From an uncultured Bacteroidales bacterium (GTDB taxonomy: Bacteria; Bacteroidota; Bacteroidia; Bacteroidales; P3): a DNA stretch of 43,388 nt. The notes under the pieces are model-generated. The model had not been told where the DNA came from and searched no databases. It saw only the letters and a list, made by a program, of their open reading frames with translations. The position numbers and the translations under genes were made by a program. This document shows, piece after piece, positions 1 through 43,388 of this stretch. The stretch covers positions 1 through 43,388 of the forward strand of contig CAMJJD010000011.1 in NCBI GenBank assembly GCA_946406015.1, read 5' to 3'. Numbering within the stretch: position 1 is the first letter of the stretch; each line of letters begins with the position of its first letter.

Positions 1-146
1 TGCCTAATCCTGCTAGTGTGCCTAATCCTGCTAGTGTGCCTAATCCTGCTAGTGTGCCTAATCCTGCTAGTGTATCTAGCTCTGTTAGTGCCCCCAGTTC
101 TGCTAGTATGCCTAGTCCTGCTAGTACATCTAGTCCTGTCAGTCCT
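1..146 (+). repeat. 18-bp tandem repeats in the dnaX linker
   Basis: Four units of CCTAATCCTGCTAGTGTG occupy 3-74, the last differing by one base, and degenerate units continue to about 146. As 18 is a multiple of three the repeats encode PNPASV hexapeptides in the dnaX frame. The array continues off the left edge, so the copy number is unknown. Confidence 0.95.
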
Positions 147-569
147 GGATTGGCAGGAGGTATCTCCATCGGCCACCTGGCAGTGAAAAAAGTGGAGACT
201 CCGAAACTGCAGTCCGAAGTGAAACCGCTGACACAGGAAGACTTGGACCGTTATTGGAAGGAGACAGCCACCCAACTGAACCTGCAGTTGCTTATGGAGA
301 AGGGCAAACCACGACTAGGAGAACTTGGTCGTATCGAGATTGATGCCCTATCGACCTACTTCCACGAAGAATTCAAGCCTCACCGCATTGATGTGATGGA
401 GGTCTTGCGGCAAAAGAGCGGTATGCCCATGCTCGAGTGCAAGGTAAATCCTCTCTACATTGAGAAGGATGAGGTCATTTATTCACCGCAGGACAAATAT
501 AAAGCTATGCTACAGATAAACCCCAATTTGGTCGAACTGCGCAAGTTATTCCCTCAAATTGATTATTGA
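1..569 (+). CDS. dnaX: DNA polymerase III subunit gamma/tau, C-terminal part (partial)
   Basis: The frame is open to the left edge, so only about the last 189 residues are present. The visible part starts with a low-complexity linker of repeated PNPASV units, then a charged region from about residue 55, ending in NPNLVELRKLFPQIDY. A tail with this pattern (long basic/acidic helix region followed by a conserved NPxxxxL end) is typical of the tau-specific domain of Bacteroidetes DnaX, which binds the alpha subunit of the replicative polymerase; the ATPase domain must lie upstream. It stops 2 bases before dapF. The identification rests on this C-terminal domain only, so it is probable rather than certain. 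Confidence 0.7.
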   Translation, partial: PNPASVPNPASVPNPASVPNPASVSSSVSAPSSASMPSPASTSSPVSPGLAGGISIGHLAVKKVETPKLQSEVKPLTQEDLDRYWKETATQLNLQLLMEKGKPRLGELGRIEIDALSTYFHEEFKPHRIDVMEVLRQKSGMPMLECKVNPLYIEKDEVIYSPQDKYKAMLQINPNLVELRKLFPQIDY

Positions 570-571
570 CC

Positions 572-4381
<3,810 letters not shown>

Positions 4382-7033
4382 TCAGGCACCGGCTTGCCGC
4401 AGCACCTCCTCTACCTGTGCCCTCTTCCATGGGGTGCTGAGGTCGAAGAGCTCGTCGAGTGGTTTGCTGAGCATCTCGACCAGCAGGTGGGTATTGTCTT
4501 GGTGGTCTATGCCTTCGAGGGCGGTCGATACCTGGTCCCACCGATGGTTGGAGTGGAGCAGCGGGATGAAGTTGGTGAGGTCGAAGTTGCGAAGCACCAT
4601 GTTGTCAATGCCTTCGGTCTCAATGCGTGAATGGGCACGGGCGAGCTTTATTTCTCCAACCTCCTGCAGCACCTGCTGGTATTTTTCATAGAGTACATAT
4701 TCGTTGAGGAGGAAAGCGACAATGGTGTCGGAAAGGCTGTCCCACATGTGGACCGGCAGGGGATGGGCAACAAAGCGCCCTATCATGAAACTACCGGCGG
4801 TGAGGCCGGAAAGGCCTCGCTGCAGGCATACGGTGCTGATGCGTTGGAAGAAGTTGATTTTATGGCTGGTGTCGAGCAGATTGAATAAGCGGCTTTGGTC
4901 GTTATGGTCACCCATGCGGCTTTGCAACACTCCGTCGACGTAGTCAGCGGGGCGCGACTCATACCAGCTGTTCACGATGCCAGCGGCTTTCTTCGGTTTG
5001 TCTTGCAAGTCGCAGCGGATTAGGCGGGCGAGTTTGTTGATGTCAGTGATGTAGATGGCCTGCTGGCTGTTCACGATGTCCTGGTATTGTTGGTAGGCCA
5101 GTTTCATCTCCTCGAAGAATTCATGCTCCGTGTCGGTGAGTTCCACAGTCCCCCCCTGCAGGTACTTGGTGAATCGGGCAGGGCGGAAGTCCGCTTGGCC
5201 AAGGAAGATGCTTTGGCGGCGCGAGCTCACGGTCAGGAGGTCACCTTCATGGATGGTCAAGCCCTCGGCGTTGACAATGGTCTGCCCTTCTATGCGTATG
5301 CCGAAGCTCTGCAGATCCATGAAAGCTGGTATTCCGTAGCCGCGGCAGGCCGTGACAACATGGATGGCGGCGGGCATCATCGAGAGGATGGCATCCACCT
5401 CGTTCAGCGTGATAGTGTCTTCGGGAACGAAATGCTCCTGGCAGAGGCACACATTCTGTCCTTTGGCTTTCCACTCGCGCGCCTTGGCTACCGAAAGGCA
5501 GAGGCGTGCCGAGATAGCTGTGCGCGGTAGCACCGAGAGTCCATGGCCGAAGAATTGGAGTTTGGTGAGCGAATGGTCGTCGATCGAGGCGGAGACTATC
5601 TGCCGCAGGTGGTAGGGCTTGATGAGGTCCGTCACCTGCGCGTCGTCGATGAGCCCTTCGTTGCGTAGGTTGATGGACGACACTAAGGCGGCACGGCCCG
5701 TCATCTCCGAGGCGTTGAGCTGTAGCACTGAGAAGAGGCTCAGCTGGTGGGGGCGGCTCTCGACGGCAAATTCGATAGTCACGGGAGTCTTGTAGCGCCC
5801 TTCGAGCTTCTTCAGCAACGGGTCGAAATGGTATACGGCGGGAAACTGTCGCCGTATCTCTGCTCGGTCACCGTAGGAGAGGTCGTCGGTCGTCACGTCA
5901 CCCGTCATAATCTCTTCTCCGAAGATATTGCGGTAGCTCTCCACCTGCTTGCCTACGCCTGTGCGCGAGTGGCGGCTGTAGAGCACGCCGGGATAGCTCT
6001 CGTTGTTGCCGATGGTCCACACCATGCGCTGCAGAATAAGGCTCGGGAATGCTTGCTTACCCTGCATGAAGGTCAGGATGAGGTCGGAATTGTCCACGTA
6101 GAACTGGCGCACATGCTTCACCAGTCGCAGGGCTTGGTAGTGTGCGTCCGTCAGCAGGCGCGGGTCTATGGCGTTGATGGCAGCCTCCATTTCGGCGATG
6201 CGGGTCTCCTGCTCCTGATTGTTCAGGCTGATGTCGCTGCGCGTGTAGCGCTGTTCGATGGACAGCATCTCGCCTATCGAGCGGAGCGTGCTGAGGTACA
6301 CTCGGTTGGCCATTGCGTCGGCATACATGTTGCGCAGCGCCTCGTAGGCCGTTCGGGTCACTCCTATGTTGAGCAACGTCGGCATCAGGCCGGGAATATA
6401 CTGCGGCATGGCACAGCGGATGGCAAAGACCAGCGGATTGTGGCTGGCTCCCAGTTGGCAGTGCACCATCGTCTCCAGGTTGCGGATGGCAGCCTCGAGG
6501 AGTTCTGGCAGCCGCTCGGGCTGGCTGAACGACCGTGAGGTCAGGATGCAGAAGTCGGGGACAGGGTAGCTGTTGCGCGTAAGGTCCATCAGCATGCGCC
6601 CCTTGTAGCTGATTTCCTCGTCGGTGTAGTCCCCTGTGGAGAGGGTCGTGATGAGGCAGTCGTTGTCGACCAATGGATTGTCGTCAGCGTAGTGGCAGCA
6701 GGTCTGGTGGAATTCCTCGCGGATGCGCTCCAATTCTTCGCTCGGGGTGCCTTCTTCTTTCTCGGTCAGCAGGAGCTCGAGGAAGTGGCGACGCTCGTTG
6801 ACCGACAGTTTGAGGAGACAGTACATGTCGTACCAGCGGGGTGGAAACTCGTGTACGGTGTCGATGCTGTCGCCTTCGAGACGGTAGATGACGGTGCCAG
6901 GTTTGTTGCCTTCCAGCTGATTGAGCGGGTCCTCGTTGTCGTGGTTGAATATCTCGCGACCTTCACGGGCGTAGAGGTTCACCATGTAGAAGTTGGGATA
7001 GCTGGCGCGGATGCGCAAGGAAGTGACCTTCAT
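4382..7033 (-). CDS. Pyruvate phosphate dikinase-like protein lacking the PEP/pyruvate barrel
   Basis: An 883-residue cytoplasmic protein. Residues ~150-450 resemble the nucleotide-binding half of PPDK/PEP synthase (PQYIPGLMPTLLNIGVTRTA, LQRMVWTIGNNESYPGVLYS, then a glutamate/leucine-rich LQLNASEMTGRAAL). Residues ~500-600 resemble the swivelling phosphohistidine domain, with His558 in PAAIHVVTACRGYGIPA at the place of the usual TSHAAVVARG histidine. The last ~280 residues are helical and show no recognisable PEP/pyruvate TIM barrel. It may therefore phosphorylate an unknown acceptor or be a regulatory relic; I do not assign a reaction. It is the last gene of a minus-strand run with a lipoprotein gene 14 bases upstream, and it meets the upstream + gene stop to stop. 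Confidence 0.65.
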   Translation of the reverse strand: MKVTSLRIRASYPNFYMVNLYAREGREIFNHDNEDPLNQLEGNKPGTVIYRLEGDSIDTVHEFPPRWYDMYCLLKLSVNERRHFLELLLTEKEEGTPSEELERIREEFHQTCCHYADDNPLVDNDCLITTLSTGDYTDEEISYKGRMLMDLTRNSYPVPDFCILTSRSFSQPERLPELLEAAIRNLETMVHCQLGASHNPLVFAIRCAMPQYIPGLMPTLLNIGVTRTAYEALRNMYADAMANRVYLSTLRSIGEMLSIEQRYTRSDISLNNQEQETRIAEMEAAINAIDPRLLTDAHYQALRLVKHVRQFYVDNSDLILTFMQGKQAFPSLILQRMVWTIGNNESYPGVLYSRHSRTGVGKQVESYRNIFGEEIMTGDVTTDDLSYGDRAEIRRQFPAVYHFDPLLKKLEGRYKTPVTIEFAVESRPHQLSLFSVLQLNASEMTGRAALVSSINLRNEGLIDDAQVTDLIKPYHLRQIVSASIDDHSLTKLQFFGHGLSVLPRTAISARLCLSVAKAREWKAKGQNVCLCQEHFVPEDTITLNEVDAILSMMPAAIHVVTACRGYGIPAFMDLQSFGIRIEGQTIVNAEGLTIHEGDLLTVSSRRQSIFLGQADFRPARFTKYLQGGTVELTDTEHEFFEEMKLAYQQYQDIVNSQQAIYITDINKLARLIRCDLQDKPKKAAGIVNSWYESRPADYVDGVLQSRMGDHNDQSRLFNLLDTSHKINFFQRISTVCLQRGLSGLTAGSFMIGRFVAHPLPVHMWDSLSDTIVAFLLNEYVLYEKYQQVLQEVGEIKLARAHSRIETEGIDNMVLRNFDLTNFIPLLHSNHRWDQVSTALEGIDHQDNTHLLVEMLSKPLDELFDLSTPWKRAQVEEVLRQAGA

Positions 7034-7047
7034 GGCAAGCGATGTCT

Positions 7048-7581
7048 TTAATTCTCGGTCTCGCCAAGGATTGCTTCAAGCATCTCCTCGGGGCTCATGC
7101 CGAGGTAGGGGAGGGTCTTGCGGGTATCGTTGGCAAGATCGTGGGAGGGGTAGTTTTCCACGAAATATGTGTAGGCGGCACGGGCCGAGTCGTATTGGCC
7201 GGCGGTCTCATAGGCATACCCTTTCAAGAACCAGCAGCCTCCGATGTCCTCGAAGCCCGGGTAGAGGCTGATGACGGTGTCGAGCAAGGCCACGGCTTGG
7301 TCCTGACGGCCCTTGGAGATGCTCATGTCGGCAGCACGTTGCAGGTAGACGGGAGCCAGGCTGTCGTCGGGAAAGTCTGCGGCAAAGGTGCGGTAGAGGC
7401 TGAGCATGGCATCAAGGTCGCTGTCGTCGGTAATCATGTCGATCGACGACAGTGCTTGCTCCTGCTCTTCGATGGCTTTCAGTTGCTTCTCACGGTTGGG
7501 ACCGCATGCTGCCAGCAGCAGTACCCCTGATATGATGAGAATTGAGAAATGCGAATTGAAAATTGAAAACTTATGTCTCAT
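7048..7581 (-). CDS. TPR-type lipoprotein
   Basis: A 177-residue lipoprotein (180 if the in-frame codon at 7590 is used). A signal peptide ends in the lipobox LLLAACG, so the mature protein is anchored at Cys. The rest is helical with tetratricopeptide-like repeats (AVALLDTVISLYPGFEDIGG, QYDSARAAYTYFVENYPSH), like BamD or YbgF-type proteins. The order def, TPR protein is familiar from other Bacteroidales. Odd: the signal peptide (FSIFNSHFSIL) is coded by a TTTTCAATTTTCAATT-type tract (7541-7572) like those that fill spacers in this window, so the N-terminus may have been rebuilt by a repeat. Function unknown. Confidence 0.8.
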   Translation of the reverse strand: MRHKFSIFNSHFSILIISGVLLLAACGPNREKQLKAIEEQEQALSSIDMITDDSDLDAMLSLYRTFAADFPDDSLAPVYLQRAADMSISKGRQDQAVALLDTVISLYPGFEDIGGCWFLKGYAYETAGQYDSARAAYTYFVENYPSHDLANDTRKTLPYLGMSPEEMLEAILGETEN

Positions 7582-7599
7582 ATTGACCATTATTATTAA

Positions 7600-7651
7600 G
7601 TCGAAAGGTACTTAACACTTAACACTTAACACTAAACACTTAACACTTAAC
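7600..7651. repeat. ACTTAAC heptamer tract
   Basis: Five or six tandem copies of a 7-base unit (CTTAACA) fill the spacer between def and the lipoprotein gene. Member of the window-wide short tandem tract family. Confidence 0.85.
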
Positions 7652-7655
7652 TGGA

Positions 7656-8213
7656 TTATCTCCTCTTCATCCTGTACCTCGTCTGCACCTTTCCGTCGGC
7701 GATGGCGTTGAGTTTCTTGCGTAGCATGGTTCTGCGGAGGTTGCTCAGACGGTCGGTGAACACCTTGCCGTCCAGATGGTCCAGCTCATGCTGTATGACG
7801 CGGGCGTAAAGACCTGTGGCGTCGTCGGTATGCTCCCTCCAGTCCTCGTCCCAGTAGTGCACCCGCACGGTGGTGGGGCGCAGCACATCCTCGTGGATGT
7901 CGGGCACCGAGAGGCAACCTTCGTTGAAATAATCCTTCTCTTCGCCGAATTCCATAATCTCTGGATTAATCAATGTGTGTTGCTCGGTTACCTCACCATA
8001 GGTGTCTGTCTTCTCGTCGTATGGACGAAAACCGATGACCACCACCCGAATGGACAGGTCTACTTGCGGTGCCGCCAGACCCACGCCGTCGGCGGCATAC
8101 ATGGTTTCGTACATGTTGGCCACCAACTCCTTGAGGTTGGGATAGCTCTGGTCAATCGGTTGCGATATCTTTCTAAGTGTTGGATGGCCGTAGCCTACAA
8201 TTGGAAGTATCAT
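7656..8213 (-). CDS. def: Peptide deformylase
   Basis: Removes the N-formyl group from nascent proteins; metal-dependent cytoplasmic enzyme. The 185-residue protein has all three family motifs: GVGLAAPQ (43-50), EGCLS (98-102) with the metal-binding Cys100, and QHELDH (141-146) with the two histidine ligands and catalytic Glu. Between motifs 1 and 2 there is a modest insertion (RPYDEKTDTYGEVTEQ) seen in Bacteroidetes enzymes. It follows ruvX on the same strand across a 42-base spacer that again holds a repetitive AACTC/AAACTTAAAAC tract. Confidence 0.97.
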   Translation of the reverse strand: MILPIVGYGHPTLRKISQPIDQSYPNLKELVANMYETMYAADGVGLAAPQVDLSIRVVVIGFRPYDEKTDTYGEVTEQHTLINPEIMEFGEEKDYFNEGCLSVPDIHEDVLRPTTVRVHYWDEDWREHTDDATGLYARVIQHELDHLDGKVFTDRLSNLRRTMLRKKLNAIADGKVQTRYRMKRR

Positions 8214-8255
8214 TTGTTTCTATATTTAAAGCTCTAAACTCAAAACTTAAAACTC

Positions 8256-8669
8256 CTAACTCATAACTCTCATATAGTCCTGCAGCATGATGGTGGCGGC
8301 AATCTGGTCTATCATCCCCTTGTCACGTCGTTGTTTCTTCTTCAACCCGCTGTCAATCATCGTCTGGAATGCCATCTTCGAGGTGAAGCGTTCGTCGATG
8401 CGGGCCACCTCTTTGTCGGGAAACAGCTCGTGTAGTTTGGCTACAAACGGCTCGATATATTGCATTGACTCCGACGGGGTGTTGTTCAGACGTTTTGCTT
8501 CACCCACCACAAAGCAGTCCACCTTCTCGCGCGCGCAGTAATCTTTAATATACGTGAGCAGGGTAGGGGTGTCCACTGTCGTCAAGGCAGTGGCGATAAT
8601 GCGCTCTGGGTCGGTCACCGCCAGTCCTGTGCGCACGCGTCCATAGTCTATGGCCATTATGCGTCCCAT
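8256..8669 (-). CDS. ruvX: RuvX/YqgF, putative pre-16S rRNA nuclease
   Basis: A 137-residue RNase H-fold nuclease of the YqgF family, which matures the 5' end of 16S rRNA in bacteria where it has been tested. The start MGRIMAIDYGRVRTGLAVTD contains the first catalytic Asp in AIDYG; VDCFVVGE and the C-terminal DQIAATIMLQDY, with a further acidic residue, are also conserved. It lies between a tRNA gene and def on the minus strand; the ruvX-def linkage is common in this order. Confidence 0.95.
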   Translation of the reverse strand: MGRIMAIDYGRVRTGLAVTDPERIIATALTTVDTPTLLTYIKDYCAREKVDCFVVGEAKRLNNTPSESMQYIEPFVAKLHELFPDKEVARIDERFTSKMAFQTMIDSGLKKKQRRDKGMIDQIAATIMLQDYMRVMS

Positions 8670-8684
8670 GTTGTTGTTTGAAAA

Positions 8685-8750
8685 CTGAAAGTTGAAAGTT
8701 GAAAGAATACTGATGCGTCTGCAATTTCAACTTTCAACTTTCAACTTTCA
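8685..8750. repeat. GAAAGTT tract with complementary mirror tract (hairpin)
   Basis: Left arm 8685-8705 is three copies of the 7-mer TGAAAGT; right arm 8731-8750 is the complement, CTTTCAACTTTCAACTTTCA. They can pair over about 20 bases around a 25-base loop. It sits between ruvX and the tRNA gene, just downstream of the 3' end of the tRNA in the direction of transcription. Confidence 0.9.
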
Positions 8751-8757
8751 CCTTTTG

Positions 8758-8831
8758 TGGCCCCTCTCGGGTTCGAACCAAGGACCCGCTGATTATGAGT
8801 CAGCTGCTCTAACCAACTGAGCTAAGGGGCC
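8758..8831 (-). tRNA. tRNA with CAU anticodon, probably tRNA-Ile2 (else elongator tRNA-Met)
   Basis: The reverse strand folds as a full cloverleaf: acceptor stem GGCCCCT/AGGGGCC, D-arm AGCTCAGTTGGTTAGAGC, anticodon stem GCTGA/TCAGC with loop CTCATAA (anticodon CAT), T-arm GGTTCGAACC and discriminator A. CCA is not encoded, as is usual in Bacteroidetes. The acceptor stem and discriminator resemble the minor isoleucine tRNA whose C34 is changed to lysidine by TilS, more than tRNA-Met, but the amino acid identity is not settled by sequence reading alone. Confidence 0.93.
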
Positions 8832-8864
8832 ATACATGTTTTTCCATCCTCCTTAAATCCGATG

Positions 8865-8872
8865 CAAAGATA
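8865..8872 (-). promoter_or_regulatory. -7 box of the tRNA promoter
   Basis: Reverse strand reads TATCTTTGCATC, the Bacteroidetes TAnnTTTG -7 consensus, about 34 bases upstream of the tRNA 5' end. A clear -33 TTTG was not identified. Confidence 0.65.
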
Positions 8873-8925
8873 CAACTTTTTTCCAATGTGTAGAAATAAA
8901 TTTCCTTAATATTGATTTTATTTTG

Positions 8926-8933
8926 TATCTTTG
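8926..8933 (+). promoter_or_regulatory. -7 box of the ilvE promoter
   Basis: TATCTTTG matches the TAnnTTTG consensus and lies 45 bases before the ilvE ATG, giving a leader of about 40 bases. It diverges from the tRNA promoter with about 53 bases between the boxes. Confidence 0.7.
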
Positions 8934-8978
8934 CTCAGTTATCATAAAGCATTTATTAATAACAATAAACTGATACAC

Positions 8979-9992
8979 ATGAATATAGATTGGCAAAACC
9001 TTCCGTTTGGTTATGTAAAAACGGACTACAATGTGCGCTGCTACTTCCGCAACGGCGAGTGGGGCGAAATTGAAACCTCGAGCTCCGAGCATATCGAAAT
9101 CCACATGGCTGCCTCCAGCCTTCACTACGGCCAGGAAGCCTTCGAGGGCCTGAAAGCCTACCGTTGCAAGGATGGCAAGATCCGCATCTTCCGTCCCGAA
9201 GCCAACGCCGAGCGTCTGCAGAGCACCTGCCGCGGCATCATGATGCCCGAACTGCCCACCGAGAAGTTCGTCGAGATGTGCAAGCGCGTCATCAAACTCA
9301 ACGAGCGCTTCATTCCTCCCTACGGCACTGGCGCCAGCCTCTACCTCCGCCCGCTGCTCATCGGTACCGGCATTACCGTGGGTGTCAAACCTGCCGACGA
9401 GTACCTGTTCGTCATCTTCGTGACCCCCGTGGGACCCTACTTCAAGGGCGGCTTCAAGGCCAACCCCTATGTCATCACCCGCAAGTACGACCGCAGCGCC
9501 CCTCTCGGCACCGGTATCTACAAAGTCGGTGGTAACTACGCCGCTTCCCTGAAGGCTCACGTCGAGGCTTGCCACGGCGGCCAGTATGCCTGCGAGTTCT
9601 ACCTCGATGCCAAGGAGAAGAAGTATGTCGACGAAGCCGGTGCTGCCAACTTCTTCGGTATCAAGGACGGTGCCTACATCACCCCGAAGAGCACATCCAT
9701 CCTGCCCTCCATCACCAACAAGAGCCTCATGCAGCTCGCCGAGGATATGGGCATGAAGGTCGAGCGTCGTCCCATCGACGTCGAGGAGCTCAGCACCTTC
9801 CAGGAGGCCGGTGCCTGCGGCACCGCCGCCGTCATCAGCCCCATTGAGCGTCTCGACGACCCCGAGACCGGCAAGAGCTACGTCTTTGGCAAGGAGCCTG
9901 GTCCCTACAGCACCAAGCTCTACAACGCCCTCCGCGCCATCCAGCTCGGCGAGGCCGAAGACAAGCACAACTGGAACACCATCATGGACTAA
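8979..9992 (+). CDS. ilvE: Branched-chain amino acid aminotransferase
   Basis: PLP-dependent transfer of the amino group between glutamate and the 2-oxo acids of leucine, isoleucine and valine. The 337-residue protein is a fold type IV enzyme: SLHYGQEAFEGLKAY near residue 45-60, RPLLIGTG, the PLP lysine in IYKVGGNYAASLKAH (about residue 182), YVDEAGAANFFG, and the late ACGTAAVISPI phosphate-binding loop. ATG 8979 begins MNIDWQNLPFGYVKTDYN and lies downstream of the promoter, whereas the longer frame from 8931 would overlap the promoter. Single-gene unit: own promoter and strong terminator. Confidence 0.95.
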   Translation: MNIDWQNLPFGYVKTDYNVRCYFRNGEWGEIETSSSEHIEIHMAASSLHYGQEAFEGLKAYRCKDGKIRIFRPEANAERLQSTCRGIMMPELPTEKFVEMCKRVIKLNERFIPPYGTGASLYLRPLLIGTGITVGVKPADEYLFVIFVTPVGPYFKGGFKANPYVITRKYDRSAPLGTGIYKVGGNYAASLKAHVEACHGGQYACEFYLDAKEKKYVDEAGAANFFGIKDGAYITPKSTSILPSITNKSLMQLAEDMGMKVERRPIDVEELSTFQEAGACGTAAVISPIERLDDPETGKSYVFGKEPGPYSTKLYNALRAIQLGEAEDKHNWNTIMD

Positions 9993-10032
9993 TCCAGCGA
10001 TATTTCGAGACCTCGTGTTGAGAAGCAATAGG

Positions 10033-10061
10033 AAAAACCGCTCATCCGAGCGGTTTTTTTT
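10033..10061 (+). terminator. Rho-independent terminator of ilvE
   Basis: Stem AAAAACCGCTC / GAGCGGTTTTTTT with loop ATCC, followed by T-rich sequence, 41 bases after the ilvE stop. Confidence 0.9.
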
Positions 10062-10109
10062 ATGCATCGTGTAAGATTTCGACCGTTTTTTACGTCGTAT
10101 ATATTTTGT

Positions 10110-10607
10110 ATGGACAAACCAGCCAGGAAGAGTTATGACGACTACGAGGCCTTCATGCTGCGGCACCGCGTCACGGTGTGGCGCGCCTGCTGCCGCTTTG
10201 CCCATAACGACAAGGAACTGGCCCGCGACCTTGTGCAGGAGGTCTACCTGGCCCTCTGGCTCCGCTTCGACCAGCTCGAGGCCGGCGACAACCCGTGGCA
10301 GCAGAGGGTCTGGGTCTGGCGCGCTACGCGGTCGGTGCTGGTCGACTTCTACCGCAAGCGCAAGCCCGCGACCGTGCCGCTCGACACCGTACGCGACCTG
10401 CCAGACCTCTCGGCCGCGGCCGAGAGGGCCGAGCTCATCGACGACCTGATGTCACGGCTCGACGACGAGGAGCGCAGGATGCTGCAGATGCGCCTCGACG
10501 GCTACGACGCCACCGAGATAGGACGGGCTCTAGGTATCGAACGTAATGCAGTATATCAGCGAATGAACCGTATCATAAATAAACTGAGGAAAGAATATGG
10601 AAGGTGA
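10110..10607 (+). CDS. ECF-type RNA polymerase sigma factor
   Basis: A 165-residue sigma-70 family protein with only region 2 (CCRFAHNDKELARDLVQEVYLALWLRF, shown here as residues ~30-55) and region 4 (MLQMRLDGYDATEIGRALGI then NAVYQRMNRIINKL), joined by a short linker: the extracytoplasmic-function layout. Start ATG 10110 gives MDKPARKSYDDYEAF; an in-frame ATG at 10062 would overlap the terminator region. The following small membrane protein overlaps by 11 bases, so translation is likely coupled, as for sigma/anti-sigma pairs. The target promoters and signal are unknown; the downstream surface protein is a likely member of the regulon. Confidence 0.9.
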   Translation: MDKPARKSYDDYEAFMLRHRVTVWRACCRFAHNDKELARDLVQEVYLALWLRFDQLEAGDNPWQQRVWVWRATRSVLVDFYRKRKPATVPLDTVRDLPDLSAAAERAELIDDLMSRLDDEERRMLQMRLDGYDATEIGRALGIERNAVYQRMNRIINKLRKEYGR

Positions 10608-10842
10608 CATTAAACAACAACTGGAAGCCATAATCGACGGCTACGACGAATGGTTCGAGCGCCGGCGGCGCCGCCGGGCCAATGTCTTGCGGTCGGCGAC
10701 ACTAATTGTGGCGGTGGCGCTCTGCGTCGGTTCGGCGGCTTGGCTCATGCCCCAACGTAGCGACACCTATGTGACCGGTAGCCTCAGCTGCTGCACTGCC
10801 GAAGCCTATTCCCATGTCAGTGTGATGTTGGCAAGCCTATGA
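10597..10842 (+). CDS. Small single-pass membrane protein, candidate anti-sigma factor
   Basis: An 81-residue protein: a short acidic/basic cytoplasmic part (MEGDIKQQLEAIIDGYDEWF then six arginines), one membrane segment (SATLIVAVALCVGSAAWLM, about 47-66) and a brief outer tail with a Cys-Cys pair. It overlaps the sigma gene by 11 bases and the next gene by 4 (ATGA). Position and topology fit an anti-sigma or sigma-docking protein but there is no recognised anti-sigma domain; the role is inferred from context. Confidence 0.7.
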   Translation: MEGDIKQQLEAIIDGYDEWFERRRRRRANVLRSATLIVAVALCVGSAAWLMPQRSDTYVTGSLSCCTAEAYSHVSVMLASL

Positions 10843-11321
10843 AAAGGAGGATTATAACTTTTGTTCTTTTGACTACCCTTGGAGTGGGGGGCGTCGCCGT
10901 GTGGCGCTACGTGCTTCCGTGGCAGCAGGTCGGCGACCTCTACCGCCGCTACGAGCATGCCGACGGCATCGCCGCCAGCTACATCCACAATTTCCCTGTC
11001 AACGACACACTCTTGCTCGACGTCACCCTGCTCGAGGCCACTACCGACAGTGCCTTCCGGCAGCTGCTAGACGACCTCTCCATACCGGAAATGGACTCAT
11101 CGTTGATGCAGGCTGTCTATGATAATCGGAAGGACCTGGTTTTCTCCAAAATGATTGCCAAAGGCGAGAATCCGAAGGCCGCGGTCGACCCTGCGCAGGC
11201 AGACCTCGTCGCCGTCTCCATCCTCAGCCGCACAGCCACGGTGTTCCATGTCGGCGGTATCGGCGAGCTGCAGGCAGTGTTACACCACAACTACGATAAA
11301 TCAACAAAAACCATTGAATAA
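10839..11321 (+). CDS. Secreted or membrane-anchored protein of unknown function
   Basis: A 160-residue protein with an N-terminal hydrophobic segment (residues 5-22, either signal peptide or anchor) and a mixed helical extracytoplasmic domain. No family recognised. It sits in the sigma-factor operon, overlapping the upstream gene by 4 bases and 24 bases before the leucine-rich-repeat gene, so it probably senses or modulates an envelope signal; this is inference from position only. Confidence 0.7.
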   Translation: MKRRIITFVLLTTLGVGGVAVWRYVLPWQQVGDLYRRYEHADGIAASYIHNFPVNDTLLLDVTLLEATTDSAFRQLLDDLSIPEMDSSLMQAVYDNRKDLVFSKMIAKGENPKAAVDPAQADLVAVSILSRTATVFHVGGIGELQAVLHHNYDKSTKTIE

Positions 11322-11345
11322 CATAATATAATAAAGTCAACAACA

Positions 11346-12590
11346 ATGAAAGACACAAAAGTATTTGCAATCCTATTGGTGATTTGCCTTACGGCTGCCC
11401 CGAAGCTGGCGGCGGCTTACGACTTCAGTGCCGTGTGCAGCACGGGACAGACACTCTACTACAACTACGGCGGCGGGGTGAACGGTGTGACCGTCACCTA
11501 TCCCGGCACCTCTGCCGACTCGCCCTGGAGCGGCTACACAAAGCCTACAGGCACGCTGATTATCCCCTCCACTGTCGTCCACGACGGAGTGACGTACAAT
11601 GTCGTCGCCATCGGGAACGATGCTTTCTACAACTGCAGCTCCATTACCATGCTGACCATACCGAATACGGTGACCCAGATAGGGTCGGAAGCGTTCTATC
11701 AGTGCCAAGGGCTGGTGTGGCTGACGTTGCCCGACAGCCTGCTGCTCATGGGCAGCAAAGCCTTCTTGCGCTGCAACAGCCTGCTGTCGGTCACGCTGCC
11801 CAACAGCTTGATAGCAGTGCCCAACGAGGCTTTCGAATATTGCAGCGCCATTACCTCGCTGACAGTTGGCAGTGGCGTGGCTTCGTTCGGTAATAACGCA
11901 TTTCACGGATGCAACGGCCTCACTTCCATCACATGCTATCGAAGCGTCGCCCCCGCGCTGAGCAGTGGTGCAATGCAATCTGTCCCCTCGTCGGCGGTGG
12001 TAACTGTTCCTTGCGGCAGTATGGCATCCTATCAGGCAACGTGGACTGCCTTCAGCAGCATTGTCGAGATGGAGGGAGCCTCGTTTTCGGCCACCGCATC
12101 CGACGGAAACATCGGGGTCGTCAATGTCCTAACCCAGCCCACGTGTGCCGCGCCGATGGCGGTGATAGAGGCTGTGGCAGGGACCGGATACCGTTTCGAC
12201 CACTGGAGCGATGGAAACACCCTCAATCCAAGAACACTGACAGTCACAACCGACACTTCGCTGGTGGCATTCTTTGTCCTGGACAGTCTGCATGACACAG
12301 TGTATGTCCACGACACTGTGTATGTCTACGATACAGTGTACATACACGACACTATCATTGTGGGGGTAGGCGGTGTGGACGCTCTGGTGGCAAAGATATA
12401 CTCCTCCCACGGGCAGATAGTGGTCGAGGGTGCCGGGCAAAACGATGTGACGCTATGGGACGTGAGCGGACGCATCCTCGCCACGCGGCAGGAAGGAGAC
12501 AAGTCGATGCGCTTCGACGTTCCTGCTGCAGGTGCCTACCTCGTGAAGGTCGGCCCTTATGCAGCGCGGAAGGTTGTTGTTGTGAAATAG
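11346..12590 (+). CDS. BspA-type leucine-rich-repeat surface protein with C-terminal sorting domain
   Basis: A 414-residue secreted protein. Signal peptide to about residue 24 (...TAAPKLAAA). Residues ~75-200 are LRR_5/BspA repeats with the period A-F-x-x-C-x-x-L-x-x-L-x-L-P (GNDAFYNCSSITMLTIPNT, GSEAFYQCQGLVWLTLPDS and so on). Residues ~235-310 resemble a Listeria-Bacteroides-type repeat (ATGYRFDHWSDGNTLN pattern), followed by a HDTVYV-type tetrapeptide-period linker and a C-terminal domain (DVSGRILATRQEGDKSMRFD ... GAYLVKVG) like type IX secretion sorting domains. Likely exported through the outer membrane and attached to the surface; ligand unknown. Last gene of the sigma-factor operon. 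Confidence 0.88.
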   Translation: MKDTKVFAILLVICLTAAPKLAAAYDFSAVCSTGQTLYYNYGGGVNGVTVTYPGTSADSPWSGYTKPTGTLIIPSTVVHDGVTYNVVAIGNDAFYNCSSITMLTIPNTVTQIGSEAFYQCQGLVWLTLPDSLLLMGSKAFLRCNSLLSVTLPNSLIAVPNEAFEYCSAITSLTVGSGVASFGNNAFHGCNGLTSITCYRSVAPALSSGAMQSVPSSAVVTVPCGSMASYQATWTAFSSIVEMEGASFSATASDGNIGVVNVLTQPTCAAPMAVIEAVAGTGYRFDHWSDGNTLNPRTLTVTTDTSLVAFFVLDSLHDTVYVHDTVYVYDTVYIHDTIIVGVGGVDALVAKIYSSHGQIVVEGAGQNDVTLWDVSGRILATRQEGDKSMRFDVPAAGAYLVKVGPYAARKVVVVK

Positions 12591-12602
12591 GCAAGATGGA
12601 AA

Positions 12603-12644
12603 GAAAACAGGGAGCTCCTGGTCGGGGGCTCCCTGTTTTCTTTT
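12603..12644. terminator. Bidirectional terminator between the LRR gene and gcvH
   Basis: Stem GAAAACAGGGAGC / GCTCCCTGTTTTC with a 12-base loop and T-rich flanks on both strands, placed between two convergent genes. Confidence 0.9.
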
Positions 12645-12662
12645 GTCAAGATGCTTTAGTGC

Positions 12663-13040
12663 TTAGGCTCCGATTTTGGCGGTGTAGGCGGCGGCATCCA
12701 TCAGGCCGTTGATGTCGGCCATGTTGGCGGGCTTCACTTTGATAATCCAGCCATTGCCATAGGGGTCGGCGTTGATGGCGCTGGCATCCTCGAGGGCGGC
12801 GTTGAACTCCACCACCTCGCCGGTCACGGGCATCAGCAGGTCGGCCACGGTCTTCACGGCCTCGACGCTACCGAAAGCCTCGCCGGCCTCGACGGTCTCA
12901 CCTTCGCAGGTGACGTCCACAAAGACGATGTCGCCAAGCTCGTGCTGGGCGTAATCGGTGATACCAACGAAAGCAAATTCGCCTTCTACACGCACCCATT
13001 CGTCGTCCTGGGTGTACTTCAGATTTGCAGGAATGTTCAT
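12663..13040 (-). CDS. gcvH: Glycine cleavage system H protein
   Basis: The lipoyl carrier that shuttles the aminomethyl group between the P, T and L proteins of glycine decarboxylase. The 125-residue protein has the full family length, with the lipoylated Lys63 in [15 protein letters not shown] at 13040 gives [16 protein letters not shown]; the longer frame from 13088 would cross the promoter. It is a single-gene unit here, away from gcvT and gcvP. Confidence 0.95.
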
Positions 13041-13078
13041 AATACTAATATTGTTAAGTGTTTTATTCTTCTTAATTC

Positions 13079-13160
13079 GACGGTGCAAAATTACAAAAAA
13101 ATATTCATACCGCTACTTTTTTTTAATCAATTCACGAAAAATGTGTATTTTTGCACCGTC
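13079..13160. promoter_or_regulatory. Mirrored divergent promoters of gcvH and rho
   Basis: Two -7 boxes face outward: TAATTTTG on the minus strand (13086-13093) for gcvH and TATTTTTG on the plus strand (13146-13153) for rho. Each is embedded in the same 12-base sequence, GACGGTGCAAAA at 13079-13090 and its exact complement TTTTGCACCGTC at 13149-13160, so the two start regions are mirror images. Leaders are about 40 and 110 bases. Confidence 0.75.
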
Positions 13161-13267
13161 AAAAGTCAATGAGAGTAAGTGCTTTTCCTGCGCTGAATTC
13201 GTTGAAATCCAGATTAATATTACAAGAATATACTACAAAGTGCTTCTGCACCGTATAAACTGAATTT

Positions 13268-15181
13268 ATGTTCAATATCACCGAACTGGAAAACAAAGCC
13301 CATATCGAGCTTATCGAACTTGCCAAGCAGATGGGCATCAACCGAGCCTCGCATCTCGAACAAAAAGAACTCATCTACCGCATCCTCGACCACCAGGCCT
13401 CCCACCCCGAGAAGTCCGATGCCTCCGCCCCGAAGTCCAAACGCCAGCACATGAAGCCTCAACTGCTCGCCGAGTCCACCGTGACGGCCGACCGTCGCAA
13501 GGAAATCGAGAAGTCCAAGGCCGAGAACCGTGCCCGCAAGAACGAAGCTTCCGCCAAACAGCAAAACAGCGTCATCGCTATGCCCGAAGTGCCTGAAGTG
13601 CCTACGGTGCCCGATGTGCTCTCGCCCGACGGCCGCTTCCTGCTGCGTCGCCAAGAGGCCGCGAAACAACAAGAAAGAGTCGAAGAGTCGAAAGGTCAAA
13701 AAGCCGAAGAGTCGAAAATTCAAAAAGTCGAAGAGTCCTCAGCCACTCAGTCACCCGGCAACTCAGCCACCCAGTCACTCGGCATTTCAGCCCCCCAGGC
13801 TCCCGAATCTCAGCCTGCCAAACGCAAGCGTGGCCGTCCCAAGAAGAACCAGCAGCCTGCCGACCAGCAGCCCAATACCAATTCGGAAACCGGAAGTCGG
13901 AAATCGGAGTCATCGGAAGGTCAAAAAGACGAAAAATCGAAAAGTCAAAAAGACGGAGAGACTTCAGCCCCCCAGTCACCCAGTAACTTAGCCCCCCAGT
14001 CCCCCGGCAACTCTGCCCCCCAGTCCCCCAGCCACTCCAAACGCAAGACCTATCCCTTCGAGACCGAAGGCGTCATCGAGGCCGAAGGTGTCCTTGAGAT
14101 GTCTCCCGACGGCTTTGGCTTCCTCCGCTCCTCCGACTACAACTACCTCTCGTCGCCTGACGACATCTATATCAGTCCCCAGCAGATTCGCACCTACGGT
14201 CTCAAAACCGGCGACACCATCCGCGGCACCGTCCGTCCTCCCCGCGAGGGCGACAAGTTCTTCCCTATGGTGAAGATACTCGAAATCAATGGCCTCGAAC
14301 CCGACCGCATCCGCGACCGCATCCCCTTCGAAAGCCTCACGCCGCTCTTCCCCGACCAGAAGTTCACCCTCACCGGCCATCCGCAGGAGACCCTCTCCAC
14401 CCGCATCATTGACCTCTTCACCCCCATCGGAAAAGGCCAGCGCGGCCTCATCGTGGCACAGCCCAAGACCGGCAAGACCACCCTCCTCAAGGAAGTGGCC
14501 AACGCCATCGCCTTCAACCACCCCGAGGTCTACCTCATGGTGCTCCTCATCGACGAGCGCCCCGAAGAGGTCACCGACATGCAGCGCTCCGTCAAGGCCG
14601 AAGTCATAGCCTCCACCTTCGACGAACCCGCCGACCGCCACGTGCGCATCGCCAACATCGTCCTCGAGAAGGCCAAACGCCTCACCGAGTGCGGCCACGA
14701 TGTGATGATCGTCCTCGACTCCATCACCCGCCTCGCCCGTGCCTACAACACCGTCCAGCCCGCCTCGGGCAAGGTGCTCTCTGGCGGCGTCGAGGCCAAC
14801 GCCCTCCAGAAACCCAAGCGCTTCTTTGGCGCAGCCCGCAACATCGAAGGCGGCGGCTCCCTCACTATCATCGCCACCGCCCTCACCGAGACCGGCTCCA
14901 AGATGGACGACGTCATCTTCGAGGAATTCAAGGGCACCGGCAACATGGAGCTGCAGCTCGACCGCAAGCTCGCCAACCGCCGCCTCTACCCCGCCATCGA
15001 CCTCGCCGCCTCCAGCACCCGCCGCGACGACCTCCTCGTTCGTCCCGACCTGTTGGCCCGCAGCGTCGTCCTCCGCAACCACCTCGCCGACCTTACACCC
15101 ATCGAAGCTATGGAATTCCTTCAGAAACAGATAGTCCGCACCCACGACAACGAAGAATTCCTCTACACGATGGATAAATAG
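13268..15181 (+). CDS. rho: Transcription termination factor Rho with a repeat-filled N-terminal insert
   Basis: Hexameric RNA helicase that ends transcription. The 637-residue protein starts with the Rho N domain ([20 protein letters not shown]), then a disordered Lys/Glu/Ser/Pro/Gln-rich stretch (residues ~50-260), the cold-shock-like RNA-binding domain ([16 protein letters not shown]) and the ATPase: Walker [19 protein letters not shown] near residue 395, Walker [17 protein letters not shown], and the later Q-loop/R-loop regions. E. coli Rho has about 419 residues; the excess is the insert, parts of which are coded by AAGAGTC and CCCAGTC tracts like those in spacers. Own promoter upstream and terminator downstream. 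Confidence 0.97.
13674..14040 (+). repeat. In-frame tandem tracts inside rho
   Basis: Three types of tract: GTCGAAGA/GTCAAAAA octamers at 13674-13739 and 13918-13962; CAGCCCCCCAGTCACCC-type units at 13738-13806 and 13965-14040; and a GGAAACCGGAAGTCGGAAAT stretch around 13881-13915. All stay in the rho frame and code for the disordered insert ([13 protein letters not shown] and similar peptides). Confidence 0.85.
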
Positions 15182-15231
15182 TGTGTAGTTTGTAGTGTTT
15201 AGTGTATAGTGTGTAGCACCTGACAGCAAAA

Positions 15232-15269
15232 CAGGAGCACCCGCGAAACCTCGCGGGTGCTCCACTTTT
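15232..15269 (+). terminator. Rho-independent terminator of rho
   Basis: Twelve-base stem GGAGCACCCGCG / CGCGGGTGCTCC with loop AAACCT, followed by CACTTTTT. The spacer on either side (15181-15222 and 15272-15335) is made of TGTAGTGTT and AGACTCAG/ACTCTTC short tandem units. Confidence 0.9.
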
Positions 15270-15342
15270 TACCTCTTCACCTCTTCGACTCTTCAACTCA
15301 AAGACTCAAAGACTCAGAGACTCAGAGACTCAGCCACCGCGC

Positions 15343-16005
15343 TTACGCGATGCGCCCGCTGCCGCAGTACAGCGTCTTGCTGCACACCTCTGGGTCGGCG
15401 GCGTTGTCGGCGGCCTTCATGAAGGCATACACCTCCACGAAATGGCCCTGCCAGTAGCCGGGCACCCTGACACTCACCGACTCGCTCGTGCGCTTCGCCG
15501 TGCCGTCGCTCAGCACCGCTTCGCCGCCGGTCTTGCTGTACACCGCAAGATAGAGGCGGTCGTCACCGCTGTTGAAGTCCGGATTCAGGTAGTTGTCGTC
15601 GACAGGCACGCTGACCGTCAGCGGCGTGCTGAGGTCCACCTCGCCCAGCGCTACGGCCGTCAGGCGCCCCTCACTGACACTCAGCGTCTCGTAGTCCACC
15701 TCCAGCGCCTCCGGTGTCTCACCGCTCACCTTGCCGAGGTTCAGCCGCATGAAAGCTCCCAACTCCGTGCTGGTATGCATGTCCGAGTAGCTCTTCATGC
15801 CCACATGCAAGGCCTGGAGCAGCGATCCGCCGATACTTGCCAGCAGGCCGAACTTGGCGCGCTGCAACTCCTGCTTGCTCGTCTTCGGATTGGCGGGGAA
15901 TTCGTTGTAGCCACGCATCACCTTCTTGCCTTTCCAGAAAGCACCGACCACAGTACCTACTTTGCCGACGAATCCGTCAAGGATTCCCATTCTCATTTTA
16001 CCCAT
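15343..16005 (-). CDS. DUF6266-like protein of unknown function
   Basis: A 220-residue protein whose start, MGKMRMGILDGFVGKVGTVV followed by AFWKGKKVMRGY, matches the conserved N-terminus of the Bacteroidetes family DUF6266 (pattern GxxGGFSGKVGxVVG, W-K-G). Residues ~100-220 look like a beta-rich domain. ATG 16005 is chosen because AGGAG lies 11-15 bases upstream on the minus strand; the frame is open further to 16113. No signal peptide. It stands alone between the rho terminator and a divergent gene. Function is not known; such genes often occur in variable copy number. Confidence 0.7.
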   Translation of the reverse strand: MGKMRMGILDGFVGKVGTVVGAFWKGKKVMRGYNEFPANPKTSKQELQRAKFGLLASIGGSLLQALHVGMKSYSDMHTSTELGAFMRLNLGKVSGETPEALEVDYETLSVSEGRLTAVALGEVDLSTPLTVSVPVDDNYLNPDFNSGDDRLYLAVYSKTGGEAVLSDGTAKRTSESVSVRVPGYWQGHFVEVYAFMKAADNAADPEVCSKTLYCGSGRIA

Positions 16006-16133
16006 TGTTTGTTTCTCCTTTCTTGATTTTAATTGGTTTGTAACTTGTTTTGATGTCCTCTTTGTCGCGACGGGACAGCCTCCAATATAAGGCCGTTTTG
16101 CCCAAATGGCCAAAATCGACCCGGATTAGTACG

Positions 16134-16166
16134 CTAATGTCCCACAAAAGTACCCTAATGTCCCAC
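16134..16166 (+). promoter_or_regulatory. Direct repeat CTAATGTCCCAC, possible operator
   Basis: Two exact copies at 16134-16145 and 16155-16166, 21 bases apart (two helical turns), between divergent genes and 43 bases upstream of the + strand -7 box. Site function is inferred from spacing only. Confidence 0.45.
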
Positions 16167-16177
16167 TTGAACCCCTG

Positions 16178-16206
16178 AAAAAAAAGTGGACGATTCCACG
16201 TTTTTT
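16178..16206. terminator. Terminator-like hairpin
   Basis: AAAAAAAA then GTGGA / TCCAC stem with loop CGAT then TTTTTT. It immediately precedes the promoter of the next gene and could insulate it, or end transcripts in either direction. Confidence 0.5.
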
Positions 16207-16208
16207 CG

Positions 16209-16216
16209 TATCTTTG
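16209..16216 (+). promoter_or_regulatory. -7 box upstream of the LolA-like gene
   Basis: TATCTTTG matches TAnnTTTG. The start codon is 102 bases further on; the whole leader between them is repeat tract. Confidence 0.6.
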
Positions 16217-16221
16217 AACTT

Positions 16222-16305
16222 GAAAAATGAAAATTGAAAAATGAAAATTGAAATTAACTCATTAACCATTAACTATTAATCATTAACCATTAACCTTTTA
16301 CCTTT
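16222..16305. repeat. GAAAAATGAAAATT and ATTAACC tracts in a 5' leader
   Basis: Two copies of a 14-base GAAAAATGAAAATT unit followed by about six 7-10-base ATTAACC/ATTAACTATTAATC units, lying between promoter and start codon. Confidence 0.85.
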
Positions 16306-16318
16306 ATTCATTTTGTAT

Positions 16319-16954
16319 ATGAAGCGGCTTGTAAACCTTATTGTTTTTGCCTTCCTGGCGTTTGGCGGTGTCGGCGCTTATGCACAAATTCCGGCCGAAG
16401 TGACCGACGTGATGAACCGTTGCCGTGCCGCCATGTCCAACCCAAACGGCCTCGAGTACGAGATGGACATGAAGGCCGGCATGGGTCCCTTGGCCATGAA
16501 GATGCACTTCGTCGTGGCCAAGAAAGGCGACCTCAGCCGTACACGCGTTGTCACCAAGGTGCTGGGCATGGAGATAACCACCGAGTCGGGCTTCGACGGC
16601 ACCAACACATGGGAAGTCAAGGACGACACCATCACCATTACCCGCGGCAACACGATGAAGAAAGACAGGGGGGAGATGAACCTCGCCCTCGACAAGCAGT
16701 ACCGCAAAGCCAAGATGAAGCAGAAGGACGGCTTCTACGAAATCACCTTCACCGAACCCAAGGACAGCTCGGTCGAAGCCAAGAGTGTCACGGTCAAGGT
16801 GTCGGACAAGAACTACGTGTTGCGTGAACTGCGCAGCGGTGCCCGCGGCACCAAGCTGACCATGACACTCACCAAGATACACGTGGGCCTCAGCGACAGC
16901 CATTTCAAGCTCAACCTCGCGCAGCACCCCAACGCGGTCGTCATAAAGAAATAG
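16319..16954 (+). CDS. Secreted LolA-like protein
   Basis: A 211-residue protein with a signal peptide (MKRLVNLIVFAFLAFGGVGAYA). The mature part is a single beta-rich domain with the look of LolA/outer-membrane lipoprotein carrier-like proteins (about ten strands, GFDGTNTWEVKDDTITIT resembling the xDGxxxWxYxPxxxxV core). If so it would bind a lipid or lipoprotein in the periplasm. The match is by fold pattern rather than a firm motif, so the family call is tentative. ATG 16319 is chosen over a TTG 6 bases upstream. No operon partner: about 190 bases of repeat tract separate it from the next gene. Confidence 0.6.
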   Translation: MKRLVNLIVFAFLAFGGVGAYAQIPAEVTDVMNRCRAAMSNPNGLEYEMDMKAGMGPLAMKMHFVVAKKGDLSRTRVVTKVLGMEITTESGFDGTNTWEVKDDTITITRGNTMKKDRGEMNLALDKQYRKAKMKQKDGFYEITFTEPKDSSVEAKSVTVKVSDKNYVLRELRSGARGTKLTMTLTKIHVGLSDSHFKLNLAQHPNAVVIKK

Positions 16955-16967
16955 TTCAATTTTATTG

Positions 16968-17112
16968 AAAAAAGTAGTAAATAAAAAAGTAGTAAAGCCG
17001 TAAAGGAGTAAAGATTTTAACCCTTAACCATTCATGCAATGTGGTCGACCAAAACATTTGTCTTAATTCCTTATCTCCTTTACTCCTTATCTCCTTTACT
17101 CCTTATCTCCTA
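16968..17112. repeat. Mirror-tract module (AAGGAGTAAAG arms)
   Basis: Left part has GTAGTAAA and GTAAAGGAGTAAAG units, the right part the complement, TCCTTTACTCCTTATC repeated to 17112. In the middle, ACATTTGTCTTAATTCC carries the TTGTCTTA core shared by the module family. No gene seen in 16955-17140. Confidence 0.8.
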
Positions 17113-17140
17113 AAAAATAACCATTAACACAATACACTCG

Positions 17141-18292
17141 ATGGCAACGACCGACCCGGCATACCTGATTCTCTTCTCCGCCAACCTGGCCTTCATCGTC
17201 ACACACCTCTACAGCTGGCTGCTCAAATGGTTCTACCGCCCCCAGGCCTACCGCGACCATTTCCACGAGCTCTTCCCCGCCCAGCGCTCTGTGGGCGTCA
17301 TCTACCTGCTACAGATCTTCGAACTCCCTTACCTCCTGCAGATAGGCGACCGCGACGCGCTGCTCTACGTCAACGCCTTCTCGCTCCTCTTCTTCTCCAT
17401 CCAGATGCTCATCATGTGCGAAGGCTACTTCTTCCCGACCCAGCGCCGCAACCGCCGCGACCTCTGGCTCTTCCTGCCCGCCGCCGTCGTCCTGCTGCCG
17501 CTCTTCCTTCAGGCTGTCAACATCATAGCCATGCCCCAGGGGTGGCGCCCCTGGATGGTGGGAGTCGTGAGCCTCCTCTTCCTCCTCTACTTCCTCCAGT
17601 CGGTCCACATGGCCCTGCGTATCCGCCGCGCCGTGCAGCGCGCCAACGAGGAACGCTACGCCGACAGCGACGACTTCCCCGTCGCCTTCGCCAACATCAT
17701 CCGATGGGTGCCCACACTCATCCTTATCCTCCTGGCTGTCAACTTCTACGCCGATCACCCGTGGGTCAAGTTCGGGCGCGACATCCTCTTCATCTTCGCC
17801 AGCGTCTGGTTCTGCGTCCTCACTCTCAACCCCTGGCGCAAGGTGTCATCAGTGTTAAGTGAGCAGTGTTTAGTGTTAAGTGAAGATGAGCAGCCTGGCG
17901 ATGATATCCAACTCAACACTCAACACTCAACACTCAACACTCAACGTTTCGACGACCTCGCCGCCCGCCTCGAAGCACTCCTCACCGACGAGCGCCTCTT
18001 CACCGAGCCGCACATCACCAGCGACCTCTTCATCTCGCGGCTGGGCACCAACAGCAAATACCTCGCCGAAGCCATCCACCGCAGTGGCTATCAGTCGTTC
18101 TACGACATGATCTCCCAGCACCGTGTGCGCCACGCCATCAGTCTCATCCACCAGCACCCCGACTGGCTCCTCGCCGACATCTCCGACCAGTGCGGCTTCT
18201 CCTCCCAGGCCTCCATGGCCAAAGCCTTCAAGTCCCAGGGCAAAGACACCCCCTCGAGCTATAGGGACCGCAACGCGGTCGCCCTTCAATAA
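17141..18292 (+). CDS. Membrane-anchored AraC-type transcription regulator
   Basis: A 383-residue protein. Residues ~1-235 hold about six hydrophobic segments (for example AYLILFSANLAFIVTHLYSW and IRWVPTLILILLAVNF), then a 30-residue linker and a C-terminal AraC HTH domain (~275-375) with LFISRLGTNSKYLAEAIHR and LLADISDQCGFSSQASMAKA as the two helix-turn-helix units. Such proteins sense membrane or small-molecule signals; the target is unknown, the surface-protein operon downstream being a candidate. Odd: the linker (SSVLSEQCLVLSEDEQ ... QLNTQHSTLNTQ) is coded by a mirror tract, and the last codons (RDRNAVALQ) by a REP palindrome, so both ends of the DNA-binding domain have been remodelled by repeats. 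Confidence 0.88.
   Translation: MATTDPAYLILFSANLAFIVTHLYSWLLKWFYRPQAYRDHFHELFPAQRSVGVIYLLQIFELPYLLQIGDRDALLYVNAFSLLFFSIQMLIMCEGYFFPTQRRNRRDLWLFLPAAVVLLPLFLQAVNIIAMPQGWRPWMVGVVSLLFLLYFLQSVHMALRIRRAVQRANEERYADSDDFPVAFANIIRWVPTLILILLAVNFYADHPWVKFGRDILFIFASVWFCVLTLNPWRKVSSVLSEQCLVLSEDEQPGDDIQLNTQHSTLNTQRFDDLAARLEALLTDERLFTEPHITSDLFISRLGTNSKYLAEAIHRSGYQSFYDMISQHRVRHAISLIHQHPDWLLADISDQCGFSSQASMAKAFKSQGKDTPSSYRDRNAVALQ
17851..17945 (+). repeat. In-frame mirror tract inside the AraC-type gene
   Basis: Left arm (17851-17882) repeats AGTGTTAAGTG-type units; right arm (17909-17945) repeats CAACACT seven-mers, largely complementary to the left. Frame is kept across the whole stretch. Confidence 0.85.
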
Positions 18293-18578
18293 CCGTGGGT
18301 CCATAGCACCTACGGACATAACAATGGTAATAGATAGCACGCTGAAAGCGTGCCCCTAAGCACATTATTAATCAGAAGGAGCATCATCGTCGAGTATCTA
18401 TTCGTGAGGAGATGGAATCTATTATGAAGGAGTTCGGAATAGAATACGATGAACGGTATATATGACTTTCCGAACGTGGGGCACCCCCTTGGGGTGCTAT
18501 GTTAATGTAATGGCATACATTAATCCGTAGGTGCGCATAGCGCACCTACGGCTATTGATAGGTGACGCCTCCGGCGTC
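18264..18578. repeat. Cluster of REP-like palindromes
   Basis: Six compact palindromes: GACCGC-AAC-GCGGTC (18266-18280, inside the AraC gene end), an imperfect CCGTGGGT/ACCTACGG (18293-18315), GCACGC-TGAAA-GCGTGC (18337-18353), GCACCCC-CTT-GGGGTGC (18481-18497), CCGTAGGTGCGC-ATA-GCGCACCTACGG (18525-18551) and GACGCC-TCC-GGCGTC (18564-18578). They flank the transposase remnant, the arrangement known for REP/RAYT units. Confidence 0.85.
18358..18465 (+). pseudogene. C-terminal remnant of a RAYT/Y1 (REP-associated) transposase
   Basis: An open stretch of 36 codons ending in TGA reads KHIINQKEHHRRVSIREEME then SIMKEFGIEYDERYI. The N-Q-x-E-H-H-R...E-E...FGIEYDERY pattern is the usual C-terminus of REP-associated tyrosine transposases of the Y1 family. 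The catalytic HUH and tyrosine region is absent; upstream sequence is REP palindrome. It is also AT-richer than its neighbours. Too short to be functional. Confidence 0.7.
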
Positions 18579-18617
18579 TTTCCCTCCAAACGAAATCTTT
18601 TATTTTTGGCAGAAAAT

Positions 18618-18655
18618 GATTTTCCTCTGGTGGAAATTTCCACGAGAGGAAAATC
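18618..18655. promoter_or_regulatory. 38-bp near-perfect palindrome, possible operator
   Basis: GATTTTCCTCTGGTGGAAA and TTTCCACGAGAGGAAAATC are complementary except for one pair. It ends 19 bases before the -7 box of the surface-protein operon, covering the expected -33 region, so a dimeric regulator bound here would control that promoter. Confidence 0.55.
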
Positions 18656-18673
18656 TGTTTTACAATATATTGC

Positions 18674-18681
18674 TACTTTTG
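18674..18681 (+). promoter_or_regulatory. -7 box of the surface-protein operon
   Basis: TACTTTTGCAC matches TAnnTTTGCA; start codon 25 bases downstream at 18706. Confidence 0.7.
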
Positions 18682-18705
18682 CACTCGCAAAAAACCTACA
18701 CAGAC

Positions 18706-21700
18706 ATGACAACAAAGATGATTATCCTTCTGGCGCTCGGCGCCGTGGCCCTGGGGCTCATCGTGCGCCTTCTGGCGCGTGCCGTGCACTACCGTCGCAC
18801 CCACCCCGACGAGTTCCTCAAGAGCCTACTCGTCCTGCTGCTCCTCGCGGCCTGCGGAAGCCACGCCGCTTGGGCGCAGGTGGGTACCTTCACGGTTACC
18901 AACACCTCGGGCAGCACCTTCACCATCACCCGCAGTGGCAACACCACCGTCGCCGAGACCGTCAACTACCGCACCGTCTCCCTCAGCGCCATCGAGGGCC
19001 AGCACTTCACTGCTGCCACCGGCACGCTGACCTTCGCCGCCGATGAGACCAGCAAGACCGTCACCGTCACCGAAGGCACCCCCGGCACTGATGCCTACAA
19101 GTACCAGACGGCCAGCAGCCGCACATACCGCTTCGAGGTTCTCGACCGCGACGGCTACATCCTCGCGTCGAGAGACCGCAGCATGACCACCGGCACCAGC
19201 GTACCCAGCAGCGGCGCCTTCGACGTCAAGGATGTCACCATCCAGACCGCCGAGTACACCGCCGATGACGACGGCTACGACAACAACGGCTACAAGAGCG
19301 TCTCCAGCACCTCCTACTGCACCTCCGGCACGCAGGCCTATCTGGCTTTCCTGAGCGCCCAGCTGCGTATGACCCTCAGCTTCGAGGCCAAGGAGAACGA
19401 CGACGCCTATGAATACCTGCAGCTGCTGGTCGACAACACCACCTCCTGCGACAACCGCTCCGGCTGCGGCGACGGTAACCCCGGCAATATCAGTGCCTCT
19501 CGCTATATGGCTGGTTTCGAGATGAATACTGGTTCCAAGGACGACACCTATCGAAGCTATACCTTCCCCGTCACCTCCGTCGGCAACGACGCTGGTGCCA
19601 CCAACCCCTGGGGCTACGGTACCAAATGGCCCCTCTCGAAGCAGAAGTTCAACACCAACTGCCGCGCCACCGACGGACGCATCATCATTCCCACCAACTT
19701 CAGCACCTTGGTGCTGCGCCTCAACGCTTCCGGCGGGTCGGGCAGCGACGAGTGGGCTGCCAAGAACGTCAAAGCCCACATTCAGGCCGTGGACGCCACC
19801 GCCCCCACCGTCCTCAGCAATTACAAGGTCAGCGGCGGGCGCCACCAGAAGGGTAACGTCATCTACGTCAGCGTGGCGTTCAGCGAGATTGTCACCGTCA
19901 GCGGCACGCCCACCCTCGCCACCTCGTGGGGCACCCTCAGCTACTGCGCCGGCAGCGGCTCCAACGTGCTCACCTTCAGCGGCACCATCGGCAGCGACGC
20001 CACCGGCACCTTCAGCGTCACCGGCCACAGCGGCACCATCAAGGACTTGGCCGGCAACGCCTTCAGCGGCACCGTCAGCCACGACTTCGGCACCGCCCTC
20101 GACGACGACTACGCCTGGACCGAGGCAGACTTCAACAGCCTCGGCACCAACACCTACGAGATAGCCACCAAGACCGACCTGCGCCACCTCGCCCTCCTGG
20201 TCAACGCGGCCAAGAACTTCTGCACCGGCCTCACCTTCCGCCAGACGCAGGACATCGTCTGCGACGACACCTATATCCCCATCGGCTACTACGTCAGCAG
20301 CAGTGACAAGGCCGATTTCCGCGGCACCTACGACGGCCAGGGCCACACCGTCAGCGGCATCACCGTCAGCCGCACGGGCAGCACCAATGCCGACGGCTAC
20401 GTGGGCCTCTTCGGCTATCTCGGCGCCACCGTGAAGAACGTCATCCTCGCCAGCAGCACCTTCACCGGCTATGACAACGTCGGCGGAATCGTGGGTTACA
20501 ACTGGGGCGGCACCGTGGAGAACTGCCGCGTGGAGAGCACCGTCACCATCAATGCCGGAGCCAACTTTGCCCTCATGCACGGCGGCATTGTGGGCCGTAA
20601 CTCCGGCGACTATTCCAAGGTCATCGGCTGCTACAGCGCCGCCACCATCAGCCAGAACGGCAAGAGCGACTGCAAGCAATACGGCGGCATCGTCGGCTAT
20701 AACTTCGGCGGCACCGTGAAGGACTGCCTCTACGCCGGCACCACCGTCACCGCTGCCAACAAGAAAGGCGCCATCATCGGCTACGATGAATACAACTACG
20801 GCGTCTTCTCCAACAACTACTACACCGCCATCAGCCTCGGCGGCGTCGGTGCAGATGGCAGCAGCAGCGACCAGGACGGCGCCCGCCGCGCCCGCACCGT
20901 CACCCTCGGTACAGGCGTCGCCCTCAGCGGCGCCGAGACCGCCTACAGCGTCAGCGGCCTCACCGCCATCGGCACCACCGCCCTCCAGAGCGGCGAGACC
21001 ATCTACAGCGGAGCCACGCAGACGCTCACCCTCGCCTATGGTGGCAGCGTGTCCGAAGGCTACAGCGTCACCTATACTGCCACCGCCGGCACCATCGACG
21101 GCAGCACCCTCACTATGGCCGACGCCGACACCGAGGTCAGCGCCAGCGTCGCAGCCATTCCCTGGAGCGGCAGCGGTGACAGTGCAGAAGACCCCTACAT
21201 AATCCTGTACCCCAGCCAGCTGGACCTGCTGGCCACAAACGTGAACGCCGGCACCTACTACAGCGGCAAGTTCTTCAAGCTGGGCAACGACATCACATAC
21301 AACGCCACTACAGCTTGGGACAACACCGAAAACAGCAGCACCGAGAACAACTTCACCGCCATCGGCGGGCCCTCTGGCACTACATCATACAATTATTTCA
21401 AAGGCACCTTCGACGGCGACGGCCACACCATCAGCGGCATCCGCATTACGCAAAAGACCAAAGAGAGCCAGGGCCTCTTCGGCTTCGTCGGCACAGGCGG
21501 CACGGTGAAGAACCTCACCCTCAGCAATGCCCGCATCTTCAGCAACAAAACGGGCATCGGTGGTATAGCTGGCGATAACAGCGGCACGATAACGAACTGC
21601 CATGTGACTGCCGACGTCAACATCCTTGGCAACGGAAATTACCACGGCGGCATTGCGGGCAGCAGCAGCGGCAACATCACCGGCTGCACCAGTGCCGCAG

Positions 21701-23847
21701 CGCTGAACTGGAGCGGAAGTTACAGGGGCGGCATCGCCGGCCAGATCAGTGACGCGACCGTCTCGGACTGCCTCGTTACTGGTGTGTCCTACAGTTTCGG
21801 CAGTAATACTTTTTTGGGTGCCATCGTGGGAAAGAACTTTGACGGAACCCTCACCCGCAACTACTATCTCGACTGCAGCGTGAACGGCGCCACCACCAAT
21901 ATCGGCGTCGGAACCAGCACCGCAGGCGTCAGCAATGATGCCGACGGCGCCCGCAGCGTCCACAACCTCACCCTGCCCGACGGCGTCACCGCTACCGGCG
22001 AGAGCGTCGAAATCAGCAGCATCACCTACTACGCCGCCGCCACCGACGTCACCCTCTCCTGCACGGGAACCGCCCCCGCAGGCTACGTCGAGCCCTGCTA
22101 CTACACCGTTGACGGCACCAACATCAGCGGCAACACCGTCACCATGCCCGCCAGCGACGCCACCGTCGCCCTGCTCTGGACTACCGACTACGAGACCGGC
22201 CACGCCGGCACCGAGGCCGACCCCTACATCATCGTCGACTACCCCCAGCTGGAACTGCTCGCCAGCCGCGTGAACAACGGCTACAACTACTCCAACAGTA
22301 AGCACTTCAAGCTCGGCGCCGACATCGTCTGCTTCGACGGCGAGAACAACCACGCGCCCATCGGCACCGAGACCAGTCATAAGGGGTTCATGGGCACCTT
22401 CGACGGCTGCGGCCATACCATCAGCGGCATCCGCATCAACAGCAGCAGCAACTACCAGGGCCTCTTCGGCTATTTCAACAGATCCAGCGGCACCGTGAAG
22501 AACGTCACCCTCGCCGACTGCGACATCACCGGCCACGACAACGTCGGCGGCATCGCCGGCGAAAACCGCGGCACCGTCACCGACTGCCGCGTGCTGGGCG
22601 ACGTCTATATCTACGCCGACGCCGACAACGCCTACAGGCACGGCGGCATCGTGGGCCGGAACGACTACGGCACCGTCAACGGCTGCTTCAGCGCCGCCAC
22701 CGTCACCCGCAACGGCAAGGACAATTGTCGTCACTACGGCGGCATCGTCGGCTACCTGGTCAGCGGCACCGTCAGCAACAGCATCGCCGTCCGCGCCGAC
22801 GTCAGCGGCTTAAGCGGCTACAGGGGCGCCATCGTCGGCACCAACGACCACGGCACCCTCGCCGGCAACTACTACTACGACTGCACCGTCGGCGGCACCG
22901 CCAATGCCACCAACGCCGGCACCGGCAGCGGCGACGTCACCGCGGGCGACGGCGCCGTGCGGGTCGAGGAATACCCCATAGCCGTCGGCGCCCAGATTGC
23001 CACCTTCTCCAGCGGCCTCAAGATTTACCAGCACGGCGCCTACTGGGACGGCACCTACTACATTGCCCGCACGGCAGGGAATATCCCCGTGGAGGCAGGC
23101 CACTGGCAAGCCATCAGCGTCTCGCAGCACGACGCCGGGCTGGACTGCCTCAGCCCCAACAATGGCAACCTCGTCACCGACGACTACGACCTCTACCGCT
23201 ACAACGAAGCCACCTCCACCTGGGAGAACGTCAAGAGCAGCAGCTTCGACCTCGAGACTGCCCGCGGATACCTCTACCGCCGCAACGCCGACGACACCAT
23301 CGACCTCTACGGCCTGTTCAATGACGCTGCCTCCTACAGCATCACCCTCACCGCCGACGGCTCTGGCGACCTGCAGGGCTTCAACCTCGTGGGCAACCCC
23401 TATCCCTTCAAGGTGCTGCTCACCTGGCCCTTCTACTCCTTCAACGGCGACGGCACCTGGACGGCCCACCCCGACGGCGACAGCCTCCTCGTAGGCCAGG
23501 GCGCCCTCGTCTACACCGCCAGCGCCGCGACACTCACCTTCGACCGCGACGCCCGCAACACCACCTCCACCGGCGGCGCCAAGGGCCTCCCCCCGCTGCC
23601 CAAAGGCTTCTCCCTCGGCGACACTGAACACTTAACGCCGAACACGGAACCCTTCGCCTACCAGGACGCCGACCAGCTCGTCGTCACCGGCTCCGGCACC
23701 CTCACCGCCTACGACATGATGGGCCGCAAGCTCTTCAGCCGCGAAGCCAACTCTGACCTCCGGCTTCCGACCTCCGACTTCCCCAGAACGGGCGTCTACC
23801 TCCTCCGCCTCGCCGGCCAGAGCCAGAAAATCGTGATAACGAAATAA
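18706..23847 (+). CDS. Large GLUG-repeat surface protein with C-terminal sorting domain
   Basis: A 1713-residue exported protein. The N-terminus is unusual: a hydrophobic helix (residues 5-25), a basic loop (RRTHPDEF) and a second hydrophobic stretch ending AAWAQ, which is probably the cleaved signal. Then a Calx-beta-like segment (~65-115), an Ig-like domain (~365-470), and three copies of a roughly 340-residue module starting near residues 474, 818 and 1160, each with GLUG motifs (GGIVGYNWGGTVENC type) and closing with an NYYYDC element. The end (YDMMGRKLFS...TGVYLLRLAGQSQKIVITK) is a type IX-like sorting domain. Likely an adhesin. ATG 18706 follows the promoter; the frame opens at 18562. 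Tracts at 23625-23652 and 23755-23785 lie in frame near the end. Confidence 0.88.
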   Translation: MTTKMIILLALGAVALGLIVRLLARAVHYRRTHPDEFLKSLLVLLLLAACGSHAAWAQVGTFTVTNTSGSTFTITRSGNTTVAETVNYRTVSLSAIEGQHFTAATGTLTFAADETSKTVTVTEGTPGTDAYKYQTASSRTYRFEVLDRDGYILASRDRSMTTGTSVPSSGAFDVKDVTIQTAEYTADDDGYDNNGYKSVSSTSYCTSGTQAYLAFLSAQLRMTLSFEAKENDDAYEYLQLLVDNTTSCDNRSGCGDGNPGNISASRYMAGFEMNTGSKDDTYRSYTFPVTSVGNDAGATNPWGYGTKWPLSKQKFNTNCRATDGRIIIPTNFSTLVLRLNASGGSGSDEWAAKNVKAHIQAVDATAPTVLSNYKVSGGRHQKGNVIYVSVAFSEIVTVSGTPTLATSWGTLSYCAGSGSNVLTFSGTIGSDATGTFSVTGHSGTIKDLAGNAFSGTVSHDFGTALDDDYAWTEADFNSLGTNTYEIATKTDLRHLALLVNAAKNFCTGLTFRQTQDIVCDDTYIPIGYYVSSSDKADFRGTYDGQGHTVSGITVSRTGSTNADGYVGLFGYLGATVKNVILASSTFTGYDNVGGIVGYNWGGTVENCRVESTVTINAGANFALMHGGIVGRNSGDYSKVIGCYSAATISQNGKSDCKQYGGIVGYNFGGTVKDCLYAGTTVTAANKKGAIIGYDEYNYGVFSNNYYTAISLGGVGADGSSSDQDGARRARTVTLGTGVALSGAETAYSVSGLTAIGTTALQSGETIYSGATQTLTLAYGGSVSEGYSVTYTATAGTIDGSTLTMADADTEVSASVAAIPWSGSGDSAEDPYIILYPSQLDLLATNVNAGTYYSGKFFKLGNDITYNATTAWDNTENSSTENNFTAIGGPSGTTSYNYFKGTFDGDGHTISGIRITQKTKESQGLFGFVGTGGTVKNLTLSNARIFSNKTGIGGIAGDNSGTITNCHVTADVNILGNGNYHGGIAGSSSGNITGCTSAAALNWSGSYRGGIAGQISDATVSDCLVTGVSYSFGSNTFLGAIVGKNFDGTLTRNYYLDCSVNGATTNIGVGTSTAGVSNDADGARSVHNLTLPDGVTATGESVEISSITYYAAATDVTLSCTGTAPAGYVEPCYYTVDGTNISGNTVTMPASDATVALLWTTDYETGHAGTEADPYIIVDYPQLELLASRVNNGYNYSNSKHFKLGADIVCFDGENNHAPIGTETSHKGFMGTFDGCGHTISGIRINSSSNYQGLFGYFNRSSGTVKNVTLADCDITGHDNVGGIAGENRGTVTDCRVLGDVYIYADADNAYRHGGIVGRNDYGTVNGCFSAATVTRNGKDNCRHYGGIVGYLVSGTVSNSIAVRADVSGLSGYRGAIVGTNDHGTLAGNYYYDCTVGGTANATNAGTGSGDVTAGDGAVRVEEYPIAVGAQIATFSSGLKIYQHGAYWDGTYYIARTAGNIPVEAGHWQAISVSQHDAGLDCLSPNNGNLVTDDYDLYRYNEATSTWENVKSSSFDLETARGYLYRRNADDTIDLYGLFNDAASYSITLTADGSGDLQGFNLVGNPYPFKVLLTWPFYSFNGDGTWTAHPDGDSLLVGQGALVYTASAATLTFDRDARNTTSTGGAKGLPPLPKGFSLGDTEHLTPNTEPFAYQDADQLVVTGSGTLTAYDMMGRKLFSREANSDLRLPTSDFPRTGVYLLRLAGQSQKIVITK

Positions 23848-23884
23848 CGAAATAACGTGATAACGACATAACGATATAACGAAA
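23831..23884 (+). repeat. ATAACGAA 9-mer tract across a stop codon
   Basis: Six units of the type GAAATAAC/GTGATAACG run from the last codons of the GLUG protein (VITK) through the stop to the next ATG, so the tract forms both the C-terminus and the whole spacer. Confidence 0.85.
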
Positions 23885-24783
23885 TGAAAACTCACAAGAT
23901 AATATCAGTAGCAGCGCTGGCGGCCCTTCTGGCCACCGCCTGCAGCAATGACAACGATGGGCGCCTGCGCCTCGTCGCCGAGCTCATGACCGCCGCCCCC
24001 GCGGGCGCCAAAGTCCTCATGGACCCCGCCGCCCTCGACGCCGCCGAGTGGGTCGCCGGCGAAACCATCGACCTCTGCGGCACCCCCTACACCATCGCCA
24101 GCGACGGCGACGGCGGCTTCTGCGTCAGCACCGGCAGCACGGCGCTGCCCGCCACGCTCTACGCCATCTACCCCGCCACCGTCAGCGACGCCCTGGGCAA
24201 CGACATACGCGTCACCAACGGCAGCAACGGCGCCTGCGCCATCGACATCCACCGCCTCGCCGTCAACTTCCGCGGCGACGGCCGTCACGACGTCGTCTTC
24301 CCCATGGCCGCCACGGCCGCCAGCAGCGACGCCAGCATCACCTTCCGCCACCTCACCGGCGGCCTGAAGCTCACGCTCACCAACAGCACGGGCGCCGCCG
24401 TGAGCGTCGACCGCCTGGTGGTCGGCGCCACACAGAATGACGGCAGCGCCGCCATCTACAAGGACCTGCGTCCCGCCTGGGCCACCGGCCAGCTGCCCGG
24501 CATCCCCGACGGCGACGTGGGCGAGAGAAGCGACGACCAGGGCGCCCAGTTCGTCGGCGACATGACGCTGGCGATGTGCACCGCCGGCAGCGCCGGCGTC
24601 ACCCTCGCCGCCGGCCAGAGCGTCACCTTCTGCATCCCCATGCTGGCTAGCCAGCTCAAGAACATCACTGTCGCCGGATACAGCGGCAGCACCCAGGTCT
24701 TCAGCAAGAGCAAAGCCCTCGACGCCGCCACCGACATCCAACGCAACATCATGTACACCATACCGAGCATTGAGATTAATTAA
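23884..24783 (+). CDS. Fimbrillin-like lipoprotein
   Basis: A 299-residue lipoprotein with lipobox LLATACS (Cys20). The mature part is beta-rich, with blocks reminiscent of the Mfa/FimA-type fimbrillins and fimbrillin-like DUFs of Bacteroidales: ALPATLYAIYPAT and HDVVFPMAATAAS...ITFRHLTGGLKLTLTN, where the F-x-H-L-x-x-x-L-x-x-x-x-x-N pattern is typical. Such proteins are exported, cleaved by a gingipain-type protease and assembled into pili or remain at the surface. It follows the GLUG gene after 36 bases. Family match is by pattern, subunit versus tip role unknown. Confidence 0.75.
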   Translation: MKTHKIISVAALAALLATACSNDNDGRLRLVAELMTAAPAGAKVLMDPAALDAAEWVAGETIDLCGTPYTIASDGDGGFCVSTGSTALPATLYAIYPATVSDALGNDIRVTNGSNGACAIDIHRLAVNFRGDGRHDVVFPMAATAASSDASITFRHLTGGLKLTLTNSTGAAVSVDRLVVGATQNDGSAAIYKDLRPAWATGQLPGIPDGDVGERSDDQGAQFVGDMTLAMCTAGSAGVTLAAGQSVTFCIPMLASQLKNITVAGYSGSTQVFSKSKALDAATDIQRNIMYTIPSIEIN

Positions 24784-24852
24784 GAATTAAGAATTGTCCT
24801 TTCACTCCCTCTCTCCCATTCACTCCCTCTCACTCCCTAAAAAAAACAGCCT

Positions 24853-25041
24853 ATGAACACCAAGAAACAATACACCCCTCCGACGCTCACCGTCGTCGCC
24901 TTCAAGGCCGAGCAAGGCTATGCCGGCAGCAACAGTAAAATGATGCTCTTCAGCCTCTTCTCGGCCCTCGAAGGCAGCCCCAACGTCCCCAACAGCCAGG
25001 AGTCCTGGTCCGACGAGCAGAACCTCTTCGGCACCTGGTAG
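24853..25041 (+). CDS. Small conserved-type protein of unknown function (62 aa)
   Basis: MNTKKQYTPPTLTVVAFKAE begins with the K-x-Y-x-x-P-x-L-x-V-V pattern of many short Bacteroidales proteins found next to surface protein genes. The rest is Ser/Asn-rich and ends SWSDEQNLFGTW. No signal peptide. Probably co-transcribed with the fimbrillin-like gene; the 70-base spacer holds CACTCCCTCT tracts. Function unknown. Confidence 0.65.
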   Translation: MNTKKQYTPPTLTVVAFKAEQGYAGSNSKMMLFSLFSALEGSPNVPNSQESWSDEQNLFGTW

Positions 25042-25063
25042 AAGGACGTACAAGGCAACGGTG

Positions 25064-25222
25064 AAAAACGGCGAATTACGCAAATTAAACGAAGCTACGC
25101 AGGTCAATTAAGAGCGAATTACTCGAATGCTGACGCATGCAAATGCCCCGACAATTCGAGTAATTAGCCTATAATTCAACACCTGCGCAAGCTTCGCGGA
25201 ATTCGTTCAATTCGCCGTTAAA
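25064..25222. repeat. Nested inverted-repeat element
   Basis: Three nested arm pairs: AACGGCGAATT (25067-25077) with AATTCGCCGTT (25209-25219); GAAGCTACGCAGGT (25091-25104) with ACCTGCGCAAGCTTC (25181-25195); AATTACTCGAAT (25117-25128) with ATTCGAGTAATT (25154-25165). The whole 160-base spacer between convergent genes can fold into one long imperfect hairpin. No coding potential seen. It could act as a bidirectional terminator or be a MITE-like element. Confidence 0.8.
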
Positions 25223-25227
25223 AAAGG

Positions 25228-25923
25228 TTACAATGCAGTCAGTCCGCCGTAGCTGGCGGCAGCGCGTTGCAGCGCCTCGGGCGTGAGGTACTGGCGGTAG
25301 GCGGTGGCGGCGGTGACGACGGTCTGCGTGGAGCAGAGGTCGCGGCGGCGCCGCACGAGGGCCCAGCCGAAGCGGTCGTCGCCGAAGCGGCTGTCGACCA
25401 GCGCCAGCCGTCCGTCGACCACCGTGAAGGCCGTGCGCAGCACCGCCTCGCTGTCTGCCGCCAGCTGCGGCTGGCCGCCGTAGCACACCTGCTCCAGCGT
25501 CACCAGCACGAGGCGGTCGGCCGCCGTCAGCAACTCGGGCTGCAGGTCGGTGAGCAGGGCAGGGGAGCCCTCCACGCTGCCCAGCCGCTGCCCGATGTCG
25601 GGCAGCGTGCCGCACGCCACCGGTATGCCGGGCAGCAGCAGCGTGTAGCCCTCGAAATGTTCCATACGTGTGAGGTACAGCGCCGGCAGCTTCGCCGCCA
25701 GGGCGCAGAACTGCGCATAGGTGATGAAACTTGTAGATTTCACAACTTTCCAGAGGTTATTATTATGAGCCAGCCGTTCGCGTTGGGCGAATTGCTGTTG
25801 CGTGCGTCGAAGTGGTTGATGGCTAGTGGCGGCTCGGATGATTGTTTGTCCTTGTCGGGTGTATAATGTCACCCCTGCTGACGGAAGGCTTCCGTCGACT
25901 TTGATTCCGTTTTTGTGTTTCAT
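25228..25923 (-). CDS. Hypothetical protein
   Basis: A 231-residue protein without signal peptide or membrane segment. The N-terminal 60 residues are basic and Gln-rich (RQGQTIIRAATSHQPLRRTQ), the remainder mixed alpha/beta with many hydrophobic residues (GYTLLLPGIPVACGTLPD). The arrangement of an N-terminal basic part and a later beta-rich region faintly resembles DUF6266-type proteins but no motif is shared. The start MKHKNGIKVDG is preceded by an AT-rich leader with a strong hairpin. No family recognised. Confidence 0.6.
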   Translation of the reverse strand: MKHKNGIKVDGSLPSAGVTLYTRQGQTIIRAATSHQPLRRTQQQFAQRERLAHNNNLWKVVKSTSFITYAQFCALAAKLPALYLTRMEHFEGYTLLLPGIPVACGTLPDIGQRLGSVEGSPALLTDLQPELLTAADRLVLVTLEQVCYGGQPQLAADSEAVLRTAFTVVDGRLALVDSRFGDDRFGWALVRRRRDLCSTQTVVTAATAYRQYLTPEALQRAAASYGGLTAL

Positions 25924-25957
25924 TTTCTTTGTGTTCTTTATGCTATTTCTTCGGTAC

Positions 25958-26001
25958 TTCTTCGGTATTTCTTCGCTTTTTACCGAAGAAATACCGAAGA
26001 A
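25958..26001. repeat. Perfect 18-bp inverted repeat
   Basis: TTCTTCGGTATTTCTTCG (25958-25975) and its exact complement (25984-26001) around an 8-base loop. An extra half unit, ATTTCTTCGGTAC, precedes it. It lies between the end of the HTH gene and the start of the next minus-strand gene and could be a terminator or leader structure. Confidence 0.9.
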
Positions 26002-26028
26002 ATTCCTATAATTAACTGAAAAACAGTG

Positions 26029-26508
26029 CTATTCTTGTTTGGAATGCGGGCGAGGCGCCGGTGTCCCCAGAATATCGGCGCGGCCGTTCTCCTGGATGAC
26101 GTTGGAGCGGAGGAGGGCTTCGACCTCGTCGAGGTCGTAGTAGAGGCGGTTGCCCATGAGGGAGGGGTGGAGGAGGCCCTGGCTGCGCCAGCGGAAGAGG
26201 GTGCGCCGGGTGGTGTGGATCTGCTTGCAGAGGTCGGCGGTGTCGATCCAGCGGGTGAGCCCCTGCTGCGGGTGTTCGACGGCGAGGAGGCGGGCCTGGC
26301 GTGTGGCGGGGTACTCGCGTTGCATGAGGTCGGCCAGCTGGGCGGCCGTCATGGGTTGCCGGTTGCGCTGGCGCGCGTGATGCACGCTGATGCTGAAATT
26401 GTTGACGAGTCCGTCGTCGGTCTGGTAGAAGACATAGACGAGGCTGGGCTGCGCATCGTAGTCCAGATGGAGCTGATGCATGATCTCTTTTAGCTGTTCG
26501 ATTGTCAT
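26029..26508 (-). CDS. Helix-turn-helix (excisionase/HTH_17-like) protein
   Basis: A 159-residue cytoplasmic protein. Residues ~90-140 read WIDTADLCKQIHTTRRTLFR, then WRSQGLLHPSLMGNRLYYDL, the winged-helix pattern of the MerR/excisionase-like HTH_17 family common in Bacteroidetes. The N-terminal 60 residues are a small alpha/beta region. Likely a DNA-binding regulator, target unknown; it is not next to an integrase, so an excisionase role has no support. Confidence 0.8.
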   Translation of the reverse strand: MTIEQLKEIMHQLHLDYDAQPSLVYVFYQTDDGLVNNFSISVHHARQRNRQPMTAAQLADLMQREYPATRQARLLAVEHPQQGLTRWIDTADLCKQIHTTRRTLFRWRSQGLLHPSLMGNRLYYDLDEVEALLRSNVIQENGRADILGTPAPRPHSKQE

Positions 26509-26537
26509 AAGACGTTGATTTAATTGGTCTGCGAGTG

Positions 26538-26545
26538 CAAAAGAA
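26538..26545 (-). promoter_or_regulatory. Possible -7 box of the HTH gene
   Basis: Minus strand reads TTCTTTTGCACTC, one mismatch to TAnnTTTG but with the common GCA extension, 30 bases before the start codon. Confidence 0.45.
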
Positions 26546-26550
26546 CAACT

Positions 26551-26576
26551 AAAAAGGGTGCGGCGGCGCCCTTTTT
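26551..26576. terminator. Terminator-like hairpin between divergent genes
   Basis: AAAAAGGGTGC / GCGCCCTTTTT (one G-U pair in RNA) followed by T residues. Unexpected place, since both neighbours are transcribed away from it. Confidence 0.55.
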
Positions 26577-26704
26577 TTGTGCGTGGGTGGAGCGTGGGCC
26601 GACCCTTGACGGGTCGTGGTTTTGGCGTCGCGTGTGTATACTCGTCGTATACTTTGTGTTGACAAAAGTTTAAAATATGTTATTGCGGAATGAAAACATT
26701 TTCT

Positions 26705-26712
26705 TATCTTTG
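26705..26712 (+). promoter_or_regulatory. -7 box of the following gene
   Basis: TATCTTTGCA, perfect TAnnTTTG with GCA extension, 33 bases before ATG 26746. It lies inside the longer frame that opens at 26677 and so supports the later start. Confidence 0.7.
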
Positions 26713-26745
26713 CAAAACGAAATAATCTTTCTTATCCGTTCGCTG

Positions 26746-27462
26746 ATGGAAGGACAGGGCACATACGACGTGATGCTTCGGTGCTGTGACGAGGAGGTGA
26801 AAGCCGACGCCGCCGAGGTGCAGCGTGTGCTGACACGTCACAAGCTCTCCTACAGGGAACAGGGTCTCGAATGGATACGGTTGTCGCACGAGCACTGTGA
26901 CCCGGCATGGATGGAGTTGTGCCGCCAGAAGGCGCGCCAGATGGTCGATGCTCGGGAGGAGGAACGCGAGCTGCTGGCGGCATTGGGCGTCGGCGTCGAT
27001 TTTGCGTCGACGCCGGAGGGGGTGCAACGGCCCGTCGACACGTTGGCGGAACGCCATTTTACATGGGTGGCGAAGCAGCCGAAGGTGGTGGTGGAGATGG
27101 TCAGCGGCGGCATCATGAACCTGGCGCGTGGCGGCTTCATCAGCGACGACATGGAGCAGCAGGCCGCCCTGCGGCGCGGTCTGGGCATCGCCCTGAACGC
27201 CGCCGAGCGCACGAGCCGGGCGCCGTGGCTCTACTGGCTGGGCGGCGACTCGGGGCTGCACTACCTCATCAAGAGCCTGTGGGACATGCACCTGATATAC
27301 TGCAGCGGCGGCGAGCGCGACAAGTGGAAGACGGTGTGCGGCTTTGTGCTGCATGCCGACGGCAGCCGCTACGAGCCCAAGCTCAGGGCCTGCTCGCGTG
27401 CCGGCGAGCAGACGCGCCGCGCCATCGACGACGCGATGCTCAAGGGGCTGAGGTATGTTTGA
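26746..27462 (+). CDS. Hypothetical protein
   Basis: A 238-residue soluble protein: acidic/basic helical N-terminal half (residues 1-90, with CRQKARQMVDAREEERELLA) and a second half with MVSGGIMNLARGGFISDDME and APWLYWLGGDSGLHYLIKSLWDMHLIYC. No signal peptide or membrane segment. I do not recognise the family. The second half resembles, loosely, proteins that pair with a plasmid- or phage-encoded HTH protein, and the divergent neighbour is one, but that link is weak. Followed by 427 bases of repeat. Confidence 0.65.
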   Translation: MEGQGTYDVMLRCCDEEVKADAAEVQRVLTRHKLSYREQGLEWIRLSHEHCDPAWMELCRQKARQMVDAREEERELLAALGVGVDFASTPEGVQRPVDTLAERHFTWVAKQPKVVVEMVSGGIMNLARGGFISDDMEQQAALRRGLGIALNAAERTSRAPWLYWLGGDSGLHYLIKSLWDMHLIYCSGGERDKWKTVCGFVLHADGSRYEPKLRACSRAGEQTRRAIDDAMLKGLRYV

Positions 27463-27635
27463 GGAGTAAAGGAGTAAAGGAGTAAAGGAGTTGAGGAGAT
27501 AAGGAGTAAAGGAGAAAAGGAGTAAAGGAGAAAAGGAGTAAAGGAGTTGAGGAGATAAGGAGATAAGGAGATAAGGAGACAGTAGATAAGGAGTAAAGGA
27601 GTTGAGGAGATAAGGAGTTAAGATAATGGTTGTTA
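27463..27635 (+). repeat. GGAGTAAA octamer array
   Basis: About 18 units of 8 bases, all starting GGAG: GGAGTAAA, GGAGTTGA, GGAGATAA and GGAGAAAA in mixed order. One unit is expanded around 27578-27592. No spacers of unique sequence, so not a CRISPR array. The array begins at the stop codon of the gene before it. Confidence 0.95.
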
Positions 27636-27637
27636 TT

Positions 27638-27782
27638 GGGGAGTTAAAGAAGTTAAAGGAATTTATCGCGCTTCGCGCTAGAAGTTAAAGACAATAGCAT
27701 CGGCTGGAACATTTGTCTCTAACTTCTTTAACTTCTTTAACTTCTTTAACTTCCATTTTAACTTCCATAATTGACTTCTTTG
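27638..27782. repeat. Mirror-tract module, copy A
   Basis: GGGAGTTAAAGAAGTTAAAG, then GAATTTATCG, CGCTTCGCG, CTAGAAGTTAAAGACAA (27679-27694), a spacer of 18 bases, TTGTCTCTAACT (27713-27724) and TTCTTTAAC 9-mers to 27747. Arms 27683-27694 and 27713-27724 pair with one mismatch. Together with the octamer array it fills the whole 27463-27785 interval; no gene seen. Confidence 0.9.
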
Positions 27783-27847
27783 ACATCTCTACCTACTTTT
27801 CAAGAAAAATATGTCTTGGCGCAGGAATTTTATTGGGGAAACGGTTG

Positions 27848-27855
27848 TAATTTTG
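27848..27855 (+). promoter_or_regulatory. -7 box of the small lipoprotein gene
   Basis: TAATTTTGCA, TAnnTTTG with GCA extension, 35 bases before ATG 27890. Confidence 0.7.
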
Positions 27856-27889
27856 CAATCGGAAACAAACAATAAAAACTACTGCTACA

Positions 27890-28300
27890 ATGAAACGTTT
27901 ACATCTGATAATGATTGCGCTGGCTTCGCTGCTGGCTTTTGCATCGTGCGAAGAGGAGGAAGGATGGTACATGCCCACGGGTATGTGGGTGATGCTCGAC
28001 GACTACGGCAACACGCTGCCGACAACGCTGTCCTTCAGTGGTGCCACCTTGGCGGTGCAGAATGCCTCCGACTACCACGACTGGCCCGCCGCCGACGCGG
28101 TGTATGAATACTATGTCAACGATGCCAACGTGCTGAAGATTAGTTTTGAGTATGAATACTACGACGGCGAGGAGTATGTCACCACGAGCGACAGCTACAA
28201 CTTCAGTATGACGCTGACCCACGAAGGGACACAGATGATACTCTCCTACGACCCGTGGATCGGTTCAGCCCGCCGCTATTACTTCCAGCGGTTGGTGTGA
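27890..28300 (+). CDS. Small acidic lipoprotein
   Basis: A 136-residue lipoprotein, lipobox LLAFASC (Cys20) followed by EEEEG. The mature part is rich in Tyr and Asp with beta pattern (GWYMPTGMWVMLDDYGN, YEYYDGEEYVTTSDSYNFS), suggesting a lipocalin-like or small barrel domain as in several Bacteroidetes lipoproteins of the DUF5004/lipocalin type. No known function. The Glu-rich residues after Cys may act as a surface-export signal, as known for Bacteroidetes lipoproteins. Own promoter. Confidence 0.75.
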   Translation: MKRLHLIMIALASLLAFASCEEEEGWYMPTGMWVMLDDYGNTLPTTLSFSGATLAVQNASDYHDWPAADAVYEYYVNDANVLKISFEYEYYDGEEYVTTSDSYNFSMTLTHEGTQMILSYDPWIGSARRYYFQRLV

Positions 28301-28349
28301 ACGTGAATGGTTGATTTTGAACGTGAATTGCCGTGAATTGGCCGTTAAT

Positions 28350-28426
28350 GGGAGTTAAAGAAGTTAAAGGAATTTATCGCGCTTCGCGCTAGAAGTTAAA
28401 GACAATAGCATCGGGCGGAACAATTG
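28350..28426. repeat. Mirror-tract module, copy B (left half)
   Basis: Nearly identical to 27638-27716 over about 75 bases, then diverges at AACAATTGCGG and runs into REP palindromes, so only the left half is present. Confidence 0.9.
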
Positions 28427-28431
28427 CGGAG

Positions 28432-28557
28432 CCCCGTAGGGGCGACATTATTTAGCCGTGGGTGTTAACCCACGGACAAGAAATGAAGGAAAAAAAGGGA
28501 GCCCCGGAGGGGCGACACAAAGACCGGCGTGGATTGGTGTGTCGCCCCTCCGGGGCT
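28432..28557. repeat. GC-rich REP-like palindromes
   Basis: AGCCCC-GTA-GGGGC near 28432, CCGTGGGT-GTTA-ACCCACGG near 28456-28475, and a 20-base perfect inverted repeat AGCCCCGGAGGGGCGACACA (28500-28519) with its complement (28538-28557). Type known from many Bacteroidetes genomes as dispersed small palindromes. Confidence 0.85.
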
Positions 28558-28573
28558 GGTAAAAGACAAAAGG

Positions 28574-28605
28574 GAAGGGCCCGCGCAGCGGGCCCTTCCT
28601 CTTTC
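28574..28605. terminator. Strong hairpin, probable bidirectional terminator
   Basis: GAAGGGCCCGC / GCGGGCCCTTC with loop GCA, followed by CTCTTT, between convergent genes. Confidence 0.65.
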
Positions 28606-28613
28606 GCATTTAG

Positions 28614-28770
28614 GAGGTAAGGAGATAAGGAGTTAAGAAGTTAAGAAGTTAAGGAGTTAAGACAAATGTGACAGCTGCAGTATTGTCTTATCTCCTTATC
28701 TACTGTCTCCTTATCTCCTTCGTTGAAGAGTCAAAGAGTTAATTTCAACTTTTAACTTTCAACTTTCAAC
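28614..28770. repeat. Mirror-tract module, copy C
   Basis: Left tract of AAGGAGATAAGGAGTTAAG-type octamers, core TAAGACAA (28658-28665), 17-base spacer, TTGTCTTA (28683-28690), then complementary TCTCCTTA octamers and a TTTCAACTTTCAAC tail next to the stop codon of the minus gene. The full interval 28301-28776 is repeats and palindromes without a gene. Confidence 0.9.
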
Positions 28771-28776
28771 TTTCCG

Positions 28777-29505
28777 TTATTCCGCCATCTGGCGATAACG
28801 GTCGACCTCGCCCTGGACGTTGTTGACGTTCTGGTTGGCGGCGTCGACTTTCTTCTCGGCATCGCCGCGCTTGCCCTGCTCTTTCTCGATCTCGGACTGC
28901 AGTTTCTTGATGTCTTTCTCGCAGTCTTTGATTTTCTGCTGGTAGTTCTTGATGTCCTTCTCTTTGTCGGCTATCTTCTGCTGCTTCTTGGCGATGGCTT
29001 TGTCGATGGCGGCAGCCTGCTTGGCGGCTTTGTCGGCAGCTTTCTGGGCCTTGTCGAGGTTCTTCTGCTGGGCTTTCATGTTGAGGCCGGCTTCATAGCG
29101 GTCGACATAGGAGGCGAAGCCCTGGAGCCAGCGGAGGGCGCCGGCACGCATGGCGCTGGGGTCGTTCATGGCCAGGTTGCTGCTGAGGGCGCAGACGCTG
29201 ACGACGGCCTCGTTCTTTTTCTTTTTCTCGACGAGGGTGTAGAAGTTGATGTCGCTGATGGCGATTTCCTCGATGAAGGCGTTGGCGCAGACGTAGTAGC
29301 CCTGCTCGTCCTTCTGGGGTTTCAGTTTGGAGTCCTTGAGGTACTGGATCATGGCGTCCTGCACCATCTTGTGGTCTTTCTGCAGCGTGACGGTGGCAGC
29401 GGGGACGGTGAGGCCACCCACCTGGAGGGTGCTCTCGCTGACGGACTGGGCGGCGAGACCGAGGGTCATCAGAGCCGCGACGGCAAAGGTAAAGATTTTT
29501 TTCAT
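28777..29505 (-). CDS. Periplasmic coiled-coil protein of unknown function
   Basis: A 242-residue protein with a signal peptide (MKKIFTFAVAALMTLGLAAQ). Residues 21-140 form a small domain (VGGLTVPAATVTLQKDHKMV), and residues ~145-240 are a Lys/Asp/Glu/Gln-rich coiled coil (QQKIADKEKDIKNYQQKI). No recognised family. Could be a periplasmic scaffold or envelope-associated protein. It shares its strand with the RND operon but is separated by a mirror-tract module. Confidence 0.8.
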   Translation of the reverse strand: MKKIFTFAVAALMTLGLAAQSVSESTLQVGGLTVPAATVTLQKDHKMVQDAMIQYLKDSKLKPQKDEQGYYVCANAFIEEIAISDINFYTLVEKKKKNEAVVSVCALSSNLAMNDPSAMRAGALRWLQGFASYVDRYEAGLNMKAQQKNLDKAQKAADKAAKQAAAIDKAIAKKQQKIADKEKDIKNYQQKIKDCEKDIKKLQSEIEKEQGKRGDAEKKVDAANQNVNNVQGEVDRYRQMAE

Positions 29506-29541
29506 AATGGTATGTTTTTATGGGTTGAATTTCTTTATTTT

Positions 29542-29680
29542 GGGAGTTAAAGAAGTTAAAGGGAGTTATCGCTCGCTGCACTCGCTAGAAGTTATAGACA
29601 ATACCTTCTGTAGGCAAAAGATGCTATATAAACATTTGTCTTTAACTACTTAACTACTTTAACTTCTTTAACTACTTGGT
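29542..29680. repeat. Mirror-tract module, copy D
   Basis: GGGAGTTAAAGAAGTTAAAG, TTATCG, CTCGCTGCACTCG, CTAGAAGTTATAGACA, 36-base spacer, TGTCTTTAACT (29637-29647), then TACTTTAAC 9-mers. Fills the whole gap to the stop of the PII-like gene. Confidence 0.9.
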
Positions 29681-29681
29681 C

Positions 29682-29975
29682 TCAGACCATCTGCTCGATG
29701 TTCCAGACGAAGGCGCGGATGCCGACTTCCTCGTTGCGCTTGTCGAGCTTGCGGACGGAGAGGAGCAGTTCGTCGACCTTGTCGTCGGGGATGACGGTGA
29801 GGATGGCGTTGTTGAGTTCGGGCCAGGTGTGGGTACCGCGGTGGGGATCTCCGTTGTCGTGGCCACGGCCTTGCACGTTCTCCCAGAAGGTGAATCCACG
29901 GATGCCAAGGGTGTCGAGCATATACTCGGCACGTTCGTTGTTGGCTTGGTTGTAGACGATTAGGACACTTTTCAT
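29682..29975 (-). CDS. PII-like (nitrogen regulatory protein-like) protein
   Basis: A 97-residue protein of the PII/CutA-like ferredoxin-fold superfamily. MKSVLIVYNQANNERAEYML, RGFTFWENVQGRGHDNGDPH and WPELNNAILTVIPD correspond to strand 1, the T-loop-like region and strand 3 of a PII-type sensor subgroup found in Bacteroidetes. Last gene of the efflux operon; such small PII-like proteins frequently accompany RND or other transporter genes and may bind nucleotides or metals to adjust them. Ligand unknown. Confidence 0.72.
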   Translation of the reverse strand: MKSVLIVYNQANNERAEYMLDTLGIRGFTFWENVQGRGHDNGDPHRGTHTWPELNNAILTVIPDDKVDELLLSVRKLDKRNEEVGIRAFVWNIEQMV

Positions 29976-29992
29976 ATCTTCTCTTTTTGGGG

Positions 29993-30118
29993 TATTTAAA
30001 GAAGTTAAGGAAGTTATCGCTCGCTTTGCTCGCTAGTAGTTAAAGACAAATGTACCAGACGGCGCTAATGTCTTTAACTACTTTAACTACTTTAACTACT
30101 TTGACTACTTTAACTACT
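29993..30118. repeat. Mirror-tract module, copy E
   Basis: GAAGTTAAGGAAG, TTATCG, CTCGCTTTGCTCG, CTAGTAGTTAAAGACA (arm 30038-30048), 20-base spacer, TGTCTTTAACT (arm 30069-30079), then TACTTTAAC 9-mers that end in the RND stop codon. Confidence 0.92.
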
Positions 30119-33100
30119 TATTTTCATTCAAATCAATTTTCATAAACACAAACTTGCGGCGTTCGCGTTCCTTCTTCTCGATGTCGCCGCGGCGGTTGAA
30201 GACGCCGTAGAGGACGGGCACGACGATGAGGGTGACGAAGGTGGAGACGGTGAGGCCGCCGATGACGACGAGGCCCATGGTGGTCCACATCTCGGAGCCT
30301 TCGGAGTTGGAGGTGGCCATAGGTATCATGCCGAGGATGGTGGTGAAGGCCGTCATGAGGACGGGACGCATACGGCTCTGGCCGCTGATGGCGATGGCCT
30401 CGTTGAGGGCGATGCCGCGTTCGCGCATGAGGTTGATATAGTCGACCAGCACGATACCGTTCTTCACCACGATGCCGATGAGGAGCACGAGGCCGAGCAT
30501 GCCAATCATATCGATGTTCTGTCCGGTGAAGAACATCATCAGCGAGACGCCGCTGATGGCGAAGGGGATGGAGAACATGATGATGAAAGGTTTGCTGAAA
30601 GACTCGAACTGCGAGGCCATGACGATGTAGACGAGCATGAGGATGAGTGCGGCGAGCATGAGCATGTCGCGCGTGGAATCCTGCTGGTCCTTGTAGTTAC
30701 CGGCCAGAGCCACGTGCACGTCGGACGGCACGCCCATGGCGTCGATCTCCTTCTGCACGTTGAGGGCGAGTTCCTGGAGCGAGGTGCGGTAGGGCATGAC
30801 GGTGAGGGTGAGGTAGCGCTGGCGGTTTTTGCGCTCGATGGTGGGCGGGCACCAGTATTCCTCGATGGTGCCGATTTCCTCGAGCTTCACCAACGCACCG
30901 GTAGCGGTGGGGATGGAGAGCTGCTCGATGTCGGAGATGGCGTCGCGGTATTCCTCGCGGAGGCGTACCACGATGTTGTATTCCTCGCCGTCTTCCTTGA
31001 GGAATCCGGCCGACATGCCGTTGACGCGGTTGCGGACGTAGAGGGCCACGGTGCTCTCGTTGAGGCCGTGGAGGGCGAGTTTCTGCTTGTCGAGTTCAAT
31101 CTTGAGTTCGGCGCGGTCTTCGTCGCGGCTGATTTTGGTGTCGCGGGCGCCTGGCACGTTGTCCATCACGCGCTGGCGCAGCTTCTGGGTGAAGTTGGTG
31201 GTCTGGTCGAAGTCGTAGCCGTAGATCTCGACGGAGAGCGAGTTGTTGGAGCCGCCGCCCATGCCGCCGCCGCTGTTGACCTGGTAGTTGACGATCTCGG
31301 GGTACTCGGCGAAGCACTGGCGCAGCACCTCCTGCATCTCGAAGATGGTGCGTTTGCGCTCGTACTTCTTGGTGGTGCGCACCGTCATGGAAATCTTGTT
31401 GTTGGTGGTGCTGTTGAAGAGGGCTGCCATGCCGGCGTCGTCGTTGGAGCCGGCCGAAGTGGAGACGACGATGACGTCGTCGCCGAGGAGACGGTAGATG
31501 TCTTCCTCCATGTGGCGTGCGGTCTTGAGGGTCTCCTCGATGCGGGTGCCTCGTTGCAGCTCGGCGTTGATGCTCATACGTCCGTTGTCCTGCTCTTTCA
31601 TGAAGTCCATGCCTATCTTGCCGGAGAAGAAGGGGAGGAGGGAGACGATGAAGAAGGCGAGGGCGATGAGGAGGGTGACCTTCTTGTGGCCGAGGCACCA
31701 GCGGAGCACGTTGGCGTAGCCGGCCTCGATGGCGTTGAAGGTGCGGGTCACGGTGCGGTTGTAGAGGTTGCGCTCGCGTTTGCGGTTGTAGGCTTCCTCG
31801 TCCTCCTTCTTGAAGAAGAAGGGACGCTCCTTGAGCATGCGTGAGGAGAGCATGGGGATGAGGGTGATGGCGGCGGTGGTGGAGACGCACACCACGATGG
31901 TGACGATCCAGCCGAGCTCCTTCATGAAGATGCCCATCATGCCGGGGAGCATGGTGAGGGGTACGAAGACGGCCACGAGCACCAGGGTGGTGGCGATGAC
32001 GGAGGTCCACACCTCGTTGGTGGCGCAGATGGCGGCCTCGCGCGGGTTCTCGCCGCGTTCTATATGCTTGGTGATATTTTCGAGCACCACGATGGCATCG
32101 TCGACGACCATGCCGATGGCCACGGTGAGGGATGCCAGGGAGATGATGTTGAGCGAGCTGTCGGCCAGGAGGAGGTAAATGAAGGAGGTGACGAGGGAGA
32201 TGGGGATGGTGAGTGCGATGACGAGGGTGGAGCGCCAGTTGCCGAGGAAGAGGAGCACCACGAGGATGACGAAGAGGAGGGCGTAGAAGATGGACTCGGT
32301 GAGGCCGTTGATGGCGTTGATGATGTTGTCGGAGCCGTCGTTGATGAGCGTGATCTCGATGTCGGGCGGCAGGGTCTTCTGGATGCGTTCCATCTCTTTC
32401 TTCACCTCGCGGGCGATGGCCACGGTGTTGGCGCCGGTCTGCTTGGTGATGATGAGGCGGGCGCCGTCCTGACCGTTGATCTTCTCGTCGAGGGAGAGGT
32501 CCTTGATGGTGTCGCGTACGGTGGCGAGGTCGCGCACAAAGACCTGCTTGCCAGTATATGTGGTTGTCACCACGATGTCGGCGATTTCGGAGCTCTCGAC
32601 ATATTCACCCTTGACGCGCATCTGGTACTGTTCCTTGCCCATCTTGACGGTGCCGGAGGCCAGGTCGAGGTTGTTGGCCGAGATGGCGTTGCCGACCAGC
32701 TCGAGGGGGATGCCGTAGGCGTCGAGCTGCTTGGGGTCGAGGTCGATATAGACGTAGCGCTCGGGGGCACCGCTGACGGTGATGTTGCCGATGCCGTCGA
32801 TACGGTTGAGCTCGTTGACCACGTTGTCCTCCAGGATGCGGTCAAGGCCGGAGTAGGACTCCTTGGCGGTGAAGCCGTACATCATGATGGGCATGGCGCT
32901 GGAGTTGAGCTTGAGGATCATGGGGCGGCTCACTCCGTCGGGCAGGTTGTCGTAAAGCAGGTCGACGTAGGAGCGGATGTCGTTGAGTGCCTCGTCGATA
33001 TCGGAACCCCACTCGAACTCGAGGGAGACGACGGAGATGTTGTCGCGCGAGTTGGAGGTGATGTTCTTAAGGCCGTCGACGCTGTTGAGCGAGTTCTCGA

Positions 33101-33299
33101 CCAGCTTGGTGATGTTGGTCTCTATCTCGCTGGCGTTGGCGCCGGCGTAGGTGGTCATGACGGTGACGTAGGGCGGGTCCATCTCGGGCATCTGGTCGAT
33201 AGGCAGCCGCGAGAGGGAGAAGAGGCCCAGCACGATGACGGCCACGAAGATAAGGCCGGTGGTGATGGGTCGGTTGATTGCTGTTTTATAGATGGCCAT
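30114..33299 (-). CDS. RND efflux pump inner-membrane transporter (HAE1/AcrB family)
   Basis: Proton-driven exporter of drugs or other amphiphiles; it works as a trimer with the adaptor and TolC-like channel encoded upstream. The 1061-residue protein has the full layout: TM1 (TTGLIFVAVIVLGLFSL), two large periplasmic loops, and TM4 with TVAIGMVVDDAIVVLENITK, which carries the paired Asp residues of the proton relay; FTGQNIDMIGMLGLVLLIGI and SGQSRMRPVLMTAF follow. Substrate cannot be told. The stop codon lies in the last unit of a repeat module. Confidence 0.95.
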   Translation of the reverse strand: MAIYKTAINRPITTGLIFVAVIVLGLFSLSRLPIDQMPEMDPPYVTVMTTYAGANASEIETNITKLVENSLNSVDGLKNITSNSRDNISVVSLEFEWGSDIDEALNDIRSYVDLLYDNLPDGVSRPMILKLNSSAMPIMMYGFTAKESYSGLDRILEDNVVNELNRIDGIGNITVSGAPERYVYIDLDPKQLDAYGIPLELVGNAISANNLDLASGTVKMGKEQYQMRVKGEYVESSEIADIVVTTTYTGKQVFVRDLATVRDTIKDLSLDEKINGQDGARLIITKQTGANTVAIAREVKKEMERIQKTLPPDIEITLINDGSDNIINAINGLTESIFYALLFVILVVLLFLGNWRSTLVIALTIPISLVTSFIYLLLADSSLNIISLASLTVAIGMVVDDAIVVLENITKHIERGENPREAAICATNEVWTSVIATTLVLVAVFVPLTMLPGMMGIFMKELGWIVTIVVCVSTTAAITLIPMLSSRMLKERPFFFKKEDEEAYNRKRERNLYNRTVTRTFNAIEAGYANVLRWCLGHKKVTLLIALAFFIVSLLPFFSGKIGMDFMKEQDNGRMSINAELQRGTRIEETLKTARHMEEDIYRLLGDDVIVVSTSAGSNDDAGMAALFNSTTNNKISMTVRTTKKYERKRTIFEMQEVLRQCFAEYPEIVNYQVNSGGGMGGGSNNSLSVEIYGYDFDQTTNFTQKLRQRVMDNVPGARDTKISRDEDRAELKIELDKQKLALHGLNESTVALYVRNRVNGMSAGFLKEDGEEYNIVVRLREEYRDAISDIEQLSIPTATGALVKLEEIGTIEEYWCPPTIERKNRQRYLTLTVMPYRTSLQELALNVQKEIDAMGVPSDVHVALAGNYKDQQDSTRDMLMLAALILMLVYIVMASQFESFSKPFIIMFSIPFAISGVSLMMFFTGQNIDMIGMLGLVLLIGIVVKNGIVLVDYINLMRERGIALNEAIAISGQSRMRPVLMTAFTTILGMIPMATSNSEGSEMWTTMGLVVIGGLTVSTFVTLIVVPVLYGVFNRRGDIEKKERERRKFVFMKIDLNENK

Positions 33300-33302
33300 G
33301 TT

Positions 33303-33336
33303 TTAAAGTGAAAAGTGAAAAGTGAAAGGTGAAATT
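33303..33336. repeat. AAAGTGAAAAGTG tract
   Basis: Four units of the 9-base GTGAAAA type right upstream of the RND start codon. Confidence 0.8.
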
Positions 33337-33365
33337 ATTATTTTCATCTCTCGCTTTTCCATAGG

Positions 33366-33724
33366 TTATACATTTAATTTTGATTTGATTTTGGTAATAA
33401 TTGATGTTAGAAGTGCTATGAGTTCTTTGACATCGTTGTTCATTGAAGTGTATTCTGTTTCCTCGATGATGTTTGACATGTAAAGAACGTCAAGCCAATA
33501 CTGTGTTTCGTCAGCTTCTTTCAATGCAATTGAAAGTTTGTGAATATAATCGGAACTGCTTTCGGCGTTTTGCTCTCGCGAATATTGGCACCAATGCTGG
33601 TACCGCTGCGCAGCAACTGTTTGCTGATGACAAACTCTTTCTTTTGTTCGGAAAGGAATCTATAGAAGTTTACTGTGCGAACAGCAAAAAGCAGGCTCTT
33701 GTCATGTAGCATGTTGCCGGTCAT
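33366..33724 (-). pseudogene. Four-helix-bundle protein (23S rRNA intervening-sequence protein family), frameshifted
   Basis: The reading starts MTGNMLHDKSLLFAVRTVNF (or from GTG 33751) and continues through the family signature EFVISKQLLRSGTSIGANIRES. At the run of four A residues (minus strand AGCAAAACGCC, near 33568) the frame moves by one base. The second half, NAESSSDYIHKLSIALKEAD and TQYWLDVLYMSNIIEETEY then a lysine-rich end (ITKIKSKLNV), is intact in the other frame to a TAA at 33366-33368. Adding one A restores a typical 119-residue protein. The gene sits between the adaptor and the pump of the efflux operon, an unusual place. The shift may be decay, phase variation or sequencing error. 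Confidence 0.85.
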
Positions 33725-33740
33725 AACGTTTCCGATAATT

Positions 33741-33776
33741 TCACTTTTCACATTTCAATTTTCAATTTTCAACTAT
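33741..33776. repeat. TTTTCAA tract supplying the adaptor stop codon
   Basis: Seven-base TTTTCAA units. On the minus strand they code for the last residues (VEN) and stop codon of the adaptor and run into the start of the four-helix-bundle gene. Confidence 0.8.
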
Positions 33777-34802
33777 TTCAAGCGTTGCGCCGTCGACGAG
33801 GCGGGCTTGGCCCGTGACCACCAGCTGGTCGCCGGCCTTGAGGGCGTCGGCCTCGACGGGGATGATTTCGATGCGGTCGTCGAAGCGCTGGCCGAGGGTG
33901 ACGGCGACTCGGCGGGCGGTGCCGTTGTCATTAATGAATACGTAGCGGTCATTGCTGCCGGTGAGTTTGAGGACGCTCTGGTAGGGGACGACGATGGCGT
34001 CGACTTCACCCACGCCCAGACGGGTGCGGACATACATGCCGGGGCGGATCTTCTCGGAGGCGTTGGGGATGTTGAGTTTGGCCTGGAAGGTGTGGCTGGC
34101 GGCATCGATGGTGGGGTAGACAATCTCGATGGTGGCGGGGAAGACGGTGCCGGGGTAGATGTCGCTCTCCACCTCGACCTTCATGCCCTGCTTGACGAGC
34201 GGGAAGTAGGTCTCGGGGATATTGATGATGGCCTTGAGGCGGCTGATCTGTGTGAGGGTGAGGATGGGGGCGCCGGTGTACATCTCGCCGTCCTCGTAGT
34301 TCTTGGCGCTGATGACGCCGGCGAACTGGGCGCGGACGAAGGTGTTCTGATCCTGGAAGCGCTCGGTCTCGACGAGCTGGTCGTAGCCGGCCTTGGTCTG
34401 GTCGTAGACCTGTTGGCTGATGGAGCCGCTCTGCTTGAGGGCGCTGACGCGGTCGAACTCGGTCTTGGTGGAGGCCAGGTTGATGCGGGTGGTGTTGAGC
34501 TGGGTCTGGTCCATGCGGACGAGCATGGAGCCTTTCTGCACGCGGCTGCCCACCTCGACATAGATGTGCTCGATATGTCCTGTGATGGAGGGCGAGATGT
34601 TCATGGTCTCGTAGCCTTCGAGGGTGGAGGAGAGTTCGAGGGTCTTGGCGATGCGCTCGTTCTGGAGGGTGAGCACCTTGACGCGTTCGGCCTCTTTCTG
34701 GGTGGTGGTGGCGCCTTTGCTGTTGTCGCCACTTTTGCCGCCGCAGGCCGTAAGGGCTGCGACAGCCATGATAATCAACGATGATCTGAAAACTTTATTC
34801 AT
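33762..34802 (-). CDS. RND efflux periplasmic adaptor (membrane fusion protein)
   Basis: A 346-residue lipoprotein (lipobox ALTACGG, Cys20) of the HlyD/AcrA family. The order is beta-barrel, lipoyl and hairpin parts: NISPSITGHIEHIYVEVGSR and DGEMYTGAPILTLTQI are the two lipoyl halves, about residues 68-195, around a short coiled-coil hairpin. It bridges the pump and the TolC-like channel. Coded in the same minus-strand run, after TolC and before the pump. Confidence 0.93.
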   Translation of the reverse strand: MNKVFRSSLIIMAVAALTACGGKSGDNSKGATTTQKEAERVKVLTLQNERIAKTLELSSTLEGYETMNISPSITGHIEHIYVEVGSRVQKGSMLVRMDQTQLNTTRINLASTKTEFDRVSALKQSGSISQQVYDQTKAGYDQLVETERFQDQNTFVRAQFAGVISAKNYEDGEMYTGAPILTLTQISRLKAIINIPETYFPLVKQGMKVEVESDIYPGTVFPATIEIVYPTIDAASHTFQAKLNIPNASEKIRPGMYVRTRLGVGEVDAIVVPYQSVLKLTGSNDRYVFINDNGTARRVAVTLGQRFDDRIEIIPVEADALKAGDQLVVTGQARLVDGATLEIVEN

Positions 34803-34828
34803 AATTATAATGTTTATTCTTTATTTTG

Positions 34829-34972
34829 TAGTTACAGAAGTTAAAGTAGTTATCGCTTCGCTAGTTTAAGTGTTAAACGTTAAGTGTTAAGAGCTCTTTG
34901 ACCATTTATTTGACGCGGATAGGTGTTTGTCGCTAGTAGCAGTATTGTCTTATCTCCTTAACTCCCTATCTC
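34829..34972. repeat. Mirror-tract module, copy F (degenerate)
   Basis: GTTACAGAAGTTAAAGTAG, TTATCG, CTTCG, CTAGTTTAAGTGTTAAACGT, then a divergent middle and a right part, AGTATTGTCTTATCTCCTTA, that keeps the TTGTCTTA core. No gene seen in 34803-34972. Confidence 0.75.
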
Positions 34973-36364
34973 CTAATTATTCAGCAGGTTCTCGAGTGCT
35001 ATCTGGGCGGAGATGACGTTCATCACGGCCTGGATGTAGTTGCTCTGGGCCGAGATGATGTCGGTCGAGGCGTTGGTGACTTCGAGGCTGCTGGCGCGGC
35101 CATAGTTATATTTCTCGGTGATGTTGTTGAAGACGCGTTGTGTGACGTCGATGTTGCGGCGCTGGATGTCGTAGGTCTCGAGGGCCGAGGCAAGGTCGTA
35201 GCAGAGCTGGTTGTACTGCACGCGTAGGCCGTCTTCGGCCTGCTGGCGGTTGTTGAGGGCCTCCTGGTAGTCGATTTTGGCGCTCTTGAGGTTGGCCGCG
35301 CGGGTGCCGCTGCTGAAGAGGGGTAGGGAGAGCGAGGCGCCTATCATGTTGGGCGGCGTCATGTTGAAGCCTTCGTCGCGGCCGAAGTAGGTCTTGTTGC
35401 TGTATTGGTAGTAGGCCGAGAGGGTGGGGGCGAAGTCCATCCACGCCATGGTGACGTTCTTCTCGGCGAGTTTCTCGTTCTGCTCGAGGAGTTGGTAGCT
35501 GTAGTTCTTCGTGATGTCGAATCCGCGGCCCAGCAGGGCGGTGGCGTTGTCGACGCTGAGCAGTTCGTCGATGTTGGAGGTGAGCACGAGCTGTGCGTTG
35601 ACGTCGGCGCCTAGTTGCAGCAACATAGAGTTGCGGAGCATCTGGAGCGAGCGTTTGGTGCTGTTGATGCTGCTCTTGAGTTGAGCCACCTGCACCTGCA
35701 GCTTGTCGGCGTCGACTTGCTCGGCGGCGCCCACGTTGACAGCGGCCTGGCTGGTGGCGGCGAGGCGTTCGAGGTTGGCGAGCGAGGAGTCGAGGAGGCC
35801 CACGGTCTGTTCCATGGCCAGGATGCTGACGTAGATGTTTTTCACGTTGGCACGGGTGGTCTGTTCGGTCTGTTGGCGGCTGATGTCGGTCATGTCCATG
35901 GCGATGTTCTGCAGCATGGTTCCGACAATCTGGGCGCCGGTAAGGGCGATGGAGGCGGTGATGCTGAAGGTGCCGCTGGGGTTCATGGCGATGCCGTCGT
36001 CGCTGGAGCTGGACTCGCTGCCGCTTGAGGGAAACGAGATGGGCATGGTCATACCGCCGATGGTGATGGAGTCGGGCATCATGGACATCATGCTGCCGCC
36101 ACCGCCGAAGTGCATCTTGTAGCCACACATGTTCTGGTAGTCGAATCCCGCCTTCACCTGCGGAAGCATGGTGCTGAGGGTCTTCCAGCGGCTGAGCTCG
36201 GCCTTCTTCACGTCGAGGTCGGCATTCTGCATGGCGGCGTTGTGCTCGACGGCATACTGCTGGGCCTCGGCGAGGCTCAGCCGCAGCACGGGCTGTTCCT
36301 GTGCCGCAGCCATCAGGCCGAAAGCCATCAGTGTCATTGTCAGGGTTATTCTTTTCAGTGTCAT
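34973..36364 (-). CDS. TolC-like outer-membrane efflux protein
   Basis: A 463-residue protein with a signal peptide (...MAFGLMAAAQ) and the duplicated helical-barrel pattern of the OEP family: NAAMQNADLDVKKAELSRWK and ...NNRQQAEDGLRVQYNQLCYD, then SLEVTNASTDIISAQSNYIQ near the end. It forms the outer-membrane channel of the tripartite pump. The insert GGGGSMMSMMPDSITIGGMT around residues 86-105 is Met/Gly-rich and not typical; similar inserts are seen in some Bacteroidetes OEPs. Confidence 0.93.
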   Translation of the reverse strand: MTLKRITLTMTLMAFGLMAAAQEQPVLRLSLAEAQQYAVEHNAAMQNADLDVKKAELSRWKTLSTMLPQVKAGFDYQNMCGYKMHFGGGGSMMSMMPDSITIGGMTMPISFPSSGSESSSSDDGIAMNPSGTFSITASIALTGAQIVGTMLQNIAMDMTDISRQQTEQTTRANVKNIYVSILAMEQTVGLLDSSLANLERLAATSQAAVNVGAAEQVDADKLQVQVAQLKSSINSTKRSLQMLRNSMLLQLGADVNAQLVLTSNIDELLSVDNATALLGRGFDITKNYSYQLLEQNEKLAEKNVTMAWMDFAPTLSAYYQYSNKTYFGRDEGFNMTPPNMIGASLSLPLFSSGTRAANLKSAKIDYQEALNNRQQAEDGLRVQYNQLCYDLASALETYDIQRRNIDVTQRVFNNITEKYNYGRASSLEVTNASTDIISAQSNYIQAVMNVISAQIALENLLNN

Positions 36365-36395
36365 CTATTATAGATAATTATGTTTACATTATTAT

Positions 36396-37031
36396 TTATT
36401 TCACTTCAAGCTCTTCCATCACTTGGCGGAAGTGGGGTTCCGACTCCTCGTAGCGTTTGATAGTGTCGGTCGACATGAGACCGCGGAGGTAGGTGAAGCA
36501 AATCTCGTTGAGGCGGTGGAGGTAGGTTTTTTGGTCGTCGACATCGGAGAGGCGGTGTTGCTGGATGAGGTCGCAGAGGAAGTCGACGGCCACGTCGATG
36601 TCGGCGTCGGGGCGCAGGTAGTTGTGTTGCTGCACGTATTCCATGCCATGGTGCATCATGGTGTGGAGCGCCTCGGTGTGGAGGCGGAAGAAGCGGTCGT
36701 GGATTTCAGGATAGTAGCGTTCGGCTTCGTCGAGCAGACGGCGGTAGCGGTGGTTGCTGTCGGCCCCGACGCGCAGCATGTACATGGCCACCAGCAGGGG
36801 TTCGTCGACCTTGCTGTGTGCCTGACGGTGCATCTCGTTGAGGCGGTCGTGGACCTGCATGAGGCATTCGGCCAGGAGCTCCTCCTTGTTGGCGAAGGTC
36901 TCGTAGAGGGTGCGTTTCGAGATATGGAGCGACTGGGCGATGTCGTCCATCGTCACTCCGCGGCAACCGCGCGAGTTGAACATCTGCAACGCAGTCTCCA
37001 CTATTTTTTCTTTTATTTCTTCTGTGGCCAC
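36396..37031 (-). CDS. TetR-family transcription repressor
   Basis: A 211-residue protein: N-terminal HTH (TMDDIAQSLHISKRTLYETF, residues ~25-45) and a helical ligand-binding domain. GTG 37031 (VATEEIKEKIVETALQ) is chosen because GGAAG lies just upstream; a GTG at 37067 would add 12 residues. It begins the efflux operon 31 bases upstream of the TolC gene, in the same direction, so it probably represses the operon it belongs to and is relieved by a pump substrate. Confidence 0.88.
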   Translation of the reverse strand: MATEEIKEKIVETALQMFNSRGCRGVTMDDIAQSLHISKRTLYETFANKEELLAECLMQVHDRLNEMHRQAHSKVDEPLLVAMYMLRVGADSNHRYRRLLDEAERYYPEIHDRFFRLHTEALHTMMHHGMEYVQQHNYLRPDADIDVAVDFLCDLIQQHRLSDVDDQKTYLHRLNEICFTYLRGLMSTDTIKRYEESEPHFRQVMEELEVK

Positions 37032-37104
37032 TTTTCTTCCAATCCTTTGAATTGTAAACGATAACACGTGATTCTTTGTGTATTATACGGCTTCAAAGGC
37101 GGTG

Positions 37105-37112
37105 CAAAGATA
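37105..37112 (-). promoter_or_regulatory. -7 box of the efflux operon
   Basis: Minus strand reads TATCTTTGCACC, perfect TAnnTTTG with GCA extension, about 70 bases before the TetR start. Confidence 0.72.
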
Positions 37113-37115
37113 CAG

Positions 37116-37151
37116 AAAACTCCGAAAACGTTTCTGGTTTTCGGAGTTTTT
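37116..37151 (-). terminator. Terminator downstream of yajC
   Basis: AAAACTCCGAAAAC / GTTTTCGGAGTTTT with a 7-base loop and T runs on both strands. It separates yajC transcripts from the efflux promoter a few bases further on. Confidence 0.8.
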
Positions 37152-37169
37152 GTAGTGTTAAATAAACTT

Positions 37170-37369
37170 AATGAGTGGAAGAGTGGAAGAGTGGAAGAGT
37201 GACAGAGTGGAAGAGTTGAAGAGTGACAGAGTGGAAGAGGTCATTAACCATTAACCATTACCCATTACCCCAAGCAGTGCATTTGTCTTTAACTTCTAGT
37301 GAGCGGAGCGAACGATCAATTCTTTAACTTCTTTAACTTCCATAATCTTTAACCATTAACCGTTAACCA
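37170..37369. repeat. GAGTGGAA octamers, ATTAACC 7-mers and mirror-tract module, copy G (inverted)
   Basis: About eight GAGTGGAA/GAGTGACA units (37172-37240), ATTAACC units (37242-37270 and 37352-37376), and between them the left half of the module in reverse orientation: minus strand GTTAAAGAATTGATCG, TTCGCTCCGCTCA, CTAGAAGTTAAAGACAA. No gene seen in 37113-37369. Confidence 0.88.
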
Positions 37370-37657
37370 TTAACCATTCTTCCGTTCGGGGATAGGCTGG
37401 AGGGTGGCGAGCTGCACTTTCATACGCACGCCGGGGGCGGCTTCAACGGTGGCCATGCCGTGGTCGGCGCTGACGAAGGTGACATGCACGCCGCCGGCGG
37501 TCATCACGCGGTCTCCGTTCTTGAGGCTTTCGCGGTAGGCGGCTTCTTTCTTGGTTTTGTCGCTCTGGGGTTTGATGAGGAAGAAATAGAATACGGCAAT
37601 CATTGCCACAATCATGATGGCGGTCTTCCAGCCATTGGCGATGTCGAGTAGTAGCAT
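37370..37657 (-). CDS. yajC: Preprotein translocase accessory protein YajC
   Basis: A 95-residue protein with one membrane segment (TAIMIVAMIAVFYFFLIKPQ, residues ~12-31) followed by a Lys-rich stretch and the conserved small beta domain with LKNGDRVMTAGGVHVTF. It is part of the SecDF-YajC complex that assists Sec export. The end is reached inside an ATTAACC tract. Confidence 0.95.
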   Translation of the reverse strand: MLLLDIANGWKTAIMIVAMIAVFYFFLIKPQSDKTKKEAAYRESLKNGDRVMTAGGVHVTFVSADHGMATVEAAPGVRMKVQLATLQPIPERKNG

Positions 37658-37745
37658 CTTACATTTGTTTTTAATTTGCTCTTATAACGGACATGCAATT
37701 CTTTTATTGCTACTTCGTAAAAAAAATAGTGAGGAACAATAATTC

Positions 37746-39179
37746 ATGATTCGGGTCGTTAATGGAGGTATGAATAACACAGACAAGTATCACGCACTGA
37801 GGGAACAATACCCAGTGTTCGAATATGTGGCCTACCACTGGAAGGAGGAGGCTGAAGGGCTGCGACTGTGGTTCGACTTCCGCATGGGCGACGTGGAGTT
37901 CCATCCTACGGCGCTCGTCGAACGACGTCCGTTCCTTGATTTCAACGTTCCTCATTCAGCTATCAACTCCATTGTGTTCGATATCGGCATGGTGGAGTTG
38001 GTGAGCTACTGGAAAAGTGCCTGTCCGCCGACGGTGCGGGTGCTTTGTGGTTCGCTCACGGAGGAGCAGGTGGCCTTTTGGCGTAAGCTTTACTGGAACG
38101 GCCTCGGCGAGTTCTACTATATTAATAGCCTCACCCCCGACCCCTCTCCCAAAGGCGAGGGGAGTGATGTGTTTATGACTATTCAATGCGAGGGCCAGTC
38201 GTTTGTTACAGCCCCCCTCTCCGCTCGGAGAGGGGTTGGGGGTGAGGCCTACCTCGTGCCCATCGGTGGCGGCAAGGACTCGGTGGTGACATTGGAGTTG
38301 CTGCGGAGGGCAGGGAAGATGATTCGGCCGCTGATTATGAACCCCCGCGGCGCTACCGTGGAGTGCGCCCGTGTGGCGGGCTTTCCCGTCGACGAGGTGC
38401 TGGTGATACGCCGCACCATCGACCCCACGCTTCTGGACCTCAACGCCAAAGGCTACCTCAACGGGCATACCCCCTTCAGCGCCATGCTGGCCTTCTACAC
38501 ACGGCTGGCGGCGCTCCTCAGCGGCATCCCCAATGTGGCGCTCAGCAACGAGAGCTCGGCCAACGAGAGCACCGTCCTCGGCACCGATGTCAACCACCAA
38601 TACTCCAAGAGCCTCGAGTTCGAAGATGACTTCCAGAAATATGTGAATGAAGAATTAAGAATGAAGAATGAAGAATCTTCGTTCAACTATTTTTCTTTCT
38701 TAAGGCCGCTGAGCGAGCTGCAGATAGCCATGCTGTTCAGCCGCTTCACGCAGTATCACGACGTGTTCCGCTCGTGCAACGTGGGCAGCAAGCAGGACAT
38801 CTGGTGCGGCCACTGCGCCAAGTGTCTCTTCGCCTACATCATCCTTTCGCCGTTCATAGAGCCGGCAAGGCTCAACCAGATATTCGGCAAGTCGATGCTC
38901 GACGACCTCACGCTGCAGCACGAGTTCCGTCAGTTGCTGGGTGAGGCGGAGACCAAGCCCTTCGAATGCGTAGGCACCGTGAGTGAGGTGCGCCAGGCGT
39001 TGGCGATGACCATGGAGCGCTGGTACAAGGCGGGCCGCAGGCCCGTCCTCCTTAATGACCTTAAAGGCCTTAAAGACTTTATAGACCTTTTCCCCCTCAA
39101 TTCCCTTTTGCCCATCGGCAACCTCACTCCCGAGGAGCGTCAAATACTGCAAGCAGCATGTACAGAGAAGAGCAACTGA
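37746..39179 (+). CDS. murL: MurL-like UDP-MurNAc-L-Ala-L-Glu epimerase
   Basis: A 477-residue cytoplasmic protein. In the known route (worked out in Xanthomonas), MurD2 adds L-Glu to UDP-MurNAc-L-Ala and MurL then epimerises it to D-Glu using ATP. Visible MurL-type features are the nucleotide loop PIGGGKDSVVTLEL (172-185), LSNESSANEST with GTDVNHQYSKSLEFEDDF (~270-305) and the late WCGHCAKCLFAYI. The next gene is a MurD-type ligase overlapping by 22 bases, the same pairing as murD2-murL. Start 37746 or 37770 (GGAGG just before it) are both possible. Two repeat-derived insertions lie in frame: residues ~128-168, just before the nucleotide loop, and ~300-312. Confidence 0.8.
   Translation: MIRVVNGGMNNTDKYHALREQYPVFEYVAYHWKEEAEGLRLWFDFRMGDVEFHPTALVERRPFLDFNVPHSAINSIVFDIGMVELVSYWKSACPPTVRVLCGSLTEEQVAFWRKLYWNGLGEFYYINSLTPDPSPKGEGSDVFMTIQCEGQSFVTAPLSARRGVGGEAYLVPIGGGKDSVVTLELLRRAGKMIRPLIMNPRGATVECARVAGFPVDEVLVIRRTIDPTLLDLNAKGYLNGHTPFSAMLAFYTRLAALLSGIPNVALSNESSANESTVLGTDVNHQYSKSLEFEDDFQKYVNEELRMKNEESSFNYFSFLRPLSELQIAMLFSRFTQYHDVFRSCNVGSKQDIWCGHCAKCLFAYIILSPFIEPARLNQIFGKSMLDDLTLQHEFRQLLGEAETKPFECVGTVSEVRQALAMTMERWYKAGRRPVLLNDLKGLKDFIDLFPLNSLLPIGNLTPEERQILQAACTEKSN
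38129..38247 (+). repeat. In-frame inverted-repeat element inside murL
   Basis: Arms CCTCACCCCCGACCCCTCT (38129-38147) plus CC and the complement at 38227-38247, 21 bases with one mismatch; second tier CAAAGGCGAGG and CTCCGCTCGG inside. The translated arms read LTPDPSPKGEG and PLSARRGVGGEA. This GC-rich sequence is a dispersed palindrome known from many bacterial genomes, here read through without a stop. A second tract, GAAGAATTAAGAATGAAGAA, lies at 38643-38677. Confidence 0.9.
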
Positions 39180-40441
39180 AAGCCCTGCTGGCGGGCAGGC
39201 GCATACTGATAGCCGGCTACGGCCGCGAGGGCATGAGTGCCGAGCGGCTCATCCGACGGCTGGTGCCCGGGGCCGACTGCACCGTGGCCACGCAGGTGGA
39301 AAAAGGCAGGTGGAAAGACCAGGAAGGGCAATGGCACAACGACTGGCCTTTCGACATGGTCGTTAAAAGCCCCGGTATACCCACTTTCCACATTCCACAT
39401 TCCACTTTCCACTTAACCTCCCTCACCGACCTCTTCCTGCAAGTTTACGGCGACCTTACCATCGGCGTCACCGGCACCAAAGGCAAGAGCACCACCGCCT
39501 CGCTGATACATCATCTGCTTCCGGGCAGCATTCTGGCCGGCAATATCGGTATACCGCTGTTCGACATCCTCGACGACATACAAGAGGACAGCATTGTGGT
39601 GGCCGAGCTCAGCTGCCACCAGCTAGAGAACATACACCGCGGCCCCCACGTCGCCGTGTTGCTCAACCTCTTCCAAGAGCACCTCGACCACTATGAGAAC
39701 TATATGGGCTACAAGATGGCCAAGATGCAGATTGGATTGAAGCAGCAAGCGGGCGACCACTTCTTCTACTGCACCGACAATGAGGAACTGCGTTTGTTAG
39801 TCGAAGAGTTGAAAAGTCAAAGAGTCGAAGAGTCGAAGAGTCACCCCTATTCCATCAATGAAATCAGTGACGAGGAGCGGCTGTTGCTCGACGCTTGTCC
39901 GTTGGAGGGTGAGCATAACAGGAGCAATGCTTTGGTCGCTTGCAGGGTTGCATCGCTCGTGACGCGTCAGCCGATTTCAACTTTCAGCATTCCACTTTCA
40001 ACTTTCCATGGCCTCCGCCATAGGATGGAGAAAGTGGGGGTGTATCAGGGTGTCACGTGGTATGACGACAGCATCAGCACCATCCCCGCCGCCGCCATCG
40101 CCGCCGTGCGGGCCCTCGGCCGTGTCGACACGCTCATCCTTGGAGGCTTCGACCGCGGCATCGACTACACGCCGCTGGTCGACTTCCTCAAGGAGAACCC
40201 GATACAGAATCTGGTGTTTGTCGGACAGGCAGGAAGAAGAATATATAAGGAGCTTTCAACTTTCAATTTTCAATTTTCAACTTTCATCGAGGACGACTAC
40301 ACCAAGATAGTCCCTTGGTGTGCCTCGGTGACCCCGCAGGGTGGGGTGGTGCTCCTCTCGCCTGCGGCGGCAAGCTACGACGCTTTCAAGAACTTCGAGG
40401 TGCGCGGCGACTTCTTCCGCGAACAGATTTTAAAACTATGA
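39158..40441 (+). CDS. murD2: MurD-type ligase, probable MurD2 (UDP-MurNAc-L-Ala--L-Glu ligase)
   Basis: A 427-residue Mur ligase. N-terminal Rossmann-like domain, then the P-loop GVTGTKGKSTTASLI (103-117), ILAGNIGIPLFDI, ELSCHQL, NLFQEHLDHYENY, and the C-terminal domain HRMEKVGVYQGVTWYDDSIS with LSPAAASYDAFKNFEVRGD. Overlap with murL and the lack of a nearby mraY/murG cluster suggest that this is the L-Glu-adding MurD2 rather than the housekeeping MurD, which should be elsewhere. Four short tracts are read in frame: TFHIPHSTFH, ELKSQRVEESKS, STFSIPLSTFH and LSTFNFQFSTF. The next gene overlaps by 4 bases (ATGA). Confidence 0.82.
   Translation: MYREEQLKALLAGRRILIAGYGREGMSAERLIRRLVPGADCTVATQVEKGRWKDQEGQWHNDWPFDMVVKSPGIPTFHIPHSTFHLTSLTDLFLQVYGDLTIGVTGTKGKSTTASLIHHLLPGSILAGNIGIPLFDILDDIQEDSIVVAELSCHQLENIHRGPHVAVLLNLFQEHLDHYENYMGYKMAKMQIGLKQQAGDHFFYCTDNEELRLLVEELKSQRVEESKSHPYSINEISDEERLLLDACPLEGEHNRSNALVACRVASLVTRQPISTFSIPLSTFHGLRHRMEKVGVYQGVTWYDDSISTIPAAAIAAVRALGRVDTLILGGFDRGIDYTPLVDFLKENPIQNLVFVGQAGRRIYKELSTFNFQFSTFIEDDYTKIVPWCASVTPQGGVVLLSPAAASYDAFKNFEVRGDFFREQILKL
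39382..40287 (+). repeat. Four in-frame tracts inside the MurD-type gene
   Basis: 39382-39416 (CATTCCACTTTCCAC units), 39800-39844 (GTCGAAGA octamers), 39974-40008 (ACTTTCA units) and 40253-40287 (TTTCAATTTTCAA units). Every one is open in the gene frame and adds a short Ser/Thr/Phe- or Glu/Ser-rich peptide between conserved blocks. Confidence 0.9.
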
Positions 40442-41535
40442 TTGACTACAAAGAGATTAGGCATCAGCTTCACGAGCACCCGCAGACGGCGGGCTGCGAG
40501 GAGTTTGCCCATGATATGATTGTCCGCCATCTGCAAGGACTGCACCCCGACAAGGTCTACACCCATGTGGGCGGCTACGGTGTCATCGCCGTGTGGGGCA
40601 AGGACCCGCAGGCGGAGACGATTGCCTTCCGAGCCGACACGGACGCGTTGCCCATCGGTCACCGCTGCGGACACGACGGCCACACCACCATCCTCCTTCG
40701 CCTGGCCGAGCTTGTCGACTCCGCCAACCAGAACACTGAACACTTGACACCAAACATTAAAAGCAACATCCTGTTGCTTTTTCAGCCTGCCGAAGAGACC
40801 GGCACAGGCTCCTCTGCCGTCATCGAGAGCGGCATCTTGCAGCAGTACGACATCCGTGCCTTCTACGCTCTCCACAACGTCCCCGGCTATCCGCAGGGCA
40901 CCGTGGTCCTCTGTCCGCACACCTTCGCCGCCGCCTCAACGGGGGTCGTCTACCGTCTGGACGGCCGCGAGACACATGCTTCCACGCCGGAACTGGGAAT
41001 CAATCCGGGATTGGCTATTGCCGAAATTATCAATAGGTTCAATAGATTTATGGATTTCCGCGAAGCGGGGAAAACAAGCGACTTCAGGCAATCAACACTC
41101 ATCTGTGTCCGCATCGGGCAGCCCGCTTTCGGCACCTCGGCCGGACACGGCGAGGTGATGTTCACCCTCCGTGCTTTCACCAACGCCGACATGGAACAAC
41201 TGCTGTCCGACGCCAACAATGCAGTGGACGAAACCGCACGGTGCTACGGTCTGTCGGTGACCCGCACCCTCGTGGAGCCCTTCCACGCCACAGAGAACCA
41301 CCCGGAATGTGTGAATGTGTTAATGCGTGAATGTGTTAATGCTGTAATAAAAGAGGAGCCGTTCAGGTGGAGCGAAGACTTCGCCGAATATCTCCTCCGT
41401 TGGCCGGGAGCCATGTTCGGCATCGGCAGCGGCGAGCGGCAACCCGAGCTGCACCATCCCGACTACGACTTCCCCGACGCCCTCGTCGAACCCGCCGCTC
41501 GGCTCTTCTTCCAGCTGGCACAGCGAAAAAATTAA
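40438..41535 (+). CDS. M20-family amidohydrolase/peptidase
   Basis: A 365-residue zinc-dependent hydrolase of the hippuricase/aminoacylase type. AFRADTDALPIGHRCGHDGH (about 65-85) and LFQPAEETGTGSS carry zinc-binding His and the catalytic Glu pair; HASTPELGINPG and HHPDYDFPDAL contain later His ligands. It removes an acyl or amino acid group from a peptide-like substrate; with murL and murD2 in the same operon, a peptidoglycan-derived substrate is a guess. ATG overlaps the murD2 stop. Tracts at 40732-40763 and 41308-41351 are read in frame. Confidence 0.87.
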   Translation: MIDYKEIRHQLHEHPQTAGCEEFAHDMIVRHLQGLHPDKVYTHVGGYGVIAVWGKDPQAETIAFRADTDALPIGHRCGHDGHTTILLRLAELVDSANQNTEHLTPNIKSNILLLFQPAEETGTGSSAVIESGILQQYDIRAFYALHNVPGYPQGTVVLCPHTFAAASTGVVYRLDGRETHASTPELGINPGLAIAEIINRFNRFMDFREAGKTSDFRQSTLICVRIGQPAFGTSAGHGEVMFTLRAFTNADMEQLLSDANNAVDETARCYGLSVTRTLVEPFHATENHPECVNVLMRECVNAVIKEEPFRWSEDFAEYLLRWPGAMFGIGSGERQPELHHPDYDFPDALVEPAARLFFQLAQRKN

Positions 41536-41540
41536 TAATC

Positions 41541-41568
41541 AGGGGCGGCGGATGCATCCGCCACCCCT
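41541..41568 (+). terminator. Hairpin after the murL operon
   Basis: AGGGGCGGCGGATG / CATCCGCCACCCCT, complementary but for one pair, 6 bases after the M20 stop. T-tail is weak. Confidence 0.6.
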
Positions 41569-41603
41569 GATTTCAGCTCCTTTTCAGCCGGCAATCGTGT
41601 ATA

Positions 41604-41703
41604 ATGTTAAGTGTTAAGTGTTAAGTGCTTTTCGGCTCTTTGACTTTTCGACTCTTTGACTCTTTGACTCTTTGGCTTTTCGACTCTTCGACTCTTCGAC
41701 TTT
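41604..41703. repeat. TTAAGTG and GACTCTTT tracts
   Basis: GTTAAGT seven-mers (41606-41630), then about nine octamers of the GACTCTTT/GACTCTTC type that end at the stop codon of the minus gene. Confidence 0.85.
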
Positions 41704-42372
41704 TTATCTGGCGCGAGTCTTTCCGCTGCCGCTGGTGGTCGTCGTGGTGCCGGAAGTGCCGGAGGTGCCGGTCGTCGAGGTGCCGGTCTTCTTCTCCAGC
41801 TTGATGTAGTCGGGGAAGGGTACCTGTGCCGTACCGACGCTGATGCTGGGCTTCACACGCAGACCCACCTTCGACGAGATGCCCTCGTTGGTGAAGCTGC
41901 TGGCGAAGTTCTTGAGAGCGTCGACTCCTTTCTTCGAGAAGAGGTCGGCCAGCTCGGCGTTCACACCCAGCGGCACGGTGGTCGTGGCGCTCGGCTTGAT
42001 GGTGTAGCCCTTGCTGTTCACGCCATTGGCCATGTCGGTGCCGTCAATGGCCAGAATCCAGTCGAGGGCCGTCATGGCGGCCTTGGTGGTCGTGGGGTTG
42101 GTGATGTCCACATTCACGTCCATCGTCAGCGGTACCTTCTTGCTCTGGTAGGCGGCCACGAGTTTCACCACGTCGGTGGCCGTCAGGTTGCCCTGGGTGA
42201 GGTTTTTCACATTCACGCCCGCCACATTGACGTTGGTGACGTTTTTAAGGTTGAATTCGCAGTTCGCAAGGTTGGCAACGCTGGCGAACTGGTCGGCGAC
42301 CTGGGTCAGTACGTCGCACGAACTCAGCAGGATAGAACCTGCAATGACTAATGCTAAGGTTATTTTTTTCAT
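41704..42372 (-). CDS. Lipoprotein with LEA type 2-like domain
   Basis: A 222-residue lipoprotein, lipobox LLSSCDV (Cys19). Residues ~60-190 have the pattern of LEA-14/WHy domains: VPLTMDVNVDITNPTTTKAA, WILAIDGTDMANG and KPSATTTVPLGVNAELADLF. Such domains are small beta sandwiches in plant and bacterial stress proteins; the role in the envelope is unknown. The end is a Gly/Thr/Ser linker (TGTSTTGTSGTSG) followed by a basic end. ATG 42372 is chosen by the signal peptide; the only -7 box is 5 bases upstream. Confidence 0.75.
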   Translation of the reverse strand: MKKITLALVIAGSILLSSCDVLTQVADQFASVANLANCEFNLKNVTNVNVAGVNVKNLTQGNLTATDVVKLVAAYQSKKVPLTMDVNVDITNPTTTKAAMTALDWILAIDGTDMANGVNSKGYTIKPSATTTVPLGVNAELADLFSKKGVDALKNFASSFTNEGISSKVGLRVKPSISVGTAQVPFPDYIKLEKKTGTSTTGTSGTSGTTTTTSGSGKTRAR

Positions 42373-42376
42373 GCTG

Positions 42377-42384
42377 CAAAGATA
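42377..42384 (-). promoter_or_regulatory. -7 box very close to the lipoprotein start codon
   Basis: Minus strand reads TATCTTTGCAGCATG: a perfect TAnnTTTG with its last base 5 bases from the ATG, suggesting a leaderless message. Confidence 0.5.
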
Positions 42385-42483
42385 CGTAAAAAAAATGAAC
42401 CGTGCGTCGGTTGTTGAAAAAAAACTGGCATCACCCCCTGCCGCTCCCCAGGTCAACCCGCCCTTTTGCCCGCTATAGGTCCA

Positions 42484-42571
42484 TTTGTTGTTCGTTTGTT
42501 GTTCGTTTCAAAAACGAACAACAAACGAACAACAAACGAACAACAAACGAACAACAAACGAACAACAACTG
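42484..42571. repeat. AAACGAACAAC 11-mer mirror tract
   Basis: Left arm TTTGTTGTTCGTTTGTTGTT (42484-42503 and on to 42508), right arm five complementary 11-mers AAACGAACAAC from 42510. Wider flanks are C-rich on the left (42431-42475) and G-rich on the right (42595-42640) and are partly complementary. Together with the promoter this accounts for the interval 42373-42701; no gene seen. Confidence 0.92.
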
Positions 42572-42701
42572 AACAAAAGGCTGAGGATGTGGCTGGTGGA
42601 AGGGTGGGGCAGGGGGCGGTATGCGGTGGGCGGTTTTTGCGGGTGGCTGACATAATATTTTGCTTTTTTTGTCGTTATAATGTCATCAACCCCTAGTTGC
42701 T

Positions 42702-43388
42702 ATGCCGAATAATATCAATGACTATCAGATTTTTGTGGCTTCGTCGTTGCGAGAAGGGCTGCAGCCTTACCGCCAGCGTGTCGCCCAGGTGGCCGACGAG
42801 GTGAGCCGGATGCCCGCGATGCGTATGACGGGCTTCCGTTTCAGTGATTTCCGATATGAGAAAGAGAAGCGCGTGTACCAGGAGGTGGCCTCCGAGGGGG
42901 TGGCGCAGGACGCCGCCGACGCCGAGTTGCGGCGTTCGCCGCTGTTCGTGCTGGTGATTTACGGACCGGTGGGCGAGATGTCGAGACATGAGTTTGCCTT
43001 GGCCATCAGGCGGTTGCGCCAACGGGTGATGCCGTTCCATGTCTATGTCTTCTGCCACAATGACGAGGAGTCGTTGGCCGAATGGGCAAATTTGAAGCAG
43101 GCCAACCTGCCCGACGAGCGGAGGCTGGATGTCGACGGGGTGTGGCGTGAGTTCGAGAAGGACTATTACAAGCCTTTCGACAGTGTGGACGATTTTGACA
43201 GGATGCTCCGCGAGGAGCTGGAGGGTTTGCTGGTGAACAGGGACCTGCCTCCCGTCGGGGCCAAGCTGGGTTCGCAGCTGGACAAAGACGATTTCTTCAT
43301 TGAACGCAAGGAGAGCAGCCCCGACTGCTATTTCGACCGCGAGTTCGACACGCGGCTGTCCACGGTATTGACCGACGGGGCTGCGGTG
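42702..43388 (+). CDS. N-terminal part of a TIR/deoxyribosyltransferase-like (possible STAND) protein (partial)
   Basis: The frame is open from ATG 42702 to the right edge, 229 residues. MPNNINDYQIFVASSLREGL and RRSPLFVLVIYGPVGEMSRH-EFALAI show the alternating strands, a V-x-x-S-S start and an S-x-x-E helix typical of TIR-like and DUF4062-like N-terminal domains, often fused to STAND NTPases in defence proteins. Residues ~165-229 (KLGSQLDKDDFFIERK ... EFDTRLSTVLTDGAAV) lead up to where an NTPase P-loop would be expected, just beyond the window. Family is inferred from pattern only. Its promoter is not clear: the nearest candidate, ATATTTTG near 42652, is imperfect. Confidence 0.6.
   Translation, partial: MPNNINDYQIFVASSLREGLQPYRQRVAQVADEVSRMPAMRMTGFRFSDFRYEKEKRVYQEVASEGVAQDAADAELRRSPLFVLVIYGPVGEMSRHEFALAIRRLRQRVMPFHVYVFCHNDEESLAEWANLKQANLPDERRLDVDGVWREFEKDYYKPFDSVDDFDRMLREELEGLLVNRDLPPVGAKLGSQLDKDDFFIERKESSPDCYFDREFDTRLSTVLTDGAAV

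What the first reader, a model, noticed from the sequence alone, without database searches (positions are those of the whole stretch)
27638..37340. A dispersed mirror-tract module with a conserved TTAAAGACAA / TTGTCTTTAA core in spacer after spacer
Seen directly: copies at 27638-27782, 28350-28426 (left half), 28614-28770, 29542-29680, 29993-30118, 34829-34972 (degenerate) and 37282-37340 (inverted, left half), with a related one at 16968-17112. Shared order: tandem GTTAAAGAA 9-mers (or GGAG octamers), TTATCG, a small CGC..GCG hairpin of differing sequence, CTAGAAGTTAAAGACAA, a spacer of 17-36 bases, TTGTCTTTAAC, then complementary tandem units. The arms pair into a long hairpin while the 17-36-base apex differs in most copies, much like a cargo or guide. 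Known REPs are shorter and have a fixed loop. Inference: a non-autonomous hairpin element family, perhaps moved by a Y1/RAYT enzyme, or a structured RNA family.
Basis: partly seen in the sequence, partly recalled or inferred. Interest (0 to 1): 0.85.

Follow-up and report, generated by a model that had tools for sequence, protein, structure and literature searches.

The report
Self-mirroring intergenic hairpin repeat family
Short hairpin-shaped DNA repeats are scattered between genes of some gut and rumen bacteria, and their two arms keep matching each other even though the arm sequence differs between species and copies, which points to a spreading repeat kept palindromic by copying one arm onto the other.

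Summary
The repeats are real. The window holds four full copies (27638, 28614, 29542, 29993), two half copies (28350, 37282) and two decayed ones. A covariance model finds the family in 50 of 120 genomes of the host genus and 7 of 15 of a second genus, but in 5 of 393 genomes drawn across the order. Anatomy: purine-rich 8-12 bp tandem units, an optional CGC insert, GACAAATG, a variable apex, TATTGTC, then the complementary units. Units differ between species and copies (GGAGTTAAAG, GGAGTGCAAG, GGAGATAAGG and others), yet the arms covary. The same junctions lack the element, and are sometimes almost spacerless, in relatives. One window copy shares even its apex with a copy elsewhere in the genome: copies spread, and the apex looks like a drifting loop rather than a guide. 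A Y1/RAYT enzyme is not supported. RNA-level selection is not supported, though that test is small. Best reading: a non-autonomous intergenic hairpin repeat with unknown mobiliser, its arms homogenised in DNA by template switching. New variant of a known kind.

The parts
27638..27757 (-). Full copy 1 (Y side left, X side right): 9-mer arms, CGC insert 27663-27681, Y core GACAATAG 27690-27697, apex, X core (complement) CATTTGTC 27710-27717
   Evidence: read; model hit 27676-27731 at 66.2 bits; fold z -8.3
28350..28425 (-). Half copy (Y arm, CGC insert, Y core and apex); right arm missing
   Evidence: apex close to copy 1, score 13 against shuffled maximum 5; no model hit
28612..28725 (+). Full copy 2, octamer arms; GACAAATG 28661-28668, TATTGTC 28681-28687
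   Evidence: 45 bits; fold z -5.9
29541..29680 (-). Full copy 3; Y core GACAATAC 29597-29604, X core (complement) CATTTGTC 29633-29640; apex paralogous to the copy at contig C8:5982
   Evidence: 61.1 bits; 85% to the C8 copy; apex score 19 against shuffled maximum 7; fold z -4.0
29991..30120 (+). Full copy 4 between an AcrB-family gene and a P-II-like gene; GACAAATG 30045-30052, TAATGTC 30067-30073; the AcrB-family stop codon (30114-30116, CTA = TAG) lies in an array unit
   Evidence: 58.6 bits; no recognisable copy in 32 of 40 orthologous spacers; fold z -5.7
34829..34972 (.). Decayed copy: TTATCGCTTCGCTAG insert and a TATTGTCTTA core end remain
   Evidence: no hairpin (z +0.5); no model hit; no intact core in the 26 relatives printed for this spacer, though G098 and G050 keep arm-like arrays (by reading)
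37280..37345 (-). Half copy, X arm with CGC-type insert, set between CATTAAC heptamer arrays
   Evidence: no fold (z +3.2); not seen in the 17 relatives printed for this spacer (by reading)
16968..17112 (-). Decayed relative: X core CATTTGTC 17055-17062 with GGAG-type octamers
   Evidence: fold z -3.6; no model hit

Best explanation
This is a family of non-autonomous, palindromic intergenic repeats. Shown: a short two-sided core (GACAAATG ... TATTGTC) is carried by complementary arms of 8-12 bp tandem units; nearly all classified copies sit downstream of a stop codon; it is scattered over many gene junctions, is present or absent at the same junction between related species, and occurs at two loci with a common apex. 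Inferred: (1) an unidentified enzyme acting in trans, or a recombination process, copies the element to new junctions; (2) the arms lengthen and shorten by slippage; (3) when the nascent strand folds back on the core during replication, one arm is used as template for the other. Step 3 would rewrite both arms alike, keep the hairpin while its sequence drifts, and leave the loop free to change. The element needs no product of its own; it persists because it lies between genes, where its arms can even supply a stop codon.
For: Arm covariation: 10 of 15 stem pairs show changes on both sides, 0 of 500 shuffles as high. On 122 distinct model-fitted rows, both strands included, 11 of 15 do (6 of 500 shuffles as high) with covariation score 0.335 against 0.122, 0 of 500. 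In the 18 armed loci found by a pattern that did not ask for it, the variable base of the first unit pairs as GC 8, AT 3, TA 2, GT 3, AC 2 (read). Other units are mirrored in both arms, with some mismatches. Common apex: window copy 3 and C8:5982, score 19 against shuffled maximum 7; the C8 copy is also at the same junction in G050. Turnover: at the P-II/AcrB junction 8 of 40 relatives carry a copy (7 model hits, G098 by reading) and 6 of 40 have genes overlapping by 4 nt, by reading. At G118 C4:304508 seven of nine relatives with both flanks have 5 bp or less, by reading. Location: 38 co-directional, 19 convergent, 3 divergent of 60 classified, against 102, 33, 36 of 171 background spacers of 100-600 bp, Fisher p = 0.004. 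DNA rather than RNA level: sense-strand mismatches GT 5, AC 15 (two-sided p 0.04).
Against: No transposase was linked to the family and no clear target-site duplication was found; the ends run into simple repeats. The longer-range mirror test on 22 pattern-selected copies was weak: ungapped 9, 18 and 27 nt not significant (p 0.36, 0.26, 0.17); local score 16.4 against a permuted mean of 13.2, but the largest of 10,000 permutations was 18.4. Inserts in one arm blur that test. The four window copies are not found by a plain hairpin scan. Gain and loss are not separated: C8:5982 is shared with G050 but absent in G085, which looks nearer to G000 at the AcrB locus. The wobble test is small, uses arms filtered for pairing, and is confounded by the element's own polarity (GT 29, AC 12 read X to Y over 56 copies). 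No orthologous pair was seen in which both arms changed while the apex stayed the same.
Confidence: 0.56

Rival explanations
1. A REP/BIME system moved by a Y1 (RAYT) transposase: X and Y sides would be two inverted REPs with a linker.
For: Inverted two-unit design with a variable linker, small CGC insert, location after stop codons; this genome has one Y1 gene.
Against: Y1 presence independent of element presence, p = 0.57; genomes with 8 or more element matches and no Y1 match: G098, G047, G086, G085, G019, G073, G110 (several are incomplete drafts). The Y1 gene of G000 is flanked by GCCCCTGCGGGGC-type palindromes and not by this element (by reading). No conserved head beside the insert: GTAG in copy 4, GAAG in copies 1 and 3.
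Confidence: 0.06
2. A selected RNA structure (3' end stabiliser, processing signal or bidirectional terminator) whose stem is kept by compensatory mutation.
For: 57 of 60 classified copies lie downstream of at least one stop codon; strong folds of the full copies; purine-rich left and pyrimidine-rich right arm on both strands.
Against: On the mRNA strand of 32 co-directional copies, GT mismatches (5) are fewer than AC (15); RNA selection predicts the reverse, but see the confounding named above. Relatives do without it at the same junctions. No Rfam match at gathering scores. The terminator scan accepts only loops of 3-8 bases and so cannot judge these stems.
Confidence: 0.18
3. No mobility: simple-repeat slippage plus template switching repeatedly makes look-alike palindromes in spacers.
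For: The same spacers hold unrelated tandem arrays and palindromes with other cores in other species.
Against: The two-sided core, and often the CGC insert, recur at unrelated junctions and in two families of the order, and within the genus with different arm units; one apex is shared by two loci. Chance recurrence is not expected (reversed-pattern controls 1 and 0 in total).
Confidence: 0.13
4. The apex is a cargo or guide sequence.
For: Apex of 15-38 nt that varies between copies.
Against: Some apexes are related between loci of the genus, and at one shared junction the apex differs between species (G118 and G002). The core pattern has no viral-contig match and copy 1 has no plasmid or phage match, although the low-complexity filter may hide such a query. 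Apexes were not searched singly.
Confidence: 0.03

Closest known systems
BrickBuilt MITE of Porphyromonas gingivalis (PMC4596501; abstract and found passages read)
   Same: Bacteroidales, intergenic, 19 copies in one strain, tandem-repeat minisatellite inside predicted long stem-loops, filled and empty sites
   Different: BrickBuilt has 23-nt direct repeats between a leader and tail, 12-nt terminal inverted repeats like those of IS5-family ISPg elements; here the tandem units are the two arms themselves, 8-12 bp, centred on a conserved core
REP/BIME with RAYT (PMC2817692, passages read; PMC3733652, abstract start and one passage seen)
   Same: Intergenic, palindromic, dispersed, two inverted units with a linker
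   Different: No RAYT association found, long arms of variable tandem units, no transposase gene flanked by the element seen
TAACTGA intergenic direct repeats (PMC4679880; abstract and passages read)
   Same: Short-unit arrays in spacers, units that give stop codons, patchy spread including Bacteroidetes, no mechanism evident
   Different: Direct heptamers of one fixed sequence, in the main genome studied mostly just upstream of start codons; no core and (one case apart) no inverted second arm
Template switching at inverted repeats (PMC8794818, PMC8604942; abstract starts seen in a search listing only)
   Same: Homogenises the arms of inverted repeats and can make and maintain hairpins
   Different: A mutational process, not an element; here it is invoked for arms made of tandem units
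Correia, ERIC, BOX and other bacterial MITE-like repeats (recalled, not tested)
   Same: Small dispersed palindromic intergenic repeats
   Different: Fixed arm sequences, other hosts

Membership tests
REP/BIME-RAYT | Associated Y1 (PF01797) gene flanked by the same repeats | tested here: not met
   G000's single Y1 match is flanked by another palindrome; no association over 120 genomes. Flanks of Y1 genes in the other genomes were not inspected.
REP/BIME-RAYT | 20-40 bp palindrome with a conserved tetranucleotide head (GTAG or CGTC) | tested here: not met
   By reading only: arms are tandem arrays, and the letters beside the insert vary (GTAG in copy 4, GAAG in copies 1 and 3)
MITE | Short, non-coding, multi-copy, inverted repeats | tested here: met
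   in the fetched loci of three genomes no protein family recurs within 3 kb of the copies, apart from four matches that are weak, local or lie next to each other
MITE | Filled and empty sites | tested here: met
   direction of change not proven
MITE | Target-site duplication of fixed length | tested here: inconclusive
   AATATG-like and TTATTT-like direct repeats at two junctions by reading, none obvious at two others
MITE | Parent transposon with matching ends | not tested
   No insertion-sequence library was searched; only Y1 was sought
Structured RNA | Covariation with G-U tolerated on the transcript | tested here: inconclusive
   Covariation present, but AC 15 against GT 5 on the sense strand; small and confounded by element polarity
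Structured RNA | Transcript detected | not testable with these tools
   No RNA-seq at hand
Integron attC | RYYYAAC ... GTTRRRY boxes beside gene cassettes | tested here: not met
   Polarity is the reverse (GTTAAAG ... CTTTAAC) by reading; motif recalled, not from a call

The most novel reading that the evidence does not exclude
A minimal mobile hairpin whose only inherited part is the core. An unknown enzyme or replication-linked process rewrites the arms with whatever short tandem unit is current in that lineage and then mirrors them, so that the element spreads and stays palindromic with no conserved ends. Other mirrored arrays with different cores in the same spacers would be products of the same process.
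Probability: 0.15. Interest if true: 0.8.

Novelty: new variant of a known kind. Interest (0 to 1): 0.5.

Why it matters
It gives a natural series in which the arms of a palindrome differ in sequence together across related species, a test bed for whether template switching rather than selection maintains hairpins in bacterial genomes. It also shows tightly coupled gene pairs that in other species stand 100-200 bp apart, and it names a repeat family that could confuse annotation and assembly of Bacteroidales genomes. I did not find it in print: paper searches, in an open-access library that holds no bioRxiv preprints and misses most subscription journals.

Tried and rejected
Rejected: RAYT, a known Rfam RNA (gathering scores), sigma-70 promoter (0 found in 27400-30200; a Bacteroides-type -7 box was considered by eye from recall and does not hold in many copies), attC site (reading), cargo gene between copies (no recurring protein of note in the loci of three genomes), carriage by virus, plasmid or phage (nothing, with the low-complexity filter as a caveat). 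The terminator scan cannot see these long-loop stems, so a terminator role is not excluded by it. The longer ungapped mirror test failed. A five-sequence alignment included a wrongly placed G050 stretch and was not used as evidence. Of the 21 genome-collection loci, L046, L054 and L056 lack arms and were dropped as chance. Of 39 places (control 3), six in L046, L054, L066 and L071 were dropped and one window copy was added by hand to give the 34. Of 76 distinct places in the 128 model rows, 72 were kept; three dropped were duplicates of kept places, one a third tandem copy in L202. In one search, 16 of those 72 failed the core or pairing filter or were duplicates; the filter favours paired arms. 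In one search, five copies fell in an ORF and seven at contig edges; the three 'divergent' cases rest on ORFs that overlap the element. Orthologous copies were not removed from these counts.
Full report
OBSERVATION. The window is a whole contig (C11) of a 2.2 Mb, 80.6% complete draft genome in 124 contigs. The core TTAAAGACAA with up to one mismatch occurs 12 times against 1.4 expected. Reading searches gives four full copies, two halves and two decayed copies. The four full copies fold with z -8.3, -5.9, -4.0 and -5.7; the decayed copy at 34829 and the half at 37282 do not fold (z +0.5 and +3.2), and the decayed 16968 copy folds weakly (z -3.6). A plain scan for hairpins with arms of at least 18 lists four hairpins in the window, none of them these copies: inserts and indels interrupt the arms.

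ANATOMY. Read from X to Y the full form is: tandem units (GGAGTTAAAG type), an optional insert TTATCGC..GCTAG in one or both arms, GACAAATG, an apex, TATTGTC or CATTGTC, and the complementary units. The left arm is purine-rich and the right arm pyrimidine-rich on either strand. The insert can lie on the X side, the Y side or both.

DISTRIBUTION. The covariance model R1 finds 50 of 120 genomes of the host genus at E <= 0.01, up to 27 matches in G118; matches on the two strands of one place are counted apart, and G000 has 18 matches, at 12 places that the listings name. A draw of 393 genomes of the order gives 5 positive genomes in 2 of 206 genera. The second genus has 7 of 15. A draw over the phylum gives the own genome and one borderline match (E 5.8e-4) of 395. 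Strict filters were used, so these are lower bounds. Some weak matches may be other palindromes (for example tandem ones in G086).

ARMS COVARY. In 34 aligned copies 97.3% of cells pair and 10 of 15 pairs show double changes, with 0 of 500 shuffles as high; 33 of these were chosen with at least 9 of 12 arm positions paired, so the percentage is inflated. On 122 distinct model-fitted rows the covariation score is 0.335 against 0.122 in shuffles, 0 of 500 as high, while the count of double-changed pairs (11) was reached by 6 of 500. The unbiased subset is the 18 pattern-selected loci: the variable unit base pairs as GC 8, AT 3, TA 2, GT 3 and AC 2, by reading. Arms built of other units (GGAGTGCAAG in G070 and G019, GGAGTGAGAG in G008 and G007, GGAGATAAGG in G077) are complementary too, with some mismatches, round the same core. 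A permutation test on 22 pattern-selected copies gave p = 0.003 for the three bases next to the core, but longer ungapped stretches were not significant, and the local-alignment gain (16.4 against 13.2) did not exceed every permutation. Copies without the insert (L047, L050, L058) repeat private unit variants on both sides, by reading of the same output.

TURNOVER. At the P-II/AcrB junction of the window, 40 relatives were compared: 8 carry a copy (7 of them model hits, G098 by reading), 6 have genes overlapping by 4 nt, and the others carry short spacers or unrelated arrays and palindromes (by reading; gene families). In the window genome the AcrB-family stop codon lies within an array unit. 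In four further spacers content also differs between species; at one of them (33300-33761) the window has no copy but G095 has one, and at the copy-3 spacer G080 has a half-like array. At G118 C4:304508 the relative G002 also has a copy, with different arms and apex, while seven of nine relatives with both flanks have 5 bp or less and G098 has a short spacer; at G118 C12:3807 six of ten have 0-1 bp, two have a copy and two have other sequence. Possible short target duplications were seen at two junctions only.

COPYING BETWEEN LOCI. Window copy 3 (29542-29680) is 85% identical to the copy at C8:5982, and their apexes align with score 19 against a shuffled maximum of 7. The C8 copy is at the same junction in G050, whereas the copy-3 junction has none in G085, G050 and G126. 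This shows spread of the unit with its apex, not its direction.

LOCATION. Of 72 model places, 60 could be classified with a crude ORF caller: 38 co-directional, 19 convergent, 3 divergent, the last three resting on ORFs that overlap the element; background spacers of 100-600 bp gave 102, 33 and 36 (Fisher p = 0.004).

MECHANISM. A Y1 transposase match is present in 32 of 50 element-positive and 41 of 70 element-negative genomes (p = 0.57), and the only one here is flanked by GCCCC-type palindromes. On the mRNA strand of 32 co-directional copies there are 351 Watson-Crick, 5 GT, 15 AC and 13 other cells (two-sided p 0.04 for 5 against 15), which is not what selection on an RNA stem would leave. 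Over all 56 copies read X to Y the counts are GT 29 and AC 12, so the asymmetry belongs in part to the element's own polarity and the test is only suggestive. I therefore favour arm-to-arm copying in DNA, as described for template switching at inverted repeats (PMC8794818 and PMC8604942, abstract starts seen in the listing), plus dispersal by an unknown agent. The first is inferred from the pattern; the second is shown as an outcome only.

NOVELTY. Dispersed palindromic intergenic repeats are well known. Arms made of changing tandem units that covary round a conserved core are not described in the parts of papers I saw.

Noticed in passing
28430-28475 (- strand) and 28500-28557: Rfam Acido-Lenti-1 match (51 bits) and a neighbouring GCCCC/GGGGC hairpin. 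The genome's single Y1 transposase (L157 667-1113) is flanked by GCCCCTGCGGGGC palindromes that look similar by eye, so Acido-Lenti-1 may be part of a RAYT/REP system; another match lies in L169 at 7096. L157 itself has no Acido-Lenti-1 match.
   Followed up: partly
8679-8750 and loci L107, L117, L134, L145: Other palindromes with tandem-unit arms but different centres, some holding GGCTGACGC or CTGCGTAGC-like letters.
   Followed up: no
25064-25225; L115 9625-9794: A different palindromic repeat in the window matches, on both strands, the repeat (AACGGCGAATT ends) that fills the P-II/AcrB spacer in G085.
   Followed up: no
29506-29681, 33300-33761, 34803-34972, 37068-37375 and orthologous spacers: The same junctions hold unrelated 7-10 bp arrays (TTCTAGA, CAATTCT, TTTCCTAGG and others) in different species: rapid turnover of spacer arrays in general.
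   Followed up: partly
33300-33761: A stretch of about 400 bp between short arrays, present or absent as a block among relatives; the longest ORFs confined to it in the window are 78 and 76 codons, so it may be a broken short gene.
   Followed up: no
1-144: 18-bp tandem repeat TGCCTAATCCTGCTAGTG at the contig start.
   Followed up: no
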